64,000 nucleotides of DNA. It comes from Halobacteriales archaeon QH_7_65_31 (GTDB lineage Archaea > Halobacteriota > Halobacteria > Halobacteriales > Haloarculaceae). The stretch is from the NCBI GenBank assembly GCA_003021785.1, contig PXQU01000016.1, positions 460,407 through 524,406 of the forward strand. Direction: 5' to 3'. Shown piece by piece: positions 1 through 64,000 of the stretch. The notes below the pieces were generated by a model. It saw nothing but the letters and a program-made list of their open reading frames with translations, was not told the DNA's origin and did not search any database. Within the stretch, counting starts at the first letter, position 1. Every line of letters begins with the position of its first letter. Made by a program: the position numbers and the translations under genes.

Positions 1-1859
1 TGCCGGCGTTCACGGAGCGTCTCCAGCTCGTCGGTCAGCGATTCGGTATCGTCGCGAATCTCGGCTAACGACTCCACGCGGTCGATCTGCTCCTTGAGCG
101 TGGCGATCTCGCGGTTGAGCTCACCCATCCGCTCGCGTGCGGCGGCGGCCTGCTCGTCTGCCTCGTTCGCCGTCTCGCGTCTCGTCTCCGCCTGCGTCTC
201 CAGCTCCGTCGCCTCCTCGCGTAGCTCCTCGATACGCTCCGCCGTCTCGTCGACGCCGCGCTCGCGCTCCTCGACGAGCGTTTCGAGCTGATCGCGTTCC
301 TCGCGCAGTCGGTCGAGTTCGGCGGCGGCGTCGGCCAGCGACTCCGCTCGATCCAGCTCGGCTTCGCGCTCGTCGCGCCGGTCGCGGAGCTGTTCGAGCT
401 TCGTCTCCAGCCGCGCGACCGCCTCGCGGTCCTCGTCCACCGTCTCGACGTGGGGTGCACCGTCGACCGACTGTCCGCACTCGGGACACTTGCCGGCGTC
501 GAGTAGCTCCTCGGTCTCGGAGAGGGTCTCGCGTGCGCTCTGGAGCCTCGTCTCCGCCGCCGTGACCTCCTCGCGACACGCGGTCAGCTCCTCGGCGGCC
601 GACTCGCGGTGACGCTCGGTGTCGTCGGGACCGACGGGGGCGTCATCGAAGACGGCTTCCGTCTCCGCGATTCGCTCGTCGAGCGTCTCGATCTGTTCGC
701 GCGTCTCTGCGACCTCCTCGCGCGTCGATTCCAGCTCGGTTTCCAGCTCGGCGGCCGTCTCGCGCCGATCTGCTGTCTCGGATGCAAGCTCGTCGGCCCG
801 CTCGCGCGCGGTTTCGGCCTGACTGTCGTACCGCTGGATTTCGAGCCGCTGGTCGTTGATCCGGTCGTCCAGCGTCTCCCGTTCCTCGCGCAGCTCGTCG
901 AGCCGGGATGAGAGCGTCTCCCCGTCGATGTCGTCGGGCGATCCGTCGATGTCGGTCTCGGCGAGCAGCTCGGCGGCGGCGTCGCGTCGCTCCTCCCGGC
1001 GCTCGCGCGTCTCCGTCAACTGATCGCCGAGATCGCTGCGTTCGCGTTCAGCCTCGCGTATCTCTTTCGTCAGCGTCTCGATCTCGCGCTCGATCTCGGC
1101 TAACTCCTCGCGGCGCTGTTCGTACTCGTCGAGGATCTCCTGTGCGTCGTCGCGCGTCGTTTCGGCGCGGTCGCGGTTCTGCTCGTAGCGTTCGATCTGC
1201 TCGTGTACCTCGGCGAGATCGCCCTTCAGCGCGTTCAGCTGCTCGTGATACCCCTCTGCGTCTCGCTGTTCGATCTGTTCGTCGAGCTGCTTGAGCGCGC
1301 CGCGCTTGTCGTCGCGGACGCGGCCGATCCCGACGCGTGCGTCGGACGCTCGCTCCCGGTACGCCTCCAGCTTCCCCAACTGCAGGAGATCGTCGATCAT
1401 ATCCTGTCGCTGGCTCGGCGAGGCGTTGATGAGCTTGTTCACCTCTCCCTGCTGGACGTACGCGCAGTTGACGAACGCCGAGGCGTCCATCCGGAGCAGG
1501 TCGGTGACGGTGCTGCGAACGTCGCGTGCCCCTTCGATGGTCTCGTCCTCGCCCTCCAGGAGACAGGTCGTCGTCTGGACGCTGTCGCCCCGTCGCTTGA
1601 GCTCGCGTTCGATGCGGTAGCGGCCGCCGTCGTGGGCGAACCAGAGTTCGACGGACGCTTCCTCCGCGCCGATAGAGACCAGCTCGTCGAGCGTCTGGTC
1701 GAGTGCCCGGGCGCCGTAGAGGGCGAAGAAACACGCCTCAAGCAGGGAGGACTTCCCCGAGCCGTTCAGTCCGTGGATGACGGTCACGCCGGAGGAGAGA
1801 TCGACGTCGGTGTCGGCGTAACATTTGAAATTCGAGAGCCGCAGTCGCTCGAATCTCAC
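1..1859 (-). CDS. rad50: DNA double-strand break repair ATPase Rad50 (partial, C-terminal part outside the window)
   Basis: This is an SMC-like ATPase that works with Mre11 at DNA double-strand breaks. About 619 residues are present, starting from a GTG at 1859. That GTG overlaps the mre11 stop in a GTGA, so translation is probably coupled. The N-terminus holds the Walker A motif GLNGSGKSS in a typical Rad50 start. A zinc hook CPEC lies at residues 458-461 (about 477-488) in the middle of a long Glu/Arg-rich coiled coil. The second coiled-coil arm begins after the hook; the Walker B half lies beyond base 1. The frame is open throughout the visible part. Confidence 0.95.
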   Translation of the reverse strand, partial: MRFERLRLSNFKCYADTDVDLSSGVTVIHGLNGSGKSSLLEACFFALYGARALDQTLDELVSIGAEEASVELWFAHDGGRYRIERELKRRGDSVQTTTCLLEGEDETIEGARDVRSTVTDLLRMDASAFVNCAYVQQGEVNKLINASPSQRQDMIDDLLQLGKLEAYRERASDARVGIGRVRDDKRGALKQLDEQIEQRDAEGYHEQLNALKGDLAEVHEQIERYEQNRDRAETTRDDAQEILDEYEQRREELAEIEREIETLTKEIREAERERSDLGDQLTETRERREERRDAAAELLAETDIDGSPDDIDGETLSSRLDELREERETLDDRINDQRLEIQRYDSQAETARERADELASETADRRETAAELETELESTREEVAETREQIETLDERIAETEAVFDDAPVGPDDTERHRESAAEELTACREEVTAAETRLQSARETLSETEELLDAGKCPECGQSVDGAPHVETVDEDREAVARLETKLEQLRDRRDEREAELDRAESLADAAAELDRLREERDQLETLVEERERGVDETAERIEELREEATELETQAETRRETANEADEQAAAARERMGELNREIATLKEQIDRVESLAEIRDDTESLTDELETLRERR

Positions 1860-3142
1860 TGGAACTCACCCATCGAGGCCTGTCCGTCGGTTTCGGCACG
1901 CTCCGGCGCTGTCGGCTCGTTTGCCGACTCGTCTATTTCGTCTGTCTCTCCCGGCTCGTTCGATTCACCCGACTCGCCCGATTCACCCGACTCGTCTGGC
2001 CTATCGCCGGCTGCGTCCGAGGCCGCCTCCAGCTCGCCGTCGGCGACGAGGTCGGCGACCCGCGACTCCACCGTGCCGGCGACGTTCGAATCGGCCAGCT
2101 TCGAGGCGCGAACCGTCTCGTCGATCTCGCGGGCCGTCGCGGACAGCTCCATCCCGCGAAGCCGCTCCTCGACGGCGTCGTCCGGGTCGGCGAAGGACAC
2201 GTCGAGGTCGGTCGTCGATTCGGCGTACTCGCGGCGATCGCGGACGCGGGCGGTGAGCGCACCGCGTTCGGCGATGAACGACTCTACGCGTGCGGGGGCG
2301 ACCTCGTCTCCCTCTCCTTCGATAGAGACGATGACGACCGCGTCGTCGAGCTCGTGTTGGGCCACCTGCTCGCGCACCCGGTCGAGTCCCTCTCCCGATC
2401 CGAGATCGACGGTGACGAAGACGAACTCGCGGGTTGGGATGCCGCGCCGGGAGAGCCGTGCCGCGCCGTCGACGAACTCGACGATGTTGTAGCCGCGCTC
2501 GGTCTCCTCGCCGGCAGAGGCCCGCTCGGTTGAGCCACAGTACGTGACCCAACAGCCGTCTATCTCGGTGCGCTCGGGGCTGTGCTCGTCACCGAGCAGG
2601 AAGGCGTCGAACGCGACGTTCGCCGCATCGAGCACCGTCTCGGCGTCCCACTCGACGTTGCCGTAGTCGGGGACGAGCGGCTCGAACAGGCCGTGCGAGA
2701 CGAGCGCGGAGTGGTCGGCGTCGTGCGGCTCGAACTCGTACTTGAGCTCGTCGCGCTTCGATCGCGGGACGAAATCGAGCCCGTAGAAGGCCGTGTCACC
2801 GACGACGGTCGGCGTCTCGTCCAGCCGGGTGACCAGCCCCATCGACCCGAACAGATCGAGCCACTGGCCGTCGCGGGTGGTCTCGTGGTTGCCGACGACA
2901 GCGAGAAACGGAACGTCGGCGTCGTCCAGCGTCCGAAGCACGTCGATCGTCCCGAGCAGATCGGCCAACTCCGGCTTGCGGTCGTGAAACAGGTCGCCGG
3001 CGTGGACGACGGCGTCCACCTCGTCCTCGACGGCGTCGTCGGCGACGCGCTGGAACGCGTCGAGGAAATCCTGTCGCCGCTCCGGCAGATGGTACTGTCG
3101 GTAGCCGAGATGGGTGTCGCCCGTGTGTATCACCCGTGTCAT
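1856..3142 (-). CDS. mre11: Mre11 nuclease/phosphoesterase
   Basis: Manganese-dependent nuclease of the Mre11-Rad50 complex. The metallophosphoesterase motifs are visible in order: GDTHLGY near the N-terminus, HAGDLFHDRKP at about residue 48, and GNHE at about residue 84. I place the start at ATG 3142 (MTRVIHTGDTHLGY). An in-frame upstream start at 3169 would add nine residues not expected for the family. The C-terminal tail is acidic and contains a short GES repeat encoded by an 18-nt direct repeat near 1962-1998, probably a flexible halophilic linker. It is the first gene of the mre11-rad50 operon. Confidence 0.95.
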   Translation of the reverse strand: MTRVIHTGDTHLGYRQYHLPERRQDFLDAFQRVADDAVEDEVDAVVHAGDLFHDRKPELADLLGTIDVLRTLDDADVPFLAVVGNHETTRDGQWLDLFGSMGLVTRLDETPTVVGDTAFYGLDFVPRSKRDELKYEFEPHDADHSALVSHGLFEPLVPDYGNVEWDAETVLDAANVAFDAFLLGDEHSPERTEIDGCWVTYCGSTERASAGEETERGYNIVEFVDGAARLSRRGIPTREFVFVTVDLGSGEGLDRVREQVAQHELDDAVVIVSIEGEGDEVAPARVESFIAERGALTARVRDRREYAESTTDLDVSFADPDDAVEERLRGMELSATAREIDETVRASKLADSNVAGTVESRVADLVADGELEAASDAAGDRPDESGESGESGESNEPGETDEIDESANEPTAPERAETDGQASMGEFQ

Positions 3143-3216
3143 GATTTCTGCTTCTGTCTCGCCCGACATAGGGGTGTCGCGACCGGGGTGAAACTGGAGC
3201 GAACCGCGTCGGGTGA

Positions 3217-3222
3217 CTTATG
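3217..3222 (+). promoter_or_regulatory. TATA-like box for the Nudix gene
   Basis: The CTTATG element is centred about 26 nt before the ATG at 3246, the spacing expected for a leaderless haloarchaeal transcript. It supports the chosen start. Confidence 0.45.
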
Positions 3223-3245
3223 TCTCGGCCACACCACTGGGAGGT

Positions 3246-3851
3246 ATGGACCTCTCGCTCGACGCCGTCGCCGCCCACGCCCCCGTGACGGCGATGGAGG
3301 GGACGCGAGCGGCCGCCGTCGTCGTTCCGATCGTCGAACGCGGCGGGCGAGAGCAACTGCTATTCATCAAGAAAGCAGAGCATCTCGGTGACCACGCCGG
3401 TCAGATGTCCTTTCCGGGGGGTGGCCGCGAACCGGCAGACGATGACCTCTACGCGACCGCGCTCCGGGAGGCGCGCGAGGAGGTCAGCATGGACACCGAC
3501 GCCGTCGAACACGTCGGTCGGCTGGACGATATCGCGACCGTCTCCGGATACGCCGTCCGACCGTTCGTCGTTCGCACCCCTGATCAAGAGTGGATACCCG
3601 ACGATCGCGAGGTCGCAGAGATCGTCGCGCTCTCGCTCGACGCGCTCACCGACCGCGCCAACTACGAGAGCGAACGGCGCGACCATCCGCAGTACGGCGA
3701 CGTTCGGCTCCACTTCTTCCACGTCGGCGACTACACCGTCTGGGGGGCGACGGGCCGGATGCTCGTGCAGTTCCTCGAACTCGCGACCGGGTGGCGTTCC
3801 CCGGCGGAGCCGGATCGGGTCGTCGACCCCGACGCCGAGTTTCCTGTCTGA
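3246..3851 (+). CDS. Nudix hydrolase, CoA-pyrophosphatase (NudL) type
   Basis: Protein of 201 residues that probably cleaves a nucleoside-diphosphate-linked substrate such as CoA. The signature around residues 58-82 has FPGGG, then E and the REAREEV core of the Nudix box. Its spacing (ALREAREEV preceded by FPGGxxEPxDxxL) matches the NudL-like branch rather than MutT. The start ATG 3246 is supported by the TATA spacing. Substrate is inferred from the family only. It is divergent from mre11. Confidence 0.85.
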   Translation: MDLSLDAVAAHAPVTAMEGTRAAAVVVPIVERGGREQLLFIKKAEHLGDHAGQMSFPGGGREPADDDLYATALREAREEVSMDTDAVEHVGRLDDIATVSGYAVRPFVVRTPDQEWIPDDREVAEIVALSLDALTDRANYESERRDHPQYGDVRLHFFHVGDYTVWGATGRMLVQFLELATGWRSPAEPDRVVDPDAEFPV

Positions 3852-3860
3852 GACGACGAG

Positions 3861-3867
3861 CTTTACC
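3861..3867 (+). promoter_or_regulatory. TATA-like box upstream of the HD gene and its leader ORF
   Basis: CTTTACC is centred about 27 nt before an ATG at 3891 that opens an 11-codon ORF, and about 59 nt before the HD-protein ATG at 3923. Confidence 0.4.
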
Positions 3868-3890
3868 GAACGCCGTCCGAACGGTGGGTA

Positions 3891-3926
3891 ATGAACACAG
3901 TCACACCACCGGAGCGAGTCCGATGA
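3891..3926 (+). other. Candidate 11-residue leader ORF (uORF)
   Basis: ATG at 3891 reads MNTVTPPERVR and then TGA at 3924-3926. The stop overlaps the ATG of the HD gene as ATGA. The uORF start is at leaderless distance from the TATA-like box, so translation of the downstream gene could be coupled to it. The alternative is that the HD protein begins at an in-frame GTG (3884) and this ORF is incidental. Confidence 0.35.
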
Positions 3927-5140
3927 GCAGCGTCAAAGACTCCGTCCACGACCACATCACCGTCACGGGCGTCACGGAGGACCTCCTCGACACGCCGGCG
4001 CTCCAGCGGCTCCGCCGCATCGCACAGCTGGGGACCGCCTCGTTCGTGTATCCGAGCGCGAACCACACCCGGTTCGAGCACTCGCTCGGCGTCTACCACC
4101 TCGCGAACGAGGCGCTCGGTCATCTCGGTATCGAAGGGCCACAGGCCGAACGGGTCCGTGCGGCTGCGCTCCTCCACGACATCGGCCACACCCCGTTCTC
4201 GCACAACACCGAGCGCGTCCTCGAACGCGAGGCCGGCAAGTCACACGACGACGTCCACGATCTCATCCGCGGCAGTGCCATCGAGCGCGTGCTCGTGAGC
4301 CACGACATCGACCCCGATCGCGTGGCCGATCTCATCGCCGGTGAGGGTGAGCTCGGCCAGCTCGTCTCGGGGGAGCTCGACGTCGATCGGATGGATTACC
4401 TCGTGCGGGACGCCCACCACACCGGCGTACCGTACGGCACGATCGACCACGGTAGACTGGTTCGCGAGCTCCGACTCGTCGGCGGCGAGCTCGTTCTCGC
4501 GGAGGGGAACGTTCAGTCGGCCGAGTCGCTGCTGCTCGCGCGGGCACTCATGAACCCGACCGTCTACTCGCACCACGTCGCCCGCATCTCGAAGGCGATG
4601 TTGCGGCGGGCGACCGACGAACTCGTCGGCGAGGTCCCGGTCGAGACGTTCCGCCGCTGGGACGACTACGAGCTGATGGTGGCGCTGCGTGAGGATCCAG
4701 AAACGCGTGAGTACGCCCGTCGGCTCGACGAGCGCGATCTGTTCAAGCGAGCGGTGTGGGCGGAGTACACCGACGTGCCGGACGAGTTCATCACCGCCGA
4801 TATCGAACAGCGACGGGAGTGGGAGCGCGATATCGCTGCCAGCGCGGGCGTCTCGGCCGACGACGTGATCCTCGACGTGCCCGGAGAGCCGAGCATGACG
4901 GAATCGAGCACGCAGGTCGTCGTCAACGGAGAGGTGCGCGAGCTCGGGACGCAGTCGACGCTCGTGAGCGCACTCCGAACCGTCCAGCGCGAGCAGTGGC
5001 GGCTCGGCGTCTACGCGCCCGCCGACGAGACCGACGCGGTCGGCGTCGCCGCCGAGGACGTGCTCGGGCTCGATCTGGACGCGCTCGTGGTCGACGTTCG
5101 ACAGGGACTCCACCAGACGCTCGACGAGTACGGCGTGTGA
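3923..5140 (+). CDS. HD-domain phosphohydrolase (dNTPase/SAMHD1-like)
   Basis: Metal-dependent phosphohydrolase of 405 residues. The HD signature is clear: HTRFEHSLGVYHL supplies the first His and LLHDIGHTPFSH the HD pair, with a later SGELDVDRMDYLVRDAHHTG giving the distal Asp. This arrangement matches archaeal relatives of dGTPase and SAMHD1, so deoxynucleotide triphosphate hydrolysis is a reasonable but unproven role. The start is taken at ATG 3923. An in-frame GTG at 3884 would add 13 residues. Confidence 0.85.
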   Translation: MSSVKDSVHDHITVTGVTEDLLDTPALQRLRRIAQLGTASFVYPSANHTRFEHSLGVYHLANEALGHLGIEGPQAERVRAAALLHDIGHTPFSHNTERVLEREAGKSHDDVHDLIRGSAIERVLVSHDIDPDRVADLIAGEGELGQLVSGELDVDRMDYLVRDAHHTGVPYGTIDHGRLVRELRLVGGELVLAEGNVQSAESLLLARALMNPTVYSHHVARISKAMLRRATDELVGEVPVETFRRWDDYELMVALREDPETREYARRLDERDLFKRAVWAEYTDVPDEFITADIEQRREWERDIAASAGVSADDVILDVPGEPSMTESSTQVVVNGEVRELGTQSTLVSALRTVQREQWRLGVYAPADETDAVGVAAEDVLGLDLDALVVDVRQGLHQTLDEYGV

Positions 5141-5221
5141 CTCAGCGGTCCGGGCGAAGAGGCGTCCGATCGGCGGGTACGAGCTGTGTTCGGAACGCGG
5201 TTCTCTGCGCGCGTCTCGCGG

Positions 5222-6142
5222 CTACTCACGCGGTCGGAGATGCTCACAGTCGCCCGCAGTGACCCGACGGGTATCGCTGTCGGTCTCCACGACGAGCGTG
5301 CCGGGAAACTCGATCCCGACGGCCTCACCCTCGATCTGCTCGCGAGGCGTCTCGACGCGAACCTGCTGGCCGATGGTCACCGTTCGGTCACGCCACGCCG
5401 GCACGATCGACTCCACGTCGTCGGTCAGCTCGGCGAACCGATCGACGATGCTCGCGAGAAAGCTCCGGCGCGTCACCGGCTCGGCTTCGGCCCGAATGCT
5501 CGTGCCCCGCGGAAGCTCGGTGTGCTCGACGTTGGCGTTCACGCCGATCCCGACGACGAGCCACGAAACCCGGTCGGCCTCTCCCTCCATCTCGGTGAGG
5601 ATCCCCGCGAGCTTTCGCCCGCTCACCTGCACGTCGTTGGGCCACTTGATGCCGGCATCGACGCCGACCGCGCGGGCCGCGTCGGTGACGGCGACCGCCG
5701 CCGCGAGCGTGTAGACCGGTGCGTGCGCCGGTGGCACGTCGGGCCGGACGAGCAGCGATGCGTAGATCCCACCCGTAGGTGAGGACCACTCGCGGTCGAG
5801 CCGGCCACGGCCGCCGGTCTGCTGGCGTGCGACCACGACCAGCTCTCCGGCCCCGTCGGCCGCGCGGTCGCGAGCTGTCGCGTTCGTTGAGGCGAGTTCG
5901 TCGTGAAACGCGACCTCGAAGTCGGTATCGAGTTCGTGTTCGATCGCCGCGCCGCCGTACTCTGGTACGCCGGTGAGCGCGTAGCCGTCGTCCGTATCGC
6001 GGATCTCGAAGCCGGCGTCCCGGAGCGTCTCGACGTGGCTCCAGACGGCGGCCCGCGAGACACCGAGATCGGTTGCCAGCGCCGGCCCGGAGACCGGACC
6101 GTCGGTCAGCCGGTCGAGAATCAGTGCGCGCGTCTCCTGCAT
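5222..6142 (-). CDS. birA: Biotin--[acetyl-CoA-carboxylase] ligase, BirA type
   Basis: Attaches biotin to biotin-dependent carboxylases. Residues 1-60 form a winged helix (SRAAVWSHVETLRDAGFEI) typical of bifunctional BirA repressor-ligases. The ligase domain follows, with GRGRLDREWSSPTGG for the biotinyl-5'-AMP loop and GIKWPNDVQVSGRKLAGIL for substrate binding. The start ATG 6142 begins MQETRALILDRL; longer in-frame readings add only low-complexity sequence. The N-terminal DNA-binding domain suggests it may also regulate biotin genes; none are adjacent. Confidence 0.93.
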   Translation of the reverse strand: MQETRALILDRLTDGPVSGPALATDLGVSRAAVWSHVETLRDAGFEIRDTDDGYALTGVPEYGGAAIEHELDTDFEVAFHDELASTNATARDRAADGAGELVVVARQQTGGRGRLDREWSSPTGGIYASLLVRPDVPPAHAPVYTLAAAVAVTDAARAVGVDAGIKWPNDVQVSGRKLAGILTEMEGEADRVSWLVVGIGVNANVEHTELPRGTSIRAEAEPVTRRSFLASIVDRFAELTDDVESIVPAWRDRTVTIGQQVRVETPREQIEGEAVGIEFPGTLVVETDSDTRRVTAGDCEHLRPRE

Positions 6143-6176
6143 ACGTCGAGTCGGCTCCGAGGGTGCTTCAGCCTTG

Positions 6177-6425
6177 TCAGGCCGGTCGGACGAACACCCA
6201 CCCGAAGAGAGCGAGCGCAAGCCCGGCGGCGAGACCAGTCGTGACACCGAGCCGCGGCTCGCCGATGGAGATGCCGAAGGCGGTAGAGACGAGCAGCCCG
6301 GCGAGAAAGAAGACGCCAGCGCGACTCGCTCCGGTGTCGAGAAGCCCCACGGATGCGTATCGAGTGTGGTACGTGTCGAGTGCGAGCGAGAAGGGAGTCA
6401 GCTGTCGCCGGTCTTCCCCTGCCAC
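6177..6425 (-). CDS. Small two-helix membrane protein
   Basis: 82 residues from a GTG at 6425, with two predicted membrane segments near residues 34-55 and 59-78. It follows rpl37e and overlaps its last 28 bases. The true start could be the downstream GTG near 6350, which would avoid the overlap and still keep both helices. No known family is recognised. Position behind lsm-rpl37e suggests co-transcription. Confidence 0.55.
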
Positions 6426-6574
6426 TCGTAGGAACGGCGGCTGGCGGACTCACCGAAGCCACACGACGAGCAGACTTTCTTCCGGCTGTGGTACGACTTC
6501 TCGCCACAGCGGCGGCATTTCACGTGGGTCGTCTTGTTCTTCTTCCCTTGAGTGGGTGTACCTGCGCCGGTCAT
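6398..6574 (-). CDS. rpl37e: 50S ribosomal protein L37e
   Basis: 58-residue zinc-ribbon ribosomal protein. The sequence begins [20 protein letters not shown] and has the two CxxC pairs (CRRCG and CSSCG) followed by a basic tail ending EWQGKTGDS, as in archaeal L37e. Its ATG overlaps the stop of the upstream LSm gene in an ATGA, a widespread archaeal arrangement. Confidence 0.96.
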
Positions 6575-6753
6575 GGTTGGATCGAAACGACGTTGTCACC
6601 GCGGATAATCGTTGTGTTCTCGTCGTCGAGCACGAGATTCATGTGCTGGTCGTAGCCGGTGAGTTCTCCGTCGACGGTCTCTCCGCCCTTCAGCGTCACC
6701 GTTACCTCCTCACCGAGTGTCGTCTCCAGTACGTCGAGCGGTCGGTCGGTCAT
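6571..6753 (-). CDS. LSm (Sm-like) RNA-binding protein
   Basis: 60-residue Sm-fold protein that forms ring oligomers binding U-rich RNA. The Sm1 motif ([20 protein letters not shown]) and Sm2 motif ([10 protein letters not shown]) are both present. It is the first gene of the lsm-rpl37e unit and is probably leaderless, with TTTAAA about 27 nt upstream. Confidence 0.95.
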
Positions 6754-6776
6754 ATCATAACGGATAGGCGGTCAGG

Positions 6777-6782
6777 TTTAAA
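6777..6782 (-). promoter_or_regulatory. TATA box of the lsm-rpl37e operon
   Basis: TTTAAA is centred 26-27 nt upstream of the LSm ATG at 6753, which predicts a leaderless transcript. Confidence 0.6.
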
Positions 6783-6874
6783 CACACCGGGATCTACCGA
6801 CGGACGACCGAGTCGAGCCGCGCAGTCGCGATCACAAGCGCCGGTCGAACGGACGCGACGCTTCGAGCGGCCAC

Positions 6875-6881
6875 TTTATTA
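6875..6881 (+). promoter_or_regulatory. TATA-like box of the histidine kinase gene
   Basis: TTTATTA is centred 27 nt before the GTG at 6905. This supports that GTG, rather than the internal ATG at 6935, as the start. Confidence 0.5.
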
Positions 6882-6904
6882 CGGTTCGTGCTATGTAGCT
6901 CACT

Positions 6905-8626
6905 GTGGATCCGGTCTTCGATACCGCGGCGCTCATGCACCCGTACACGGTGCTCGCCGCGCTCGCTGTCGTCGTCGGTCTGCTCGCGATACTGCTCGTC
7001 GCACAGCTCGACAGCAGACCGCAGACGCGGTGTTACCTCCTGTACGCGACCGTCCACACCGTCGGCACGGCCGCGCTGTTGGCCGAGATGGTCGTCGCGA
7101 GTCCGGCGCTCAAACAGCTGTTCGATCTGACGACGTATCTGTTCAGCAGCGCGCTCGGGCCGGTCGCGCTGTTGTACTTCGCGCTGGTCTACTGTGACCG
7201 GACCGACTTGTTGGCCCGGACGTGGGTCAAAGCGGTGCTCGTCGCCACGCCGGTCGTGCTGTTCGTCACGCCGCTGCTCGATCAGCTCGTCCGGTCTGCA
7301 CACGTCGTCGCCGGCCCGTCTATGCTCGTCGAGAGCGGACCGATCGAGGTGTACGACGCGGCGACAGAGCCCGTCGGCTACCTGTTCGGCGTGTACGTCG
7401 TCGGTCTCTCGACGTACAGTATGTGGCTGCTCATCGACTACTACCGCGGTCAGTCGGGACGCCTCCTGCGACAGGGGTACGTCCTGATCGCGGGGTACGT
7501 CCCGGCTCTGGTGTTGATTTTGGTCGGTATCTTCGGGCTTCACCCGTTTCCCCACGTCCCGATCGAGGTGTTAGGGTTCGCTACGGGCGTCCCGTTCGTC
7601 CTGTGGGCGCTGTTCGGCTACGATATGTTCGGCACAGTTCCGGTCGCTCATCGTCGGGTGGTCGAAGGGCTCGACGACGGCGTCGTCGTCACCGACCCCG
7701 ACGGCGTGGTGCTGGACGTGAACGGGCGGCTCGCCGAGCAGCTCGGTGTCGATCCGGACGACGCGGTCGGACGGCAGGCGACGACGGTGTTCGCCGACAC
7801 GCCGTTCGAGCCGCCCGCTGCTGGACAGGCGGAGACGCGCGTACACGTCGATCTCGACGGGGAGACGAGACAGTTCTCCGTCTCGCAGTCGCCACTCACC
7901 GACGGACGGGACAGACGCGTCGGGACCGCGACGGTGTACAGCGACGTGACCGAACAGCGACGGCGCGAACAGGAGCTGAAGCGACAGAACGAGCGGCTCG
8001 ATCAGTTCGCCGACACGCTCGCACACGATCTCCGCACGCCGCTCGCGACGGCGCGAGCCTACGCCAGCGAGCTGGAACGCGAGTACGACGAGCCCGACGC
8101 CGAGCAGGTGCTCCGATCGCTCGACCGGATGAACACGATGGTAGACGATATACTCACGCAGGCCCGTGAGGGCGCGACCGTCACGGACTCCGAATCGGTG
8201 TCGCTCGCAGAGCTGGCGCGAAGCTCGTGGGAGCAGCTCGATACGCAGGACGCACAGCTCCGCATCGACGGTGCACGGACGATCGAAGCCGATCCGCCCC
8301 GGCTCCGTCGCCTCTTCGAGAACGCCTATCGGAACGCGGTCGAACACGCCGGCGGAGACGCGACGATCACGGTGACCGTCGGCTCCGACGAGTTCGCTGT
8401 CACCGACGACGGGCCGGGGATTCCAGCGCCGGAACGCCGAAAGGCGTTCGAGTCCGGCTACACGACCCGATCGACGAACACCGGGTTCGGTCTCTCGATC
8501 ATCGCCGAGATCGCCCGCGCCCACGGGTGGCGAGCGGTGATCAGCGAGTCAGCGAGCGGCGGCACGGCGGTCCGTATCGTCACGAACCCGCGCGTCTCGA
8601 TCATCGACGGCGAGGTCGTCGGCTGA
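6905..8626 (+). CDS. Membrane sensor histidine kinase (7TM-PAS-HisKA-HATPase)
   Basis: 573-residue two-component sensor. About seven membrane segments fill residues 10-240 (the histidine-kinase N-terminal 7TM module). A PAS domain follows at about 245-350, then the phosphoacceptor H-box DTLAHDLRTPLA near residue 374. The ATPase domain has N-box LFENAYRNAVEHAG, G1 DDGPGIP and G2 TGFGLSI. All catalytic motifs are intact. There is no response regulator nearby, so it is an orphan kinase; its signal is unknown. Its stop abuts the convergent peptidase stop with no gap. Confidence 0.92.
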   Translation: MDPVFDTAALMHPYTVLAALAVVVGLLAILLVAQLDSRPQTRCYLLYATVHTVGTAALLAEMVVASPALKQLFDLTTYLFSSALGPVALLYFALVYCDRTDLLARTWVKAVLVATPVVLFVTPLLDQLVRSAHVVAGPSMLVESGPIEVYDAATEPVGYLFGVYVVGLSTYSMWLLIDYYRGQSGRLLRQGYVLIAGYVPALVLILVGIFGLHPFPHVPIEVLGFATGVPFVLWALFGYDMFGTVPVAHRRVVEGLDDGVVVTDPDGVVLDVNGRLAEQLGVDPDDAVGRQATTVFADTPFEPPAAGQAETRVHVDLDGETRQFSVSQSPLTDGRDRRVGTATVYSDVTEQRRREQELKRQNERLDQFADTLAHDLRTPLATARAYASELEREYDEPDAEQVLRSLDRMNTMVDDILTQAREGATVTDSESVSLAELARSSWEQLDTQDAQLRIDGARTIEADPPRLRRLFENAYRNAVEHAGGDATITVTVGSDEFAVTDDGPGIPAPERRKAFESGYTTRSTNTGFGLSIIAEIARAHGWRAVISESASGGTAVRIVTNPRVSIIDGEVVG

Positions 8627-9688
8627 TCAGATATCGACGGCGAACGGCGCGAACGACTCGGCGCTCGCGGCGAACTGCCCCATGAGCGCACCGACATCGT
8701 CGAGATCGTCGGTATCGACGACCTCGACCGGAGTGTGCATGTATCGGTTTGGAATCGAGACGTTGAGCGCGGCCTGTCCGCCGCGTGCCGTCGAGAAGCT
8801 CTCTGCGTCGGTCCCCGTGTCGCTGCCCGCGGCCGTCAGCTGTACGTCGATAGCCGCGTCGTCGGCAACATCACGGACGGCCTCCACGACGACCGGGTGG
8901 TTGGCCGCCCCGCGACCGACCCCCGGCCCGGAGCCGAGTTCCAGACTCGCTCCTTTGTTCGGCGCGTTCGGCGAGTCGGTCGCGTGACCCACGTCGGCGG
9001 CGAGCACCACGTCGGGATCGAGATCGTAGGCGGTCATCGTCGCGCCCTTCCGGCCGATCTCCTCTTGGACGGTCGAGACGGCGTACACCGTCGCGTCGGC
9101 GTCGCGCTCGACCGCACGGCGGAACCCCTCTGCGGCGGCCCAGACCCCTGTCCGATTATCCATCCCCCGGGCGGCGACGAGCGATCCCTGAAGATCCCGG
9201 ACCTGCGTGTCGAAGGTGATCGGGTCGCCGGTTTCGACCAGCTCCCCGGCGGATTCGGCGTCCTCGGCTCCGATGTCGACGTGCATCTCGGAGATATCAG
9301 GCGTCTCGTCGTCACCTTCGCGCAGGTGGATTGCGGTCTGCCCGACGACCCCCGAGACGGGACCGTCCCGCCCGTGCACGACGACGTACTGCCCCTGCGT
9401 GACGGTCTTGTCAGAGCCACCAATGCGGGTGAGCTTGAGGAAGCCGTCGTCGGTGATATCACGGACCATCAGCCCGATCTCGTCGCCGTGACCGGCGAGC
9501 GCGACCGAGAGGTCTGTGTCCGGGTCGCCCTCGTGGACGGCGACGGCGTTGCCGTAGGTGTCGGTTCGAACCTCGTCGGCGTACGGTTCGACGTAGTCGA
9601 GAAACACGCGCTGGCCGGTCGTCTCGAAGCCGGTCGGCGTCGCAGTGTCGAGCAGCGAGTCGAGAAACGCGCGATGAGCGTCTTCCAT
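8627..9688 (-). CDS. M42 family metallopeptidase (1)
   Basis: 353-residue cobalt/zinc aminopeptidase of the FrvX/TET type, which forms large complexes that degrade peptides released by the proteasome. Metal-ligand regions are visible: AGHGDEIGL, DNRTGVWAA, the catalytic VQEEIGRKG, and ADVGHATD near the middle, with a late HTPVEVV. A second M42 gene of the same length lies at 51498-52559. Peptide specificity cannot be read from sequence. Confidence 0.9.
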   Translation of the reverse strand: MEDAHRAFLDSLLDTATPTGFETTGQRVFLDYVEPYADEVRTDTYGNAVAVHEGDPDTDLSVALAGHGDEIGLMVRDITDDGFLKLTRIGGSDKTVTQGQYVVVHGRDGPVSGVVGQTAIHLREGDDETPDISEMHVDIGAEDAESAGELVETGDPITFDTQVRDLQGSLVAARGMDNRTGVWAAAEGFRRAVERDADATVYAVSTVQEEIGRKGATMTAYDLDPDVVLAADVGHATDSPNAPNKGASLELGSGPGVGRGAANHPVVVEAVRDVADDAAIDVQLTAAGSDTGTDAESFSTARGGQAALNVSIPNRYMHTPVEVVDTDDLDDVGALMGQFAASAESFAPFAVDI

Positions 9689-9764
9689 ACCGTGGCTCTG
9701 CGGGCCGCCTTCAAGAGTGCACTGACTCCCGAATCGTTAGGTGGCTCCGCGGTGACGTGCCTAT

Positions 9765-9959
9765 ATGGCCGAGTTCACCTTCCTGCGATTCGATTTCGGC
9801 GACGTATCGGTGACGACCGGTAACGGTCCCGCCCTCGATACGGAGCCCGATGACGACACAGCTCCCGACGACGGCGGGCGACGCGCGTGGCTCGCTGCGC
9901 TCGTCGGGCTGCTCTTCCTCGCAACGGTGGCCGTGCTCGCGAACCGCCGCCGGAGCTAG
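9765..9959 (+). CDS. Small membrane-anchored protein
   Basis: 64 residues: an acidic N-terminal part with DTEPDDDTAPDD and a single C-terminal membrane helix (WLAALVGLLFLATVAVLA) ending in Arg residues, predicted to sit with the tail inside. A CGTTAGG element about 27 nt before the ATG supports the start. The stop TAG shares a CTAG with the convergent esterase. Function unknown. Confidence 0.65.
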   Translation: MAEFTFLRFDFGDVSVTTGNGPALDTEPDDDTAPDDGGRRAWLAALVGLLFLATVAVLANRRRS

Positions 9960-10582
9960 AGATCGGCGACGGCCGCGCGCAGGTATTCCAGCTCGTCCTC
10001 GTTGACGCCGTGGCCCATCCCCTCGTAGAGCCGAATCTCGACGTGTGCGTCGAGCGACTCGAACACGTCGCGGGTGGCCTCGACGCGCTCGGCCGGGATA
10101 TGCGGGTCTACGTCCGAACAGCCGAGAAACACCTCTGTTCCGGCCACGTCTCCCTCGTAGCCGCCCAGCTCGTCACCGATGAGCCCGCCGGAGAGCGCGG
10201 CGACGCCGCCGTACTCGGTTGGGTTTCGAGCGGCGTACTCGACGGTGAGACAGCCGCCCTGTGAGAAGCCGACGAGGAGGATTCGGTCGCGGGCGATCCC
10301 CGCGTCGACGAAGCCGGAGACGAGCCGATCGATCGCCGCCAGCCCATCGGTTCGCCCCGGCTCGTTCTGCTCGACGGGTGCGAGAAACGACCGCGGATAC
10401 CACGTGTTGTTCGTCGCCTGCGGCGCGGCGTACGAAGCGTCCTCGCGGTCGAACTCCTCTGCCATCGCGAGGATCGACCGCGCGGTCGCACCCCGACCGT
10501 GCGTCAGGACGACGCCGACATCGGCCTCGTCCGGGCTGACACCGGCACGAGCCGGATCGTTCTCGTGAACCATCAGCGACAC
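9956..10582 (-). CDS. Alpha/beta hydrolase, phospholipase/carboxylesterase family
   Basis: 208 residues. The nucleophile elbow is GFSQGG, the acid is in GCSDVDPHIP and the catalytic His in GMGHGVNEDE, the order of the carboxylesterase/thioesterase (YpfH-like) family. It starts MSLMVHENDP; ATG 10573 is an equally possible start. Likely a cytoplasmic esterase of unknown substrate. Confidence 0.85.
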   Translation of the reverse strand: MSLMVHENDPARAGVSPDEADVGVVLTHGRGATARSILAMAEEFDREDASYAAPQATNNTWYPRSFLAPVEQNEPGRTDGLAAIDRLVSGFVDAGIARDRILLVGFSQGGCLTVEYAARNPTEYGGVAALSGGLIGDELGGYEGDVAGTEVFLGCSDVDPHIPAERVEATRDVFESLDAHVEIRLYEGMGHGVNEDELEYLRAAVADL

Positions 10583-10683
10583 CCCTCAGTCGCTCGCTCG
10601 GCCGACCGACGGGACGTGACAGCTACGTGCGTTCGTTTTGGCGGTATCGGTATTCCCATGTTACCAGATAATCGCACGCAACT

Positions 10684-10689
10684 ACTTAT
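10684..10689 (+). promoter_or_regulatory. TATA-like box of the HxlR gene
   Basis: CTTATG is centred 38 nt before the ATG at 10725. A start of transcription near 10711 would fall inside the inverted repeat described in the next entry. Confidence 0.4.
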
Positions 10690-10701
10690 GGGCTCGCGGA
10701 C

Positions 10702-10720
10702 GTAACGGACAGTAGGTTAC
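10702..10720. promoter_or_regulatory. Candidate operator: inverted repeat GTAAC-N9-GTTAC
   Basis: GTAAC at 10702-10706 and GTTAC at 10716-10720 form a perfect inverted repeat, 4 nt before the HxlR start codon and over the predicted transcription start. A further GTTAC half-site lies at 10660-10664. The position fits an autoregulatory repressor site; binding is inferred. Confidence 0.4.
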
Positions 10721-10724
10721 AACG

Positions 10725-11072
10725 ATGTCATCCGACGAGCGTTACAGCGAGGAGGCGTGTGTCGTCATCGATTCGCTCGAACAGATCGGCTCGCAGTGGC
10801 GACTCATCGTGCTCCACGATCTGCAGGCCGGGGAAAAGCGATTCAACGAGCTGAAACGCTCGACGGACGCGTCCTCTCGGACGCTCTCGCGCGTGCTCGA
10901 TGATCTCGGCGAGATGGGGTTCGTCAACCGCCGGCTCGAAGAGGACGCCCCGGTCGCGACCTACTACTCGCTGACCGAGAAAGGCGAGTCGCTCGCCCCG
11001 GTGTTCGAGGCCATCGAGTCGTGGGCCGGCGACTGGCTCGATCCGGAGGAGGGAGAGCTACTCGCCGAGTAG
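10725..11072 (+). CDS. HxlR-family winged-helix transcriptional regulator
   Basis: 115 residues. The HxlR pattern is complete: an N-terminal Cys (EEACVVIDSLEQIGSQWRL), the recognition region RFNELKRSTDASSRTLSRVL and the wing (YYSLTEKGESL). The Cys at residue 12 could be a redox sensor as in other family members, which is an inference. It faces the methyltransferase gene convergently, overlapping it by 15 bases. Confidence 0.92.
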   Translation: MSSDERYSEEACVVIDSLEQIGSQWRLIVLHDLQAGEKRFNELKRSTDASSRTLSRVLDDLGEMGFVNRRLEEDAPVATYYSLTEKGESLAPVFEAIESWAGDWLDPEEGELLAE

Positions 11073-11819
11073 CCCGACGGTCGCCTCGACGGTCGCCGTG
11101 CGCTCGTACGGGCCGTCGAGTCGCGCGCGAACCGCTCGCTCGAACGCCTCTCGTTCTTCTCGCACCGGGTCACAGTAGGACAGCGATAACACGTAACCGA
11201 CGATAGATTCAATCGTCCACACCTGTTCTTGCTCGTACTCGCGGGTCTCGACGCCGGAGAACTGCGACGCCCGAATCACGTCCGCCCACGTCCGCTCGTA
11301 GGTCTGTGGCCCCGTTCGCTCAGGTGGGTCCGCGAACTCGGAGACGACATCGTACACCGTCGCCTGCCACGAGGCCGTCCCTCGGAGGAGCCACCCCTCG
11401 TCGTCGAACAGCGCGACCCCGCCGCCCGGCTCGGTCATCGCGGCCAGTCGGGCGAGCGTGCGCTCCTGATCGAGCCAGTGGAAGGCGCGCCCGATCGTCG
11501 TGAGCCGGAGTGGTCCCTCGTCCCCGAGATCGGTGTCTGACCCGTTCCGGACGGTTACGTTCGCTACCCCGGTGTGAGAGACACGCTCGCGTGCACGCTC
11601 CACCATCGCCGGATTCGGGTCGATTGCCACCACCTCGCCCGCTCGGTCGGCGAACGCGACGGCCAACCGACCGGTTCCGGTTCCGACGTCGAGCACGCGC
11701 CCACTCCCGTCGAGTCCGGCACGGTCGGCCACGTCGGTTACCGCCTGCGCCGGATAGCCCGGTCGGTGCGCGGCGTAGTGGGGGGCCGTGCCGGCGAACC
11801 GACGTTCGGGGTCCGTCAT
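11058..11819 (-). CDS. Class I SAM-dependent methyltransferase
   Basis: 253 residues. Motif I is VLDVGTGTGRLAVAFADRAG at about residues 39-58, followed by VVAIDPNPAMVERAR. This is the UbiE/YafE-like fold. Start ATG 11819 reads MTDPERRFAGTAPHYAAHRPGYP, a typical N-terminus for this subgroup; an upstream in-frame start adds nine residues. The substrate is unknown. Confidence 0.88.
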   Translation of the reverse strand: MTDPERRFAGTAPHYAAHRPGYPAQAVTDVADRAGLDGSGRVLDVGTGTGRLAVAFADRAGEVVAIDPNPAMVERARERVSHTGVANVTVRNGSDTDLGDEGPLRLTTIGRAFHWLDQERTLARLAAMTEPGGGVALFDDEGWLLRGTASWQATVYDVVSEFADPPERTGPQTYERTWADVIRASQFSGVETREYEQEQVWTIESIVGYVLSLSYCDPVREEREAFERAVRARLDGPYERTATVEATVGLLGE

Positions 11820-11878
11820 CGTCCGTCGGTGCGTGCGCCGGCACAAAACGCTTCAGGCTCGCCGCCGACACATGGCGT

Positions 11879-12073
11879 ATGACCGAAACGAGCGACGATG
11901 CGTCTCTCGAAGCGATCATCGAACGGCGTGGACCGCTCGGCGGAGCCGCCGGTGGCGCGGCCGGTGCGGCGATAGCTGCGGGGAGCGACGCGACCGCGGT
12001 AATCGCCGGACTCACGGCCGGAGCCGGGGTCCTCGTGGCTATCGCGCTCTCCGTCGCCGTCGCGCGGCTGTAA
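11879..12073 (+). CDS. Small glycine/alanine-rich membrane protein
   Basis: 64 residues: an acidic first 20 residues then a Gly/Ala-rich hydrophobic stretch that can form two membrane helices (GGAAGGAAGAAIAAG and a later AGLTAGAGVLVAIALSVAV). It is divergent from the methyltransferase gene and 49 nt before the next gene. No recognised family. Confidence 0.6.
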   Translation: MTETSDDASLEAIIERRGPLGGAAGGAAGAAIAAGSDATAVIAGLTAGAGVLVAIALSVAVARL

Positions 12074-12122
12074 CCGTCATCTTCGGGAGAAGGCCTATCC
12101 GCCGTCCGCCGATACCGTAGGT

Positions 12123-13076
12123 ATGACACTGTTTCGGGCAGTCCGAGCCGCGGCCGAAAGCGAGGGCGACGTGCCCATCGACTGGGACGCCGCCGGCGAG
12201 GTGGCGAAGGCGACGATCGAACCGGGCGAGCTGTCGCTCACGGAGTCCGAACGGGAGGGGTACGCCGAGGACGTGCGTGCGGCCCGCTCGCGCATCCGCG
12301 AGGTCACCGGGATCGAGTTCGACGTGCCCGACGCCGTCGAGGTGCAGAACCGCCACCACTGGATCGACGCGAACACGCCGATGTTCCGGCGGGTCATGGA
12401 GCCGGTGATCGAGGAGTTCGCCGGCGGGCCGGTTCCCGGCTTCGCCCGCTCGCTCAACACCGGGACGACCGGCGGAATGCTGGCATTCCTCGGCAACAAC
12501 GTCCTCGGCCAGTACGACCCCCTCCTCCTCGCCGACGAGCCGCACGCGCTCTACTTCGTCCATTCGAACATCGAGAACGTGGCTGCTATGCTGGACGTAG
12601 ACCCCGGTCGCTTCCGCCGCTGGATCGCCTTCCACGAGGTGACCCACGCCGCCGAGTTCGGGGCCGCGCCGTGGCTGACAGAGTACCTCGAAGACGCGAT
12701 GCTCGACGGGATCGAGTCGCTCTCGGAGGGGACACTCGAACGCGACGCGCTCCGCGAGGTGAACGTCACGATGACCGCCGTCGAGGGGTACGCCGAGCTC
12801 GTGATGGACCGCGCGTTCGACGCGGAGTACGACGATCTCCGTCGGAAGCTGGACGAACGCCGGGGCGGCTCCACTCCGATCGGGAAGCTCGTCCGGCGGC
12901 TCCTCGGAATGGGGATGAAACGTGAGCAGTACGAGCGCGGCAAGGCGTTCTTCGACTCGGTCGCCGACGAGCGCGGCGTCCACGGCGCGAGCCGCGTCTG
13001 GGAGTCACCGGAGTATCTCCCGAGCGACGAGGAGATCGACAGCCCCGAGACGTGGCTGGCGCGCGTTCCGGAGTAG
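12123..13076 (+). CDS. Zinc-dependent metalloprotease-like protein (DUF2342 / F420-biosynthesis-associated type)
   Basis: 317 residues. The zincin motif HEVTH (residues 163-167) sits in IAFHEVTHAAEFGAAPWL, and the N-terminal region with PIDWDAAGEVA matches the DUF2342 family, often annotated as coenzyme F420 biosynthesis-associated. That annotation comes from genome context in other organisms; no F420 gene is adjacent here. Probably a cytoplasmic zinc hydrolase of unknown substrate. Confidence 0.8.
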   Translation: MTLFRAVRAAAESEGDVPIDWDAAGEVAKATIEPGELSLTESEREGYAEDVRAARSRIREVTGIEFDVPDAVEVQNRHHWIDANTPMFRRVMEPVIEEFAGGPVPGFARSLNTGTTGGMLAFLGNNVLGQYDPLLLADEPHALYFVHSNIENVAAMLDVDPGRFRRWIAFHEVTHAAEFGAAPWLTEYLEDAMLDGIESLSEGTLERDALREVNVTMTAVEGYAELVMDRAFDAEYDDLRRKLDERRGGSTPIGKLVRRLLGMGMKREQYERGKAFFDSVADERGVHGASRVWESPEYLPSDEEIDSPETWLARVPE

Positions 13077-13088
13077 TCGGTCGACCGG

Positions 13089-15200
13089 CTACGGCGACCA
13101 GTCGAGCGCGGCGTCGAGATCGTGTGTCGGTGGTGAACAAGTGCGGTTCCGACAGGCGTACACCGTCGGCTCACCATCGCGCGTCTCGCGACCGGCCCAG
13201 ATCGGAGGCGCCTCGTCGAGGTCGAGTACGTCGAGCCACGGCTGAAGTCCGGCCTCGGTCGGCGGGCGAACGGAGAGCAGTCGAAGGGGGAGATACCGCT
13301 GTGAGAGCGTGCCACGCCACGAGGCCGGAAGCGCGTCCGCCGCGACCGTGAGCTCGTACCGCCCCGTCGTGAGTGCGTCTGTCGCCAGCACGAGCGCGGC
13401 GTGGTTGAGCGGGGTCGCCTCGACGGTCTCGGCGTGCGTCTCCGCGACCCGTCTGGCGACGGCTCCGAACTCGCCCTCCGGGCGGAACTGCGCGAGCGCG
13501 TCCAACACGTCCACCGCGACGCCCGTACTCGACGGCGTGGAGCTGTCGTCCAGCTCCTGTGGTCTGGCGATGAGCGATTCGCCGTCAGCGGGCGTGAAGT
13601 AGAGCGTCCCGTCCGTCTCGTCGTAGAACTCGCCCACGAGCGCGTCGGCGAGCGAGCAGGCGAAGTCGAGATGGCGTACGTCGCCGGTCGCCTCGTATGT
13701 GGTGAGTGCACCCCGCGCGAGGAAGGCGTAGTCGTCGAGATACCCGTCGCCGGCCGCGTCGCCGTCCTTCCAGCGGCGAGTGAGCCGACTCCCGTCCCAC
13801 AGCCGTTCGCGAACGAAATCGAGCGCGTCCACGGCGGTGTCGGCGTACGACTCGTCGAGCGCGAGCCCGGCCTCGGCGAACGCCTCGACGGCGAGCCCGT
13901 TCCAGCCGGCGAGTACCTTCTCGTCGCGCGCCGGAGGGTGACGCTCGCTGCGGGCGGCACGCGCCTGTCTGCGAGCGCGGGCGAGCCCCTCCTCGACGGC
14001 GGATTCGGACAGATCGAACTCGCCGGCGAGATCGGAGATCGACGCCGAGACCGTCAGCACGGTCCAGTCGGGTTCGGCCCCTTCGGGGAAGTTTCCCGAC
14101 CCATCAACGCCGTATCGGGCGGCAAAGAGGTCGGCGTCGGTCTCGTTCTCGACGGCATCGCGGACCCGATCGGGCGTCCAGACGTAGTAGGCTCCTTCGA
14201 CCTGTTCGCCCTCGTGCTCGGAGCGAGCGTCGAGCGTCGAGAAGAAGCCCCCCGCCTCGTGCTGGAGGTCGCGTTCGAGGAAATCGAGCGTCTCACGCGC
14301 GACGGTCGCGTAGCGGTCGTCATCGAACCGCTGGCTGCCGGCCAAGAACGCCCGCGTCAGGCCGGCCTGATCGTACAGCATCTTCTCGAAGTGCGGCACG
14401 GTCCACTCGCGGTCGGTGCAGTAGCGGTGGAAGCCGCCGCCCACGTGATCGTAGAGTCCACCGTCGGCCATCGCGTCGAGCGTCTCGCGGGCGACTGTGC
14501 CGGCTGTATCGCGGCCACGCGTCGAGGCCCGGACGAGCAGCTCGATTCGCGCCGGATTCGGGAACTTCTGGTTCCGACCGAAGCCGCCGTGCTCGCGGTC
14601 GGCCTGCCGGACGGCCTGCTCGGCCGCATCGGTAAGGAGCGAGTCGGACGGCTCGCTGGGGCTGTCTGGTAGCTCCTCCAGCTCACCGCGTGCGGCGGCG
14701 GTCCACTGCTCTGCACGGGCCTCGCTCTCCGCGCGTTGCTCGGGGTCGGCCCACGCGTTGGCCGCGTCGCGGACCAGCTGCTTGAACCCCGGCTGTCGGG
14801 CGCTGGCCTCCTTCGGGAAGTACGTGCCGACGAAGAACGGCTTCCCCTCCGGCGTGCAGAAGACGGTCAGCGGCCAGCCGGCGTTGCCGCGGACGAGCCG
14901 GCAGACGGTGATGTAGAGCGAATCGAGGTCTGGCCGTTCCTCTCGGTCCACCTTGATCGGGACGAAGCGCTCGTTGACCGCGCGAGCGACCTCCGGGTCG
15001 GCGAAGCTCTCTTCGGCCATCACGTGACACCAGTGACACGAGGAGTAGCCGATCGAGAGGAAGATGGGCCGGTCGAGCTCGCGGGCGGCGTCGAGTGCGG
15101 TCTCGTCCCACGGCTGCCAGTTGACCGGGTTGTCGGCGTGTTGGCGGAGATACGGTGACGCCTCCTCGGCGAGTCGGTTCCGGTCGATCGAACTGGGCAC
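13089..15200 (-). CDS. Thioredoxin-domain protein, DUF255/YyaL (spermatogenesis-associated 20) family
   Basis: About 703 residues. The N-terminal thioredoxin-like domain has the signature SSCHWCHVMAEESF, and the rest is an alpha/alpha-barrel related to glycosyl hydrolases and N-acylglucosamine epimerases. The core LAEEASPYLRQHADNPVNW identifies the family. I start at GTG 15200 (VPSSIDRNRL), because the longer reading from 15275 has an atypical leader. The biochemical role of the family is not established. Confidence 0.9.
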   Translation of the reverse strand: MPSSIDRNRLAEEASPYLRQHADNPVNWQPWDETALDAARELDRPIFLSIGYSSCHWCHVMAEESFADPEVARAVNERFVPIKVDREERPDLDSLYITVCRLVRGNAGWPLTVFCTPEGKPFFVGTYFPKEASARQPGFKQLVRDAANAWADPEQRAESEARAEQWTAAARGELEELPDSPSEPSDSLLTDAAEQAVRQADREHGGFGRNQKFPNPARIELLVRASTRGRDTAGTVARETLDAMADGGLYDHVGGGFHRYCTDREWTVPHFEKMLYDQAGLTRAFLAGSQRFDDDRYATVARETLDFLERDLQHEAGGFFSTLDARSEHEGEQVEGAYYVWTPDRVRDAVENETDADLFAARYGVDGSGNFPEGAEPDWTVLTVSASISDLAGEFDLSESAVEEGLARARRQARAARSERHPPARDEKVLAGWNGLAVEAFAEAGLALDESYADTAVDALDFVRERLWDGSRLTRRWKDGDAAGDGYLDDYAFLARGALTTYEATGDVRHLDFACSLADALVGEFYDETDGTLYFTPADGESLIARPQELDDSSTPSSTGVAVDVLDALAQFRPEGEFGAVARRVAETHAETVEATPLNHAALVLATDALTTGRYELTVAADALPASWRGTLSQRYLPLRLLSVRPPTEAGLQPWLDVLDLDEAPPIWAGRETRDGEPTVYACRNRTCSPPTHDLDAALDWSP

Positions 15201-15327
15201 GTCGGTCACACCCGGAGTTGGCGGGCGACAGGCAAGAATGCTGGCGGTCGCGAGCGTATGCACGTTCGAGCACACTCCGACGGCTAGAGAGGGTAACGTT
15301 TACACTCCACTGCATTCCTCACCCGGT

Positions 15328-16629
15328 ATGGACGACACCGAACGGGAGCGGGTGCTGTTGGTCGGTGGCGGCGGGCGCGAACACGCGATTGCTCGCGCGA
15401 TCGCGGAGAGCGACGCGGCCCTGTTCGCCTGCGCGTCGAACCGGAACCCGGGGATCACCTCGCTCGCTGACGGGTTCGAACCGGTCGACGAGACGGACCC
15501 CGACGCCGTCGTCGCGTACGCCGAGTCGGTGAACGCGACGCTCGCCGTCGTCGGGCCGGAGACCCCCCTCGCTGCGGGCGTCACCGACGCGCTCGACGCC
15601 GCTGGCGTCTACGCGTTCGCCCCGCGACAGGCCGAGGCGCGTATCGAGACGGACAAGAGCTTCCAGCGGTCGTTCCTCGACGAGCACGGGATCGCCGGCA
15701 ACCCTGATTACGCCGTCTTCGAGGCGACCGACGAGGCGTGTGCGTACATCGACGAGTACGACGGCGATCTCGCGGTCAAGCCGGCCGGCCTCACCGGCGG
15801 GAAGGGCGTTCGCGTCACCGGTGAGCAGGTGACGAAAGCGGAGGCCAAGCGGTATCTCCGCGACAGCGACTACGACCGCGTCGTGCTCGAAGAGCGGCTC
15901 GTCGGCGAGGAGTTCACGCTACAGGCGTTGGTCGCCAACGGTGACGTGCGCCTCACGCCGGCGATTCAGGACCACAAGCGCGCCTACGAGGGCGACGAGG
16001 GACCGAACACCGGCGGGATGGGAAGCTACTCGGACGCGACCCGGACGCTCCCGTTCATGAACGAAACGGAGTACGCGGCGGCGGCCGACATCGTCGAGTC
16101 GGTCGTCGACGCGCTCCCCGACTACAAAGGCATCCTCTACGGCCAGTTCATGCTGACGAGCGACGGCCCGAAGATCGTGGAGTTCAACGCCCGCTTCGGT
16201 GATCCCGAGGCGATGAACACGCTTCCGGTCCTCGAAACGTCGTTCCTCGACGTACTGACGGCGGCACGCGACGGTGAGCCGCTCCCCGAACTCGACTTCG
16301 CCGACCGCGCGACCGTCTGTAAGTACGCCGTCCCGGCCGGCTATCCGACCGATCCCGAGTCGGGCGCACTCGTCACCGTCGACGCCGACAGCGCCGGTGA
16401 CGCGCGTCTGTTTTACTCCAGCGTCGACGCTCGCGCAGACGGTATCTACACGACTACCTCCCGCTCGTTCGCCGTCGTCGGAACCGGTGAGACGATAGCC
16501 GACGCCGAAACCGTCGCCGAGCGCGCGCTCCAGCAGGCGGGCGACGACGGGCTGCGCGCTCGCCACGACATCGGAACCGCAGCGCTGGTGCAGCGGCGCA
16601 TCGATCACATGACCGCGTTGCGCGAGTGA
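15328..16629 (+). CDS. purD: Phosphoribosylamine--glycine ligase
   Basis: 433 residues; catalyses the second step of de novo purine synthesis, joining glycine to phosphoribosylamine with ATP. The N-terminal GGGGREHAIARAI, the ATP-grasp loop KPAGLTGGKGVRV at about residues 150-162 and FNARFGDPEAMNTLP near residue 292 are all typical PurD motifs. Start ATG 15328 follows a TTTAC-like box by about 30 nt. It is a single gene without other pur genes nearby. Confidence 0.96.
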   Translation: MDDTERERVLLVGGGGREHAIARAIAESDAALFACASNRNPGITSLADGFEPVDETDPDAVVAYAESVNATLAVVGPETPLAAGVTDALDAAGVYAFAPRQAEARIETDKSFQRSFLDEHGIAGNPDYAVFEATDEACAYIDEYDGDLAVKPAGLTGGKGVRVTGEQVTKAEAKRYLRDSDYDRVVLEERLVGEEFTLQALVANGDVRLTPAIQDHKRAYEGDEGPNTGGMGSYSDATRTLPFMNETEYAAAADIVESVVDALPDYKGILYGQFMLTSDGPKIVEFNARFGDPEAMNTLPVLETSFLDVLTAARDGEPLPELDFADRATVCKYAVPAGYPTDPESGALVTVDADSAGDARLFYSSVDARADGIYTTTSRSFAVVGTGETIADAETVAERALQQAGDDGLRARHDIGTAALVQRRIDHMTALRE

Positions 16630-16699
16630 CGGTACGCCGGCGTGACGCGCGACGGGACGACACGCGCGACTTTTGTCTGCGCTACCCGTACACCGGACA

Positions 16700-18562
16700 G
16701 TGACAGACGACGCAGACGTGTCCCCGGAGCCGGCGATTCGTCAAATCGACGATGTGGACCTGACGCTCGACGGCTTCTACGACGCCCTCCAGTCGGTCGG
16801 TCGCCCGCTCGCGACGGCGAGCGAGCTGGCCCGCGAGCTCGATACTAACCAGACCGCCGCGCTCGCCGCGCTCGAATCCCTCGCCGAAACGGGCCGCATC
16901 GACTCGGCCGACGTGGCGACCGATCCGCGCGTCTGGTTCCCGAGCGACTACAAGGAGACGACAGACCGCGAGCGGGCCGTCGTCTTCCCCGGTCGGCGAC
17001 AGATCGTCGTCGACGGTCCCTCGCAGTTCACCCGCGCACAGCTCTCGCAGTTCGCCCATCTGGAGGACGCGAACCGCGAGTCCGGCTACGTGTACGAAGT
17101 CCGCGAGGAGGACGTGTGGAGCGCCCCCTACGACGAGTTCGAGTCGCTCCGGCAGACGATGCGACAGGCGCTCGGCCAGCGCGCCGACGCGCTCGAGGAG
17201 TGGGTGCGGTCGCAGTGGGAACGCGCCCGGAAGTTCCGGCTCTACAGCCACGAGGACGGCTACACCGTCTTAGAAGCGAAGAGTGCCGACCTGATGGGGA
17301 ACGTCGCCGACCGGGAGCTTGAGGACGGTGATCTCCGCGCGCTCATCTCGGATACGGAGGCGTGGATCGCCGACGATGCTGTCGCCACCGTGAAACGCAC
17401 GCTGTACGAGGCGGGCTACCCCGTCCTCGACACGCGCCATCTCGACACCGGCGACGACCTCCCCATCGATCTCGACGTGGACCTCCGGGAGTACCAACAC
17501 GAGTGGGTCAACCGCTTCACGGAGAAGCGGTCGGGGATCCTCGTCGGCCCGCCGGGCTCGGGGAAGACGGTCGCCGCGATGGGCATCATGTCTGCAATCG
17601 AGGGGGAAACGCTCGTCCTCGTCCCCGGTCGCGAACTCGCCGCTCAGTGGGCGGAGACCATTCTCGAACACACCTCGCTAACTGAGGACGCAATCGGGGA
17701 GTACCACGGCGGTAGCAAGGAGATTCGCCCCGTCACCATCGCCACCTACCAGACGGCGGGGATGGACCGCCACCGTCACCTGTTCGACGACCGGAAGTGG
17801 GGACTGATCATCTACGACGAAGTCCACCACATTCCGAGCCCGATTCATCGGCGCTCAGCGTCTCTACAGGCGAAATCACGGTTAGGGCTGTCGGCGACTC
17901 CAGTTCGGGAGGATGACAATCAAAAAGAAATCTACACCCTCATCGGCCCGCCGATCGGGACGAACTGGACGGCGCTGTTCGATGCCGGCTACGTCGCCGA
18001 GCCGGAAGTCGAAATCCGACTCATTCCGTGGAGCGACGACGAAGCGCGTCGGGCGTACGATGCCGCCGTCGGCCACGACGAGCGGAAGGCCGCCGCCGAG
18101 AACCCGGCGAAGCTCCCCGAGATCGAGGCGATACTCCGCGAGCACCGCGGCGGGAAGGCGCTCGTCTTCGTCGAGTATATCGAGCAGGGCGAACAGATCG
18201 CCGAGCGGCTCTCCGTGCCGTTCGTCTCCGGCGAGATGCCGCACGCTCGCCGGCGGAAGCTGTTCGACGAGTTCCGCCACGGGGGCCGCGACGTGCTCAT
18301 CGTCTCGCGTGTCGCCGACGAGGGGATCGACCTCCCGGGCGCGGAGATCGCGATCGCGGCCTCCGGACTCGGCGGAAGCCGCCGACAGGGCGCACAGCGG
18401 GCCGGGCGGACGATGCGTCCGGTCGGGAAGGCGCGGATGTACGTGCTCGCGACCCGCGCGAGCAGAGAGGAGGAGTTCGCTCGCTCGCGGACGCGCCATC
18501 TCCAAGGGAAAGGAATCCGCGTACAGGAGCGCGGGGCAGAGACGGCGACGGAGAGCGAGTAG
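16700..18562 (+). CDS. XPB/Rad25-type superfamily 2 DNA helicase
   Basis: About 620 residues. Walker A GPPGSGKT lies at about residue 283, the DEVH box (IIYDEVHHIPS) at about 371, motif III LSATP near 397 and motif VI (QRAGRTMRP) toward the C-terminus. The long N-terminal part resembles archaeal XPB homologues linked to repair and transcription. I chose GTG 16700, 25 nt after a CTTTTGTC box; an in-frame start at 16673 lies inside that box. The nuclease partner Bax1 is not in the window. Confidence 0.9.
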   Translation: MTDDADVSPEPAIRQIDDVDLTLDGFYDALQSVGRPLATASELARELDTNQTAALAALESLAETGRIDSADVATDPRVWFPSDYKETTDRERAVVFPGRRQIVVDGPSQFTRAQLSQFAHLEDANRESGYVYEVREEDVWSAPYDEFESLRQTMRQALGQRADALEEWVRSQWERARKFRLYSHEDGYTVLEAKSADLMGNVADRELEDGDLRALISDTEAWIADDAVATVKRTLYEAGYPVLDTRHLDTGDDLPIDLDVDLREYQHEWVNRFTEKRSGILVGPPGSGKTVAAMGIMSAIEGETLVLVPGRELAAQWAETILEHTSLTEDAIGEYHGGSKEIRPVTIATYQTAGMDRHRHLFDDRKWGLIIYDEVHHIPSPIHRRSASLQAKSRLGLSATPVREDDNQKEIYTLIGPPIGTNWTALFDAGYVAEPEVEIRLIPWSDDEARRAYDAAVGHDERKAAAENPAKLPEIEAILREHRGGKALVFVEYIEQGEQIAERLSVPFVSGEMPHARRRKLFDEFRHGGRDVLIVSRVADEGIDLPGAEIAIAASGLGGSRRQGAQRAGRTMRPVGKARMYVLATRASREEEFARSRTRHLQGKGIRVQERGAETATESE

Positions 18563-18592
18563 AGTCAAGTCGGTTCGCATCGACGAGCGGGT

Positions 18593-19111
18593 ATGGCCGA
18601 CGAGAGCAGAGCGGGACGACGCCACGACCGGCTGGAGCGGCGACCCGCCGACGGCCCACGGAACTCGATGTGGGCGAGCTGGAACCGCGAGAAGTCGCTG
18701 CCGCGTCTGGTGTACAACTACCTGCTCGTGGTGGTGGCGCGGCTGGTTCCCTCGCTCCGACTGCGTTCGTGGGCGCTGCGACGGCTGGGCGCGACGGTCG
18801 GTGACGGCGTCGGCTGGGGGCTGGAGGCGACGCCGGACGTGTTCTTTCCGGAGCGGCTCACGCTCGAAGACGACTGTATCGTCGGCTACGACGCCGTCTT
18901 GCTCTGTCACGAGTATCTGCAAGACGAGTACCGCGTCGGCGAGATCGTCGTCGGCGAGCGGGCGATGATCGGTGCGAACGCGACGGTGCTGCCGGGCGTC
19001 GAGATTGGCGCCGGCGCACAGGTCGCGGCGAACTCACTGGTCACGGCGGACGTGCCATCGGAGACGACCGTCGCGGGCGTGCCGGCCGAGCCGGTCGAAC
19101 ACGAGGGGTGA
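18593..19111 (+). CDS. Acyltransferase with left-handed beta-helix
   Basis: 172 residues. The C-terminal half has hexapeptide repeats (VVGERAMIGANATVLPGVEIGAGAQVAANSLV) forming a left-handed beta-helix, as in acetyltransferases. A hydrophobic helix (YNYLLVVVARLVPSL) in the first 60 residues may associate with the membrane. Target unknown. Confidence 0.85.
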   Translation: MADESRAGRRHDRLERRPADGPRNSMWASWNREKSLPRLVYNYLLVVVARLVPSLRLRSWALRRLGATVGDGVGWGLEATPDVFFPERLTLEDDCIVGYDAVLLCHEYLQDEYRVGEIVVGERAMIGANATVLPGVEIGAGAQVAANSLVTADVPSETTVAGVPAEPVEHEG

Positions 19112-19120
19112 CCTGCGTCT

Positions 19121-19567
19121 GTGACCTCACGAGTCGCCTCCGTCGGCGACCATCTCGCGACGAACCACCCCGAATATCGGAGTGGTGTCTACCGCGTCGT
19201 CGGGACCGACAACCAGCGGCTCACGCTCCTGCTGGTCGGCGATTCAGGCGGCAAGCGAATCCACACCGGACTGGTGATCTCCGTCGATCGGTCGACACTC
19301 GATTCGTTCGAGCCAGCCGAGCAGCCGCTACCGGACCGATCGGTCACCGAGACAGTGCTGTCGGGACTATCGATCGGCTACTGGTCGCTGCGAGCGAACG
19401 CGCGACAGCTTCGCGTGCGACCGATCCGGACGGCAGCCGTAGCAGTGCTGTTGGCTGGTGGGCTACTGCTGGACAGGCTCGATCTCGTCCCGGAGATCGT
19501 CGCGTCGGCAGCCGTCGTCACGGGAAGCGTTCTCGTCGTTCTCGTCGCGACCGGACGGCTGGGTTAA
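19121..19567 (+). CDS. Membrane protein with N-terminal soluble domain
   Basis: 148 residues from a GTG at 19121, with an N-terminal soluble part of about 85 residues and two C-terminal membrane segments (TAAVAVLLAGGLLLD and VVTGSVLVVLVAT). It is 9 nt after the acyltransferase stop, so probably co-transcribed. Its stop overlaps the convergent mscS stop. No recognised family. Confidence 0.65.
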   Translation: MTSRVASVGDHLATNHPEYRSGVYRVVGTDNQRLTLLLVGDSGGKRIHTGLVISVDRSTLDSFEPAEQPLPDRSVTETVLSGLSIGYWSLRANARQLRVRPIRTAAVAVLLAGGLLLDRLDLVPEIVASAAVVTGSVLVVLVATGRLG

Positions 19568-20367
19568 TCGCGAACGACGACGATCGTGTCGGCGAACACC
19601 TGATTGTTCGGGACGACGAACTCCTCCGTCTCGCCGTCGATCCGAGTGACGAACACGTCCACCTCCTGAACGATCCCGCGTCTGCCGCCGAGTTCGACCT
19701 CGTCACCGATCGCGTACGGCTCGGTGAGGAGCAGGTAGACGCCGGCCGCACCGGCAACGAGCAGTGGTTTCGTCGCCAGCCCGCCGATGAAGACGACACC
19801 GAAGGCGTACGCGCTGAGCAGGACCAACAGCGGGAGCGTCGCCACCCCGACCTGTGCGAGCGCGACGAGTCCGGCGACGTAGAAGACGCTGTACTTGACT
19901 GCAGCCGGAAGGACGTTCACCTCCGGTAGCTTGATCGAACGGAGCCGTTCGCGGAGATACAGCTCCAGCTTGTCACCGACGATGAATCCCGCGATGAGGA
20001 CGACGGCGGCGATGAACAGCTGCCGCAGAAAGCGACTGAATCGGTCGGTGATGATCGTCTGTGCCGGCGCGTTGAAGAGCTGAAGCGCGATGCTCGCGCC
20101 GAGCGCGAGCACGAACAGCCCCGAGAGATTCGCGAGGAGTCCGACCGTCGACGTGCCGACACTACGGGCCGTGCGTTCGAAGGGCGTCCCCTCGACCGCA
20201 CGGGGGATGTCGAACCGGTGGAGCAGTCGACTGATATACCGGCGCGCGAGACCGCCGGCGAACACACCGAGGATGAGGACGAGGATGCCGATGAAGAGGT
20301 CGAACCGCTCGGCGAGCAGCTGGTGGACACCGGCGACGAAGCCGCTCGCCCCCGAGTCGTGTGGCAT
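19564..20367 (-). CDS. MscS-family mechanosensitive ion channel
   Basis: 267 residues with four to five membrane segments followed by the MscS beta domain (EPYAIGDEVELGGRRGIVQEVDVFVTRI and VVPNNQVF). MscS channels release ions and solutes under hypo-osmotic stress. Its ATG is 1 nt after the dacZ stop, so the two form an operon, and c-di-AMP control of the channel is a plausible link. Confidence 0.9.
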   Translation of the reverse strand: MPHDSGASGFVAGVHQLLAERFDLFIGILVLILGVFAGGLARRYISRLLHRFDIPRAVEGTPFERTARSVGTSTVGLLANLSGLFVLALGASIALQLFNAPAQTIITDRFSRFLRQLFIAAVVLIAGFIVGDKLELYLRERLRSIKLPEVNVLPAAVKYSVFYVAGLVALAQVGVATLPLLVLLSAYAFGVVFIGGLATKPLLVAGAAGVYLLLTEPYAIGDEVELGGRRGIVQEVDVFVTRIDGETEEFVVPNNQVFADTIVVVRD

Positions 20368-20368
20368 C

Positions 20369-21175
20369 TCAGTACGCCTCCGGATCGAGTTCGAGGATCA
20401 GCTCACCGCCTTGGAAGGCGCGAATCAGCCCGTCGGACTCCGAGAGCGCGATCGAGACCGCGTTGGTCTCGCGCGTGATACCGGCCGCGGCCATGTGGCG
20501 TGCGCCGAGCCCCTTCGGGATATCGGTCCCCTCGGCGCTGGGTTCGAGATAGCGGTAGGCGCTCACGAGCTTCCCCGAGTCGGAGATGACGAACGCGCCG
20601 TCCAGCCGGGTGAACTCTTTCAGCATGACGTTCACGATCGGATCGCCGACGTGGACGTGTGATTTCTCGAACGGGTTGTACGAGAGCGGGCGGGACTTGT
20701 TCATCACCTTGCCGGCGTCGCCGACGACGAACAGCGCACCGACCTGTTTCCCTTTCTGCCCCTTCTTTCCGAGCTCGATCGCGACCTCGAACACGTCTCG
20801 GATGACGCTCGAATCGGCGCGCGATCCCGTGAACAGCGTGTACGCGCCGGAGTGTTCGAACTCGTTGACTGCAACGCGAGTGACGGTGTCGATCCCGTCG
20901 AAGACGGAGGTGACACAGCAGACGACGTGTTCCTCCTCAATGTAGCCGTTGTTCAGTGCGCCCTCCAGCCCGAAGCGGATGCGCTGTTGCACGTCGGCGA
21001 AGTCGACGGGAAGCTCGACGTACGCCTCCGCGTCTACGTCGTTCTCCGGGGCGATGACGACGGCCGGGAGGTCGCTCTCCACGACGGTCGTGTGGTAGCT
21101 CCCGGTCGGTGAGAACAGACACACCGCGTCCACGTCGCCGACGATCTCACCAAGCAGGTCACGGAGGTCGCTCAT
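20369..21175 (-). CDS. dacZ: Diadenylate cyclase DacZ (c-di-AMP synthase)
   Basis: 268 residues. The C-terminal DAC domain carries the DGA motif (RLDGAFVISDSGKL) and the RHR-type motif as GARHMAAAGITRETNAVSI. The N-terminal domain matches the archaeal DacZ form described in Haloferax volcanii. Start ATG 21175 is about 28 nt after a CTTTTTTC box. The pairing with mscS points to osmotic regulation; the reaction is 2 ATP to c-di-AMP. Confidence 0.92.
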   Translation of the reverse strand: MSDLRDLLGEIVGDVDAVCLFSPTGSYHTTVVESDLPAVVIAPENDVDAEAYVELPVDFADVQQRIRFGLEGALNNGYIEEEHVVCCVTSVFDGIDTVTRVAVNEFEHSGAYTLFTGSRADSSVIRDVFEVAIELGKKGQKGKQVGALFVVGDAGKVMNKSRPLSYNPFEKSHVHVGDPIVNVMLKEFTRLDGAFVISDSGKLVSAYRYLEPSAEGTDIPKGLGARHMAAAGITRETNAVSIALSESDGLIRAFQGGELILELDPEAY

Positions 21176-21321
21176 TGGCTGAAACTCTCGGTCTGCCGAA
21201 AAAAGGATTACGGGCAGGTGTCGGTCGCGTGACTGCCGGTCGTCGGACACGCGGCCCTGCGTCTCGCCTGCGACGGGGATCGTCTCCGAACGCTCTTTGC
21301 GGTCGCGAGCCACGCGCGAAT

Positions 21322-22014
21322 ATGTACGAGGGCGTCCACGCGGACCCGGACGGGGAGACCACTGTCGCTCGCCACGCCCTGACCGCCGCGACGTACGGCT
21401 ACGACGGCGTCGTCGTTCGGAATCACGGCGACCGCCAGACGGCGTACGACAGCGACGCCGTCGCGTCCGAGACCGGTATCGACGTGGTCGACGGCATCGA
21501 GCTCCGGAGCGACGACCGCACACAGCTGTCGCGGCTCGTCTCGCGGTATCGCGACCAGCGCACTCTTGTCGCGATCCACGGCGGCGACGACGGTATCAAT
21601 CGGTTCGCCTGCGAGGAGCCGATGGTGGACGTGCTCGCCCACCCGATGGCCGGGGACGGTGACGTGAACCACGTCCTCGCGAAGGCCGCCGCACGAAACA
21701 GCGTCCACGTCGAGTTCGACCTGTCGCCGGTAGTCACGGCCGACGGGGGAACACGCGTTCGGGCGCTTCGCGACCTCCGAAAGCTGCACGACATCGTGGA
21801 CTACTACGACACGCCCTACGTCGTGAGCCTGAACGCCGACTCGCATCTCGCGCTCCGTGCGCCGCGTGAGGTCGTGGCGGTCGCGACGCAGGCCGGCTTC
21901 GATCCAGAGTGGACTCGTGAGGGGCTTCGCGCGTGGGGAGCAATCGCCGAGCGAAACCGCGAGCGGCGCTCTGACTCCTTCCTCGAACCGGGGGTGCGAC
22001 TGGAGGACGAATGA
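21322..22014 (+). CDS. rnp3: Ribonuclease P protein component 3 (Rpp30)
   Basis: 230 residues of the Rpp30 TIM-barrel-like fold; part of the protein complement of archaeal RNase P that matures tRNA 5' ends. The stretches MYEGVHADPDGETTVARHAL, DVLAHPM and VVSLNADSHLALRAPREVV match Rpp30. Its stop overlaps the moaC ATG in an ATGA. The partner component 2 gene (pop5) is 5 kb away on the other strand. Confidence 0.92.
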   Translation: MYEGVHADPDGETTVARHALTAATYGYDGVVVRNHGDRQTAYDSDAVASETGIDVVDGIELRSDDRTQLSRLVSRYRDQRTLVAIHGGDDGINRFACEEPMVDVLAHPMAGDGDVNHVLAKAAARNSVHVEFDLSPVVTADGGTRVRALRDLRKLHDIVDYYDTPYVVSLNADSHLALRAPREVVAVATQAGFDPEWTREGLRAWGAIAERNRERRSDSFLEPGVRLEDE

Positions 22015-22493
22015 GCGACGACGACCTCACCCACACGGACGACTCGGGAGCCACGGAGATGGTCGACGTGGGTGCGAAACCCGACAGCCACCGCCGCGCC
22101 GTCGCGAGCGGCTCGATCCGGCTTCGGCCCGCGACGGTCGATGCCGTCCGCGAGAACGCCCTCCAGAAGGGCGATGTGCTCGCCGTCGCCCGGGTCGGGG
22201 CGATACAGGCGGTCAAACACGCGTGGGAGTCGATTCCGCTCTGTCACCAGATCCCCGTCTCGAACGTCGAGACGGCGTTCTCCCTTGGCGATGACCGTAT
22301 CGAACTCCGGGTGGCCGTCGAGACGACCGGCAAGACCGGCTGTGAGATGGAGGCACTCGAAGGGGTGACGACGGGACTCAACGTCGTCTGGGACATGGTG
22401 AAGGCCGCCGAGAAGGACGCTGAGGGGGAGTATCCAGAGACGCGAATCTCGGACGTAACAGTCGAATCGAAGAGAAAGAAGCGTCTCGACTAG
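22011..22493 (+). CDS. moaC: Cyclic pyranopterin monophosphate synthase MoaC
   Basis: 160 residues. The motifs VDVGAKPDSHRRAVASG, GAIQAVKHAWESIPLCHQIP and KTGCEMEALEGVTTGLNVVW are typical. It makes cyclic pyranopterin monophosphate in molybdenum cofactor synthesis. Translation is probably coupled to rnp3 by ATGA overlap. The TAG stop shares a CTAG with the convergent hflX stop. Confidence 0.95.
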   Translation: MSDDDLTHTDDSGATEMVDVGAKPDSHRRAVASGSIRLRPATVDAVRENALQKGDVLAVARVGAIQAVKHAWESIPLCHQIPVSNVETAFSLGDDRIELRVAVETTGKTGCEMEALEGVTTGLNVVWDMVKAAEKDAEGEYPETRISDVTVESKRKKRLD

Positions 22494-23797
22494 GACTCGG
22501 CGGCGAGATCGGCGGCCTTCGCGCGCGACTGCTCCACGACGCTCGGGCGAGCGGCGAACTCGATGACGACCTGCTCGCCGTAGTCCACGTCGTCGACGCT
22601 GGCGTGGTCGTGGACCCACGAGACGAGACTCATCGCGTCGTCGTTCATCGGTAAGACGAGTCGCTCGTGCTGATAGTCCGGAAGCTCGTCGCTCACGCGG
22701 TCGCGCAACGCGTCGACATCAGTTCCCTCCTGTCCGGAGACGGCGACGGGCGTGGGAGCCAGCGGCGAGAGGGCCTCTCGCTTGCGTGCCAGCTCCTCGT
22801 CGTCGACCTTGTCGATCTTGTTCAGGACGGTGACGATGGGCGCTTCGTTGCGCTCGTACAGCGTGTCGTGGCAGGTGACGAGCTTCTCGCGGATCGTCTC
22901 GATATCGTCGGAGATGTCCACGACCAGCAGGACGAGGTCAGCGCGATACACCTCGGAGAGCGTCGACTTGAACGACTCGACGAGCCAGTGGGGCAGATCG
23001 GCGATGAAGCCGACCGTATCGGTGACGAGCGCGGAGTGGTCGCCCATCTCCGCGCGGCGGGTCGTCGTTCCGAGGGTCGTGAACAGCCGGTTCTCGCTCT
23101 CGGCGGTCGTGTCGAGGTCCGGATGTGTGTCCTCGTTCTCGTTCACGTCGAGGTCGGCGGCGAGCCGCCGGAGGAGCGTGGACTTGCCGGCGTTGGTGTA
23201 GCCGGCCAGCGCGACGAGATCGAAGCCGGACTCGCGGCGCTGCTCGCGTCGGTGGGCCTCGGTCGACTCGATCCGGTCGAGCTCGTCGCTGATACGCGAG
23301 ATGCGCGCCTTGATGTCCTGCTCGCGCGACTCGTCGTACTCGCCGAGTCCCATGAAGCCGGGGCGTTCATCGCGCTTGGCGAGGGAGCTTTTGGCCTCCG
23401 CACGCGGGAGTTCGTAGCGTAGCTCGGCGAGCTCGACCTGTAGCTGGGCCTTCTTCGTCTGTGCGCGCTGACCGAAGATTTCGAGAATCAGCCGGAACCG
23501 GTCGAGGATCTCGACGGATTCGGGGAGCTTGTTCCCGATGTTGTACGTCTGGTACGGGCCGAGTCGGTTGTCGAAGATAACCGTCCGGGCGTCGGTCTCG
23601 CGAACGAACGCCGCCAGCTCCTCGACTTTCCCCTCGCCCAGACAGAAGGCGGGGTCCTCTTTGCGCTGTTGGGTCAGCTCGCCGACGACGTGGTAGCCGG
23701 CGGCTCCGGCAAGCTCTCTGATCTCGTCTGTGTCGGGAGCCGGGGCATCACCGCGCTTGGCGACGATCGCCGGGCCGTTGTGTGACTCTCCGTTCAC
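22490..23797 (-). CDS. hflX: GTPase HflX
   Basis: 435 residues. The HflX N-terminal domain (about 1-180) includes GEGKVEELAAFV and a coiled-coil segment. The G domain has the P-loop GYTNAGKSTLL at about 202, switch/G3 DTVGF, and NKIDK as G4. Ribosome-associated GTPase, implicated elsewhere in rescuing stalled ribosomes. Confidence 0.94.
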   Translation of the reverse strand: MNGESHNGPAIVAKRGDAPAPDTDEIRELAGAAGYHVVGELTQQRKEDPAFCLGEGKVEELAAFVRETDARTVIFDNRLGPYQTYNIGNKLPESVEILDRFRLILEIFGQRAQTKKAQLQVELAELRYELPRAEAKSSLAKRDERPGFMGLGEYDESREQDIKARISRISDELDRIESTEAHRREQRRESGFDLVALAGYTNAGKSTLLRRLAADLDVNENEDTHPDLDTTAESENRLFTTLGTTTRRAEMGDHSALVTDTVGFIADLPHWLVESFKSTLSEVYRADLVLLVVDISDDIETIREKLVTCHDTLYERNEAPIVTVLNKIDKVDDEELARKREALSPLAPTPVAVSGQEGTDVDALRDRVSDELPDYQHERLVLPMNDDAMSLVSWVHDHASVDDVDYGEQVVIEFAARPSVVEQSRAKAADLAAES

Positions 23798-23881
23798 TCA
23801 CGCCGAGATTGGGGACACGGGCACAAAAGTCCCGGTCCCCGGCGGTCGCGTAGACGTCACGACCCGTTCAGTGTGGACGCG

Positions 23882-24304
23882 CTACCGCTCACACCCTCCG
23901 AACGCTGACTCGGACGGCATATCTCTGAACTCACCGTCCGTCCCGACGCGAACGGTCACCGAGTAACAGTCTCCGCCTTTCGTCGGATACGTTCTCTCGA
24001 TCGAATCTCGTCCGTCATCGAGCGTAGCGGAAACCGTGTAGCTTCGAGGCTCGGTCGGTAGCCCGTCGTTCTGTGTGATGACCGGCTGTGGCTCCTCTGA
24101 CGGGGGAACCTCCGTACTGGTATCGTAGAACACGTCCGCCGACGATCGAACCCGTACTCGCACAGTGTGGGAGCTGTCGTCCATGTTCGACAGAACGATC
24201 TCGCCGAGACGGGTCTGCGATCGCTGACGGAACGAGGCGCACCCTGCAAGCGAACTCAGGCCAGCGCCCAATCCGACGAGAAACGTACGGCGGAGCGAGG
24301 ACAT
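23882..24304 (-). CDS. Lipoprotein with Tat-like signal
   Basis: 140 residues. The N-terminus is MSSLRRTFLVGLGAGLSSLAGC: twin arginines, a hydrophobic core and a lipobox (LAGC) with Cys 22, so it should be exported and lipid-anchored. The mature part is beta-rich (HTVRVRVRSSADVFYDTSTEV) and has two late Cys residues (KGGDC, GGCE). No known domain. Confidence 0.75.
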   Translation of the reverse strand: MSSLRRTFLVGLGAGLSSLAGCASFRQRSQTRLGEIVLSNMDDSSHTVRVRVRSSADVFYDTSTEVPPSEEPQPVITQNDGLPTEPRSYTVSATLDDGRDSIERTYPTKGGDCYSVTVRVGTDGEFRDMPSESAFGGCER

Positions 24305-24433
24305 AGCCGCGGAAACGGCACTGATCGTGTAATCGCTTCTGATTCGATCCGCGACTACATGATAGGGATAAGTTATTAGCGAACGGATATATCATGTGAT
24401 GTCATGCCAAGGTTCCAGCTACGATCCGAGCAT
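24305..24433. promoter_or_regulatory. AT-rich intergenic region between the lipoprotein and a membrane protein
   Basis: 129 bases visibly richer in A+T than the surroundings, with GATAAGTTATTAG (24364-24376) and GGATATATCATG nearer the next gene. It probably holds divergent promoters. Exact boxes cannot be assigned. Confidence 0.4.
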
Positions 24434-24814
24434 ATGAAACCAGCCACTATAGGAATAGTAACTGGATTGGTACATTTACTTATCTCCGTCCTGTTGTGGT
24501 ATCGGTTTGAGTTCGAGAGTTTACTTACGTTATTTTCATCTGAGACATTGTATGCGGCATACGTGGTAGTGGGAATGTTCGTAGTCGGGTTCGTTCCCGG
24601 TGTATTATACGCCCAGCAGCGAGCCGTGTCTCCGTTGTTCATCGTGGTTAGCTTACTCGTGTTAACTGGACTCGGAACGTGGCAGACCGTTCAGAGTGGT
24701 CTGACTCCCGTCGGTCCAACCCCGTTCGGCTGGTACACGCTTCTCTGGGTCGGCGTGCTCGTGATCGCGGGTCTCTTCGGAGGGGTCGAGCTTCAGATCG
24801 AGCAGTTGGGTTGA
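24434..24814 (+). CDS. Multi-pass membrane protein
   Basis: 126 residues with four predicted membrane segments, for example ATIGIVTGLVHLLISVLLW and LYAAYVVVGMFVVGFVPG. The first half of the gene uses AT-rich codons unlike its neighbours. ATG 24434 is preferred over 24404, which adds ten charged residues. No recognised family. Confidence 0.65.
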   Translation: MKPATIGIVTGLVHLLISVLLWYRFEFESLLTLFSSETLYAAYVVVGMFVVGFVPGVLYAQQRAVSPLFIVVSLLVLTGLGTWQTVQSGLTPVGPTPFGWYTLLWVGVLVIAGLFGGVELQIEQLG

Positions 24815-24884
24815 ACTGAAATCACGTCCGGCTCACCGCCCGTCTGCCACAAGAGTCATGCCCGTGGCTGTCGCCGTAGTGAGT

Positions 24885-25202
24885 ATGGTCGATATCAACG
24901 TACAACAGCTCGGTCTGGAACTCGGGTCGGGAGCCGTCATCGGCGGCATCATCGGCTTCGCGGCGAAGAAGGTCGCCAAGCTCATCGCCGTCCTCGTCGG
25001 AATCGAGCTGGCGCTGTTCAAATTCCTCGAATCCAGAGAGATACTCAGCGTCGACTGGGAGAAGCTGACCGGTGGATTCGTCGAAGCGAGTCAGAGCGCC
25101 GCCAACGGCGCGCCGCCGTCGTGGGTGAACACCATTCTCTCGACACTATCCGTTTCCGCCGGCTTCACCGGCGGTTTCATGCTGGGCTTCCGGCGGGCGT
25201 GA
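24885..25202 (+). CDS. FUN14 domain-containing membrane protein
   Basis: 105 residues. The FUN14-like pattern is seen in LGSGAVIGGIIGFAAKKVAKLIAVLVGIELALFKFLE and the terminal GGFMLGF. Two to three helices. ATG 24885 (MVDINVQQLG) is chosen; an upstream start at 24858 is also in frame. Function in archaea unknown. It is convergent with sdo1. Confidence 0.82.
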   Translation: MVDINVQQLGLELGSGAVIGGIIGFAAKKVAKLIAVLVGIELALFKFLESREILSVDWEKLTGGFVEASQSAANGAPPSWVNTILSTLSVSAGFTGGFMLGFRRA

Positions 25203-25203
25203 G

Positions 25204-25941
25204 CTACCGGGTCGCCAGCTCGTCTTTGTCCTTGACCACCTGCGTCTCGGCCTCGCCCGAGGAGACCTCGTTCACCAGCTCGTAGAAGTCGTTCTGCATC
25301 CCCGCCGGGAAGGTGACGACGCCGACCCACGAGCCGTCGTTCTGCCACTCCTCGCGTTCGAGCTCGCCGAACTCGCGCACCTTCGCCTGTCCGGAGCCGG
25401 CGTAGTCGGCCGGGAGCTGTGCGGCGACGGTGACCTCCTCGAATCGAATCGGAATGACGGGACGGAGCGCGTCGAGCGCGTCGTCCACCTGCTGTTGGGC
25501 CGGCGTCATCGGATCGACGGTGACGCCGGCCTCCTCCAGTGCGCGGTCGATGCGCTCGGGCGGATGTGGCGTATCGTTCTGCTGTGGGTTGATCCCGTTG
25601 CGCGCGATGATGTTGACGAGCCGGTTTCGCTTCTGCTCTTGCATCTCCTGACGCTGCTGGGCGGTGATCTGTATCTCCCCCCGATCGATAACCTCGGGAA
25701 TGATCGCTATCGGATCGGTCGTCTCGAACACCTCCTCCAGTGCGGACTCGGGCGGCCGGTCGCCGGCGGTGGCGTCCTCGAACACGTCCTCCGCGGCGAT
25801 CACGTCTTCGAGGTCCTCGTCGAACTCCTCGTCGAAGCTGCCGCGCTTGATCGCGAGCGCGGCGTCGGGATCGACGAGCACCTCGAACCGTTCGCCGTGA
25901 GACTCCAGCTGTGCGGTCACCGCGTCGTCGAGTGAGATCAT
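25204..25941 (-). CDS. Ribosome maturation protein SBDS (SDO1)
   Basis: 245 residues. The family stretches FEVLVDPDAALAIKRG and EIQITAQQRQEMQEQKRNRLVNIIARNGINP are clear, with three domains in order. It helps release anti-association factor from the large ribosomal subunit. It lies downstream of psmA and pop5, a conserved archaeal grouping, but has its own TATA-like box. Confidence 0.95.
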   Translation of the reverse strand: MISLDDAVTAQLESHGERFEVLVDPDAALAIKRGSFDEEFDEDLEDVIAAEDVFEDATAGDRPPESALEEVFETTDPIAIIPEVIDRGEIQITAQQRQEMQEQKRNRLVNIIARNGINPQQNDTPHPPERIDRALEEAGVTVDPMTPAQQQVDDALDALRPVIPIRFEEVTVAAQLPADYAGSGQAKVREFGELEREEWQNDGSWVGVVTFPAGMQNDFYELVNEVSSGEAETQVVKDKDELATR

Positions 25942-25964
25942 AGCTACTGGTACGCGGCTGAACG

Positions 25965-25972
25965 ATTAAAAA
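25965..25972 (-). promoter_or_regulatory. TATA-like box of the SBDS gene
   Basis: On the minus strand TTTTTAAT is centred about 27 nt before the ATG at 25941, predicting a leaderless transcript. Confidence 0.55.
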
Positions 25973-25981
25973 GTACGTTCG

Positions 25982-26158
25982 CTACTCGGCCCGGTCAGCG
26001 AGCACGGCGGCCCGAAGGTCAGACTGGTATGCCCACGTCGCACCGACGCCCGCGCCGACGACAACACCGGAAAGCAGACCCGGGCCGCCTGCGAGCCCAC
26101 CGCCGACGAGTCCACACAAGAGGGCCAGCGAGACGGTGACGATGTCTTTGTAGTCCAT
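25982..26158 (-). CDS. Small glycine-rich membrane protein between psmA and SBDS
   Basis: 58 residues starting MDYKDIVTVSLALLCGLVGG, with two Gly-rich helices and a charged C-terminus (SDLRAAVLADRAE). It has its own TATA-like box and sits between the proteasome and SBDS genes. No function known. Confidence 0.65.
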   Translation of the reverse strand: MDYKDIVTVSLALLCGLVGGGLAGGPGLLSGVVVGAGVGATWAYQSDLRAAVLADRAE

Positions 26159-26181
26159 ACTGACGCTCTCGGTGATACGCC

Positions 26182-26187
26182 GTTAAA
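26182..26187 (-). promoter_or_regulatory. TATA-like box of the 58-residue gene
   Basis: On the minus strand TTTAAC is centred about 26 nt before the ATG at 26158, between psmA's stop and this gene. Confidence 0.5.
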
Positions 26188-26199
26188 TCCCTTGCGCGG

Positions 26200-26964
26200 C
26201 TACTCCTCGTCTAATTCGTCCGACTCGCCGTCGGTCGCGAGCAGATCGTGTTCGGTGAGATGGCGTTCGATCTCCTCGTCGGTGAGCGCGACGTACTGCT
26301 CACTGTCGGCGTCGATGGTGGCGACGCCGACACCCGACGGGTCGAGCACGTCGTCGTTGACCGATGCGAGCGCGCCCAGCCCGAGTCCGACACCGGCTTC
26401 CAGCGAGAGATCGTCGCGGTAGCTTTCCTCCAGGTAGTCGTTGAGTTCACCGCGGTCCTCACCGACCGCGAGCGCCTGCCACTCGTACGGCGTTCCGGAG
26501 GGGTCGGTCTCGAACAGCCGCGGCTCGCCGTCCTCGATGCCGCCGACGATGAGCGCGACGCCGAACGGGCGCGCGCCGCCGACCTGCGTGTACTGCTGGA
26601 TGTGGTCGGTGATGTTCTTCGTCAGCCGTTCGACGCCGACGGGCTCGCCGAAGCGGAGCCGGCTCACCTGTGCCTGTCTGCGCGCGAAGTCGATGAGTCG
26701 ACGCGCATCAGCGACGTGACCGGCGCTCGCGACGCCGACGTGATCGTCGGCCTTGTGGAGCTTCTCGACGGACGACGGCTCCATCAGCGGGGAGCGCGAC
26801 CGCTTGTCGACGACGAGGACGACCCCGCTGGCGGTGCGGATGCCGATACTGGCGGAGCCGCGCTTGACTGCCTCCCGCGCGTACTCGACTTGGTAGAGAC
26901 GCCCGTCGGGCGAGAAGATCGTTATTCCACGGTCGTACGCCTGCTGTTGAGATTGACCCTGCAT
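26200..26964 (-). CDS. psmA: Proteasome subunit alpha
   Basis: 254 residues. The alpha-subunit signature YDRGITIFSPDGRLYQVEYAREAV is at the N-terminus, followed by the typical fold and an acidic tail (GESDELDEE). It forms the outer rings of the 20S proteasome. The preceding pop5 stop is 2 nt upstream, so the genes are one transcription unit. Confidence 0.97.
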   Translation of the reverse strand: MQGQSQQQAYDRGITIFSPDGRLYQVEYAREAVKRGSASIGIRTASGVVLVVDKRSRSPLMEPSSVEKLHKADDHVGVASAGHVADARRLIDFARRQAQVSRLRFGEPVGVERLTKNITDHIQQYTQVGGARPFGVALIVGGIEDGEPRLFETDPSGTPYEWQALAVGEDRGELNDYLEESYRDDLSLEAGVGLGLGALASVNDDVLDPSGVGVATIDADSEQYVALTDEEIERHLTEHDLLATDGESDELDEE

Positions 26965-26966
26965 AG

Positions 26967-27446
26967 TTACTCACAATCGAGGTCGGTCGCCCCGAGATGG
27001 CCGTCACCCACCTGTGCATCGATCCGCGGTGGGCGGACGACGGCCCGACGGGATACGCCGTCGAGGGTGACCTGTCTCGTTGCCTGCTCTATCTGCGGGC
27101 GTTGTATATACTTTTCCTCACAGGCTCGGACCGTCCCCGAGACGCCGGTGACGCGAACGCCGACGGGGTGACCGTCGATCTCGGTGACACAGGCGAGTGC
27201 GGCCCGGCCTCGCTCCACCTCACCGCGTCGCACCCGGACGACGGCGTGGCCTCGCCCCGCCTCGAAGGTGAAGTCGTACACCGTCAGATCGGTGTCGGCA
27301 CTGCCCGTATCACCGAGGAGACGCTGTGCGGCGTACCAGAGCTCGCGCTGGAACGCTCCCCGCGAGAGATCCGCGTCCGGCCACCCTTCGAGCGCGACCG
27401 CGAGATACCGCCACCGCTGGCGGAGATGTTTCGGCAGATGTTTCAT
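26967..27446 (-). CDS. rnp2: Ribonuclease P protein component 2 (Pop5)
   Basis: 159 residues. The start MKHLPKHLRQRWRYLAVALE matches archaeal Pop5, and the rest follows the Rpp14/Pop5 fold (ALACVTEIDGHPVGVRVTGVSGTVRACEEKY). With Rpp30, L7Ae and others it assists the RNase P RNA. Start ATG 27446 is selected; the longer reading to 27572 is basic and unrelated. It leads the pop5-psmA unit. Confidence 0.92.
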   Translation of the reverse strand: MKHLPKHLRQRWRYLAVALEGWPDADLSRGAFQRELWYAAQRLLGDTGSADTDLTVYDFTFEAGRGHAVVRVRRGEVERGRAALACVTEIDGHPVGVRVTGVSGTVRACEEKYIQRPQIEQATRQVTLDGVSRRAVVRPPRIDAQVGDGHLGATDLDCE

Positions 27447-27543
27447 ACCGGACGCTGGGCCGGTGGCCGCTTCAATCTCCGGTCTCGCCAGCGAGCGTCG
27501 CCGGCGTCGAAACGCCGAATACCGTGGCTCGCGAATCCGAGCC

Positions 27544-28506
27544 ATGACTCGTGTCTCGGCCGGCGCACGCATCCACGTCGGCTTTCAGAACCTCTCGCTG
27601 GCCCACGAGCGGCTCTACGGCGGTGTCGGATTCGCGCTCGATACGCCCCGGGTGTGTCTCGAAGCGACTCGAGCCGACAGCGTCCGCTGTCCGGACCTCC
27701 TCGTCGCCGAGTACGCGACGACGGCGTGTGATCTGCTCGACGTGTCCGGGGTCGAGATCCACGTCGAGGAGCGGCTCCCGCGTCACGTCGGGCTCGGCTC
27801 GGGGACGCAGCTCGCGCTCGCGACGCTCACCGCCGTCGCAGCGCTGTACGACCGCGAACCGCGGGTGCGCGAGCGTGCACCGACGCTCGGCCGCGGGGGG
27901 CGATCGGGCGTCGGTGTCGCGGGCTTCGAGTCCGGCGGGTTCATCGTCGACGCTGGCCACCCGACGACGCGATTCACGACCGAGACGCCGGCAGACGGAA
28001 CGTGGACCGTCCCGCCGGTCGTCGTGCGCCGCGAACTGCCGTCGTCGTGGCGCGTCCTCCTCGTGTATCCGGAGACGGACGCCGGGCGGTCCGGCGAGAC
28101 GGAGGACGCCTCGATGCGCGCGGCGGTCGAAGGGGCCGACCCTGCCCTCGCCGACGAGCTGGCCGGGATCCTCACCCGTCGACTCCTGCCGGCAGTCGCG
28201 ACCGGTGCGTGTGAGCCGTTCGGACAGGCTGTCACCGCGTTCGATCGGCGCAACGGTCGATGGTACACGGACGAACAGGGCGGGGTGTATCGGCCACCGG
28301 CGGGTGCGCTCGTCGACGAACTCGCCGCGAGTGCAGCAGTCAGCGGCGTGGGCCAGTCGTCGTGGGGACCGGTCGTGTACGGTATCACCGACGTCCGTCG
28401 TGAAGCAGCGGCTCGTGAAGCGGGACGGGCGGCGCTCGACGCCGTCGGTGTCGAGGGGCGCGTCGAGACGACCAGCGTCGCGAACACCGGTGTGCGCGTC
28501 GACTGA
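27544..28506 (+). CDS. Beta-ribofuranosylaminobenzene 5'-phosphate synthase-like protein (GHMP-type)
   Basis: 320 residues. The ATP-binding motif LPRHVGLGSGTQLALATLTA and the N-terminal SAGARIHVGFQNLS match beta-RFAP synthase, which makes the first committed intermediate of methanopterin-type cofactors. Members occur in haloarchaea that are not known to make methanopterin, so the product here is uncertain. ATG 27544 gives the expected N-terminus. Confidence 0.85.
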   Translation: MTRVSAGARIHVGFQNLSLAHERLYGGVGFALDTPRVCLEATRADSVRCPDLLVAEYATTACDLLDVSGVEIHVEERLPRHVGLGSGTQLALATLTAVAALYDREPRVRERAPTLGRGGRSGVGVAGFESGGFIVDAGHPTTRFTTETPADGTWTVPPVVVRRELPSSWRVLLVYPETDAGRSGETEDASMRAAVEGADPALADELAGILTRRLLPAVATGACEPFGQAVTAFDRRNGRWYTDEQGGVYRPPAGALVDELAASAAVSGVGQSSWGPVVYGITDVRREAAAREAGRAALDAVGVEGRVETTSVANTGVRVD

Positions 28507-28516
28507 GTCGCGTGGG

Positions 28517-28522
28517 TTTAAA
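28517..28522 (+). promoter_or_regulatory. TATA box ahead of the upstream TnpB-type hairpin
   Basis: TTTAAA lies 12 nt before the long hairpin; its centre is about 27 nt before the start of the inner stem (28544-28553). It may promote a structured transcript leading to tnpB. Confidence 0.4.
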
Positions 28523-28533
28523 GAAGCGGTGCA

Positions 28534-28614
28534 GGGCGCTAAGTCCCCATCCTCAAGGAGCACCGCAGGGAGCAAAGCGACCGAGGAGCGCAGTAGGGTG
28601 GGGATACAGCGCCC
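28534..28614 (+). other. Long hairpin resembling the TnpB 3' (omegaRNA-type) element, upstream of tnpB
   Basis: GGGCGCT (28534-28540) pairs with AGCGCCC (28608-28614). Inside it, TCCCCATCCT (28544-28553) pairs with AGGGTGGGGA (28595-28604) with one wobble pair. The loop begins CAAGGAGC. The block shares CCTCAAGGAGC and AGTAGG with the terminal hairpin at 29831-29873 in the same orientation. It is either the element's left end or the remnant right end of another element. Confidence 0.6.
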
Positions 28615-28671
28615 GTCATCGTCATCCAAACGCTTACAAATCGCCAGCATTAAAGCCGATTCGTAGCTCCG

Positions 28672-29876
28672 ATGCGGTACGCCTACAGATACCGGCTGTC
28701 GCCCACTCCCACCGTTGAGCGGGAGCTTCACCGCCACATCGACATCTGTAGGCAAGCGTACAACCACTTCCTGCACGAGCTTCGAGGAGCGGACGAGTAC
28801 CTGTCGCGGTACGAGATGCAGTCGATGCTCCCTAATATGAAGAAGTGGTGGGACGACCTCTCGGACGTGTATTCCAAGGTTCTCCAGATGGTCGCCAAGC
28901 GCCTTTCGGCTACAACGTCGGGGAGCTACGGTGGAAGTCGCCTACGGAGTACCGGAGTCTCACCTACAACCAGTCCGGCTTCGACGTGGACAAAAACACG
29001 GGCCGCGACGGGTGGGGTGAACTCCACCTCTCCAAAATCGGGACCGTCCCGATTCGCCTCCACCGCGACATCCCCGAGAACGCCACGGTCAAGCAGGTGG
29101 CTGTCAAAAAGGAAAAGACCGGCAAGTGGTACGCCACCGTCGCGGTCGAGTTTGGCCAAGAGCCGCCGGCCAAACCGAACGACCCGGAGCGCGTCGTGGG
29201 CATCGACGCTGGCATCATCAAGCAGACCCACGATACCGATGGTGTGGCTGTCAAGCCCCCGGACCTCTCGGACGAGCGCAACCGTCTCGAACGTGAGCAA
29301 CGGAACCTCTCACGGAAGGAACACGGGTCGAACAACTGGAACAAGCAACGGCAGACGGTCGCCCGCCGCTACGCCGACCTCAAGCGGAAGCGGCGCGACT
29401 TTCTCCACAAGCTCTCGGCGTACTACGCCCGGGAGTACAACCTCGTGGCGGTCGAGGACCTCGACGCGAAGGGGTTGATGGAGGAGCCGGGCAACAGCCG
29501 AAGTCGCGCCTCGGCGGCGTGGGCGATGTTCAAGCGGCTTCTGGAATACAAGTGCGAACGCGAGGGAACGCACTTCGTGGCGGTCGAACCCGCTGGCACG
29601 ACCAAAGAGTGCGCTTCGTGTGGCGTCTCGACGGACAAGCCGCTGTGGGTACGGGAGCACTCCTGTCCTGCCTGCGGATTCGAGGCGGACAGAGACGCGA
29701 ACGCGGCGTGGAACGTTCTTTCTCGCGGGCTCAACCAAGTAGGAGCGGGACGCTCCGAATCGACGCCCCCGGAGACTGCGCTCCCTGCGGACACGGTAGT
29801 GTCTGCAAAGCGCGTCATCGAACGGGGAAGCCCCTGCCTCAAGGAGCCGCCAACGGCGGCGAGTAGGCAGGGGTAA
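28672..29876 (+). pseudogene. tnpB: IS1341-type (IS605 group) TnpB RNA-guided nuclease, frameshifted
   Basis: The reading frame is broken. The first frame reads MRYAYRYRLSPTPTVERELH and runs to MVAKRL at about 28905. The rest (GYNVGELRWKSPTEY onward) is in another frame to the TAA at 29874. Compared with family members, about a dozen residues appear missing at the junction, so a deletion whose length is not a multiple of three is likely. The RuvC residues remain (GIDAG, VEDLDAKG, DRDANAAW), as does the zinc ribbon CASCG/CPACG. No tnpA is present. A functional full-length protein is unlikely. Confidence 0.88.
29831..29873 (+). ncRNA. Right-end hairpin of the TnpB element, candidate omegaRNA 3' end
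   Basis: CCCCTGCCT (29831-29839) pairs perfectly with AGGCAGGGG (29865-29873), with an inner GCCGCC/GGCGGC stem. It overlaps the 3' end of tnpB, as do sense-overlapping RNAs known for haloarchaeal IS1341 elements and omegaRNAs of TnpB. The guide would follow 29873. Transcription is inferred. Confidence 0.6.
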
Positions 29877-29908
29877 GATTCACCCGTGAACGAACTGTAC
29901 AACTCGGT

Positions 29909-30745
29909 ATGAGACGCGTCCCGTTCGGTATCCGTCGGCTCGACACCACCATCGGTGGCGGTGCGCCGGGCGGTAGTCTGGTGTTGCTCTCCGGGGAGGC
30001 CGGGGCCGGCGCACGGGAGTTCATGTACACCGCGGCGATGATGAACGCGCTTCAGGCGACCGACGAGGAGCTGTTCGATCTCTACTACGGTGACCTGCCC
30101 GACGGGACCGAGCCGGTTCCGAACGTGCACTACGTCTCCTTCACCGCCGAGAAGCCGCGGCTCCGCCGCGAGATGGACTTCGTCCTCGACGAGGAGATCA
30201 CCGAGACGGCGATCGAGAACGTCACCTTTCACGATCTCTCGGGCGAGTACTTCCGGGTCTCGCCGATCCCCCGCGACTGGTACGCCGACCGAACCGGGAG
30301 CATCACGAGTCTTGGCGACGAGGGGGAGCGTTCGACCGTTCCCGAGGCGCTCGGTGACGTGTTATCGGACCACGCCACGGAGAGTCTGGTCATCATCGAC
30401 TCGTTGACCGATCTCATCAGCGCGACCGGGGAGGACATGACGTGGACGGACATCCCGAAGCTCGTGAAGGGGATCACCAGAGCGACCTACGAGTGGGGCG
30501 GGCTGGTGCTCGTACTCCTCAACCACGAGACGCTGTCGGGTGAGCGCCACGGCCAGCTGATCGACGCCGCGGACGGCTCGTTCATGTTCGAGTGGGAGTC
30601 GGGCGGCTCCACCCGCGCACGGACGCTCGTCGTCCGGCAGTTCCGCGGTGTCCTCTCGGCGATCGAGGACGAGGATATCGTCCAGTTCGAGACGGAGATC
30701 GGCGATGCCGGCTTCGATATCAGCGACGTGCGGAAGATCCGATGA
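29909..30745 (+). CDS. HTR-like RecA/KaiC-fold ATPase homologue with degenerate Walker A
   Basis: 278 residues of the RecA/KaiC fold: MRRVPFGIRRLDTTIGGGAPGG opens it, and Walker B is SLVIIDSLTDL. The Walker A region reads GEAGAGAREF, where the Lys-Thr pair is replaced by Ala-Arg, so nucleotide hydrolysis may be lost. Such HTR-like proteins are common in haloarchaea with no assigned role. It begins 33 nt after the tnpB stop, so its promoter lies next to or within the element. Confidence 0.75.
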   Translation: MRRVPFGIRRLDTTIGGGAPGGSLVLLSGEAGAGAREFMYTAAMMNALQATDEELFDLYYGDLPDGTEPVPNVHYVSFTAEKPRLRREMDFVLDEEITETAIENVTFHDLSGEYFRVSPIPRDWYADRTGSITSLGDEGERSTVPEALGDVLSDHATESLVIIDSLTDLISATGEDMTWTDIPKLVKGITRATYEWGGLVLVLLNHETLSGERHGQLIDAADGSFMFEWESGGSTRARTLVVRQFRGVLSAIEDEDIVQFETEIGDAGFDISDVRKIR

Positions 30746-30807
30746 CCGCGTCGAACCCCGTGATTTAGGCGAATTCTTTTCATTCAGTGGCTCTAAGTGT
30801 GCGTAAC

Positions 30808-31491
30808 ATGGCCACAGAGTCCGAACGCAGCCAACGTGCGACCCGGCTCCCCCCCGATCTTGAAGCGTGGCTGGAGGAGCTGGCCGAGGAGCACGGGCTG
30901 GACCGCGACCGGCTGCTGGAGCGACTCTTAGAGGCGAACCGACACGCGCTCGAAGACGGAGACGCCGACCGAACCGAACGCGTCGAGTCGCTCGAAGCCG
31001 AGCTCGACGAGAAGATCGACGACATCCGTGCTCGGATGCTCCAGCTCAAGCGACAGACCGAGTCGAAGGCGTCCGCCGAGCACGATCACGAGGCGTTCGA
31101 CCGGTTCGACGACCTCGAAGCGCAGCTGATGCAGGCCGAGTCGGCGGTCTCGGAGCTGGAGACCGATATCGAGGAGCTCGCGGCCGCGGCGGAAGCGAAC
31201 GAGGAGACCCTCGAAACGACGCGGGAACGGCTCCGTCGCGTCGCGACCGTGGTCGTTCGGCTCCGACAACAGATGCACGGCGACGAGGACGACCACCTGC
31301 AGAAGCTCCGACAGATCGCCGCACAGCGCGGCTTCGAGACGGCGAACTGTCGGGCCTGTGGCAACGCCGTCAACATCAGTCTGCTCTCGGAGCCGATCTG
31401 TCCGCACTGTTCGGCCCGGTTCGGTGACATCGCCGGTGATAACGGCTTCTTCTCCCCCCCGAAGCTGGTCGGCGGGAGCGACGACCAGTGA
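30808..31491 (+). CDS. Coiled-coil protein with C-terminal zinc ribbon
   Basis: 227 residues: an N-terminal ribbon-helix-like segment (RLPPDLEAWLEELAEEHGLDRDRLL), a long Glu-rich coiled coil at residues 50-170, then a zinc ribbon CRACGNAV...CPHCSARF. A GTG at 30787 is also in frame, but an AT-rich box at about 30772 better fits ATG 30808. It is followed by a GTGA-overlapping gene. Function unknown. Confidence 0.8.
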   Translation: MATESERSQRATRLPPDLEAWLEELAEEHGLDRDRLLERLLEANRHALEDGDADRTERVESLEAELDEKIDDIRARMLQLKRQTESKASAEHDHEAFDRFDDLEAQLMQAESAVSELETDIEELAAAAEANEETLETTRERLRRVATVVVRLRQQMHGDEDDHLQKLRQIAAQRGFETANCRACGNAVNISLLSEPICPHCSARFGDIAGDNGFFSPPKLVGGSDDQ

Positions 31492-31967
31492 GCGACGATA
31501 CCACCGATGGAACCGAGCAGTCGAGTGACGACGACCCGGACGCGAGCGTCGAGACCGACCTGTTCGAGGAGATCGACTCCACGGCGGAGTCGACCGCAAC
31601 CGACGACGATTCGCTGACCGCACTCGACGCGTCCGACGAGGAACCGCTCGACGACGTGTTCGAGGCGATGGACTCCGACGCTCCCTTCGATGACAGCGAC
31701 GTGTTCGAGCGACTGGACGAGGGGGAGACCGCCGAGTCGGAGCCCAACGTCATCGAGCTACAGGAGGTAGAGGCGGTCGAGAAGGGAGCGATCGTTCCCA
31801 AGAGCCAGTACTGCGAGCAGTGTGAGCATTTCAGCGAGCCGCCGGCGATGCGATGTGAGAACGACGGAACGACGATACGCGAGCTGACTGATCTCGATCA
31901 CGTCCGCGTCACGAGCTGTCCGATCGTGCGCGAGCGGACGGAGATGACCTCGACCGGCGGCGACTGA
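31488..31967 (+). CDS. Acidic protein with a C-terminal cysteine cluster
   Basis: 159 residues from a GTG that overlaps the previous stop as GTGA. Residues 1-85 are Asp/Glu/Ser-rich and probably disordered. The C-terminal part has CEQCEHFSEPPAMRC and a later SCPIV, a likely zinc site. Coupled with the coiled-coil gene. No known family. Confidence 0.7.
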   Translation: MSDDTTDGTEQSSDDDPDASVETDLFEEIDSTAESTATDDDSLTALDASDEEPLDDVFEAMDSDAPFDDSDVFERLDEGETAESEPNVIELQEVEAVEKGAIVPKSQYCEQCEHFSEPPAMRCENDGTTIRELTDLDHVRVTSCPIVRERTEMTSTGGD

Positions 31968-32008
31968 CGCGACCGGGCACTTTTCGCCGTCGCCGCCCGA
32001 TTTCCAAT

Positions 32009-32332
32009 ATGCAGTTCTGTGACGAGTGCGGATCGATGATGCACACGGACGGCGAGCAGATGGTCTGTTCCGACTGCGGCCACGCGACCGCGAAAGCAGA
32101 GTCGCTGTCTACCGACTACGTTTCGACGGAGCGACAGGACGACAGCGACGTCATCGAGACGACCGAAGACGCTAACTTCGAGGGGAAGCCGACCGACGAC
32201 ACCGTTCGGTGTGACGAGTGTGGCCACGGGATCGCGTGGTACACGATCAAACAGACCGGGAGCGCCGACGAGCCGCCGACGCGGTTCTTCAAGTGCAAGG
32301 AGTGCGGCCACCGCTGGCGCGAGTACAGCTAA
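32009..32332 (+). CDS. Transcription factor S (TFS / RPB9-TFIIS-like)
   Basis: 107 residues with two zinc ribbons: CDECGSMM...CSDCG at the N-terminus and CDECG...CKECG at the C-terminus. The loop SADEPPTRFF carries the Asp-Glu pair that stimulates RNA cleavage by stalled RNA polymerase. A CACTTTTC box is about 26 nt before the ATG. It ends 2 nt into the convergent GNAT gene. Confidence 0.93.
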   Translation: MQFCDECGSMMHTDGEQMVCSDCGHATAKAESLSTDYVSTERQDDSDVIETTEDANFEGKPTDDTVRCDECGHGIAWYTIKQTGSADEPPTRFFKCKECGHRWREYS

Positions 32333-32814
32333 AGCTCGCGGGCGACCATCTCACCCCAGCGCGTGAAGCCGTGTCGCTCGTAGAACGCCTTCGCCCGCTC
32401 GTTCTGTCCGTCCACGTCGAGGACGAGCCGATCGAGCGGGAGGTCCTGACTGCGGGCGTGGGCCAGCCCCCGTTCGAACAGGTCGTCGGCGACACCCGTC
32501 CCCCGGTAGTCGGGGGCGACGTACAGCTCGTTGAGGACGGCGGCGTCCCAGACGAACGCCAGTCGCTCGGGGAGCAGAAAGACGTAGCCGACGAGCGCGT
32601 CGTCGCGCTCGGCGACGTAGAGACAGTCCTCGCCGTCGGTGCAGCGCCGGACCCACGCGAGCCACCGTTCCCGATACTCCTCGGTGAGCTTCGCGTCGTA
32701 CGAAGCGGCCTTCCGTTCGTCGCCGGTATCGCCCATCACCGTCTCGAAGGCGCGTTTGAGCCGCCATACCGCCTCCGCGTCGTCCGTGTCCTCGGCGTCG
32801 TACGGTCGTATCAC
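32329..32814 (-). CDS. GNAT-family N-acetyltransferase
   Basis: 161 residues. The acetyl-CoA motif appears as VAPDYRGTGVADDLFERGLAHAR and the fold ends in NERAKAFYERHGF. It begins MIRPYDAEDTDD. The substrate cannot be told from sequence. Confidence 0.88.
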   Translation of the reverse strand: MIRPYDAEDTDDAEAVWRLKRAFETVMGDTGDERKAASYDAKLTEEYRERWLAWVRRCTDGEDCLYVAERDDALVGYVFLLPERLAFVWDAAVLNELYVAPDYRGTGVADDLFERGLAHARSQDLPLDRLVLDVDGQNERAKAFYERHGFTRWGEMVAREL

Positions 32815-32953
32815 ACCGGAACCGCGTCAGCCGCTCGCTTCAGTGTCCCGGAGTCGGAGCCATGTCGCGACGGTTCCGGCGAGAACAAGCGTGCTCACCA
32901 CTGGTCCCGGCTCTGGACGGAACCGAAATAAGCGCCCGGCCGGAGGAGTGAAC

Positions 32954-33661
32954 ATGGACGACACGACGCGGGGACGGCTCGCGACACGTATCGCCGGCGA
33001 GGTGACGATGAGCGACGAACCGGGCGCGACGCTGCGGAAGTGGCGCGAGGAGTTCGGCGTGACCGGCTCGACGCTCGCGAGCGAGCTCGACGTGTCGCCG
33101 TCGGTCGTCTCCGACTACGAGTCCGGTCGGCGCGACTCACCGGGCGTCGGGATCGTCCGGCGGTTCGTCGACGGGCTGCTCAGTATCGACGCCGCACGCG
33201 GCGGTGACCGGCTCCGGCAGTTCGCTCGCGTCCTCTCTGCCGGCTTCGACTCCGATATCGTCCACGATTTACGCGAGTATCCAACGACAGTGCCACTACG
33301 GCGGTTCTACTCCGACATCGGCGCGACCGAGGTCGTCACCGGCAGTGATCCCACCGTCGCCGGCCACACCGTCATCAACTCCATCGCGGCCATCTCGCGG
33401 CTCTCCAGCGAGGAGTTCTATCGCCTGTACGGTCAGTCCACGAACCGCGCGCTCGTCTTCTCGGACGTGACAAGAGGCGAGGGACCGCTGGTCGCACAGC
33501 GAGTCGTCACGCCGACGCCGACGGCGGTCGTCCTCCACGGCGTCTCCGAGGCGGAGCTGTGGGAGCACGCACCGGAGCTGGCGCGTACAGACGGCTACTC
33601 GCTGGCGGTGACCGACCGACAGCTCGGTGACGTGCTGGAGACGCTTCGCGGGCTTCCCTGA
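32954..33661 (+). CDS. XRE-family transcriptional regulator with C-terminal domain
   Basis: 235 residues. The HTH spans residues 30-55 (GVTGSTLASELDVSPSVVSDYESGRR). The C-terminal half (PLRRFYSDIGATEVVTGSDPTVAGHTV) resembles the archaeal multi-domain HTH regulators of unknown target. ATG 32954 follows a purine-rich GGAGGAG. It overlaps the convergent broken zinc-ribbon gene at its 3' end. Confidence 0.8.
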   Translation: MDDTTRGRLATRIAGEVTMSDEPGATLRKWREEFGVTGSTLASELDVSPSVVSDYESGRRDSPGVGIVRRFVDGLLSIDAARGGDRLRQFARVLSAGFDSDIVHDLREYPTTVPLRRFYSDIGATEVVTGSDPTVAGHTVINSIAAISRLSSEEFYRLYGQSTNRALVFSDVTRGEGPLVAQRVVTPTPTAVVLHGVSEAELWEHAPELARTDGYSLAVTDRQLGDVLETLRGLP

Positions 33662-33809
33662 GGTCTGTGCGTAAGGATAACGGCGTCGTCGAACGGATCG
33701 CCACAGGCGGACAGGCCATCGCGACCGTGTTTCGATAACTGTCGATACCGTCGGCAGATTCGATGAGCGTCACCGATGAGACGAACTCCGCGTACTCGGC
33801 GTCGTTCAT
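33595..33809 (-). pseudogene. Small haloarchaeal zinc-ribbon protein, frameshifted
   Basis: From ATG 33809 the frame gives MNDAEYAEFVSSVTLIESAD and reaches AMACPP. One base appears lost near 33703-33713: the next frame continues with ACGDPFDDAVILTH, so together they would form CPACG, the expected metal motif. The unshifted frame continues into an Arg/Pro-rich tail. Either a 1-nt deletion or a sequencing error. Family relation to other small haloarchaeal Zn proteins is a guess. Confidence 0.5.
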
Positions 33810-33844
33810 GCCGGGCGGTGCGAGCGCGAGCGCAGCGCTGTACC

Positions 33845-35182
33845 CTACTCGACGTAGCGGTACTTCCGTTCGCCCATCCGGCCCCAGCCGTCGAAGACGA
33901 ACTCCGCGTCCGGGGCGGTGAACTCCTCGGAGTCGCGGTCCTTCGAGTGGTCGTGTGCATCGTGGACGGTCTCGTACTCGGCGAAGTCCAGATCGTACCG
34001 CGCTTCGGTCTGTTCGTCGATGTTGAGTGCCGAGATCTCGTCCTTCCACCCCGGCTGGACGGTCTCGTGGTGGACCTCCGCCTGCGCGCCGGAGCCGTAG
34101 GAGGCGAGGAACAGCCGCTCGTCGGTCATCTCACGCCCCGCCTCGTGAGCGCGCTTGAGCGCGGCCAGCCGCGCGACGTGGACCGAGCCGGTGTACCAGT
34201 TGCCGACGTGGCGCGCGATATCGAGCGTCGGGTCGATCGTCGCCTCGTACCACTCCTGATACCGAGTCGTCTCTTTCAGCTCGTCTGTGTAGTCGGAGAC
34301 GGCATCGAGGAACGCGTCTTCGCCGTCGAACTCGGACTCGCGCGGCTGCATCCCAATCTCCTCGGCCAGCGTCTCCTCGATCTCCGTGTCGCGGGTGATA
34401 TGCCGGTACGCGAGTAGTGCGGCCTTCCGGACCATCCCCGGGAACGGGGTGTGGAACGGCGCGTAGATGAAATCGTCCGGATGGACCTTTCCGGCGACGG
34501 ACTCGTAATCCTCGACGGCCTCGCGCATCCGCGCGAGATACACCTGCACCGACCGTTTGCCATCGACGCTCGGGAACTGCTGGTTCGGCTTCAGGAAGTC
34601 CGTCTCGTCGGCACTCCCGTACCCCTGCTCGTCCGACAGCGCCACCAGCGACGGGTCCTCCGTGACCAGCATCGCGACCGCGCCGGCCCCCTGTGTCGCC
34701 TCCCCCGGGTCGCCGCGCGCGTACAGCGCCGTGTCCGTCGCGACGACGATGGCCGCCCGTCCGCGATTCCGCCCGGCGCGAATCCAGTTGTACGCGTCGT
34801 CGACGGCCTGCGTGCCGGCGACGCAGGCGAACTTCCGCTCGCCCTTGTTGGCGTGGTGGAAGTCGCCGTCGAACGTCTGTTCGAGACAGCCGGCGATGTA
34901 CGTCGAGATCGGCTTCGAGTTGTCGAACGACGACTCCGTCGCCACGTCGATCCGTCCGATGTCGTCGGGACGGAGATCGTTGCGCTCCATCAGCCGCTTG
35001 CAGGCGTTCGCCCCCATCGTCACGATGTCCTCGTACGTGTCCGGGAACGAGGACTCGTACAGCCCGAGTCCCTTCGTGTACTTCCCGGGGTCGTCGCCCT
35101 TCTCCGGCGCGAACGTCTCCGCTAAATCGAGTTTCAGTTTTCCGGTCCAGATCTCCGCCGCGTCGATCCCTACCTGAGTCAT
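33845..35182 (-). CDS. Hydroxymethylglutaryl-CoA synthase
   Basis: 445 residues; condenses acetyl-CoA with acetoacetyl-CoA in the mevalonate route to archaeal isoprenoid lipids. Family features: MTQVGIDAAEIWTGKLKLD, the catalytic Cys in RKFACVAGTQA, and FHTPFPGMVRKAA with the catalytic His. A leaderless start is predicted at ATG 35182. Confidence 0.95.
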   Translation of the reverse strand: MTQVGIDAAEIWTGKLKLDLAETFAPEKGDDPGKYTKGLGLYESSFPDTYEDIVTMGANACKRLMERNDLRPDDIGRIDVATESSFDNSKPISTYIAGCLEQTFDGDFHHANKGERKFACVAGTQAVDDAYNWIRAGRNRGRAAIVVATDTALYARGDPGEATQGAGAVAMLVTEDPSLVALSDEQGYGSADETDFLKPNQQFPSVDGKRSVQVYLARMREAVEDYESVAGKVHPDDFIYAPFHTPFPGMVRKAALLAYRHITRDTEIEETLAEEIGMQPRESEFDGEDAFLDAVSDYTDELKETTRYQEWYEATIDPTLDIARHVGNWYTGSVHVARLAALKRAHEAGREMTDERLFLASYGSGAQAEVHHETVQPGWKDEISALNIDEQTEARYDLDFAEYETVHDAHDHSKDRDSEEFTAPDAEFVFDGWGRMGERKYRYVE

Positions 35183-35203
35183 ACGGGTGGGTCGGTGGGG
35201 TGG

Positions 35204-35209
35204 TATAAG
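35204..35209 (-). promoter_or_regulatory. TATA box of the HMG-CoA synthase gene
   Basis: Minus-strand CTTATA is centred 24 nt before the ATG at 35182. Confidence 0.55.
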
Positions 35210-35248
35210 GGTGTGACGACAACGAGTTCGGCAGGTGTCGAAAGCGGA

Positions 35249-35908
35249 TTAATCATCGTCATCCGGATCGTCTGAATCATCCGCATCGTCAGCGTCATCA
35301 TCGTCGTCGTCATCATCATCATCGTCCGCATCGTCTGCATCCTCTGGATCGTCCGCATCGTCTGCATCCTCTGGATCGTCCGCATCGTCTGGATCATCCG
35401 TGTCTTCTTGCCCGTGGTTATGATCTGTGGCTGTAGGCGTATCTGTTCCACCCGGAACGTACTGCTCTGGCGTTTGAGTCTGCACGATCTCCTCGATCGT
35501 GGAGACAGACGCGACCACGTCACCGTTGTCAGTAACGAGCTGAACCGAAATCCCCGACTGTGGCTCACTGCCAGAGAATTCAGGCCTGCTGTCGAGATCA
35601 TCGCTCCATACGTCGCCAGCATCGAATGACCCGTCTGCCTCTGTGAGTCCTGCCTGAGTGAAGTTGATGGACTTCGTGCCGCCGGACTCGATCAGCAGAT
35701 GGAGCCGGTCGGTTGCAACGCTATCGCCACCCATGTGGGTAAGCGTGAGTTCGCCGTCCTCGATCTCGGCGTTAAGATTCGCTTCAAGCCCCGTACTCTG
35801 GTCGGCGACACTCGTAACGACCGCGCCACCCGCGACGACACCAACGGTAACGAACACTCCGATGAGGAGGATCGGACCGAGGACGGATGACTGTGCGCGG
35901 TCGTTCAT
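35249..35908 (-). CDS. Type IV pilin-like protein with Asp-rich tail
   Basis: 219 residues. The N-terminus MNDRAQSSVLGPILLIGVFVTVGVVAGGAVV is the archaeal pilin/archaellin-type class III signal and hydrophobic helix; residues beyond it form a beta-rich domain. The last 60 residues are almost only Asp, Glu, Ala, Pro, coded by 27-nt tandem repeats and CAT/GAT runs. Its ATG overlaps the stop of the 569-residue gene upstream. Confidence 0.8.
   Translation of the reverse strand: MNDRAQSSVLGPILLIGVFVTVGVVAGGAVVTSVADQSTGLEANLNAEIEDGELTLTHMGGDSVATDRLHLLIESGGTKSINFTQAGLTEADGSFDAGDVWSDDLDSRPEFSGSEPQSGISVQLVTDNGDVVASVSTIEEIVQTQTPEQYVPGGTDTPTATDHNHGQEDTDDPDDADDPEDADDADDPEDADDADDDDDDDDDDDADDADDSDDPDDDD
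35321..35392. repeat. 27-nt perfect tandem repeat (about 2.7 copies)
   Basis: The unit starting at 35321 is repeated exactly at 35348 and partly at 35375. It encodes the repeated acidic peptide DPEDADDAD. The region is flanked on the left by irregular CAT/GTC runs. Slippage here would change tail length. Confidence 0.85.
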
Positions 35909-37614
35909 TCTTTTGCTACCTGTTCCGTCCGATCGAGGGTTACTGTAATCTCTTCTCTGTACCGATTGCCGTCAGACATGAATTCGATAACCAGAGTCAC
36001 CTCTTTATTTTTCAAGTCAACGGGTGCTCCACTCGAATCCTGAAATTCGTTCAGCTTGAGAACGATACGACTGCCAGCATCGATACCTCCTTTCTGGTCG
36101 AATTCGGTAACTTGACCAATATCAACAGAACTCTGTACAATCTTTCCGTTCTGATTGCTGCTCTCAAAGTACGCAACGATCCCGTAGTTATTGTCCTTGT
36201 TCTCTGCATACTCAGAGGCGTCCAACTGACTCGCAGAGCTTGAGCTGACCCTTGTCTCCAGCGAAACGATCTTATCAACGGCTGTATCGGTCTGAGTATT
36301 TCTTATGCCAATTTTTGCTGCTGCGTACTCGCCATCGTAGCTATTATGTACTTCAATGTCAACGGCAGTCGGTTCCTTATCTCCACTATCAGCTTCAAGA
36401 ATGGTATTGACAGATCCACTCCTTGGGTTGAGCTCTCGTGAGAGCGTTACTGTGTCACCGTCTTCATTCGTTCCGGTGACGGTGATGATATAATTCCCAT
36501 TTTGATAATTGCCACTGCTCGGCTGAATCTCGAGATCCGATCTGGTGAATGTCGTTTGACCGCTGAGGTCACCAGAGGTGAATGTCCCGGCGTTCCCACT
36601 TCCGTCGGTCGGCTGGACGGTGATTTCTACATTATCCAGTCCGCTATTGTCCGTAACCTCCACTTCTTGGATAGTAACTTTGCCTTTGCCCGTGTTACCG
36701 GTGTCAATATTAAACGTTGGAATGCTGAGTCCAGAGCGCCCACCTTCATCGCCGTTATCGCCTCCACTGCTCGGGATCGGTGCGATAGCGGAGAGATTGC
36801 TCGGCGGAGCCGTATCTATTCCGACTTCTGTACAGGCGACGTTGTACTCACCGGCGAGGTCGATAGTAACCTCATTACCCGAAACTGAGAGGTTGTTCAC
36901 GCCGGTTGTGTTCTCAATATCGGTGACTGAATCGTAACCCAACGCCTCGGCCCACGTTGACGCCTTCGCACTCGTCGGAAGCGCAACCTCGGGGTCGGTA
37001 ATGGATTCCGTGTCACTCGTCCCGCTGTAAAGATCAAGTGAAACCGCCTCCGTGCCCGACTGTCGGGTCTCACCGAACAGTGCGACAAGATTTACCGTCC
37101 CTCCCGGTCCGTCGTCCTCACCGAACAGCAGTCGGGCACGTGTCTGAACACGCTCGGTCCCGTCGTCGAACTCGCTGAAAACGAACGTGTTCTCGTACTT
37201 CGTCGTGGGTGCATTGTTGTAGTAGCTGTAGCTGGGCGTGTAGCTCGCACGAACCGTCTTGTCAGGTCCAGGGCACACGTCTCCGTCACTGTTGGTTACC
37301 GTAATATCGCCACGGTCGGTCGTCGCAAATCGACCGCTCGCCGCTGGTGCGTTCAGCGCGAAGATCCGAGCCGGAAAATCCTGACCCAGCTGAATCGAGG
37401 TAGCCCCGTTCTGCCCGGCGTTGGCTGCTCGAACAATGGCATTGCGCGTATCTACAATATCCTGTTGCACCTCCCGGCTGTGGTCGAACTCGACCTCCTG
37501 ATTCTGCTGGGGGACGACGACGGCCTGATAGGAACTGAAGCCGATAACCGCGAACGCGAGCAGGATGATGACGCCGACCTGCACCGACTGGCCGCGCGTA
37601 TCACCCCGGAACAT
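35905..37614 (-). CDS. Large pilin-like or surface-exposed protein
   Basis: 569 residues with an N-terminal transmembrane segment (RGQSVQVGVIILLAFAVIGFSSYQAVVV) typical of archaeal pseudopilin-like proteins, then a long beta-rich extracellular region with many Thr, Asn and Ser and little charge bias. The gene is markedly AT-richer than its neighbours (for example 35940-36960), suggesting transfer or distinct selection. Translationally coupled to the pilin gene. Confidence 0.75.
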   Translation of the reverse strand: MFRGDTRGQSVQVGVIILLAFAVIGFSSYQAVVVPQQNQEVEFDHSREVQQDIVDTRNAIVRAANAGQNGATSIQLGQDFPARIFALNAPAASGRFATTDRGDITVTNSDGDVCPGPDKTVRASYTPSYSYYNNAPTTKYENTFVFSEFDDGTERVQTRARLLFGEDDGPGGTVNLVALFGETRQSGTEAVSLDLYSGTSDTESITDPEVALPTSAKASTWAEALGYDSVTDIENTTGVNNLSVSGNEVTIDLAGEYNVACTEVGIDTAPPSNLSAIAPIPSSGGDNGDEGGRSGLSIPTFNIDTGNTGKGKVTIQEVEVTDNSGLDNVEITVQPTDGSGNAGTFTSGDLSGQTTFTRSDLEIQPSSGNYQNGNYIITVTGTNEDGDTVTLSRELNPRSGSVNTILEADSGDKEPTAVDIEVHNSYDGEYAAAKIGIRNTQTDTAVDKIVSLETRVSSSSASQLDASEYAENKDNNYGIVAYFESSNQNGKIVQSSVDIGQVTEFDQKGGIDAGSRIVLKLNEFQDSSGAPVDLKNKEVTLVIEFMSDGNRYREEITVTLDRTEQVAKE

Positions 37615-37689
37615 ACAGTTATCGGAGGTTCACGATACGGACGTATAAGCCTCGTGGGGGAGAACGAGAGATCGCCGAGCCGGCGTGCC

Positions 37690-38295
37690 TCAGCTCTCCT
37701 CGACGAGTTCGGGGTCCGAGAGCGCGTCCTGTAGCGAGTCGAGTCCGTTCACCCACTCCGCGACGTAGCCGTATTCGAGGTCGGCGGCGATACCGCTCAC
37801 GTCCGTCTCCGTGCCGTCGACGACGAGCGTCCCGGCCTGCGCACAGTAGTTGAACGCGGTGTCGAACTCCTCGTCGCCCTCGGCATCGACGGCCGCTTGG
37901 ATGTTGGCCGCGACGGTCCCCTCCTCGGGTGCGCCGTTGACGACGAACGCCTCGGCGGAGGCGGCGACGCAGTGGAGTGCCATCTGGACGGAGTCGACGA
38001 GCATCGCCTTGTCCTCGTCTTCGATGCGCACGTCGTCGAGCACGACCGCGGCGAACGACTCCAGCTCGTCGAGGGCCTCGTCCTCACCGAGCAGACTGTC
38101 CCGATAGGCGGTGATGATCTTCGCGACGGCGATCGCAGCGTCGTCCTGTAGATTCAACAGCAGGCGGGCGGAGTCCTCGTTTTCGGGGTCGATCTCCTCG
38201 TCTTCGAGTCGGCTGAGCCAGTTGTTCCAGCGCTCCTCGCTGTAGAACTCCTCTGGCAGCTCTCTCTCGCCCTCGCCGCTCTCGTCAGTGCTCAT
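37690..38295 (-). CDS. DUF2150 family protein
   Basis: 201 residues. Acidic N-terminus, then EEFYSEERWNNWLSRLEDEEIDPENEDSARLLLNLQDDAAIAVAKII, recognisable as the haloarchaeal DUF2150 family. Mostly helical and probably soluble. TATAAG at 38321-38326 supports ATG 38295 as the start. No function known. Confidence 0.82.
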   Translation of the reverse strand: MSTDESGEGERELPEEFYSEERWNNWLSRLEDEEIDPENEDSARLLLNLQDDAAIAVAKIITAYRDSLLGEDEALDELESFAAVVLDDVRIEDEDKAMLVDSVQMALHCVAASAEAFVVNGAPEEGTVAANIQAAVDAEGDEEFDTAFNYCAQAGTLVVDGTETDVSGIAADLEYGYVAEWVNGLDSLQDALSDPELVEES

Positions 38296-38320
38296 GTCTC
38301 CGCAGTCACACAGCCAGCGG

Positions 38321-38326
38321 TATAAG
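38321..38326 (-). promoter_or_regulatory. TATA box of the DUF2150 gene
   Basis: Minus-strand CTTATA centred 28 nt before the ATG at 38295. Confidence 0.5.
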
Positions 38327-38383
38327 GGTTTCAAGCCGCGGGCGTCTGCCCGATGGAAAGACCCATGTCGCACACTCCGAAGT

Positions 38384-39715
38384 ATGCGTATGATTGCTGT
38401 CGTCGGTGGTGGCGTCGCGGGACTCGCCGCGGCGTACCGCCTCCAGCAGGCCGGGTACGATCCGACCGTCTTCGAGGCCTCCGACACCGTCGGCGGGCTG
38501 GCTGCCACCTACGAGACAGACGGCGACCCCATCGAGGCGTACTACCACCACCTCTCCGCGACCGAGGAGACCATTGTCGAGCTCGCAGACGACCTCGGCG
38601 TCGGCGACCGGCTGGAGTGGCTGTGGGGCCACGACTCCTACTACGTCGACGGGGTCGTCCACCCGCTCAACACGGCGTGGGAGATCGCCGCCTACCCGCA
38701 TCTCAGCTTCTACGACAAGTTCCGGCTCGGGGTGCTCACGCTCGGGATCGACGTGCGCGGCGGCCTGCCGAGCTTCGACAGCTACGACGACCTCGAAGCG
38801 TACGAACGCGTCCCGATCAAGGAGTTCCTGCTCGATCACACGACACAGGGCGTGTACGACTTCTTCTTCGAGCCGCTGCTGCGCGCGAAGTTCGGCTCGC
38901 GCAAGGAGGAGATCTCGGCGGCGTGGCTGCTCGGGCGCATCCAGTTCCGCGGCGAACGTGACCTCCGGAAGGGCGAGAAGCTCGGCTACTTCGACGGCGG
39001 CTTCGCCGTCCTGATCGACGCGCTCGTGGAGGCGGTCGGTCGAGAGAATATCGAGACCGGTGCGCGCGTGCAGGACATCGAATTCGACGACTCGGTCGAA
39101 TCGCTCCGCGTGGAACAGGACGGGACGACGACGGCTTACGACATCGACGAGGTCGTCGTCACGACGATGCCGCATCTGCTCGAACGCTGGACCGGCTACG
39201 CGTGTGACATCGAGTTTCAGGGGTCGGTGTGTGCCGTCGTCGGGCTGGACGAACCGGTGACCGACACCTACTGGCTCAACATCGCCGACGAAGCGCCCTT
39301 CGGCGCGCTCGTCGAGCACACGAACTTCGTCTCGCCCGACCGCTACGGCGGCGAGCATCTGCTCTACTGTGCGAGCTACATCCAGAGCCGGGACGAGGAG
39401 CTGTGGCAGCTGGACGACGACGCGGTTCGCGAGCTGTGGCTCGGCGGGATCGAGGAGCTGTTCCCCCAGTTCGACCGGAGTTCGGTGAACTGGATGGAGA
39501 TCGCGCGCAACCCGCGGACCGCGCCGATCTACGAGCGCGGCTATCTCGATATGGTCGTTCCCTACGATCTCGGCGGAGAGATCGCAGACGGGCTCTACTA
39601 CGCGGGGATGGCCTCGCGGGCGCAGTACCCCGAACGGTCGCTCAACGGCGGTATCGAAGCCGGCTACGCGGCGGCGGACGCACTGAGTGGAGATGTTACG
39701 ATCGAATCAAGTTAG
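38384..39715 (+). CDS. FAD-dependent amine-oxidase-like flavoprotein
   Basis: 443 residues. The dinucleotide-binding GGGVAGLAAAYRL is at the N-terminus, followed by FEASDTVGGLAATYE and a C-terminal GGIEAGYAAADAL, the pattern of protoporphyrinogen-oxidase/UDP-galactopyranose-mutase-like enzymes. ATG 38384 or 38390. Substrate unknown; hypothetically carotenoid, sugar or haem related. Confidence 0.82.
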   Translation: MRMIAVVGGGVAGLAAAYRLQQAGYDPTVFEASDTVGGLAATYETDGDPIEAYYHHLSATEETIVELADDLGVGDRLEWLWGHDSYYVDGVVHPLNTAWEIAAYPHLSFYDKFRLGVLTLGIDVRGGLPSFDSYDDLEAYERVPIKEFLLDHTTQGVYDFFFEPLLRAKFGSRKEEISAAWLLGRIQFRGERDLRKGEKLGYFDGGFAVLIDALVEAVGRENIETGARVQDIEFDDSVESLRVEQDGTTTAYDIDEVVVTTMPHLLERWTGYACDIEFQGSVCAVVGLDEPVTDTYWLNIADEAPFGALVEHTNFVSPDRYGGEHLLYCASYIQSRDEELWQLDDDAVRELWLGGIEELFPQFDRSSVNWMEIARNPRTAPIYERGYLDMVVPYDLGGEIADGLYYAGMASRAQYPERSLNGGIEAGYAAADALSGDVTIESS

Positions 39716-39747
39716 TTCATGATCCAAATTTCAACACGAGACCATAT

Positions 39748-40194
39748 ATGAATATTCGATCAGTCACGGGGAAGTTGCCTGTAGTAGCAGGCTCACTACT
39801 CGTCCTGCTTGCACTCCAGACAACACATCAGACGTATCAGCCACTCCCGCCCGGAAGCGGACATATCGACGGGCGAGGGCTGTTCGCAGCTCCACTGATC
39901 ACGGCTATCGCGACCTGTGGTGGCGTGTTGATCGCAGTCGGCATACAGCAGTGGCTCGGTCGATGGCAAACCGTTGGCGCGCGAATGCTCTCCGCTATCG
40001 CGGTCGGATGGCTCGCAGTCACGCCGTCTGTCGTCTACATGACGACGTTCGCCGATTCGAACGTCTCCGGTGGGTGGGGAGCGTACGTGGACTGGTACGC
40101 CATGTCGCTTGTTGTCACTGTCGTACTACTTGCTATCGGAGGACTGCTTCGGACAGCATACCGGCAGGGGACCCAACTGCTCGCGGCCAGCTGA
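39748..40194 (+). CDS. Four-helix membrane protein
   Basis: 148 residues with about four membrane segments (for example LPVVAGSLLVLLAL and SLVVTVVLLAIGGLL). Starts ATG 39748, 32 nt after the flavoprotein stop. The start is in an AT-rich patch. No recognised family. Confidence 0.65.
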   Translation: MNIRSVTGKLPVVAGSLLVLLALQTTHQTYQPLPPGSGHIDGRGLFAAPLITAIATCGGVLIAVGIQQWLGRWQTVGARMLSAIAVGWLAVTPSVVYMTTFADSNVSGGWGAYVDWYAMSLVVTVVLLAIGGLLRTAYRQGTQLLAAS

Positions 40195-40258
40195 GCCGTT
40201 GGTACGCCGGTCAGAAGGACATCTGCGGCGTTTCGATAGTTCCTGCAAAGGTGGTCGC

Positions 40259-40858
40259 TCAGTCGTCCGCGGTCGCATCCTCGCCGGAGACGCCCGGTGA
40301 GTCGTCGAGAGAGACATCCGCCGGCTCCTCGGTGTCTCCACCGCGACTGATCGTCTCGCCGTCGTCCAGATACACGTCGTCAGCGAAGCCGGCGACCGCG
40401 TTCTCGAAGACGCCGTCCGCCATCGCGTCGGGCGTCGTCGGTGCGTCGGTGACACCGCCGGCGGGGTGGAAGTCGCCGAGCGGATCGTCGATGGTGATGT
40501 CGTTGGCGGCGAAGAAATCGTCGTACCGGCGGTAATGCTCCTCTAACTCGGCGGCGGGAATCTCCATCATCTCCGCCCAGCCGTGGTTGAAGAAGTCGAA
40601 GTTCGCCTGAATATGGGTGACTTCACGCGCCTCGGCCTCGGTGAAGCTCGCTTCGAGGGCGGCGACGTAGGTGTCCATCGTCGCGGCGAAGAAATCATCG
40701 AGGTGGGCCTCCCGCTCGTCGTGGTTGCTCTCGTCGGTCTTGTCGAGGAAGATGCGTGTGTGCATATCGACCAGCTTCGATCGCGCCTTGTCGCCGACGA
40801 CCGGTGTCGTCAGCGCCTTCTTCGCGGCCCAGTGGCGGATGTTCTGTCGGAGTTTCAT
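40259..40858 (-). CDS. Haloarchaeal conserved protein (possibly DUF6149)
   Basis: 199 residues, largely helical, starting MKLRQNIRHWAAKKALTTPV, with an acidic C-terminal tail. No catalytic motif is obvious. The family name is from memory and unverified. It is divergent from the oxidoreductase at 40959. Confidence 0.7.
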   Translation of the reverse strand: MKLRQNIRHWAAKKALTTPVVGDKARSKLVDMHTRIFLDKTDESNHDEREAHLDDFFAATMDTYVAALEASFTEAEAREVTHIQANFDFFNHGWAEMMEIPAAELEEHYRRYDDFFAANDITIDDPLGDFHPAGGVTDAPTTPDAMADGVFENAVAGFADDVYLDDGETISRGGDTEEPADVSLDDSPGVSGEDATADD

Positions 40859-40958
40859 ACCGATAGTTGGCGGCGAACGCGTTTGAATCCAGCGACCGGG
40901 CCACGTCGCGACATACGGAGATAGCAATCCACATTAGTGATGAAACCGAACTGCGGAT

Positions 40959-42203
40959 ATGAGTTCGTCGTACGTCATCGTCGGCGACGGTATCGCCGGC
41001 AGCTCAGCGGCAGAGACGCTACACGAGTCGGAACCGGACGCCGAGATCACCGTCATCACCGACGAGGGAGAGGCGCTGTACAACCGGATCCTCATCAAGG
41101 AGTTCGCCAAGGGACGGATGCCGGAGGCCCCAATCTCGATCCACGATTCCGACTGGTACGACGAGCGGGACATCGACCTCCAGCTGAACACCCACGTCAC
41201 GACCGTCGACACCGACGGCCACAGCGTCGAGACCCACTCCGGTGACAGCTACGAGTACGACAAGCTGCTCATCGCGACCGGCGGCACGCCGACACAGCTC
41301 CCGGTCGACGGGTCGGACGCCGAGGGGGTCGAGCACTTCTGGACCTTCGAGGACGCTCGCGCGATCAAGGAGGGAGCAGAAGCCGCCGACAAGGGCGTCA
41401 TCGTCGGGGCCGGCCTGCTCGGTATCGACCTCGCGGCCATCTGTGGCGCACAGGACGTCGAGGCGAACTATCTGATGCGCGGCGAGTGCTGGTGGCGATA
41501 CGCCCTCTCGCAGGACGGAGCCGAGATCATCCACGACGCGCTGCGCGAGAAGAACGTCACGCCCGTCTTCGATTCGGGTGTCGATCACTTCGAGACGGAC
41601 GACACCGGCCACGTCACCGCCGCAGTGGACCCGAACGGCGACCGCTACGAGGCGAGCTTCGTCGGCGCGGCCATCGGACTCGACTTCAACACGGAGTTCC
41701 TGCGGGACACGCCGCTCGAACTCGACTACGGTGTCGTCACCGACGAACACATGCAGACGAACGTCGAAGACGTCTACGCCGCGGGCGACATCACGCAGTT
41801 CCACGACGTGCTCCTCGGCGAGCGCGCACGGAACGGCGCGTGGGGGTCGGCCAAGGAGCAAGGCTCGATCGCCGCCCAGAACATGCTCGCCGGGTGGGGT
41901 GAGCCGACCGAGACGTTCGAGTGGGTCTCCTCCTACTCGATTACGCACTTCGACTTCCCGTTCCTCTCGTTCGGCCACCCGACGCTCGGCGAGGACGACG
42001 TGGAGCGAAAGTACTCCGACACCGAGTGGCGGCGTGTCGCTCTGAAGGACGGCAAGGTCGTCGGCGGCGTCCTCATCGGCGATCTCGCGCCGCAGTCGAA
42101 GCTCAAGCAGCTCGCGCGCGAGCAGATCGACGTGTCCGAGCAGACGGAGCTACTGCTCGATGAGACGATCGAGCTGGAGAAGTTCGACGGAATCGAGGCC
42201 TGA
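40959..42203 (+). CDS. NAD(P)/FAD-dependent oxidoreductase (rubredoxin reductase/NirB type)
   Basis: 414 residues. The N-terminal FAD motif is YVIVGDGIAGSSAAETL, the NAD site VIVGAGLLGIDLAA at about 148, and the GD motif VYAAGDITQFHD near 274. Domain order matches rubredoxin/ferredoxin reductases. No partner rubredoxin or nitrite reductase subunit is adjacent. A CATTAG box about 25 nt upstream supports ATG 40959. Confidence 0.88.
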   Translation: MSSSYVIVGDGIAGSSAAETLHESEPDAEITVITDEGEALYNRILIKEFAKGRMPEAPISIHDSDWYDERDIDLQLNTHVTTVDTDGHSVETHSGDSYEYDKLLIATGGTPTQLPVDGSDAEGVEHFWTFEDARAIKEGAEAADKGVIVGAGLLGIDLAAICGAQDVEANYLMRGECWWRYALSQDGAEIIHDALREKNVTPVFDSGVDHFETDDTGHVTAAVDPNGDRYEASFVGAAIGLDFNTEFLRDTPLELDYGVVTDEHMQTNVEDVYAAGDITQFHDVLLGERARNGAWGSAKEQGSIAAQNMLAGWGEPTETFEWVSSYSITHFDFPFLSFGHPTLGEDDVERKYSDTEWRRVALKDGKVVGGVLIGDLAPQSKLKQLAREQIDVSEQTELLLDETIELEKFDGIEA

Positions 42204-42295
42204 ACCGCCGGAATCCCGGTACACAGCGTGGCGTCGATACTGTCCACGCCGTGAGCGTACGCCGGGTGCTCCCGGCGGTACAGCGCGCGAACGCG

Positions 42296-42865
42296 TCAGT
42301 CGTCGCCGTCGTCGTCAACGATGACGACCGCTCCGTCCACGACATCGACGTTGATGAGCGTCTTGGCGTGGTACGGTGACTCCGCGACTTTGTTCTCGCC
42401 GCCCACCTTCTTGATGACGGCCACCACGTCTTGTATCTCGGCGTCGATGTCGTCGAGCGCGCCGCAGATGGCCGCGAGCGTTCCACCGGTCGAGAGCACG
42501 TCGTCGAGGACGAGCACGCGGTCGCCGGCGTCCACGTCGTTGATGTACATCTGCGACTCGGAGTAGCCGGTCTGCTGGAACAGCGGCGTCTCGCCGCCGA
42601 GCCCGTACTCGCGTTTCCGGATCACGACCAGCGGGATATCCGTCATCAGCGAGACGGCAGTGGAGAGATGGATGCCCATCGCGGCAGGCGTGACGATCTT
42701 GTCGATGTCTTGGAGATTCGCCTTCCGGATGATGCGGATGACGATCTCGCGCAGCAGCGACGGCTCCAGCATCGGGACGCCGTCGGAGATCGGGTGGACG
42801 AAGTAGTGGTAGCCGTCCTTCTCGATGATGGGCGCCTCGCGGAGCGACTCGGCGAGTTGATCCAT
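42296..42865 (-). CDS. hpt: Hypoxanthine/adenine phosphoribosyltransferase (archaeal HPRT type)
   Basis: 189 residues. The PRPP-binding motif [17 protein letters not shown] is at about residues 112-128, and the N-terminus [21 protein letters not shown] matches archaeal HPRT. It salvages purine bases. Leaderless start predicted. Confidence 0.92.
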
Positions 42866-42889
42866 GTTGCGGGTCGGGTCAGCGAGGGG

Positions 42890-42895
42890 TAAAAG
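42890..42895 (-). promoter_or_regulatory. TATA-like box of hpt
   Basis: Minus-strand CTTTTA is centred about 27 nt before the ATG at 42865. Confidence 0.5.
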
Positions 42896-42927
42896 CTGAC
42901 GACTCCTCGCGAGACGGAGAGAGAACG

Positions 42928-42933
42928 ATTATA
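42928..42933 (+). promoter_or_regulatory. TATA-like box of the Mrp operon
   Basis: ATTATA is centred about 27 nt before the GTG at 42958, supporting that start codon and a leaderless operon transcript. Confidence 0.5.
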
Positions 42934-42957
42934 GTCGTACCGCTCTGCGAGCCACGT

Positions 42958-45423
42958 GTGCAACCTGAGTCGGCACTGCTGCTCGCTGCGCTCACGCTCC
43001 CGTTTCTCGGAGCCGCGCTCGTGCCGGTCGTCTATCGGCTGCTCGGAGAGCGGACGGCCTACTACGCCGCGGCTGTCGCCGGGGCGACGCTCCTCCTGCT
43101 CGCAGGAGAGTACGGCGCGGCGGTCGCGGCGGAGCCAGCGACGTCGGGAGTCACCTACCAGTGGATTCCGGCGCTCGATATCTCCTTTACGCTCTATCTG
43201 GACGGGCTCTCGTTACTGCTCGGCTTTCTCGCCTCGGGGGTCGGCGTGCTCGTGTTCGTCTACTCCGGCGGCTATATGCACGGGGAGTCGGGACAGGCGA
43301 AGTACTACGCGACGATGCTGGCGTTCATGGGATCGATGGTGGGTGTCGCGCTGGCCGCCGATCTCGTCGCGCTGTTCGTCTTCTGGGAGCTGACCTCCGT
43401 CACCTCCTTTGTCCTCATCGGCCACTACCAGCGGACGGACGCCGGTCGCTACGCCGCCCGGAAGTCGATGCTCATCACCGTCTCCGGCGGGCTGTTCATG
43501 CTCGTCGGCTTCCTCGTGTTGGCGGCCGCGAGCGGGCAGGCCGACGGGCTCTCCCGAACCCTCACCCTCGTCGGCACGCCCAACTCGCTCGTCGCGAACG
43601 CCGAGGCGGTTCGGGCCGCGCTCAAATCGAGTGGGCTGTTCGTGCCGGCGATCGTCCTCGTCGCGCTCGGTGCGGTGACGAAGTCCGCACAGGTCCCGTT
43701 CCACATCTGGCTCCCGAACGCGATGGAAGCGCCGACGCCCGTCTCGGCGTTTCTCCACTCCGCGACGATGGTGAAAGCCGGCGTCTATCTCGTCGGGCGG
43801 ATGCGACCGCTGTTCCTCTCCGAGACCGCGGTCCCCGCGTGGATGCTCGTCGTCGCTACTATCGGCTTGGTGTCGATGGCTATCACCGCGATTCTGGCGA
43901 TCGGTGCGACCGATATCAAGGAGCTGCTCGCCTACTCGACGGCCTCGCATCTCGGCCTGATCATCGCCGGCTACGGGCTGGCGAACGAGTACGGCGTCGA
44001 GACGGGGGCGTTCCACGTCCTGAACCACGCCGTGTTCAAGGCCGCGCTGTTCATGGTGGCCGGGATCATCGCGCACGAGGCCGGAACGCGTTACATCCCC
44101 GATCTCGGCGGGCTCCGTCGCGATCTCCCGATCACGGCCGGCATCACCGCCGTCGCCGCGCTCGGGATGGCCGGCGTCCCGCCGTTCAACGGCTTCTACT
44201 CCAAGGAGCTACTGTTCGAGGCGACCTACTACGTCGCTAGCCACGAGGGGGGACTCTTCTGGCTCTACCCCGCGATCGCGGTGTTCGGGAGCGTCTTCAC
44301 CTTCCTCTACTCGATCAAGTTCCTCTCGCTGTTCTTCGGTTCGAAGCCGGACGGACTCGACGCCCACCGGCCACCGCTCGCGATGCTGCTCCCGCCGCTC
44401 ACGCTCGCCGGCATCGCCTCGGTCATCGGGCTGAACGGCGTCCTCGGTACGTTCGACGTACAGCTCCCCGTCATCGGGGAGTTCCTGACGGCCGTGATCG
44501 ACGCGAGCGCGACGGAGCCACTCGAACACGGCTTCGAGTACCACGTGCCGACGACCCTCTCTCCGTACTTCCTGATGAGTCTTCTCACCATCGCGCTCGG
44601 CGTCGTCTCGTACCCGTTTTACGACCGGCTCCACCACACCGTACGCCGACTCCGCGCGCTCCCGCCGGTGAGTCCGAACTGGTACTACGACACCGCGGTT
44701 TCGGGGGTGAACGGTCTCTCGCGGTCGGTCGCGCGCACCGTCCACGACCGGCGGTTCCGACGCTACGCGTTCACCGTCGTCACTGCCGTCTGTCTGCTCA
44801 CGCTCGGTGGCTACGCCGCCGCCGGCGTGACGCTTCCGACCTTCGACGGTGTCGCCGTGACGATCCCCGTCGCCCTCGTGCTCGTGACGGCCGTGCTCGG
44901 TGCGATCGCCGTCACCCGCGCGCCGTCGCACATCGCGGGCGTGCTCACGCTGTCGATTCTCGGCTTCATGGTCGCGATCTTCTTCGTGTTGAGCGATGCG
45001 CCCGATCTCGCCCTGACGCAGCTCGTCATCGAGACGCTGCTGCTCGTCATCTTCCTGCTCGTGCTCGACAAGCTCCCGACGTGGTACGGCGAGGTGCGAC
45101 GGTCGCGGCTCGTCACCGATACGCTGCTGTCGGGCGTCGTCGGCGTGACCGTCTTCCTGACGGTGCTTCTCACGACCGCGGCGAGTCCCTCGGAGTCGAT
45201 CGCCGGTCGGTTCGTCGAGCTCGCGCCGGTTCCGGCCGACCACGGGCTGTGGATTCTGGAGCACGGCGGCGGTAACAACATCGTCAACGTCATTCTCGTC
45301 GATTTCCGCGCGTTCGATACGCTGGGTGAGATCAGCGTCATCGCGATGGCAGCGCTGTCGGTCCTCACACTCATCGGTATGCGCGGTCACGGCCGCGGCG
45401 ACGAGGGAGGTGAGTCGGCGTGA
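42958..45423 (+). CDS. mrpA: Mrp-type Na+/H+ antiporter subunit A
   Basis: 821 residues with about 20 membrane helices. The NuoL-like core includes VKAGVYLVGRMRPLF and STASHLGLIIAGYGL, and the C-terminal part (LALTQLVIETLLLVIFLLVLDK) is the MrpA-specific extension. It forms the ion-translocating core of the multisubunit antiporter. GTG start supported by TATA spacing; the stop overlaps mrpB as GTGA. Confidence 0.94.
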   Translation: MQPESALLLAALTLPFLGAALVPVVYRLLGERTAYYAAAVAGATLLLLAGEYGAAVAAEPATSGVTYQWIPALDISFTLYLDGLSLLLGFLASGVGVLVFVYSGGYMHGESGQAKYYATMLAFMGSMVGVALAADLVALFVFWELTSVTSFVLIGHYQRTDAGRYAARKSMLITVSGGLFMLVGFLVLAAASGQADGLSRTLTLVGTPNSLVANAEAVRAALKSSGLFVPAIVLVALGAVTKSAQVPFHIWLPNAMEAPTPVSAFLHSATMVKAGVYLVGRMRPLFLSETAVPAWMLVVATIGLVSMAITAILAIGATDIKELLAYSTASHLGLIIAGYGLANEYGVETGAFHVLNHAVFKAALFMVAGIIAHEAGTRYIPDLGGLRRDLPITAGITAVAALGMAGVPPFNGFYSKELLFEATYYVASHEGGLFWLYPAIAVFGSVFTFLYSIKFLSLFFGSKPDGLDAHRPPLAMLLPPLTLAGIASVIGLNGVLGTFDVQLPVIGEFLTAVIDASATEPLEHGFEYHVPTTLSPYFLMSLLTIALGVVSYPFYDRLHHTVRRLRALPPVSPNWYYDTAVSGVNGLSRSVARTVHDRRFRRYAFTVVTAVCLLTLGGYAAAGVTLPTFDGVAVTIPVALVLVTAVLGAIAVTRAPSHIAGVLTLSILGFMVAIFFVLSDAPDLALTQLVIETLLLVIFLLVLDKLPTWYGEVRRSRLVTDTLLSGVVGVTVFLTVLLTTAASPSESIAGRFVELAPVPADHGLWILEHGGGNNIVNVILVDFRAFDTLGEISVIAMAALSVLTLIGMRGHGRGDEGGESA

Positions 45424-45917
45424 CGACCGACCGTCAGCCGACCGTCATCGCGCGGACGGTCACGCGCGTCGTCGTCCCGTTCATCCTGTTGACGGCACTG
45501 GCCCTGCTGTTTCAGGGACACAATCTCCCGGGCGGCGGCTTCATCGCCGGCGTGCTCACCTGCACGGCGTTCGCACTCGTCTACATCATCTACGGGCGGG
45601 AGTCGCTGCGGACCCTGCTGGGGATCGCCGCCGACGGGCCGGGTGTCCTCGGTGGAATAACCGGGCTGTACGCACGCCTGTTCGCTGTCGGACTGCTCGT
45701 CGCCGCGACCGGCGGGGTCGTCTCGATGGCACTCGGCTACCCGTTCCTCACGCAGGCGGTCCTCTATCTGAGCGACCTGCCGGTCGTCCACGCGCTCACG
45801 GCGGTCCCGGGCGTCGGCACGCTCGAACTGGCGAGCGCGTTCGTCTTCGATCTCGGCGTCTACGCCGTCGTCGTCGGTGGACTGTTGAGCGTCCTCTCGG
45901 TGGTGGGTCGCGAATGA
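45420..45917 (+). CDS. mrpB: Mrp antiporter subunit B
   Basis: 165 residues from a GTG overlapping the mrpA stop. The MnhB signature PFILLTALALLFQGHNLPGGGFIAG is present. Integral membrane subunit; second in the coupled gene chain. Confidence 0.93.
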   Translation: MTTDRQPTVIARTVTRVVVPFILLTALALLFQGHNLPGGGFIAGVLTCTAFALVYIIYGRESLRTLLGIAADGPGVLGGITGLYARLFAVGLLVAATGGVVSMALGYPFLTQAVLYLSDLPVVHALTAVPGVGTLELASAFVFDLGVYAVVVGGLLSVLSVVGRE

Positions 45918-46294
45918 GCGTCTCGTTCGTGCTGGCCGGCGTCCTCGGACTGCTGTTCGCCCTCGGGACCTTCCTCCTCCTGCGCCGCGACGTGGTGCGT
46001 GTCGTCTGGGGCGTGACCATCATCGCACAGGCGACGAACGTGTATCTCGTGACGATGGGCGGGTTCGCGGGAAGCGTCCCGGTTCTCGCCGGCCACGGCG
46101 GTCACGGCGGCGGGCACGTGGCGGTTCAGGACCCGCTCGTGCAGGCGCTCGTCCTGACGGCGATCGTCATCGGTTTCGGGACGACGGCCTTCGCGCTCGT
46201 GTTGACCTATCGCGTCTATCAGGAGCACGGGACCATCGACCTCGAAGGCCTCGCGGAGTCGAGTGAGAGACCGGAGACCGGGGGTGAGCGGTGA
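45914..46294 (+). CDS. mrpC: Mrp antiporter subunit C
   Basis: 126 residues; NuoK-like three-helix protein (VTIIAQATNVYLVTMG and PLVQALVLTAIVIGFG). A His/Gly-rich loop (GHGGHGGGH) is unusual and could bind metal. ATG overlaps the mrpB stop as ATGA. Confidence 0.92.
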   Translation: MSVSFVLAGVLGLLFALGTFLLLRRDVVRVVWGVTIIAQATNVYLVTMGGFAGSVPVLAGHGGHGGGHVAVQDPLVQALVLTAIVIGFGTTAFALVLTYRVYQEHGTIDLEGLAESSERPETGGER

Positions 46295-47859
46295 TGGATC
46301 CGACACACGTCGCCGTCGTCCCCCTGCTCGTGCCGCTGTTCGCCGCGGTAGCGACGCTCCTCCTGCGGCCGTATCCGACGCTCCAGCGGGGGGCCAGCGC
46401 GATCGGTGGCGTCGGCTATCTCGTCGCCGTCGCCGCGCTCGTGCGCGCAGTGACAGCGGACGCCGACGGCTATCTCGTCTACGCGCTCGCCGGCTGGGAC
46501 GCACCGGTCGGCATCGTCCTCGTCGCCGACGCGCTCTCGGCGTTCATGCTCACGATCGCCGCGATCGTCGGCGTCGCGGCGCTGCTCTACTCGCTGGCGT
46601 ACGTCGACGCCGAGGACCAGCGGCTCTCGTACCACTCGCTGTTCCACTTCGTCCTGCTCGGGGTGACCGGGGCGTTCCTCACCGGCGATCTGTTCAACCT
46701 GTTCGTCTGGTTCGAGGTGATGTTGATGGCGAGCTACGTGCTCGTCGTCTTCTACTCCGGGCCGGAACACACCCGCGCCGCGCTCCACTACACCGTCTTG
46801 AATCTGCTCGGCGGCGCGCTCATGCTGCTGTCCATCGGTGGGCTCTACGCGACGACCGGGACGCTCAACATGGCGGACATGGCACACCGGCTCGCCAACG
46901 CCGCCGAGTACGGGATCGACCCCGCGCCCGTGCTCGGGCTGTCGGCACTGCTGTTCGCCGTCTTCGCACTCAAAGCCGGTATCGTCCCGTTCCAGTTCTG
47001 GGTCCCCGACTCTTACCGAGCCGCTCCCGTCCCGGTGACGGCGGTCCTCGCCGGCGTCGTGAAGAAGGTCGGGATCTACGCCATCATCCGGGTCTACTTC
47101 ACCGTGCTCTCGGGGGCTGCCCTTGACGTCTCGCTCCCCTTCGTGGCTGGTGACTCTGTACTGGCGTACTTCGGGCCGGTGCTATTAGTGATGGCCGCCG
47201 GTAGTATCATCCTCGGCGGGATCGGTGCGGTGAACCAGCCCGATCTCGACGGGCTGCTCGCGTACTCCTCGATCGGGCAGGTCGGCTTCATCGCCCTCTC
47301 GCTCGCCGTCGCGGCGAGCGCACCGTTCGGAAGCGAGGTGATGCTCGTCGGGATCGCCGCCGCGCTCGTCTACTCGCTGAACCACGGGCTCGCGAAGGGG
47401 GCGCTGTTCCTCTCGGTCGGCGTGATCCGCCGCGGCGTCGGCTCCGTCGAGTTCGCCGATCTCGGCGGGCTGTCGGAGCGTGATCCGGTGTTCGCCGGCG
47501 GCTTCTTCGTGGGCGCGCTCGCACTCATCGGTATCCCGCCGTTGTCGGGCTTCTTCGGGAAGTTCCTCGTCTTCGATACCGCCGTTCGCGCGGAGGCGTG
47601 GCTCGCCCTCGGGCTCGCCCTCGTCGGGGCCGTCCTGACAATCGCGTACTTCTCGCGGGCGTGGAACCGCGCGTTCTGGGGTGAGCCGGTCGCGTTCGAT
47701 CCGCAGCCGCGGCTCACGCTCGTCGTGGTCGTCCTCGGCGTCGGGCTGCTGCTCGTCGGGATCGGGTTCCAGCCGATCGCCGACGCCGCACAGCGTGCCT
47801 CTGAGGCCGCGGTGAGTCGAAGCGACTACATCGACGCGGTGCTGGAGGTGGGACGATGA
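46294..47859 (+). CDS. mrpD: Mrp antiporter subunit D
   Basis: 521 residues, NuoM/N-like proton-pumping family with about 14 helices. Recognisable stretches are GAFLTGDLFNLFVWFEVMLMASYVL and LAYSSIGQVGFIALSLAVA. A GTG at 46291 also in frame gives one more residue. Overlaps the mrpC stop. Confidence 0.94.
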   Translation: MDPTHVAVVPLLVPLFAAVATLLLRPYPTLQRGASAIGGVGYLVAVAALVRAVTADADGYLVYALAGWDAPVGIVLVADALSAFMLTIAAIVGVAALLYSLAYVDAEDQRLSYHSLFHFVLLGVTGAFLTGDLFNLFVWFEVMLMASYVLVVFYSGPEHTRAALHYTVLNLLGGALMLLSIGGLYATTGTLNMADMAHRLANAAEYGIDPAPVLGLSALLFAVFALKAGIVPFQFWVPDSYRAAPVPVTAVLAGVVKKVGIYAIIRVYFTVLSGAALDVSLPFVAGDSVLAYFGPVLLVMAAGSIILGGIGAVNQPDLDGLLAYSSIGQVGFIALSLAVAASAPFGSEVMLVGIAAALVYSLNHGLAKGALFLSVGVIRRGVGSVEFADLGGLSERDPVFAGGFFVGALALIGIPPLSGFFGKFLVFDTAVRAEAWLALGLALVGAVLTIAYFSRAWNRAFWGEPVAFDPQPRLTLVVVVLGVGLLLVGIGFQPIADAAQRASEAAVSRSDYIDAVLEVGR

Positions 47860-48416
47860 GCCGGAAGTGGCCCGTCGTCGGGCTCGGGCTGGCCGTATTA
47901 TGGCTGTTCATCCGGGGCGTGACGCCGGCGACCGTCGTTGGTGAGACCGCCATCGGACTCGGCGTCGGCCTCCCGCTCGCGTACGGACTCCGCCGGTTCT
48001 ACACCGACACGCTCGCGCTCAGCGCGCTCGCTCGCGCCGTCCCGTACGCGCTCCGCTATCTCGCCGTCTTCCTACGGGAGCTGGTGACGGCGAACGTCGA
48101 GGTCGCCTACCGCGTGCTCTCGCCGTCGATGCCCATCGACCCGGACGTGATCGCGGTCCCGCTCCGGGTCGAGAGCGACGCCGCGGTCACGACGATCGCC
48201 AACTCGATCACGCTCACGCCGGGAACACTCACGATGGATCACGACACCGAGACCAACACGCTCTACGTGCACGCGATCGCGGGCGAGACGGACGCCGTGG
48301 TCGCGCCGATCCGAACGTGGGAGGATTACGCCATCCGCATCTTCGACGAGGATGTCTCCCCGACCGACCCAGCACCGCCCGCGCGCAGCGGGAGCCGAGG
48401 TGGTCGCCGTGAGTGA
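47856..48416 (+). CDS. mrpE: Mrp antiporter subunit E
   Basis: 186 residues; two N-terminal helices then the soluble MnhE domain with ITLTPGTLTMD. ATGA overlap with mrpD. The C-terminus is Arg/Ser rich where it overlaps mrpF. Confidence 0.92.
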   Translation: MSRKWPVVGLGLAVLWLFIRGVTPATVVGETAIGLGVGLPLAYGLRRFYTDTLALSALARAVPYALRYLAVFLRELVTANVEVAYRVLSPSMPIDPDVIAVPLRVESDAAVTTIANSITLTPGTLTMDHDTETNTLYVHAIAGETDAVVAPIRTWEDYAIRIFDEDVSPTDPAPPARSGSRGGRRE

Positions 48417-48690
48417 GCCGCTGCTCGACACCGCTGTCACGGTCGGACTCGTCGCCACCGCGCTGGTGACGCTGCTCGCCGGCTACCGCATCGTCGTCGG
48501 GCCGACGACCCCCGACCGCGTCGTCGGACTCGACACGATCGCGACGAACGTGGTCGCCGTCGCCGCGCTGTACGCCATCGGGACCGGTCGCGGCCTGTTT
48601 CTGGACGTGGCGCTCGTGCTCGCCATCATCGGCTTCATCAGCACGATCGCCGTCGCACGCTTCCTCACGGAGGGTGAGATCATCGAATGA
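48409..48690 (+). CDS. mrpF: Mrp antiporter subunit F
   Basis: 93 residues with three helices; the MnhF pattern is RIVVGPTTPDRVVGLDTI. GTG 48409 overlaps the end of mrpE; GTG 48400 would add three residues. Length fits the family. Confidence 0.88.
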   Translation: MSEPLLDTAVTVGLVATALVTLLAGYRIVVGPTTPDRVVGLDTIATNVVAVAALYAIGTGRGLFLDVALVLAIIGFISTIAVARFLTEGEIIE

Positions 48691-49034
48691 TCCGAACGTA
48701 CCTGACTGTCCTGCTCGTCGCTATTGGCGCGTTCTTCCTGCTCGTCGGCACGGTCGGGCTGCTCCGACTGCCGGACGTGTACAACCGGATGCACGCCACC
48801 TCGAAGGCGACGACGATCGGCGCGTCGAGCACACTGCTCGCGAGCCTCGTCCACTTCGGCCCGCAGGGAGCCGGTCTCGTCTCGCTGGTCGCGATCGTCT
48901 TTCTGTTCGTCACGGCTCCGACCGGCTCACACGTCATCAGCCGGAGCGCACGGCGGCTCGGCGTCGAGTTCGCCGCCGGCGCGCGCTGGCCCGACGGTGA
49001 GAGCGACGAGGGGGACGACCCGACCGAGCGGTAA
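48687..49034 (+). CDS. mrpG: Mrp antiporter subunit G
   Basis: 115 residues; the MnhG stretch VGTVGLLRLPDVYNRMHATSKATT is unmistakable. ATGA overlap with mrpF. Last gene of the complete A-G operon, which ends 1 base before the convergent coaBC stop. Confidence 0.94.
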   Translation: MIRTYLTVLLVAIGAFFLLVGTVGLLRLPDVYNRMHATSKATTIGASSTLLASLVHFGPQGAGLVSLVAIVFLFVTAPTGSHVISRSARRLGVEFAAGARWPDGESDEGDDPTER

Positions 49035-49035
49035 A

Positions 49036-50208
49036 CTACGCGTCCGAGACCAGTTCGCTCGCCAGCTCGTCCGCGAGACCGGTCGCCACCTCGGGCTTCG
49101 TCCCCGCGTACGTCGTCGTCTCGTCGGGACGCACGACCACGACCCGCGTCTCCTCGCCTCCGAGCGCGTCCGCCCGATTGGCGACGACGAAGGAGAGCTC
49201 GACCCGCTCCAGCTGTTTGCGGGCCGCGGCGGCGAGCGTCTCGTCGTCGCCGACCGTTTCGAGCTTGAATCCCACCATCGTGAGCTCCGGCGCGCTCGCC
49301 CGCACGGTGTCGAGCAGCTTCGGCGTCGGCTCCAGTTCGAGCGTCAGCTCACCGCCCGAGCGGAGCTTCTCGTCGCTCGGCTCCGTCGTGTAATCCGAGA
49401 TGGCCGCCGCGGAGACGAGCGCGTCTGCGCCGTCCTCGACCGTCTCGGTCGCGGCTTCGGTCATCGCTGCCGCCGACTCGACGCGCTCGACGGTCGCGTA
49501 CGGCACGTCTCCGCCGTCGTGCAGCAGCGTCACGTCGGCTCCGCGGACGTAACAGGCCCGCGCGAGCGCACGGCCCGTCTTCCCCGATGCGCGGTTCGTC
49601 AGCACGCGAACCGGGTCGATCGCCTCGCTCGTCGCCCCGCTCGTGACGACGACGTGTCGACCGGCGAGCGAGCCGTCACCTGCCACGCGGGCCGTCGTCG
49701 CGACGATGGCTTCCTCCGTCGCTATCTTCGCTTTCCCCTCCTCCAAGCGCGGATCGACGAACGTCACGCCCCACGAGTCGAGGGTGTCGAGGGAGTCGAG
49801 CACGCCGGGGTGGTCGTACATCGGCTCGTGCATCGCCGGCGCGACGACCAGCGGAACCCCCTGTCCGAGCGCGGTCGTCGCACACGTCGTCACCGTCGTG
49901 TCGTCGATACCAGCCGCGATCTTCCCGACCGTGTTCGCGGTCGCCGGCGCGAGCAGGAACACGTCCCCCCAGCCGTCCTCGCCGAACAGCTCGACGTGTT
50001 CGATCCGTCCGGTGATCTCGGTCACGACCTCGTGTTCGGTCGCGAACTCCAAGGCCCACGGATGGACGATACCGCGCGCGCTGTCGGTCATGACGGCTCT
50101 GACGGTCGCGCCCGCTCGCCGTAGCTCGTGAGCCAGCTCGACCGTCTTGACGGCGGCTATCGATCCCGAGACGCCGAGAACGACGTTCGTGTCGGCGAGG
50201 ACGCTCAT
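49036..50208 (-). CDS. coaBC: Bifunctional phosphopantothenoylcysteine decarboxylase/phosphopantothenate--cysteine ligase
   Basis: 390 residues; two steps of coenzyme A synthesis. The N-terminal flavin decarboxylase domain has GVSGSIAAVKTVELAHEL and PAMHEPMYDHPG; the C-terminal ligase domain begins VVVTSGATSEAIDPVRVLTN and ends NRADAL. Convergent with mrpG. Confidence 0.95.
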   Translation of the reverse strand: MSVLADTNVVLGVSGSIAAVKTVELAHELRRAGATVRAVMTDSARGIVHPWALEFATEHEVVTEITGRIEHVELFGEDGWGDVFLLAPATANTVGKIAAGIDDTTVTTCATTALGQGVPLVVAPAMHEPMYDHPGVLDSLDTLDSWGVTFVDPRLEEGKAKIATEEAIVATTARVAGDGSLAGRHVVVTSGATSEAIDPVRVLTNRASGKTGRALARACYVRGADVTLLHDGGDVPYATVERVESAAAMTEAATETVEDGADALVSAAAISDYTTEPSDEKLRSGGELTLELEPTPKLLDTVRASAPELTMVGFKLETVGDDETLAAAARKQLERVELSFVVANRADALGGEETRVVVVRPDETTTYAGTKPEVATGLADELASELVSDA

Positions 50209-50333
50209 ATCTCAGCTCCGGCGGGCGGCCTAATCAGTGTTCGCCGTTCCACTGCGATCAGTCCGAGTCGATCGCACCCCGTACCCCGTCGTCGGCCCGG
50301 AGTGCTTAGGAGGCTGTGTCTGCTACCGGTGCT

Positions 50334-50858
50334 GTGGACGCCGTCGAGCTTCAGACCGTCGTGTACGCGCCCAGAGCGGAGCTGTTCGACTTCCTCGTCG
50401 ACTTCACGCGGTACGCTCGCTACTCGAAGTATCTCGACGGCGTCGAGGGGTTCGGCGACGGCCGCGAGGGAACCGAGTACGAGCTCACCTTCTCGTGGTG
50501 GAAGCTCTCATACACCGCTCGGTCTCGCGTCACCGAAATCGACCCACAGACCCGTATCGCGTGGGAGCTGACGAAGGACATCGACGCGCACGGCTACTGG
50601 AAGCTCGACGATACGACGCCGCCGGACGGGGAGACGGACGCCACGACCGTCACGTTCCGGGCCGCGTTCGCGCCCGACTCCGCCGACACGACCGCGATCC
50701 CGCTGCCGACGCTCGTCTCGTGGGACTGGGTCATCGAGAAGGCGAAACCGAAGATACAGTCGGAGGCCGAACGCGTCGTTCGCCGCGCTGTCAAGGACAT
50801 AGAGGGGACGAGCCGGCCCGTCGAGCTGGAGATCACGACCCGACCGGATTCGGTGTGA
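50334..50858 (+). CDS. SRPBCC (START/polyketide-cyclase-like) protein
   Basis: 174 residues with the SRPBCC beginning VELQTVVYAPRAELFDFLVDFTRYARYSKYLDGV, a ligand-binding helix-grip fold. GTG 50334 is 27 nt after a CTTAGG box; GTG 50316 is too close to that box. Ligand unknown. Confidence 0.8.
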   Translation: MDAVELQTVVYAPRAELFDFLVDFTRYARYSKYLDGVEGFGDGREGTEYELTFSWWKLSYTARSRVTEIDPQTRIAWELTKDIDAHGYWKLDDTTPPDGETDATTVTFRAAFAPDSADTTAIPLPTLVSWDWVIEKAKPKIQSEAERVVRRAVKDIEGTSRPVELEITTRPDSV

Positions 50859-50868
50859 CGGGTCGCCG

Positions 50869-51450
50869 CTACTGCTCGTCGTAGCCGCCGCCGAAGCGCA
50901 TCAGGAAGTAGGCCAGCCCGAGGGTCGCGCCGATCCCGATCGTGCCGGCGAGCCCGAGTACCTTCGCCGGGTCCGGAATCTCCGGCGGTCCCTGTGCCGG
51001 TGCTGGCGTGGAGATCTCCTCGACGACCTCGATCGCGCCGACCATACCGAGACTCTCGTGGGGCGTACAGACGTACTCGTACGTGCCGAGCGTCTCGAAC
51101 GTGTGGCTGTACTCCGTCCCCGAGTCGAAGACGACGCCGGCCTCGCCTTTCCCCTCCCACGTCGCCTCGTCGGGAACCGAGTCGGGGACGACGTTGTGGC
51201 CGTCGGAGTCCCAGACGAAGTTGACCGTCGTTCCGGGGAGCACCTGTAGCTCCTCGGGGTCGTACACCGTCTCGCCGCCCGGACCGACGGTGACGGTCTC
51301 TGTCGTCCCCTCGCCGGGAAGGCCCTCGGAGTCGGTCTCAGTTCCATCCTCCTGTGCGGCCGCAGTACCGACAAGCCCGCTCGCGGCCGCCGCGCCGGTC
51401 GAGGTACGCAGGAAGCCGCGCCGACTGACGGAACGCTCGTCGCTGCTCAT
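50869..51450 (-). CDS. Membrane-anchored halocyanin (blue copper protein)
   Basis: 193 residues. A Tat signal (SRRGFLRTS), an acidic linker, and a plastocyanin domain with ligands in SDGHNVV, YVCTPHESLGM (His, Cys, His, Met). A C-terminal helix (LAGTIGIGATLGLAYFLM) anchors it. Likely an outer-face electron carrier. Related in design to the halocyanin at 58804. Confidence 0.9.
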   Translation of the reverse strand: MSSDERSVSRRGFLRTSTGAAAASGLVGTAAAQEDGTETDSEGLPGEGTTETVTVGPGGETVYDPEELQVLPGTTVNFVWDSDGHNVVPDSVPDEATWEGKGEAGVVFDSGTEYSHTFETLGTYEYVCTPHESLGMVGAIEVVEEISTPAPAQGPPEIPDPAKVLGLAGTIGIGATLGLAYFLMRFGGGYDEQ

Positions 51451-51497
51451 ACGCTACGTTGGAAACACGTTCTCCTGAAGCTTCCGTTTCGACTCGG

Positions 51498-52559
51498 CTA
51501 CAGCCGGTAATCCGTCGAGCCGTCCTCCGTCTCAAGTGCAGCGACCAGCAGGTCAATCCCCGCCTCGATATCGTCGATATGGATGCTCTCGGTCACGGTG
51601 TGGAGATACCGGGTCGGGAACGAGATGGCTCCCGCCGGCGTCGCACCGCCGGCGAACTGGAGTCCGGCGGTGTCCGTTCCGCCCGAAGGGAGGATCTCCG
51701 GCTGGTGTGGGATACCGCGGTCCTCGGCCAGTTCGGTCAGCCGTCGGTGGACCGTCGGGTTCGTGATCGTCGAGCCGTCCTTCAGCTTGACGCCCGCACC
51801 GCCGCCGAGTTCGGTCACGCGATCGGGGTCCGAGAAGTTCGGCCCGTCGTTCGCGACCGTCGTGTCCAGCCCGTAGGCCACGTCGGCGTCGATATCGACG
51901 CCGAGTGCCTGTGCACCGCGCAGTCCGACCTCCTCCTGAACCGTCGCGGCGAGATGGATCGTGGCCGTTGGCGATTCGAGCCGGCGCGCGGCCTCGATGA
52001 GTGCGAACACCGAAACGCGGTTGTCGAGCGCCTTCCCGGTGACGTGCTCGCCCATCAGCGTCGTCGACTGTTGGGTCGTCACGACGTCACCGACGCTCAC
52101 GAGGTCGGCCACCTCGTCGCCGTCGCGTCCCAGATCGACGTAGACGTCCTCGACCTCGTCGTCGCCCTCGATGGCGCTCTCGTCGAGCGTGTGCGGCGGC
52201 GGACTCCCGATGACGCCCGTGAGATCCCCGTCGTCGGTGTGGACGGTGACGCGCTGTGCCTTCAGCACGCGAGCGTCCCATCCCCCGAGCGCGTCGAGTT
52301 TGAGATACCCCTCGTCGGTGACGTGTCGCACCATGAATCCGATCTCGTCCATGTGGGCCGCGACGACGACGTGCTGGTCGCCCGTCCCCTCGATCGTGCC
52401 GACGAGGTTCCCCATCCCGTCGCTCGCGAGTGCGTCCACCTCGTCGGTCAGCTCCCGACGGACGATATCGCGGATACGTCCCTCGTAGCCCGGAACGCCG
52501 CTGGTCTCCGTCAGCTCCTGTAACAGGTCGAAATCGAACGGAAGTGTCTCATCTGCCAT
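51498..52559 (-). CDS. M42 family metallopeptidase (2)
   Basis: 353 residues, same length and domain layout as the gene at 8627. Metal and catalytic sites: VAAHMDEIGFM, DNRVSVFALI, VQEEVGLRGAQ, GLDTTVAND. Divergent from the M28 peptidase. Confidence 0.9.
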   Translation of the reverse strand: MADETLPFDFDLLQELTETSGVPGYEGRIRDIVRRELTDEVDALASDGMGNLVGTIEGTGDQHVVVAAHMDEIGFMVRHVTDEGYLKLDALGGWDARVLKAQRVTVHTDDGDLTGVIGSPPPHTLDESAIEGDDEVEDVYVDLGRDGDEVADLVSVGDVVTTQQSTTLMGEHVTGKALDNRVSVFALIEAARRLESPTATIHLAATVQEEVGLRGAQALGVDIDADVAYGLDTTVANDGPNFSDPDRVTELGGGAGVKLKDGSTITNPTVHRRLTELAEDRGIPHQPEILPSGGTDTAGLQFAGGATPAGAISFPTRYLHTVTESIHIDDIEAGIDLLVAALETEDGSTDYRL

Positions 52560-52641
52560 ATCCGCCGTTCAGTGAGGAGCGACTAAGCGATGGTGGTTCG
52601 CCAATGGGAACTACTAACAGGCTCGCCGTCGCCCGTGTGGT

Positions 52642-53952
52642 ATGACAGAGTGGATCGGTGAGACGTTCACCTCCGACACCGGGTGGAGTCATCTGCAGAC
52701 GCTCGTCGAGATCGGCAACCGGATGGCCGGGTCCGACGGCGAGGAGGCGGCCGCACGTGCGACGCGTGACGCGCTGGCGACGTACGCAGGCGACTCGACG
52801 CTCGACGAGTTCGAGATTCAGGGCTGGGAACGCGACACGTCGAGCGTCCGGGCCGACGAGACGACGTTCGACTGCATCGCCTTGCCTCGGTCGCCGACCG
52901 GCGAGACGACGGCCGAGCTCGTCGATCTCGGCTACGGGCTACCGGAAGATTTCGAGGAGACCGACATCGACGGGAAGATCGTCGTCTGTGCGAGTAACGT
53001 CCCCTCGTGGTACGACCGGCTCATCCACCGCCGCGAGAAGTACTACGACGCCGTGGAACACGGTGCGGCCGCGTTCGTCTTCCGCAACCACGTTGAGGGC
53101 TGTCTCGCGCCGACCGGTAGCGTCGGCACGGCCGAGACGCCGATCGGTGAGATCCCCGCGATCGGCATCTCCAAGGAGGCGGGGACGCGACTCGTCCGCC
53201 GCCACGAAGGGGAGTCGGTGACGGTCTCGACGTCGGTCGAGACGGGAGACGCGGTGAGTCAGAACGTCCACGCCACGCTCGGCCCGGAGACGGAGGAGAC
53301 GCTGCTCGTCACCAGCCACGTCGACGCACACGACATCGCCGAGGGTGCGATGGACAACGGCGCGGGGACGGCAATGGTGGTCGAGCTGGCGCGGACCCTC
53401 GCCGCCCGAGAGGACGAGCTGGAGACGCAGGTCGAGTTCGTCTGTTTCGGCGCGGAGGAGGTCGGTCTCGTCGGCTCCGGCTATCTGGCCGAGCGCCGCG
53501 ATCCGGCAGCCGTGAAGGCGGTGCTCAACCTCGACGGCGTCGTCCGGGGTCGATCGCTCGCCGCGTACACCCACGGCTTCGACGCGCTCGATGCTGCCAT
53601 CGACGAGGTGAGCGACCGACTCGACCAGCCGTTCACCGCGAACCCACACCACGGGCCACACAGCGACCACTGGCCGTTCGTCGAGCGCGGCGTCCCGGGT
53701 CTCCACGTCTACTCCGAGACCGACGACGAAGGCCGAGGCTGGGGACACACCCGCGCGGACACGCTCGATAAGCTCGCCGTCCGCGATCACCGCGAGCAAG
53801 CGGTCGTTCTCACCGAGCTGGCCGTCGAACTCGCCGCTGAGGAGACGGAGACTACACGCCGTGACACGGCCGATATCGCCGCCGAACTCGAAGCACAGGA
53901 CCTCGCAACGGGGATGAAACGCACCGGTGACTGGCCGTTCGACCCGGCCTGA
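52642..53952 (+). CDS. M28 family aminopeptidase with PA-like insert
   Basis: 436 residues. The zinc ligands of M28 appear as SHVDAHDIAEGAMDNGAG, FGAEEVGLVGSG, LNLDGV and HTRADTLDKL. Residues about 70-180 form the PA-like insertion. No signal peptide, so probably cytoplasmic. A CTACTAAC box about 28 nt before ATG 52642. Confidence 0.9.
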   Translation: MTEWIGETFTSDTGWSHLQTLVEIGNRMAGSDGEEAAARATRDALATYAGDSTLDEFEIQGWERDTSSVRADETTFDCIALPRSPTGETTAELVDLGYGLPEDFEETDIDGKIVVCASNVPSWYDRLIHRREKYYDAVEHGAAAFVFRNHVEGCLAPTGSVGTAETPIGEIPAIGISKEAGTRLVRRHEGESVTVSTSVETGDAVSQNVHATLGPETEETLLVTSHVDAHDIAEGAMDNGAGTAMVVELARTLAAREDELETQVEFVCFGAEEVGLVGSGYLAERRDPAAVKAVLNLDGVVRGRSLAAYTHGFDALDAAIDEVSDRLDQPFTANPHHGPHSDHWPFVERGVPGLHVYSETDDEGRGWGHTRADTLDKLAVRDHREQAVVLTELAVELAAEETETTRRDTADIAAELEAQDLATGMKRTGDWPFDPA

Positions 53953-54010
53953 GCGTCTCGACAGCTACCGCACAGAAGAACAGCTCACTCGCGGAAGAAT
54001 CGAAACGGAG

Positions 54011-54469
54011 TCAAACGACCTGACTCCAGAACGGCGCGACGACGAAGAAGAACGTCTGAAACAGGATATACGCCAGCGCGAACACGGAGGCGGTCACCGC
54101 GCCCTTCGGGGCCGTGAGCTCGCGGTCGTTTCGGACCTCCACCTGTCGGGACTCGAACTCGAAGAGATCGGTCAGAAACACCGAGACGACGAGCGTCGAG
54201 AACACCAGCCCGCCGTGGTGTGCGATGGTCATGTAGTAGAACGCACCGACGACGAGCAGGAAGTTCGTCCCGACGCGAAGCGGGTGTCGCGTCACGTCCC
54301 GCCAGTCGCCCGAGGCCGCCTGTGACTGGTGTTGTTTATACTCCAGTGCGCGACCGATCATGTTGAGCACGACTAATCCGAGCAGCAGATACGCGATGAG
54401 GGGGGCCGAAAGCACGTTCTGTGCCAGTAGATCGTCTACTGGCCCGAACCACGCGACGAAGTTCTCCAT
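54011..54469 (-). CDS. Membrane protein of the bc cluster (DUF7313-like)
   Basis: 152 residues with four helices (SAPLIAYLLLGLVVLNMIG, NFLLVVGAFYYMTIAHHGGLVFSTLVVSVFL). Family name from memory, unverified. Last gene of the co-oriented respiratory cluster. Confidence 0.7.
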   Translation of the reverse strand: MENFVAWFGPVDDLLAQNVLSAPLIAYLLLGLVVLNMIGRALEYKQHQSQAASGDWRDVTRHPLRVGTNFLLVVGAFYYMTIAHHGGLVFSTLVVSVFLTDLFEFESRQVEVRNDRELTAPKGAVTASVFALAYILFQTFFFVVAPFWSQVV

Positions 54470-54520
54470 ACGCCAGCGTCAACGCGGGCTACACTAAGCC
54501 CTTTCCAATCGCGAGAGGGA

Positions 54521-55249
54521 TCAGCGAAACCGATCGCCCGACTCCGGGACGACGGCGACGGACAGCGCCGACTCGACACCGACGCGCACTGATTCTCCCG
54601 GAAGGACCGATCCCGACGTGCGGTCGTCGGCGAGCAGCTCTACCGGCGTCTCGTCGCGCTCGACGCGGAGTTCGAGATCCTCCGTCGGCACGACCCACAT
54701 ATCTTCGTCCGTCGAGAACGGGGCGATCGGAACGACCGCAAACGCGTCCACGCCGGGAGCCACCACCGGGCCGTCGGCCCGGCGGGTGTATCCGCTGGAG
54801 CCGACCGGCGTCGCGACCACGACCCCGTCCGCCCGGAACGTCGCCACTCGTTCGGTGCGACTCACGACCGTGTACTCCGAGATGCGCGCCGGCTCGCCGG
54901 TCACCAGCATAAACTCCATCAGCGCCCGGCTCTCCCCGAGCGGCGTCCGTGCAGTCGCGACGGGGAGCTCGACGGTCTCGTGTCGCTGCTCGATCACCGC
55001 AGTGAGGGCGGCTTCGACCGCCTCGCGGTCGATCGACTGAACCGAGTGGCCGGCATCGACGGGAACGACCGTCGCCTCGATGCCGACGTTCGCCGCCGCC
55101 GACAGTCCGGTGTCACCGACGGCGACGACCGCGTCGGGATCGGCTGCCGCGATATCGGTCGGTGAGCCGGTGAGTGGTTCGCCGCCGGCCGCACGCACCG
55201 CTGTCGTCGTCAGCTGATCACCGATGATCCCGACCGTCAGTCGCTGCAT
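54521..55249 (-). CDS. NAD kinase-like protein lacking the GGDG motif
   Basis: 242 residues. The C-terminal signature DGVVVATPVGSSGYTRRADGPVV is that of ATP-NAD kinases. The expected GGDGT loop reads AVGDTG, so phosphate donor binding may be impaired. It sits inside the respiratory cluster, a context not explained by a housekeeping NAD kinase. Confidence 0.75.
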   Translation of the reverse strand: MQRLTVGIIGDQLTTTAVRAAGGEPLTGSPTDIAAADPDAVVAVGDTGLSAAANVGIEATVVPVDAGHSVQSIDREAVEAALTAVIEQRHETVELPVATARTPLGESRALMEFMLVTGEPARISEYTVVSRTERVATFRADGVVVATPVGSSGYTRRADGPVVAPGVDAFAVVPIAPFSTDEDMWVVPTEDLELRVERDETPVELLADDRTSGSVLPGESVRVGVESALSVAVVPESGDRFR

Positions 55250-55291
55250 GGGCTGTGAACTTGCGGGGATGAAAAAAGCCGTCCGGTTGTC

Positions 55292-55570
55292 CTACTCGGG
55301 AATCTCCGGCGTGCCGGCGTAGGCGTCTCGGAGCTTCCGAGCGATCGGGATCACGACGACGAACGTCAGGAAGCCGAGGATAGCGAACCACAACATCGCT
55401 TCTTTGACGACCAGACCGACCTGCGTGTACACCGTCAGCCCGGAGGTCGGATTCGGAGCGAGCAGCTGTGTCCCCTCGAAGCTCGGCGTGTTGTACCAGC
55501 CGGCGAGCGTCATCCACGCCAGCCCGGCACTGATGAGTATCGTGAAGCCCTTTGCGAATTCGTCTGCCAT
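55292..55570 (-). CDS. Small two-helix membrane protein of the bc cluster (DUF7314-like)
   Basis: 92 residues: a helix at residues 6-25 and one at 57-77 (LWFAILGFLTFVVVIPIAR). Starts 3 nt after the upstream gene. Number from memory. Confidence 0.7.
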   Translation of the reverse strand: MADEFAKGFTILISAGLAWMTLAGWYNTPSFEGTQLLAPNPTSGLTVYTQVGLVVKEAMLWFAILGFLTFVVVIPIARKLRDAYAGTPEIPE

Positions 55571-55573
55571 CGT

Positions 55574-55924
55574 TTACTCTTCGCCAGCCTCGTGTTTAGC
55601 ATTTCCCATCTCGGTAGCGCGAAACCGCGACCCCAGAATGTATATCCCCGACCCGGTCACAAGAAATGCGAACCCGACGAGCGCGAACGCGATCGTCAGC
55701 GGCTGTCCCCCGACACTGAGCCCGACGACGCCGAACGCGTCCCGCACTACTCCGCGGACGAAGCTCCGACCGAGCGTCGCCGCGTCGAACATCACGAACG
55801 CCAGCAGGACGAACACGACGGCCAACAGCGTCGAGAACACCGTAATCGACTTGTATAGCTCCATCGGGACGGCGACGTCGCGGCGACCGTTCCCGTTGAC
55901 GTCGCTGTTCGGGTCGTCAGCCAT
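55574..55924 (-). CDS. Membrane protein of the bc cluster (DUF7315-like)
   Basis: 116 residues. VPMELYKSITVFSTLLAVVFVLLAFVMFD is the first helix and ALVGFAFLVTGSGIYILG the second. Constant neighbour of bc genes in haloarchaea by my recollection. Possible assembly factor. Confidence 0.7.
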   Translation of the reverse strand: MADDPNSDVNGNGRRDVAVPMELYKSITVFSTLLAVVFVLLAFVMFDAATLGRSFVRGVVRDAFGVVGLSVGGQPLTIAFALVGFAFLVTGSGIYILGSRFRATEMGNAKHEAGEE

Positions 55925-55960
55925 GCGGAAACGAAAGAGGTGAGACGGTTTGAGTCTTGT

Positions 55961-56722
55961 CTACTTCGGTGGTCGAAGCCGGTAGTAGCGACGGTTCAGC
56001 TCGAACATGTACCCCTCCCGCATCGACTTCAGCACGGCGTAGCTGAGACACGCCGTCACGATCGGGAGCAGGAACGCCAGATCGAACAGCAGATGGGTGT
56101 CCATCGGGACGAGGTTCTTCACCGCGAGCGTCGAGATGGTGGCGGCGAAGACGACACCGCCGGCGCCGAGTGCCGCCCAGAACGGCTGTTCGACCGGTCG
56201 CCGCGCAGCCCCCTTGTTGAGGAACGGCACGATCGAGATGAACCCGACGACGATGATGTTCGCGACGACGCCGTACGCGCGGTCGGACACCAGCTTCGTC
56301 CCGCCCAGCAGCGACAGCTCCGGATTGAGTGGGCCCAGCTTGAGCAGACCGAACGACCAGTACAGATACCAGTCGGGGAGGATGACCGCCGGCGTCTGCG
56401 TCGAGTTCGCCGGCGCGCCGATGTGGGGCGGGAGCGCCGACGCCAAGAACAGGATCATCCCGACGAAGAAGCTCGTCAGGGCGAGATTCCGGACCATCTC
56501 GTGTGGCCACGTCGGGAACGCGAGCACGTCGCGCTCAACGTAGTCGGATTCGATACGCAGGTCCTGATCCTCGCGGCGGGCGCGCTCGAAGTACTCGTAC
56601 GTGAGTCGGGAGAGCCCCTCGGTTCGTTCCTTTCGCTCGCGCCACGTCGGCGTCTCGTCGTCGGGCGCGACGATACCAGTGCCGTCTGCGGCTACCTCGC
56701 TGTCGTTGTCTGTGTCGCTCAT
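55961..56722 (-). CDS. Cytochrome bc complex, cytochrome b C-terminal (subunit IV/PetD-like) protein
   Basis: 253 residues. The Qo-site signature is seen near PAVILPDWYLYWSFGLLKLG (a PDWY variant of the PEWY motif). Three to four helices follow. An acidic N-terminal extension of 55 residues is typical of haloarchaea. ATG 56722 is 1 nt after the cytochrome b N-terminal stop. Confidence 0.88.
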   Translation of the reverse strand: MSDTDNDSEVAADGTGIVAPDDETPTWRERKERTEGLSRLTYEYFERARREDQDLRIESDYVERDVLAFPTWPHEMVRNLALTSFFVGMILFLASALPPHIGAPANSTQTPAVILPDWYLYWSFGLLKLGPLNPELSLLGGTKLVSDRAYGVVANIIVVGFISIVPFLNKGAARRPVEQPFWAALGAGGVVFAATISTLAVKNLVPMDTHLLFDLAFLLPIVTACLSYAVLKSMREGYMFELNRRYYRLRPPK

Positions 56723-56723
56723 A

Positions 56724-57527
56724 TCAGTGTGGCTCCGCGATTCCCTGCATCCAGACGATGCCGATGTGAATCGCAATCACGGTTGTCGCGATGAACGGGA
56801 GGAAGAACACGTGCAGGATGTACATCCGCTGTAACGTCGCATGCGTGAGCGTGAACCCACCGAACACCAACTGTGCTGCCCACTCGCCGGCGACTGGGAC
56901 GGAAAGCGCCATCTCGACGCCGATCTGTCCCGCCCAGAAGGCGAGCTGATCCCACGGGAGCAGATACCCCGTGTAGCCGAACACCATCGTCAGCGAGATG
57001 AGGACGATGCCGATGATCCAGTTCAGCTCGCGCGGCTCCTTGTACGCGCCCGTGAAGTAGACGCGAAGCATGTGGAGGAACACCGCCGCCACCATCACCT
57101 GTGCGGACCAGCGGTGGAGACTCCGGAGGAAGAAGCCGAGATTCAGATCAGTCATGATGAACGTGATCTGCTCGTACGCGACGGTCGGCGAGCCGGACGC
57201 GCCAGCCGCCGCCGGACTGTAGTAGAAGCCGAGCAGCGCACCGGAGACCGATGCGACGACGTACGCGATGGTGCTGAAGCTCCCCAGCGCGTACAGCGGA
57301 TACCAGTACCAGAACTTGTTGTCGAGGTTGTACTGCTCGGTGTGGCTCTTCGGCATCTGCATATTGACCTTGTAGTAGAGATCCTCTAAGATCTCCAGAT
57401 AATCGACGATGCGGAGCCGCTTGTCGAGCCACATCAGCACCGTCAGATAGACGGACTCCACGGGCGTCAGATCCCGCTCTTTCATCCATCCCTTGTGATC
57501 GTGGTCGTCTTTTCGTTCTAAGCTCAT
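56724..57527 (-). CDS. Cytochrome bc complex, cytochrome b N-terminal (b6-like) protein
   Basis: 267 residues with four helices. Two haem-binding His pairs: SLHRWSAQVMVAAVFLHMLRV and LTHATLQRMYILHVFFLP. Spectral type b. Split cytochrome b is the b6/IV arrangement. Adjacent to PetD-like gene; forms the quinol-oxidising core. Confidence 0.92.
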   Translation of the reverse strand: MSLERKDDHDHKGWMKERDLTPVESVYLTVLMWLDKRLRIVDYLEILEDLYYKVNMQMPKSHTEQYNLDNKFWYWYPLYALGSFSTIAYVVASVSGALLGFYYSPAAAGASGSPTVAYEQITFIMTDLNLGFFLRSLHRWSAQVMVAAVFLHMLRVYFTGAYKEPRELNWIIGIVLISLTMVFGYTGYLLPWDQLAFWAGQIGVEMALSVPVAGEWAAQLVFGGFTLTHATLQRMYILHVFFLPFIATTVIAIHIGIVWMQGIAEPH

Positions 57528-57572
57528 TGTCGTTCGTTTGGTTGGATACTCATAGACTGGTCTCCAGCTACC

Positions 57573-58409
57573 TTACTCTCCCGGTCGTGGCAAGGCGACG
57601 AACGGTGTCTGGACCGCGCTGAACGGGTTGTACACCGACTGGTGACACTGGCAGTACACCTTGTCCTCGGCGTCGAAGCTCGCCGACCCTTCGAGCTGCT
57701 TGAATCCGGGGACACAACAGAAGTGCGTGCATTTGTTGAGCCACGCGAGGAACCCCTGTTCGGTCGCGGCACTCAGGAACTCGTCGTCCTGTGCCTGCTC
57801 CTCGATGCGCGGCGACCGAATCACCTGTATCGGCATCGTCTGGTCGACATCCTCAGAGCGCCAGCGACCGGTCGCCGGCTTGCCGAGCCCGCTCTGGCCG
57901 ATACCGTTCCCCCACTCCTCGTAGTCGTCGAACATATCGACGGTGAGCTTGTCACCTGCGGAGAGATCACTCATCCAGTCGTACGCGGGATTGGAGCCGA
58001 CGCGGAAGAAGTTGTCCTGATCATTTTCGGGCTGTGTCCCCGGATACGTCTGGACTCCGCAGTACTGGAACCACTGCGTGGAGTACGTGACACCTCCCAT
58101 ATCCGTCTCTGCGACCTTCACCGTCTGGCCGTCCTCCTTGCTCTCGGTCACCTCGGGCCAGACGCCTTTCAGCTCGCCGTTCTCGATCGTGAGCGGGATA
58201 ATCGGCATCCCACGCGGGGCGGGACCGTCGACGTTCTCGATGGCCATCGCCTGTGTCGTTCCGCCTCCGACACCGCTGGAGTTCGTCGTCGCACCGATCG
58301 CCATCGCCGATCCGGTTCCGACACCGGCGAGCGCGGCCGATCCGACGACGCCCTTTACGAACCGCCGACGCCCCGACTCCATCGGGTACTTATCTTCGTC
58401 TAGTGGCAT
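57573..58409 (-). CDS. Rieske iron-sulfur protein
   Basis: 278 residues. Tat signal with GRRRFVKGVVGSAALAG; the [2Fe-2S] site is CTHFCC with CQCHQS about 27 residues on, giving the two Cys and two His ligands. The insert between residues 90 and 200 is larger than in bacterial Rieske proteins. Confidence 0.92.
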   Translation of the reverse strand: MPLDEDKYPMESGRRRFVKGVVGSAALAGVGTGSAMAIGATTNSSGVGGGTTQAMAIENVDGPAPRGMPIIPLTIENGELKGVWPEVTESKEDGQTVKVAETDMGGVTYSTQWFQYCGVQTYPGTQPENDQDNFFRVGSNPAYDWMSDLSAGDKLTVDMFDDYEEWGNGIGQSGLGKPATGRWRSEDVDQTMPIQVIRSPRIEEQAQDDEFLSAATEQGFLAWLNKCTHFCCVPGFKQLEGSASFDAEDKVYCQCHQSVYNPFSAVQTPFVALPRPGE

Positions 58410-58411
58410 TG

Positions 58412-58801
58412 TTATTTCTTGTAGTACGGGTACACTGCGCGTTTGATCGTCTCTACTGCGTCACCGCCGAGCTGCTCGCCGTCCATCTGCTCTTCGCGAA
58501 TGTAAAGATCCTCCCACTTGCGGCGGCGTTTCTTCACGATCATCACGTCCGGGAGGAACTCCTTGCGATACAGCAGCATGATGAACGCCAGATCGATGAG
58601 CGTCAACATTAACAGCCCGCCGAGGAACATATTTCCGAACTCCGAACGGCCCCAGCCGCCGGCGGTAAGCCCGTAGGTAAACAGTCCGATAAACAGCACT
58701 TCGAGCACCGTCAACAGGACGATCGCGATCGCCGCTGCCGTCGATTCACGCGCTGGCTCGTACCGATGGATATCGCCGTAGGTGTTGTTTCCTGAGCTCA
58801 T
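58412..58801 (-). CDS. Membrane protein of the bc cluster (DUF7318-like)
   Basis: 129 residues, two helices (AAAIAIVLLTVLEVLFIGLFTYGL and FGNMFLGGLLMLTLIDLAFIML) then a charged cytoplasmic tail ending YPYYKK. It is 2 nt from both neighbours, so tightly co-translated. Likely an accessory subunit. Confidence 0.75.
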   Translation of the reverse strand: MSSGNNTYGDIHRYEPARESTAAAIAIVLLTVLEVLFIGLFTYGLTAGGWGRSEFGNMFLGGLLMLTLIDLAFIMLLYRKEFLPDVMIVKKRRRKWEDLYIREEQMDGEQLGGDAVETIKRAVYPYYKK

Positions 58802-58803
58802 CG

Positions 58804-59418
58804 TTAGGTCCCTCCGCTGGCGTTCGGCGACTCACCGTACTTCAGCTGGAAGAAGGTGAACATGACCGACACCAGAATCGCGAGAATCGTCGCGATACCG
58901 ACGTAGTGGGCCTGGATTGCGACGCCCATGTGTTCCGGGTCGGCCTCACCGCCACCGCCGGTCGCAACCGTCGGCACGTCATCGCCGACAGCGACTGCAC
59001 CTTTCATGCCGAGTGAGCTGTGTGGCTGACACACGTAGTTCGTGATTCCCCCCTCGGTGAAGGTGTGCTCGTACGTGGTCTCTTCGACCGGGGAGCCGCT
59101 GTCGAGCGCCGCCGGCCCTTCCTGTGCAACGACGTTGTGATTGCCTCCCTCGCCGGTCCACTCGAAGGTGACTGTGGTTTCCGGATCGACCCACAGCCCG
59201 GCCGGTGAGAAGGCGATGTTCCCGCCGTTGCCGGATGCGCCGACCTCGACCGTCACTTCGCTCTGTCCGCGGGCGTCGGTGTAGCCGCCGTCGATGCCAC
59301 CGAGCCACCCGCCGAAGTCGGGTTTTTGTGACTGCGCCGCTGCGGTGTTGGACGCGGTGACCGCACCCGCCGCGGCCGTCGCACCCCCCGCAGTACGCAG
59401 AAACTGCCGTCTATTCAT
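58804..59418 (-). CDS. Halocyanin (blue copper protein), membrane-anchored
   Basis: 204 residues. Tat signal MNRRQFLRTAGG; cupredoxin domain with Cu ligands in GGNHNVVAQ and VCQPHSSLGM (His, Cys, His, Met); C-terminal helix (HYVGIATILAILVSVMFTFF). It probably receives electrons from the Rieske centre in place of cytochrome c1. Confidence 0.92.
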   Translation of the reverse strand: MNRRQFLRTAGGATAAAGAVTASNTAAAQSQKPDFGGWLGGIDGGYTDARGQSEVTVEVGASGNGGNIAFSPAGLWVDPETTVTFEWTGEGGNHNVVAQEGPAALDSGSPVEETTYEHTFTEGGITNYVCQPHSSLGMKGAVAVGDDVPTVATGGGGEADPEHMGVAIQAHYVGIATILAILVSVMFTFFQLKYGESPNASGGT

Positions 59419-59446
59419 GAACGTCTCTACGTCGGGTCCGTCTGCG

Positions 59447-59454
59447 TATAAATT
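59447..59454 (-). promoter_or_regulatory. TATA-like box ahead of halocyanin
   Basis: Minus-strand AATTTATA is centred about 32 nt before ATG 59418. Confidence 0.45.
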
Positions 59455-59498
59455 CTCCGAAGGGGCGTCTCATCCGTCGGCTCTCCCGCGTTCGGTTC

Positions 59499-60353
59499 TC
59501 ACTGCTCTGCCGGCGGCTCCGGCGGCTCAGCGGCCGTCTGTCCTTCCTCTTCGGTTGACTCGTCCGGAACTGAGACCGTCTCGCGAGCGCTCTCCGGGAG
59601 GAACTCCGGTCGCTCGTCGGCGCCGATACCGACCGCGCGCAGGCGGTTGCGGTACTCCTCCGCTCGAAATCGGTCTGAGAGCCGCGCGTTCGCCACGGTG
59701 AAAAAGAGGAGAAAGCCGGCGGACAGAAACAGCAGTCCGACGGTTCCGCTGATGATGCCGAGCTCCCCGGAGAGCGCCGCCCCGCCGCCGAGGATGGCCC
59801 CCGAGAGGAGCAGCGCGCCGGCGATGACCTGTATCATCAGATTGCCGAACTCGCCCGACCCCTCTGGGACGGCCGTCGGTTCCGGGAGCTCGGCGTTCTC
59901 GGGCGGCTCCTCGACGGTGTAGTCGTCCATCGAGCAGAGCGCGACCGACGGCTTCACGTCCCGGAGGACGGTCCCCTGCCCCTCGATGCTCCCGTCGCCG
60001 TAAACCACGGCGTACCCCTCGTCCGAGTAGGCGACGAGGCGGTCGGGCTCGTCGAGCCGCTCGATTCGCGCGAACACGTCGCGAGCGGCGACACGGGTCT
60101 TCAGGTCGGCCTCCAGTCGTTCGAGCAGTTGCTCGCCCGTGATCCACGTCTCCGGATCGAAGACGGCGTCCCACTCCTCGGGGGACATCCGTGCCATGTC
60201 TTCCGGCGTGAAGTCGTCGAAATCGTACTCGGCCTCGACCTGTGCGCGAAGCTCCTCCGTCGAGAGTGAGTCGTCGTCGCTCTCCTCACTGGACTGGTCT
60301 ACCCGTCGAACCGCCGACTCGACCTGTTCGTCGGTCGCGCGGGTCTCACTCAT
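59499..60353 (-). CDS. Membrane protein with soluble N-terminal domain (DUF7319-like), start of the bc cluster
   Basis: 284 residues. N-terminal acidic helical domain (DFDDFTPEDMARMSPEEWDAVFDPETW), a middle beta domain and a C-terminal pair of helices (MIQVIAGALLLSGAILGGGAA and LGIISGTVGLLFLSAGFLLFFTV). Number from memory. Divergent from the 60438 gene. Confidence 0.72.
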   Translation of the reverse strand: MSETRATDEQVESAVRRVDQSSEESDDDSLSTEELRAQVEAEYDFDDFTPEDMARMSPEEWDAVFDPETWITGEQLLERLEADLKTRVAARDVFARIERLDEPDRLVAYSDEGYAVVYGDGSIEGQGTVLRDVKPSVALCSMDDYTVEEPPENAELPEPTAVPEGSGEFGNLMIQVIAGALLLSGAILGGGAALSGELGIISGTVGLLFLSAGFLLFFTVANARLSDRFRAEEYRNRLRAVGIGADERPEFLPESARETVSVPDESTEEEGQTAAEPPEPPAEQ

Positions 60354-60375
60354 TGGCCGACGTTCGGCCTTGGTC

Positions 60376-60414
60376 GGTAAACGCTTGTCGGGACTCCGAA
60401 CGCGACCGCTTAAG
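60376..60414. promoter_or_regulatory. Divergent promoter pair
   Basis: Minus-strand GTTTAC (60376-60381) is centred 26 nt before ATG 60353, and plus-strand CTTAAG (60409-60414) about 26 nt before ATG 60438. Confidence 0.45.
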
Positions 60415-60437
60415 CGCCCGCCGCCCGTCGTCTCGGC

Positions 60438-60935
60438 ATGGTCGCGACCGGGACAACCGCCACTGTCGTCGCGCTCGCCGTGACGGTGAGTCTCCCGTGT
60501 TTCCTCTACGGTGCGTGGATAATGATCGACAACGACCCGGTCACGTGGGGCGTGCTGACGTGGCATCTCAAGTACATCGTCACGGGGTTAACCCTCACCA
60601 CGGTCCCGTTGCTCGCTTGGATGGCTCCCCGGCTGTTCGGGCTGGGCGGCCGCAGCTCGCAGTTCGGCGGCTACGCCGTCGTCCACGCGCTCGTCGGACT
60701 GACCGCGTACGCGTTCCTCGCGTTCGGCTTCACCGGTATCGTTCGCGTCTTCCGCGCCAAGTGGGAGCACGACCTGTACCACGACTACGACGAGGAGATC
60801 CTGCTTGACGAGATCGGTGGTGACCGGATGGACCACTGGCGAACCCGGCTCCGCGTCGGCGTCTTCGGCTACACCATCATGTGGATACTCGCGTGGCTCA
60901 CCGGACTCACTCGCTACGCGATCCGGTATCTCTAG
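60438..60935 (+). CDS. Membrane protein (DUF7321-like), divergent from the bc cluster
   Basis: 165 residues with four helices, such as VALAVTVSLPCFLYGAWIMI and YIVTGLTLTTVPLLAWM, plus histidines in LYHDYDEE. Next to bc genes on the other strand; possibly functionally linked. Overlaps the convergent Nudix gene by 29 bases. Confidence 0.7.
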   Translation: MVATGTTATVVALAVTVSLPCFLYGAWIMIDNDPVTWGVLTWHLKYIVTGLTLTTVPLLAWMAPRLFGLGGRSSQFGGYAVVHALVGLTAYAFLAFGFTGIVRVFRAKWEHDLYHDYDEEILLDEIGGDRMDHWRTRLRVGVFGYTIMWILAWLTGLTRYAIRYL

Positions 60936-61386
60936 CCGGCGAGTGGAGATGTGACCGCTCGCTCTGTATCAGCTCCTCGATCCCCGCGGGAAGCAGCAGC
61001 TTCCCCGCACCGAAGGAGTCGAGCGGCTCCCACGTCGCCGTTCGCCGGGAGCCGTCGGACTCCTCGACGGTGAACTGCTCGCGGTCGTACGCGGCGTCGT
61101 CACGGAACCGTATCTCGCGGACGATTGCGATCTCGTGGAACCGCTCACCGTCCCACCGGAACTGGTTCTCTATCGTCCCCAGCACCGCGCCCGGCTCGAC
61201 GGACGCCTCAAGCTCCTCGTTGAACTCGCGGACGACGGCGTTCTCGCTCGACTCACCGAACTCGATCCCGCCGCCGAGCGGCCGGTGGAACTGCTCGTCC
61301 GGCCCCTCGTAGAACTCGACCAGAAGCTCGTCGCCGCGACGGACGACGCCGAGCACCTGCGGGCGAACGTCTCGCCAGTCGTTCAC
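60907..61386 (-). CDS. Nudix hydrolase
   Basis: 159 residues. The Nudix box is visible in GGGIEFGESSENAVVREFNEELEA. GTG 61386 overlaps the endonuclease III stop as GTGA, so the genes are coupled, consistent with a nucleotide-pool or repair role. Substrate unknown. Confidence 0.87.
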   Translation of the reverse strand: MNDWRDVRPQVLGVVRRGDELLVEFYEGPDEQFHRPLGGGIEFGESSENAVVREFNEELEASVEPGAVLGTIENQFRWDGERFHEIAIVREIRFRDDAAYDREQFTVEESDGSRRTATWEPLDSFGAGKLLLPAGIEELIQSERSHLHSPARDTGSRSE

Positions 61387-62066
61387 CACGGCTCGCCGCT
61401 CGCGAGGTCGATGTCGGCGTCCCCCTGCTCGGACGGACAGATGTCCGCGAGCAGACAGCTCTCGCAGTCCGGACTCCGAGCCGTGCACGTGTCGCGACCG
61501 AACTCGATGAACAGATGCGTACACTCCTTCCAGTGGAATTCGGGAATCAGCTCCATCAGTTCCTGTTCGATCTTCTCGGGCGATGTCTCTTCTGTCAGGC
61601 CGAGCCGGCGCGAGATTCGCTGGACGTGGGTATCGACGACGACCCCCTCCGTGAGGTCGTGGCCGTGCTGGAGGACGACGTTCGCTGTCTTCCGGCCCAC
61701 GCCCGGCAGATCGGTGAGTGCCGACATGGTGTCGGGGACCTCGCCGTCGTGCGTTTCAGTCAGTTGTTCGCCGATACCCTGCAGATAGCCGCCCTTGCTG
61801 TTGTGGAACGTGATTCCGTAGATATCCTCTGCCAGCTGCTCCTCGCTCGCCGCGGCGAACGCTTCTGCCGACGGATACTTCTCGAACAGCTCTCCAGTTA
61901 CCTCGTTGACGCGCTCGTCGGTACACTGTGCCGAGAGCACGACCGCGACGAGCAGTTCGAGTCGCGAGTCGAAGTTCAGCGAGATATCCGGCTCCGGATA
62001 CTCCGCGTAGAGCCGGTTGACGACCTCCTCGGCCTGTGCGGCGCGCGTGTCGAGTGCGGTTCCCAT
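61383..62066 (-). CDS. nth: Endonuclease III (DNA glycosylase/AP lyase)
   Basis: 227 residues. HhH motif LPGVGRKTANVV with the catalytic Lys, the Asp in VVDTHVQR and the [4Fe-4S] cluster CTARSPDCESCLLADIC (C-x6-C-x2-C-x5-C). Removes oxidised pyrimidines. Confidence 0.96.
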   Translation of the reverse strand: MGTALDTRAAQAEEVVNRLYAEYPEPDISLNFDSRLELLVAVVLSAQCTDERVNEVTGELFEKYPSAEAFAAASEEQLAEDIYGITFHNSKGGYLQGIGEQLTETHDGEVPDTMSALTDLPGVGRKTANVVLQHGHDLTEGVVVDTHVQRISRRLGLTEETSPEKIEQELMELIPEFHWKECTHLFIEFGRDTCTARSPDCESCLLADICPSEQGDADIDLASGEPW

Positions 62067-62088
62067 ACCCTCGTGATGGGCGTACCGG

Positions 62089-62094
62089 TATAAG
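62089..62094 (-). promoter_or_regulatory. TATA box of the nth-Nudix unit
   Basis: Minus-strand CTTATA is centred about 25 nt before ATG 62066. Confidence 0.55.
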
Positions 62095-62105
62095 ATCCGT
62101 CGGTC

Positions 62106-63198
62106 TCAGAGACCGAGCTCGCGCCCGATGACGAGATGCTGAATCTCACTGGTCCCCTCGCCGATCTCCATCAGCTTGGCGTCGCGGTAGAACCGCTGTG
62201 GGGCGAAGTCGGTCGTGTAGCCGTAGCCGCCGTGAACCTGCACGGCGTCCTCTGCGACCTCGCGTGCGGCCTCGGAGGCGTCGAGCTTCGCGAGCGCCGA
62301 CATCCGGGTCACGTCTCCGCCCTCGTCGTACATTGTCGCGGCCTTCTGCGTGAGCAGGCGCGCGCGCTCGATCTTCCGATCCATGTCCACGACCATATCG
62401 CGGACGGCGTCGAACTTCGAGATGGGCGAGCCGAACTGCTCGCGGTCGGTCGAGTAGTCGCGAGCCGCCTCGAACGCCCCCTGTGCCAGCCCGGTCGAGA
62501 GCGCGGCGATGGAGATGCGACCGCCGTCGAGCGTCGCCTTCGTCTGGTCCCAGCCGTCGCCCTCCTCGCCGAGGAGTCGGTCCTCGGGGACACGGACGTT
62601 ATCGAGCTTGATCTCGCAGGTGGGCGAGGCGTTCAGTCCCATCTTGTCCCACACCTCGACGACCTCGAACCCGTCCTGTTCGGGATCGACGATGAACGTC
62701 GAGATACCGCCGTAGCCGGCCTCGGCGTCCGTGACTGCCTTCACGAGCACGGAGTTGGCGACGTTCGCGTTCGTGATGAACTGCTTCGTCCCGTTGATGA
62801 CGTACTCGTCACCGTCCTTCTCGGCGACGGTGTCCATATCGCTCGCGTCCGACCCCGAGGAGGGTTCGGTGAGCGCCCACGCGCCCATCTCCTCACCGCG
62901 GGCCAGCGGTCGGGCCCACTCCTCTTTCTGTGCCTCCGTTCCGAACTTCACGATCGGCATCAGTCCGAGCGAGGTGTGCGCGACGTAGGAAAGCCCGATC
63001 GCGCCGGAGACGCGGCCCAGCTCCTCGGCGACGGCGGCGTACATCAGATAGTCGCCGCCGGCCCCGCCACACGCCTCCGGAGCGGGGACGCCCATCAGCG
63101 ATCTCCGTCTCGCAGAAATCCCGGACGGTGTCCCGGATCATCCGGTGTTCGCTCGGCAGGTCGAACTCCATGCTCGGGCGCTCGATTGTGCCTGACAT
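62106..63198 (-). pseudogene. Acyl-CoA dehydrogenase with frameshift
   Basis: The first frame reads MEFDLPSEHRMIRDTVRDFC to CETEIA; the rest begins MGVPAPEACGGAGGDYL at 63095 in another frame. About 24 residues expected between them are missing, so a deletion not a multiple of three is likely near 63098-63110. The remaining 329 residues have intact FAD/substrate motifs (WALTEPSSGSDASD, ALDGGRISIAALS) and the C-terminal EGTSEIQHLVIGREL. The short form could still be translated but lacks the N-terminal helices. Confidence 0.85.
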
Positions 63199-63297
63199 GG
63201 CCGTCCGTACAACCCCCGCCGAGTAAACGGTTCGGGAAGCTCGCCGCCGCGAGGAGACTCCGAACTCGTTAAGATACCCGAAACCGGACGGCGAGAT

Positions 63298-63414
63298 ATG
63301 CTCTCACTGCTGCAGGAGACAGTCAACACCGGCGTCATCGACGTGGCCGGCTGGATCGTCGCACTGGGCGGGCTGGCGCTCGTCGGCGGCTGGTACTACC
63401 GGCTCGTCAGCTGA
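63298..63414 (+). CDS. 38-residue single-helix membrane peptide
   Basis: Starts MLSLLQETVNTGVIDVAGW and ends RLVS. One helix (AGWIVALGGLALVGGWYY). Overlaps the convergent cinA-like gene by 8 bases. It is a haloarchaeal-looking small protein; conservation could not be checked. Confidence 0.6.
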   Translation: MLSLLQETVNTGVIDVAGWIVALGGLALVGGWYYRLVS

Positions 63415-64000
63415 CGACGGCGTTCGCTTCGAGCCACGCGACCGCCTCCCGAACGACGGTCTCGTCCTCGTGTTCGAGCTTCACTCGAACGGACTCTCCC
63501 GGATACGAGCCGACCTTCACGCCGAACTGCTCCCGAAGCCGGGCGAACCGCTCGATGAGCGCGCTCTCCGGCTCGTCGACGGTGACGTGTTCGACGTGAC
63601 GAACCGTGCCAGCAAAGCGATCCGCGACCGTCTGGAACATCGCCTTCATCTCGCCGGGAACCCCCGGTAACACGTAGACGTTCTCGACGACACAGCCCGG
63701 CGCGACGCCGGTCTCGTTGTGAAGCGGCTCGCTCTCGGCCGGGAGATCCGCCGTCCCGGTTGCAAGGTCGCCGCGGCTGTATCCGTCGGTCTCCAGCCAG
63801 TCGAGCGCCCGCTCGTCGGTGCGTAGCTCGCGATCGAACGCGGCCGCGACCCCGGCTATCGTCACGTCGTCGTGTGTTGGCCCGAGTCCGCCGGTGACGA
63901 CGACGGCGTCGTAGCGGTCGCTGTACTCGGTGACGAGGGCAGCGATGGTCTCCGTGCGGTCGGGGATCGTCGTGATTCGCTCGACAGTGACGCCGCGGGC
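63407..64000 (-). CDS. CinA/MoCF-domain protein (partial, N-terminus outside the window)
   Basis: 198 residues visible. VVVTGGLGPTHDDVTIAGVA is the MoCF-biosynthesis (MogA/CinA-type) motif and ENVYVLPGVPGEMKAMF the second. It matches CinA N-terminal domain proteins (competence/damage-inducible, nicotinamide mononucleotide-related). The start lies beyond 64000. Confidence 0.85.
   Translation of the reverse strand, partial: ARGVTVERITTIPDRTETIAALVTEYSDRYDAVVVTGGLGPTHDDVTIAGVAAAFDRELRTDERALDWLETDGYSRGDLATGTADLPAESEPLHNETGVAPGCVVENVYVLPGVPGEMKAMFQTVADRFAGTVRHVEHVTVDEPESALIERFARLREQFGVKVGSYPGESVRVKLEHEDETVVREAVAWLEANAVVS

Follow-up and report, generated by a model that had tools for sequence, protein, structure and literature searches.

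The question raised by this locus is what the hairpin upstream of a broken tnpB gene is, since a second hairpin at the far end of the gene matches it in the same orientation. An earlier note had described both hairpins, with their shared CCTCAAGGAGC and AGTAGG, around the broken tnpB, and the coordinates, the match, the folding and the break in the gene, which is a frameshift, are all confirmed here. It left three options for the upstream hairpin: an old right end, a left-end structure, or an independent guide-type RNA that outlived the nuclease. All coordinates given below are positions within the window, the whole 64,000-nt stretch of DNA analysed, and the element lies on its + strand. With very little doubt, positions 28522-29883 are one degenerate tnpB-only (IS1341-type) haloarchaeal copy of the IS200/IS605 family, in which the upstream hairpin is the left end (LE), the downstream hairpin is the right end (RE), and a TnpA supplied in trans would use both.

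Boundaries and classification

The element was delimited by comparison with empty sites in two genomes of the same genus. The insertion is 1362 bp long (28522-29883, + strand), stands directly 3' of TTTAA, has no target duplication, and holds both hairpins as a single insertion. The empty sites L100 (GGTTTAACCGTGGACGAACTG) and L101 (GGTTTATCAGTAGACGAACTG) are each flanked by relatives of the same two genes. The L100 junction reads GGTTTAA followed directly by CCGTGGACGAACTG, and the occupied site reads GGTTTAA, the element, then CCGTGAACGAACTG. The limits are placed at 28522 and 29883 because length and sequence fit cuts after TTTAA and after TTCAC. The TTCAC end is common to the closest relative, L019; TCAC is invariant in 42 aligned right ends, and TTCAC is found in nearly all of them. 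Insertion 3' of TTTAA without target duplication is the IS200/IS605 mode. The element shows a fixed short 5' target, no terminal inverted repeats, and subterminal hairpins at both ends on the same strand, as in that family; it encodes a TnpB with OrfB_IS605 and TNB domains, as IS1341-type elements do, though in frameshifted form. It is an ordinary degenerate member of an already known family.

The LE hairpin spans 28534-28614 (+ strand; model R1, 99.4 bits, E=1e-26; conserved pairs). Its outer stem pairs 28534-28540 with 28608-28614 and its main stem 28545-28554 with 28594-28603; the conserved parts are TCAAGGAGC and AGTAGG, with GATACAGCG on the 3' side. The RE hairpin, at 29831-29873 (+ strand; model R2, 55.8 bits, E=7e-10; RE alignment), overlaps the 3' end of tnpB and is followed by the tail TAAGATTCAC at 29874-29883 (+ strand), which ends in the terminus TTCAC (L019 comparison, empty site and RE alignment). 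The stretch CCCC[AT][TG]CCTCAAGGAGC occurs in both hairpins in the same orientation, at 28545-28561 and 29831-29847 (17 nt, 88% identical), as does AGTAGG. Against dinucleotide shuffles, folding gave z = -6.4 (upstream) and -4.6 (terminal) as RNA, and -3.7 and -4.5, respectively, as DNA.

The tnpB gene is split between two frames: one, from 28672 on, encodes PF12323, and a second (28845-29876) encodes PF01385 and PF07282. Its 5' part (HTH_OrfB_IS605; PF12323 E=2e-12; L019 alignment) extends from 28672 to the deletion junction at 28906, and its 3' part (OrfB_IS605 and TNB domains; PF01385, PF07282, L019 alignment and motifs) from 28907 to 29876, both on the + strand. With L019 as reference, 37 nt are missing at about 28906/28907, and this deletion shifted the frame. 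The motifs GIDAGI, VEDL, DRDANA and both CxxC (RuvC and zinc-ribbon) are kept downstream of it. A search for an intact tnpB able to use RNAs from this locus found none of the matching subfamily in the assembly, which is 90.6% complete and could miss an intact copy. The only close copy in the assembly (contig C4, locus L004) has 69% identity and is itself frameshifted, by a palindromic insert; the other TnpBs are of different types, with no match or only about 28-33% identity. For TnpA, which the element does not encode, the same 90.6% complete assembly yielded only a remnant with two stops.

Conservation of the ends

The comparison drew on eighty haloarchaeal relatives of the TnpB, and 76 of their loci held enough upstream DNA to be tested for the LE. 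The covariance model R1, built from 46 of these loci with the other 30 not used in building, matches on the same strand upstream of tnpB in 76/76, and 71 of the matched relatives have a tnpB ORF of at least 395 aa. The pattern common to them is TTTA[ACG] .. GGCGCTAAG, CCCC..TCAAG, a variable inner part, AGTAGGG..GGGG, and ATACAGCG. The pairs of the LE hairpin are kept across the family, with some compensatory changes. The upstream hairpin is thus the ordinary LE of all testable relatives, and among the options of the earlier note it is the left-end structure that holds. In 40 genomes searched (own genome and relatives) the LE is present in 31.

The model R2 was built from family right ends without any left end. 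It nevertheless finds the upstream hairpin of the window at 28545-28607 (26.4 bits, E = 0.0025) and also matches the LE hairpins at most of the relatives' loci; similar hairpins at both ends are therefore the rule in the family.

L019, with 83% protein identity, sits at a different insertion site and has an LE of the same kind, the same short distance from LE to tnpB, and an identical RE. Most relatives carry a segment between LE and tnpB that both L019 and the window element lack. In L004 (reverse strand) a short ORF, TTRKNISIRDDQEEWIQENHLSLSSFVQEKLDELIEERS, lies between LE and tnpB, directly before tnpB, and appears ribbon-helix-helix-like by eye. One relative, L046 (PUNE01000017.1), is filed under the bacterial Halobacteroidaceae and carries a typical haloarchaeal copy of the element; its contig is possibly misbinned.

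Target site and the KaiC-like gene

The target pentamer TTTAA is host DNA at 28517-28521 (+ strand), as read from L100 and L101. Directly 5' of the LE, 71/76 relatives have NTTAN, 47 of these TTTAN, at a nearly constant distance; the spacer between target and LE is 12 nt in the window copy versus 8 nt in 58 of the 71. The earlier note had given the upstream hairpin its own TTTAAA box. Such a box is present at 28517-28522, but its first five bases are the target TTTAA and the sixth is the element's opening A, and it is not a promoter of the element, since TTTAA was already in the empty allele. In related genomes a TTTAA-like box stands in the same place, shortly before the KaiC-like gene (at 29909 in the window), and for this reason the pentamer most likely served this gene as its TATA box. 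With 1.36 kb of inserted DNA between the two, readthrough or a new promoter may now be needed for expression of the gene. A preference for landing in promoters was not found: the right flank has an ORF start within 60 nt in 23/75 relatives, versus 24/73 in the divergent left-flank control.

Alternative explanations

It is very unlikely that the upstream hairpin represents a guide-type RNA transcribed on its own, driven by TTTAAA and retained after the nuclease decayed. This reading would fit the strong RNA fold and the position of TTTAAA about 23-28 nt upstream of the LE main stem, which is the usual haloarchaeal distance from TATA box to start. However, relatives whose tnpB ORF is long (71 of the 76) have the same hairpin at their left edge, at unrelated sites, TTTAA is a target site that the empty allele also has, the DNA 3' of the LE is element and not a guide-bearing flank, and Rfam has no match in the window, either at the gathering threshold or at E up to 1. 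A guide-type RNA gene would be conserved apart from the element and have its own promoter; here the LE was found upstream of tnpB in every testable relative, and the box belongs to the host target. The idea of an RNA outliving its nuclease is accordingly unsupported, although transcription from the TTTAAA box into the LE is possible.

Even less credible is an origin of the hairpin as the old right end of a second, tandem element, a form of another option of the earlier note, despite the fact that LE and RE are alike enough to match each other's models. Host DNA stops 12 nt before the hairpin, where there is no 3' coding sequence of tnpB; on its other side the hairpin has GATACAGCG, which is of LE type, and not the GTTCAC tail of the RE; comparison with the empty site gives a single insertion with both hairpins in it; and the same LE is present in all relatives, at unrelated sites. 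The empty site excludes this origin unless the empty alleles arose by precise excision of two elements.

A chance match has next to no probability: such genomes have many short hairpins rich in G+C, and 17-nt matches at 82% occur elsewhere in the region, but it is refuted by the E values of the two models and by conservation of the hairpins across dozens of species, among which compensatory changes are seen.

Proposed mechanism

The reading as the two ends of one element would be explained by a single TnpA (Y1 HUH transposase), supplied in trans and binding both end hairpins as single-stranded DNA, as in IS608 and ISDra2. By the same analogy its cuts would fall beside the target pentamer TTTAA on the left side and directly behind TTCAC on the right, and its use of both ends would account for the similar same-strand hairpins. 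Binding of LE and RE hairpins by TnpA has been described (PMC6006769). For this element, TnpA binding, single-strand transposition and the omega-RNA are inferred from IS608 and ISDra2, and recognition of the ends by TnpA rests on analogy because the element encodes no TnpA and the assembly holds only a remnant. The element landed just 3' of TTTAA before the KaiC-like gene, and a TATA-like box of the host therefore adjoins its left end.

A guide RNA derived from the RE, together with a target-adjacent motif (TAM), is known from ISDra2 (PMC8612924), and haloarchaeal omega-RNAs arise from the right ends of tnpB (PMC12558985). The RE hairpin is accordingly the expected scaffold hairpin of an omega-RNA, with the right host flank as its putative guide, and TTTAA is predicted to be the TAM of the element's TnpB. 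From its position after the RE (PMC8612924), the predicted guide is the host flank CCGTGAACGAACTGTACAAC at 29884-29903 (+ strand); a search of the assembly with up to 3 mismatches allowed gave no second copy of its target. Fully Watson-Crick guide pairing of the bases 5' of each hairpin with the two cut sites (TAA/TTA and GAA/TTC, by eye) was considered and set aside as inconsistent in the GTCAC-ending subfamily. Because insertion is 3' of a TATA-like pentamer, the LE hairpin might in some copies be placed at a host transcription start, and an LE RNA with the omega-RNA scaffold core might then act as a guide-less decoy or regulator of TnpB; this is a highly improbable idea.

Comparison with known systems

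Haloarchaeal IS605-type elements have near-terminal palindromes, in some cases similar at both ends, and a 4-6 bp targeting sequence without target duplication; they are often disrupted, and their short derivatives are known as PATEs, palindrome-associated transposable elements (PMC3119063). Compared by family description and not by individual ISfinder entries, the element resembles ISNph5-22 and the ISHwa series (PMC3119063) in being tnpB-only, with end palindromes, a short 5' target, no duplication and frequent pseudogenes. It differs from other haloarchaeal IS605/IS1341-type elements by the 37-nt deletion in tnpB and, from most relatives, by the missing segment described above. ISDra2 of Deinococcus radiodurans and IS608 of Helicobacter pylori likewise have LE and RE palindromes and a short target retained at the left flank, but both carry tnpA; ISDra2 also has a TnpB with an RE-derived guide RNA, which is predicted for the window element, and its target is TTGAT instead of TTTAA (PMC8612924). 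The sotRNA/omega-RNA of Halobacterium salinarum (RF02656, RF02657) is comparable in that the right end of a tnpB of IS1341 type is the expected source of the RNA; RF02656 matches a different tnpB of this genome (L006), not the window. PATEs have the same kind of ends, whereas the window element retains most of tnpB.

A false lead is thereby settled, and one haloarchaeal tnpB element now has exact boundaries, a target and a predicted guide. Where similar hairpins flank a tnpB, transposon ends are the first reading to consider.

Other copies and palindromic units

In this genome, which was searched by pattern and by model, the LE model has five strong matches: the window, C4, C1, C13:159796 and C6:29884. 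On C1 (37274-37717, - strand; locus L133), a span of about 440 nt holds LE and RE and hardly any tnpB, and this copy is a miniature PATE-like derivative. At C13:159796-159858 (+ strand) and C6:29884-29944 (- strand) there are LE hairpins with no matching RE or tnpB seen; the one on C13 is directly followed by GTTCAC, normally the end of the RE. The copies on C1, C13 and C6 look like deletion relics or PATE-like remnants.

Short palindromic units, either single (about 55 nt) or doubled (about 112 nt), are found in or beside the end hairpins and sometimes within tnpB. Their core is TCGTTCGCACA[CT]CAGAA, and the stems vary while staying palindromic. They lie inside the LE in L019 (1942-2132), L026, L031, L056 and L094, near the RE in L066 and L082, and in L004 at 2790-2950 and within tnpB. 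The core is present in 13 of the 40 genomes searched, often adjoining an LE. The units are probably like the SMR-A repeats, which target these palindromes (PMC3119063).

Follow-up and report, generated by a model that had tools for sequence, protein, structure and literature searches.

A candidate modular pilin with an abruptly changing C-terminal half at a conserved chromosomal slot of haloarchaea

A large gene that occupies the same chromosomal slot in most of the haloarchaeal loci analyzed encodes a protein with a constant N-terminal half, which begins with a pilin-type signal motif, and a C-terminal half that changes abruptly between close relatives. We regard it as reasonably probable that this protein belongs to the modular type IV pilins and presents an adhesive module that can be replaced. 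The member described here, 569 amino acids (aa) in length, is encoded in a 64,000-nucleotide stretch of contig PXQU01000016.1 from Halobacteriales archaeon QH_7_65_31 (the whole stretch is called the window hereafter), a genome of the same genus as Halosegnis rubeus.

All features discussed lie on the minus strand of the window. The gene for the 569-aa protein (positions 35905..37614), delineated by its open reading frame, its family relatives and an AlphaFold2 model, shares an ATGA stop/start overlap (35905..35908, as read from the sequence) with the gene for a 219-aa pilin (35249..35908), and the pilin is probably translated together with the larger protein. Both reading frames and their overlap lie exactly where the original prediction had placed them. 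The smaller protein carries the signal motif RA|QSSVLG and belongs to the haloarchaeal Pilin_N pilins (Pfam PF07790, E of 8.6e-06; 27.0 bits against a cut-off of 25.2), whereas the larger falls below the cut-off of that family (E of 0.15, 13.4 bits). The 569-aa protein has no match in Pfam or NCBIfam, and DUF7289 (PF23960) does not match it at E ≤ 0.01. A class III signal motif is predicted in this second protein as well, in keeping with the earlier view of both as surface proteins. The pair is flanked by two genes that serve as markers of the slot, both assigned by Pfam and synteny: a DUF2150 gene upstream (37690..38295, with the start set at 38295 and the longest open reading frame extending to 38508) and an HMG-CoA synthase gene downstream (33845..35182).

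Relatives of the 569-aa protein were found in 47 of the 59 genomes searched, its own included, and in 37 of the 41 near-complete ones. The typical gene order is DUF2150, the large gene, an optional pilin gene and HMG-CoA synthase. Of the two markers, DUF2150 and HMG-CoA synthase were each found in 69 of 80 named loci, whose stretches sometimes end at a contig end; 62 loci have both and four have neither. Tandem copies of the large gene occur occasionally at the slot. Carriers include Halobacterium salinarum (L118) and three Haloferax species (L160, L174 and L175), and H. rubeus has the same gene pair in the same slot. Given that the large gene is found at one slot in most loci, the description of the pair as accessory, which had been offered from the sequence of the window, is not supported. 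Four near-complete genomes lack the large gene. In two of them, fewer than 200 nt separate the DUF2150 match from the HMG-CoA synthase match, so that the slot is empty, and in the remaining two DUF2150 is absent from the 1.5 kb examined. We take HVO_2418 to be a possible family member in Haloferax volcanii. Our literature search found no paper on HVO_2418 or DUF2150 and none that we recognized as describing the locus. The word “hydroxymethylglutaryl” is absent from the main text of Makarova 2016 (PMC4858521), whose supplementary tables may list the proteins under an arCOG.

For counts at the slot, 90 loci were chosen from 129 relative open reading frames (HMG-CoA synthase present, at least 350 aa, one locus per distinct HMG-CoA synthase), and 89 of them yielded a slot; loci with no HMG-CoA synthase in the stretch, such as L094 and L102 (pilin after the gene), fall outside these 89. 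A Pilin_N partner is present in 22 of the 89 slots, and all 22, which were preselected by a pilin-type signal, match Pilin_N at E ≤ 0.01. This number is made up of 21 pattern matches, less L140 and L165, which were removed by eye, plus L098, L128 and L159; L085, with a candidate on the opposite strand, is excluded. The spacing between large gene and pilin gene, measured in 19 cases, is −4 to +36 nt in 12 and more than 60 nt in six, one of which (L110) was measured from the first of two tandem large-gene copies. The pilin at L103 overlaps the large gene only when its first in-frame start is used.

The first ∼275 aa of the protein align throughout the family. In the window, this N-domain (aa 1–275, 36790..37614, as defined by alignments and the AlphaFold2 model) opens with the leader of a class III signal, codons 1–8 (MFRGDTRG, 37591..37614), with cleavage predicted at RG|QSVQ before a hydrophobic helix. 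Class III signals, with an R-G/A motif ahead of a hydrophobic stretch, embody the cleavage rule of PibD-type peptidases. By pattern matching, the motif is present in 112 of 115 unique family N-termini, which answers in the affirmative an earlier suggestion to look for such a site, and the window's own genome has a Peptidase_A24 gene. The protein is probably processed by a PibD-type peptidase. The model of the N-domain (pLDDT 92.5, pTM 0.86) consists of a helix at residues 7–66 and a beta-rich domain, and an N-terminal helix of 60 residues is typical of pilins. Foldseek searches of the PDB and BFVD with the N-domain returned nothing at E ≤ 0.001, and a sequence search of the PDB gave a best E of only 0.11. 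VIA matches are weak (Z 2.0–4.5) and include reovirus sigma1, pseudopilin EpsH and pilin FimA, with pilin-type matches at Z 3.0–3.9.

A profile search detected the N-domain in 113 of 196 genomes of the phylum (its own included), also beyond the order and in reading frames of up to 2049 aa, although the weakest matches span just the first ∼60 residues and may be general pilin signals. The window's genome contains a second N-domain copy directly after genes for PilB (T2SSE/PilB3_N) and PilC (T2SSF), and another genome (G003) has two sets of PilB-PilC plus N-domain in tandem. Because these copies directly follow PilB-PilC, the N-domain appears to be tied to type IV pilus assembly.

We propose that a PibD-type peptidase would cleave the class III signal of the 569-aa protein, and that the N-terminal helix and first domain would anchor the protein in, or polymerize it into, a type IV pilus or the membrane. 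The large beta-rich C-terminal module would then be held outside the cell as the binding part, with the Pilin_N protein as an optional partner subunit. Participation in pilus assembly, surface display, and adhesion or recognition may be the functions of such an arrangement. A possible but rather unlikely alternative is that the protein is a signal-anchored surface stalk that never enters a pilus, its C-terminal module acting as a membrane-held adhesin or glycan-binding head. The lack of assembly genes at the slot (PilB and PilC are not beside the slot gene in the loci read) is consistent with such a stalk, as are protein lengths that reach 1402 aa, bulky for the body of a filament, and the 67 of 89 slots without a Pilin_N partner. 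However, the association of N-domain relatives with PilB-PilC, the pilin-like length of the N-terminal helix, and the presence of a Pilin_N partner in 22 slots, closely spaced in 12 of the 19 measured, all argue for a pilin.

In the AlphaFold2 model of the window protein, the C-terminal part forms two Ig-like domains that constitute a non-pilin module, both within the variable part: domain 1 at aa 296–399 (36418..36729), modeled with lower confidence, and domain 2 at aa 415–563 (35926..36372), to which VIA matches also point. The best single-domain VIA match of domain 1 is GbpA at Z 7.9, a level that unrelated beta sandwiches reach. Domain 2 has VIA Z-scores of up to 8.9 to TRAPPII and GGA-ear and of 6.7–7.7 to the adhesins Als3, Als9 and ACE. 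The full-length model has nine Foldseek matches at E ≤ 0.001, with a low TM-score in all of them. Across 67 members, 24 Pfam families were matched at E ≤ 0.01, some of the matches being below curated cut-offs. Big_1 was found in 40 members, DUF7289 in 11 (best E of 2.4e-09), PKD_4 in 10, Invasin_D3 in seven, MG4 in five and FG-GAP_3 in four, and PA14, GLEYA, CARDB and Fil_haemagg_2 in single members. Judged by these profile matches, the domains of the family appear to be mainly of adhesin or Ig types.

The C-parts of 78 of the 90 loci (those with at least 80 aa past residue 380) fall into nine clusters by single linkage (14 at 70% coverage), the largest of which holds 63 (54) of the 78. Because there are few clusters and one is large, the pool of C-parts resembles a mosaic of shared domain types. 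A supply of countless unrelated modules is ruled out by the 63 C-parts in one single-linkage cluster. The window's own C-part was found in three of 195 genomes, itself included, and all three are of its genus.

Comparison of close relatives shows how abruptly this part of the protein changes. Among 96 pairs with N-domain identity of at least 60%, the C-part match is absent in five, covers under half in 38 and covers at least half in 53, such that detectable C-part homology remains in 91. DNA was compared for 68 pairs in which the HMG-CoA synthases are at least 90% identical. Coverage averages 0.83 over the first 600 nt of the gene, 0.34 over the C-part and 0.78 over the 1.2 kb downstream, the last value not being restricted to collinear matches. 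DNA alignment of the C-part is lost in 46 of the 68 pairs; one genome can enter several pairs (L143 occurs in six), and the pairs are not independent of one another. In 32 of these 46, the start of the gene is alignable and the break comes at nt 478–1234; in 28 of the 32, half or more of the following 1.2 kb aligns again. The other 14, with no alignment at nt 200, were left off the list of breaks. Haloarcula argentinensis and Haloarcula japonica (L142/L143), for example, can be aligned up to nt 1025, after which alignment resumes at nt 2032, immediately past the stop codon, and their C-terminal proteins are still 45% identical over 283 aa. L134/L146, with zero C-part match, L125/L130 and L100/L181 are further clear cases of a swap, and the flanks in the clear cases align at about 77–94%. 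Rapid change had been anticipated for this locus, and it is borne out by a C-half that changes abruptly between close relatives whose flanks align.

Twenty of the 32 breaks are located at nt 850–1100, many of them coinciding with a single conserved motif within the first Ig-type (Big_1) domain, and for this reason part of the breaks may mark fading similarity and not a point of recombination. A preference of the breaks for linkers was also considered and rejected, there being no enrichment in linker-type residues (0.617 versus 0.595, n = 32). Because the C-parts are still homologous, fast divergence is not separable from replacement by a distant allele in most pairs. A Mantel test for vertical signal gave a rho of 0.156 for the C-part and 0.318 for the N-part (0 of 300 permutations in each case). 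The C-part thus keeps a weak vertical signal, indicating that change is frequent but not a free-for-all. From these alignments, the C-half usually appears as a divergent mosaic and sometimes as wholly unrelated between close relatives, and recombination may be the route by which it changes. The module would evolve through strong divergence and through replacement from other lineages and surface proteins, while the anchor and the flanking genes stay.

An unrelated module is seen in one relative within the genus Halosegnis, to which genome G002 also belongs. The slot N-parts of H. rubeus (L083/L103) and of L084 (genome G004) match that of the window at 75.5 and 76.8%, respectively. The C-part of H. 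rubeus matches the window's at 63%, and that of L084 is unrelated, with undetectable similarity. L084 and L103 show 93% alignment to nt 887 and then none until the pilin gene, with zero C-part match. The L084 module starts right past a poly-Gly stretch and is followed by AT-rich non-coding DNA and then the pilin gene. It matches the slot proteins L154 of Halobaculum gomorrense (46% over 141 aa, with N-domains at 34%), L173 of a Halobacteriales metagenome-assembled genome (44% over 169 aa, N-domains at 31%) and L123 (28%), as well as free-standing secreted proteins in other genomes (L185–L189), three of which were recovered a second time. As a control, the PilB-PilC-linked paralog was compared among the same three Halosegnis genomes; both comparisons give a C-part match of 73% over 146 aa, and the GC content at third codon positions (GC3) is 0.84. 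Since this paralog keeps its C-part, the change in these genomes is peculiar to the slot gene. Two smaller observations can be added: the Halosegnis break falls at a Gly-rich stretch, and L186 adjoins reading frames that resemble, by eye, a SipW-type peptidase and a TasA-type protein.

The architecture has a precedent in bacterial modular pilins, which are described as presenting modules at pilus tips (PMC8179133). According to the same source, PilB of Streptococcus sanguinis is a modular type IV pilin with a C-terminal ligand-binding module, and such modules occur in many architectures; the word “archaea” is absent from its main text. The slot protein is like PilB in its predicted class III signal, its predicted pilin-type N-part and its added C-terminal module. 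It differs in that its N-domain is archaeal, lies below the Pfam pilin families and is without a clear solved match, and in that it occupies a fixed slot, with a C-module differing between close relatives. If the modular pilin reading is correct, the family would represent a clear archaeal case of modular pilins.

The mode of change has a likeness in VARTIG of Thermococcales, which is reported to be a large Ig protein with a conserved N-part and a hypervariable C-part exchanged in place and shared across species (PMC8416519). Its authors report none outside Thermococcales, and one of their searches required an Ig protein of at least 1000 aa with another Ig gene nearby (PMC8416519). The C-half of the slot protein is likewise hypervariable, in place and shared across species, with outright replacement in a minority of pairs. 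In contrast to VARTIG, however, the slot protein has a pilin-type signal, C-modules beyond Ig and a position between housekeeping genes, and just six of the 86 proteins surveyed reach 1000 aa; the likeness is one of mode of change. We would therefore file the protein, provisionally, as a modular pilin by architecture and as VARTIG-like by mode of evolution. If this is true, VARTIG-like change would extend beyond Thermococcales.

Haloarchaea mate across species and form biofilms, and a constant anchor with a changeable outer module at a conserved slot is a testable candidate for the choice of partners or surfaces. A bolder version, which we put forward tentatively and consider rather doubtful, is an order-wide recognition system in which a pilus-borne head is swapped like an allele at one slot and serves kin, mate or surface recognition. 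As part of that version, and with the same reserve, the slot system might be the haloarchaeal equivalent of VARTIG, with a pilin serving as its anchor.

It is unlikely that the gene is instead a conflict or self-recognition module of the VARTIG or polymorphic-toxin kind, in which the variant C-terminus would distinguish kin from non-kin or deliver an effector. The constant N-part, the fast C-part, the change in place and the occasional tandems do recall the VARTIG pattern reported in PMC8416519, and the UpsA pilins of Sulfolobales are described as setting species-specific aggregation, with a variable pilin region that determines partner specificity and of which 15 residues were exchanged (PMC7064770). 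UpsA and the slot protein are both archaeal, pilin-type proteins with a variable region, but the UpsA stretch is short and that of the slot protein is a grafted module. Against a conflict module, none of the 24 Pfam families in the 67 members is a toxin, although many modules, the window's included, are without a Pfam match. In addition, fewer than 250 nt follow the large gene in 52 of the 89 slots, which leaves scant room for an immunity gene.

Virus-driven diversification, in which viruses would use the protein as a receptor or for attachment and a changing outer half would be a means of escape, seems quite improbable. Viruses reportedly exploit archaeal filaments, a topic covered in the review literature, and escape would be consistent with an outer part that changes on a constant anchor. 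Nonetheless, no virus is linked to the protein here, and specialization of an adhesin fits the same pattern. A replaceable adhesive module on a pilin-type anchor remains the reading that we prefer.

Base composition bears on the suggestion, made in the original prediction, that the pair was acquired horizontally. The baseline consists of 62 window genes of at least 120 aa, called with a simple gene caller of our own, some of whose calls are false. The 569-aa gene has a GC content of 0.533 and a GC3 of 0.584, the lowest of the 62 (mean 0.826, standard deviation 0.075), and the pilin gene has a GC content of 0.574 and a GC3 of 0.595, the third-lowest. Codon adaptation to the window is 0.43 for the 569-aa gene and 0.47 for the pilin gene, compared to a mean of 0.68. 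Ordinary GC content and codon use were therefore not seen, and the AT-richness first noticed in the large gene is real. GC3 falls along this gene from 0.83 (aa 1–30) through 0.69 and 0.64 to 0.50 and 0.49 (the last two values together covering aa 286–569, and the final one aa 421–569). Family means are 0.887 for the flanking genes, 0.819 for the N-part and 0.743 for the C-part. Of 86 rows tabulated (some loci contribute two), six have no value; among the remaining 80, the C-part has a lower GC content than the flanking genes in 67 and the N-part in 56. Because the C-part of relatives is also GC-poor, AT-richness is a family trait that is strongest in the C-part and not a mark of recent arrival of the pair in the window. 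Acquisition of the whole pair, for which the low GC content and low codon adaptation of both genes would speak, is rejected as an explanation of these data, keeping only a very small probability, given a slot shared across the order, low GC content that is graded within the 569-aa gene and strongest in the C-part family-wide, and N-domain identity that tracks HMG-CoA synthase identity in the Mantel comparison above. The C-terminal modules alone may have been acquired, since the abrupt change is confined to the C-half and one congener has an unrelated module.

The repeat-bearing tail of the partner pilin is a minor part of the pair. This acidic tail (aa 166–219, 35252..35413) is 72% Asp plus Glu by composition and includes a tandem repeat detected by TRF at 35321..35395, with a period of 27 nt, 2.8 copies and 97% matches. 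Read directly, the repeat consists of two exact copies and a partial third with one mismatch, within a longer acidic stretch of period 9. The 27-nt repeat coding for the tail was thus correctly recognized from the outset, and its description as perfect was slightly too strong. A string count in another phase gives just one full 27-nt unit. When the 22 partner pilins are aligned, an acidic run at the C-terminus is present in only three, all from Halosegnis, and each of the three has its own unit and length. The window's pilin has the 27-nt, Asp-rich unit, the L083 pilin has a Glu tail built from 4.8 copies of a 9-nt unit (GGAAGAAGA), and the L084 pilin has an Asp tail of 8.3 copies of another 9-nt unit (CGATGACGA), located after an extra domain. 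The tail would be a polyanion that arises from repeats and drifts in unit and length, possibly through slippage; repeat-driven change fits the comparison of these three genomes. The expectation of a rapidly changing tail agrees with what is seen in the tail-bearing relatives, which differ from one another in repeat unit and tail length. Comparison of repeat number with the three slot pilins of the same genus (L083, L084 and L090) found no pair with an unchanged repeat, and the L090 pilin has a Thr-Pro-rich stretch and no acidic tail.

The slot between the DUF2150 gene and the HMG-CoA synthase gene is empty in two of the four genomes checked (loci L205 and L207), where the gap between the DUF2150 and HMG-CoA synthase matches is shorter than 200 nt and holds no pilin-like gene. 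Two family members stand in tandem in the same slot at L110 (5995-10764), L126, L131, L148 and L161. At L101, a 138-aa pilin-like gene lies between DUF2150 and the slot gene, upstream of the latter rather than downstream.

In Haloferax sulfurifontis (L175, 5995-8664), a 565-aa slot gene is followed by a separate reading frame with the look of a PKD protein; in this place another Haloferax locus (L160) has a single 891-aa gene. The slot gene of H. sulfurifontis may be split.

Family members also occur on contigs labelled as plasmids (L163 and L182), the latter of which carries DUF2150 and HMG-CoA synthase genes as well. Outside the slot, the same-genus genome G003 has a tandem of two sets, each made up of PilB, PilC and the linked paralog (L202, 5271-16185). 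Free-standing secreted repeat proteins (L185-L189) are related to the C-terminal module of the same-genus slot gene L084. The one at L186 has neighbouring reading frames of which, judged by eye, one resembles a signal peptidase and another a protein of the TasA type.

Elsewhere in the window, a KaiC-like ATPase gene (29909-30745), whose PF06745 match is barely above the cut-off, is followed by one coiled-coil-like gene and one acidic gene.
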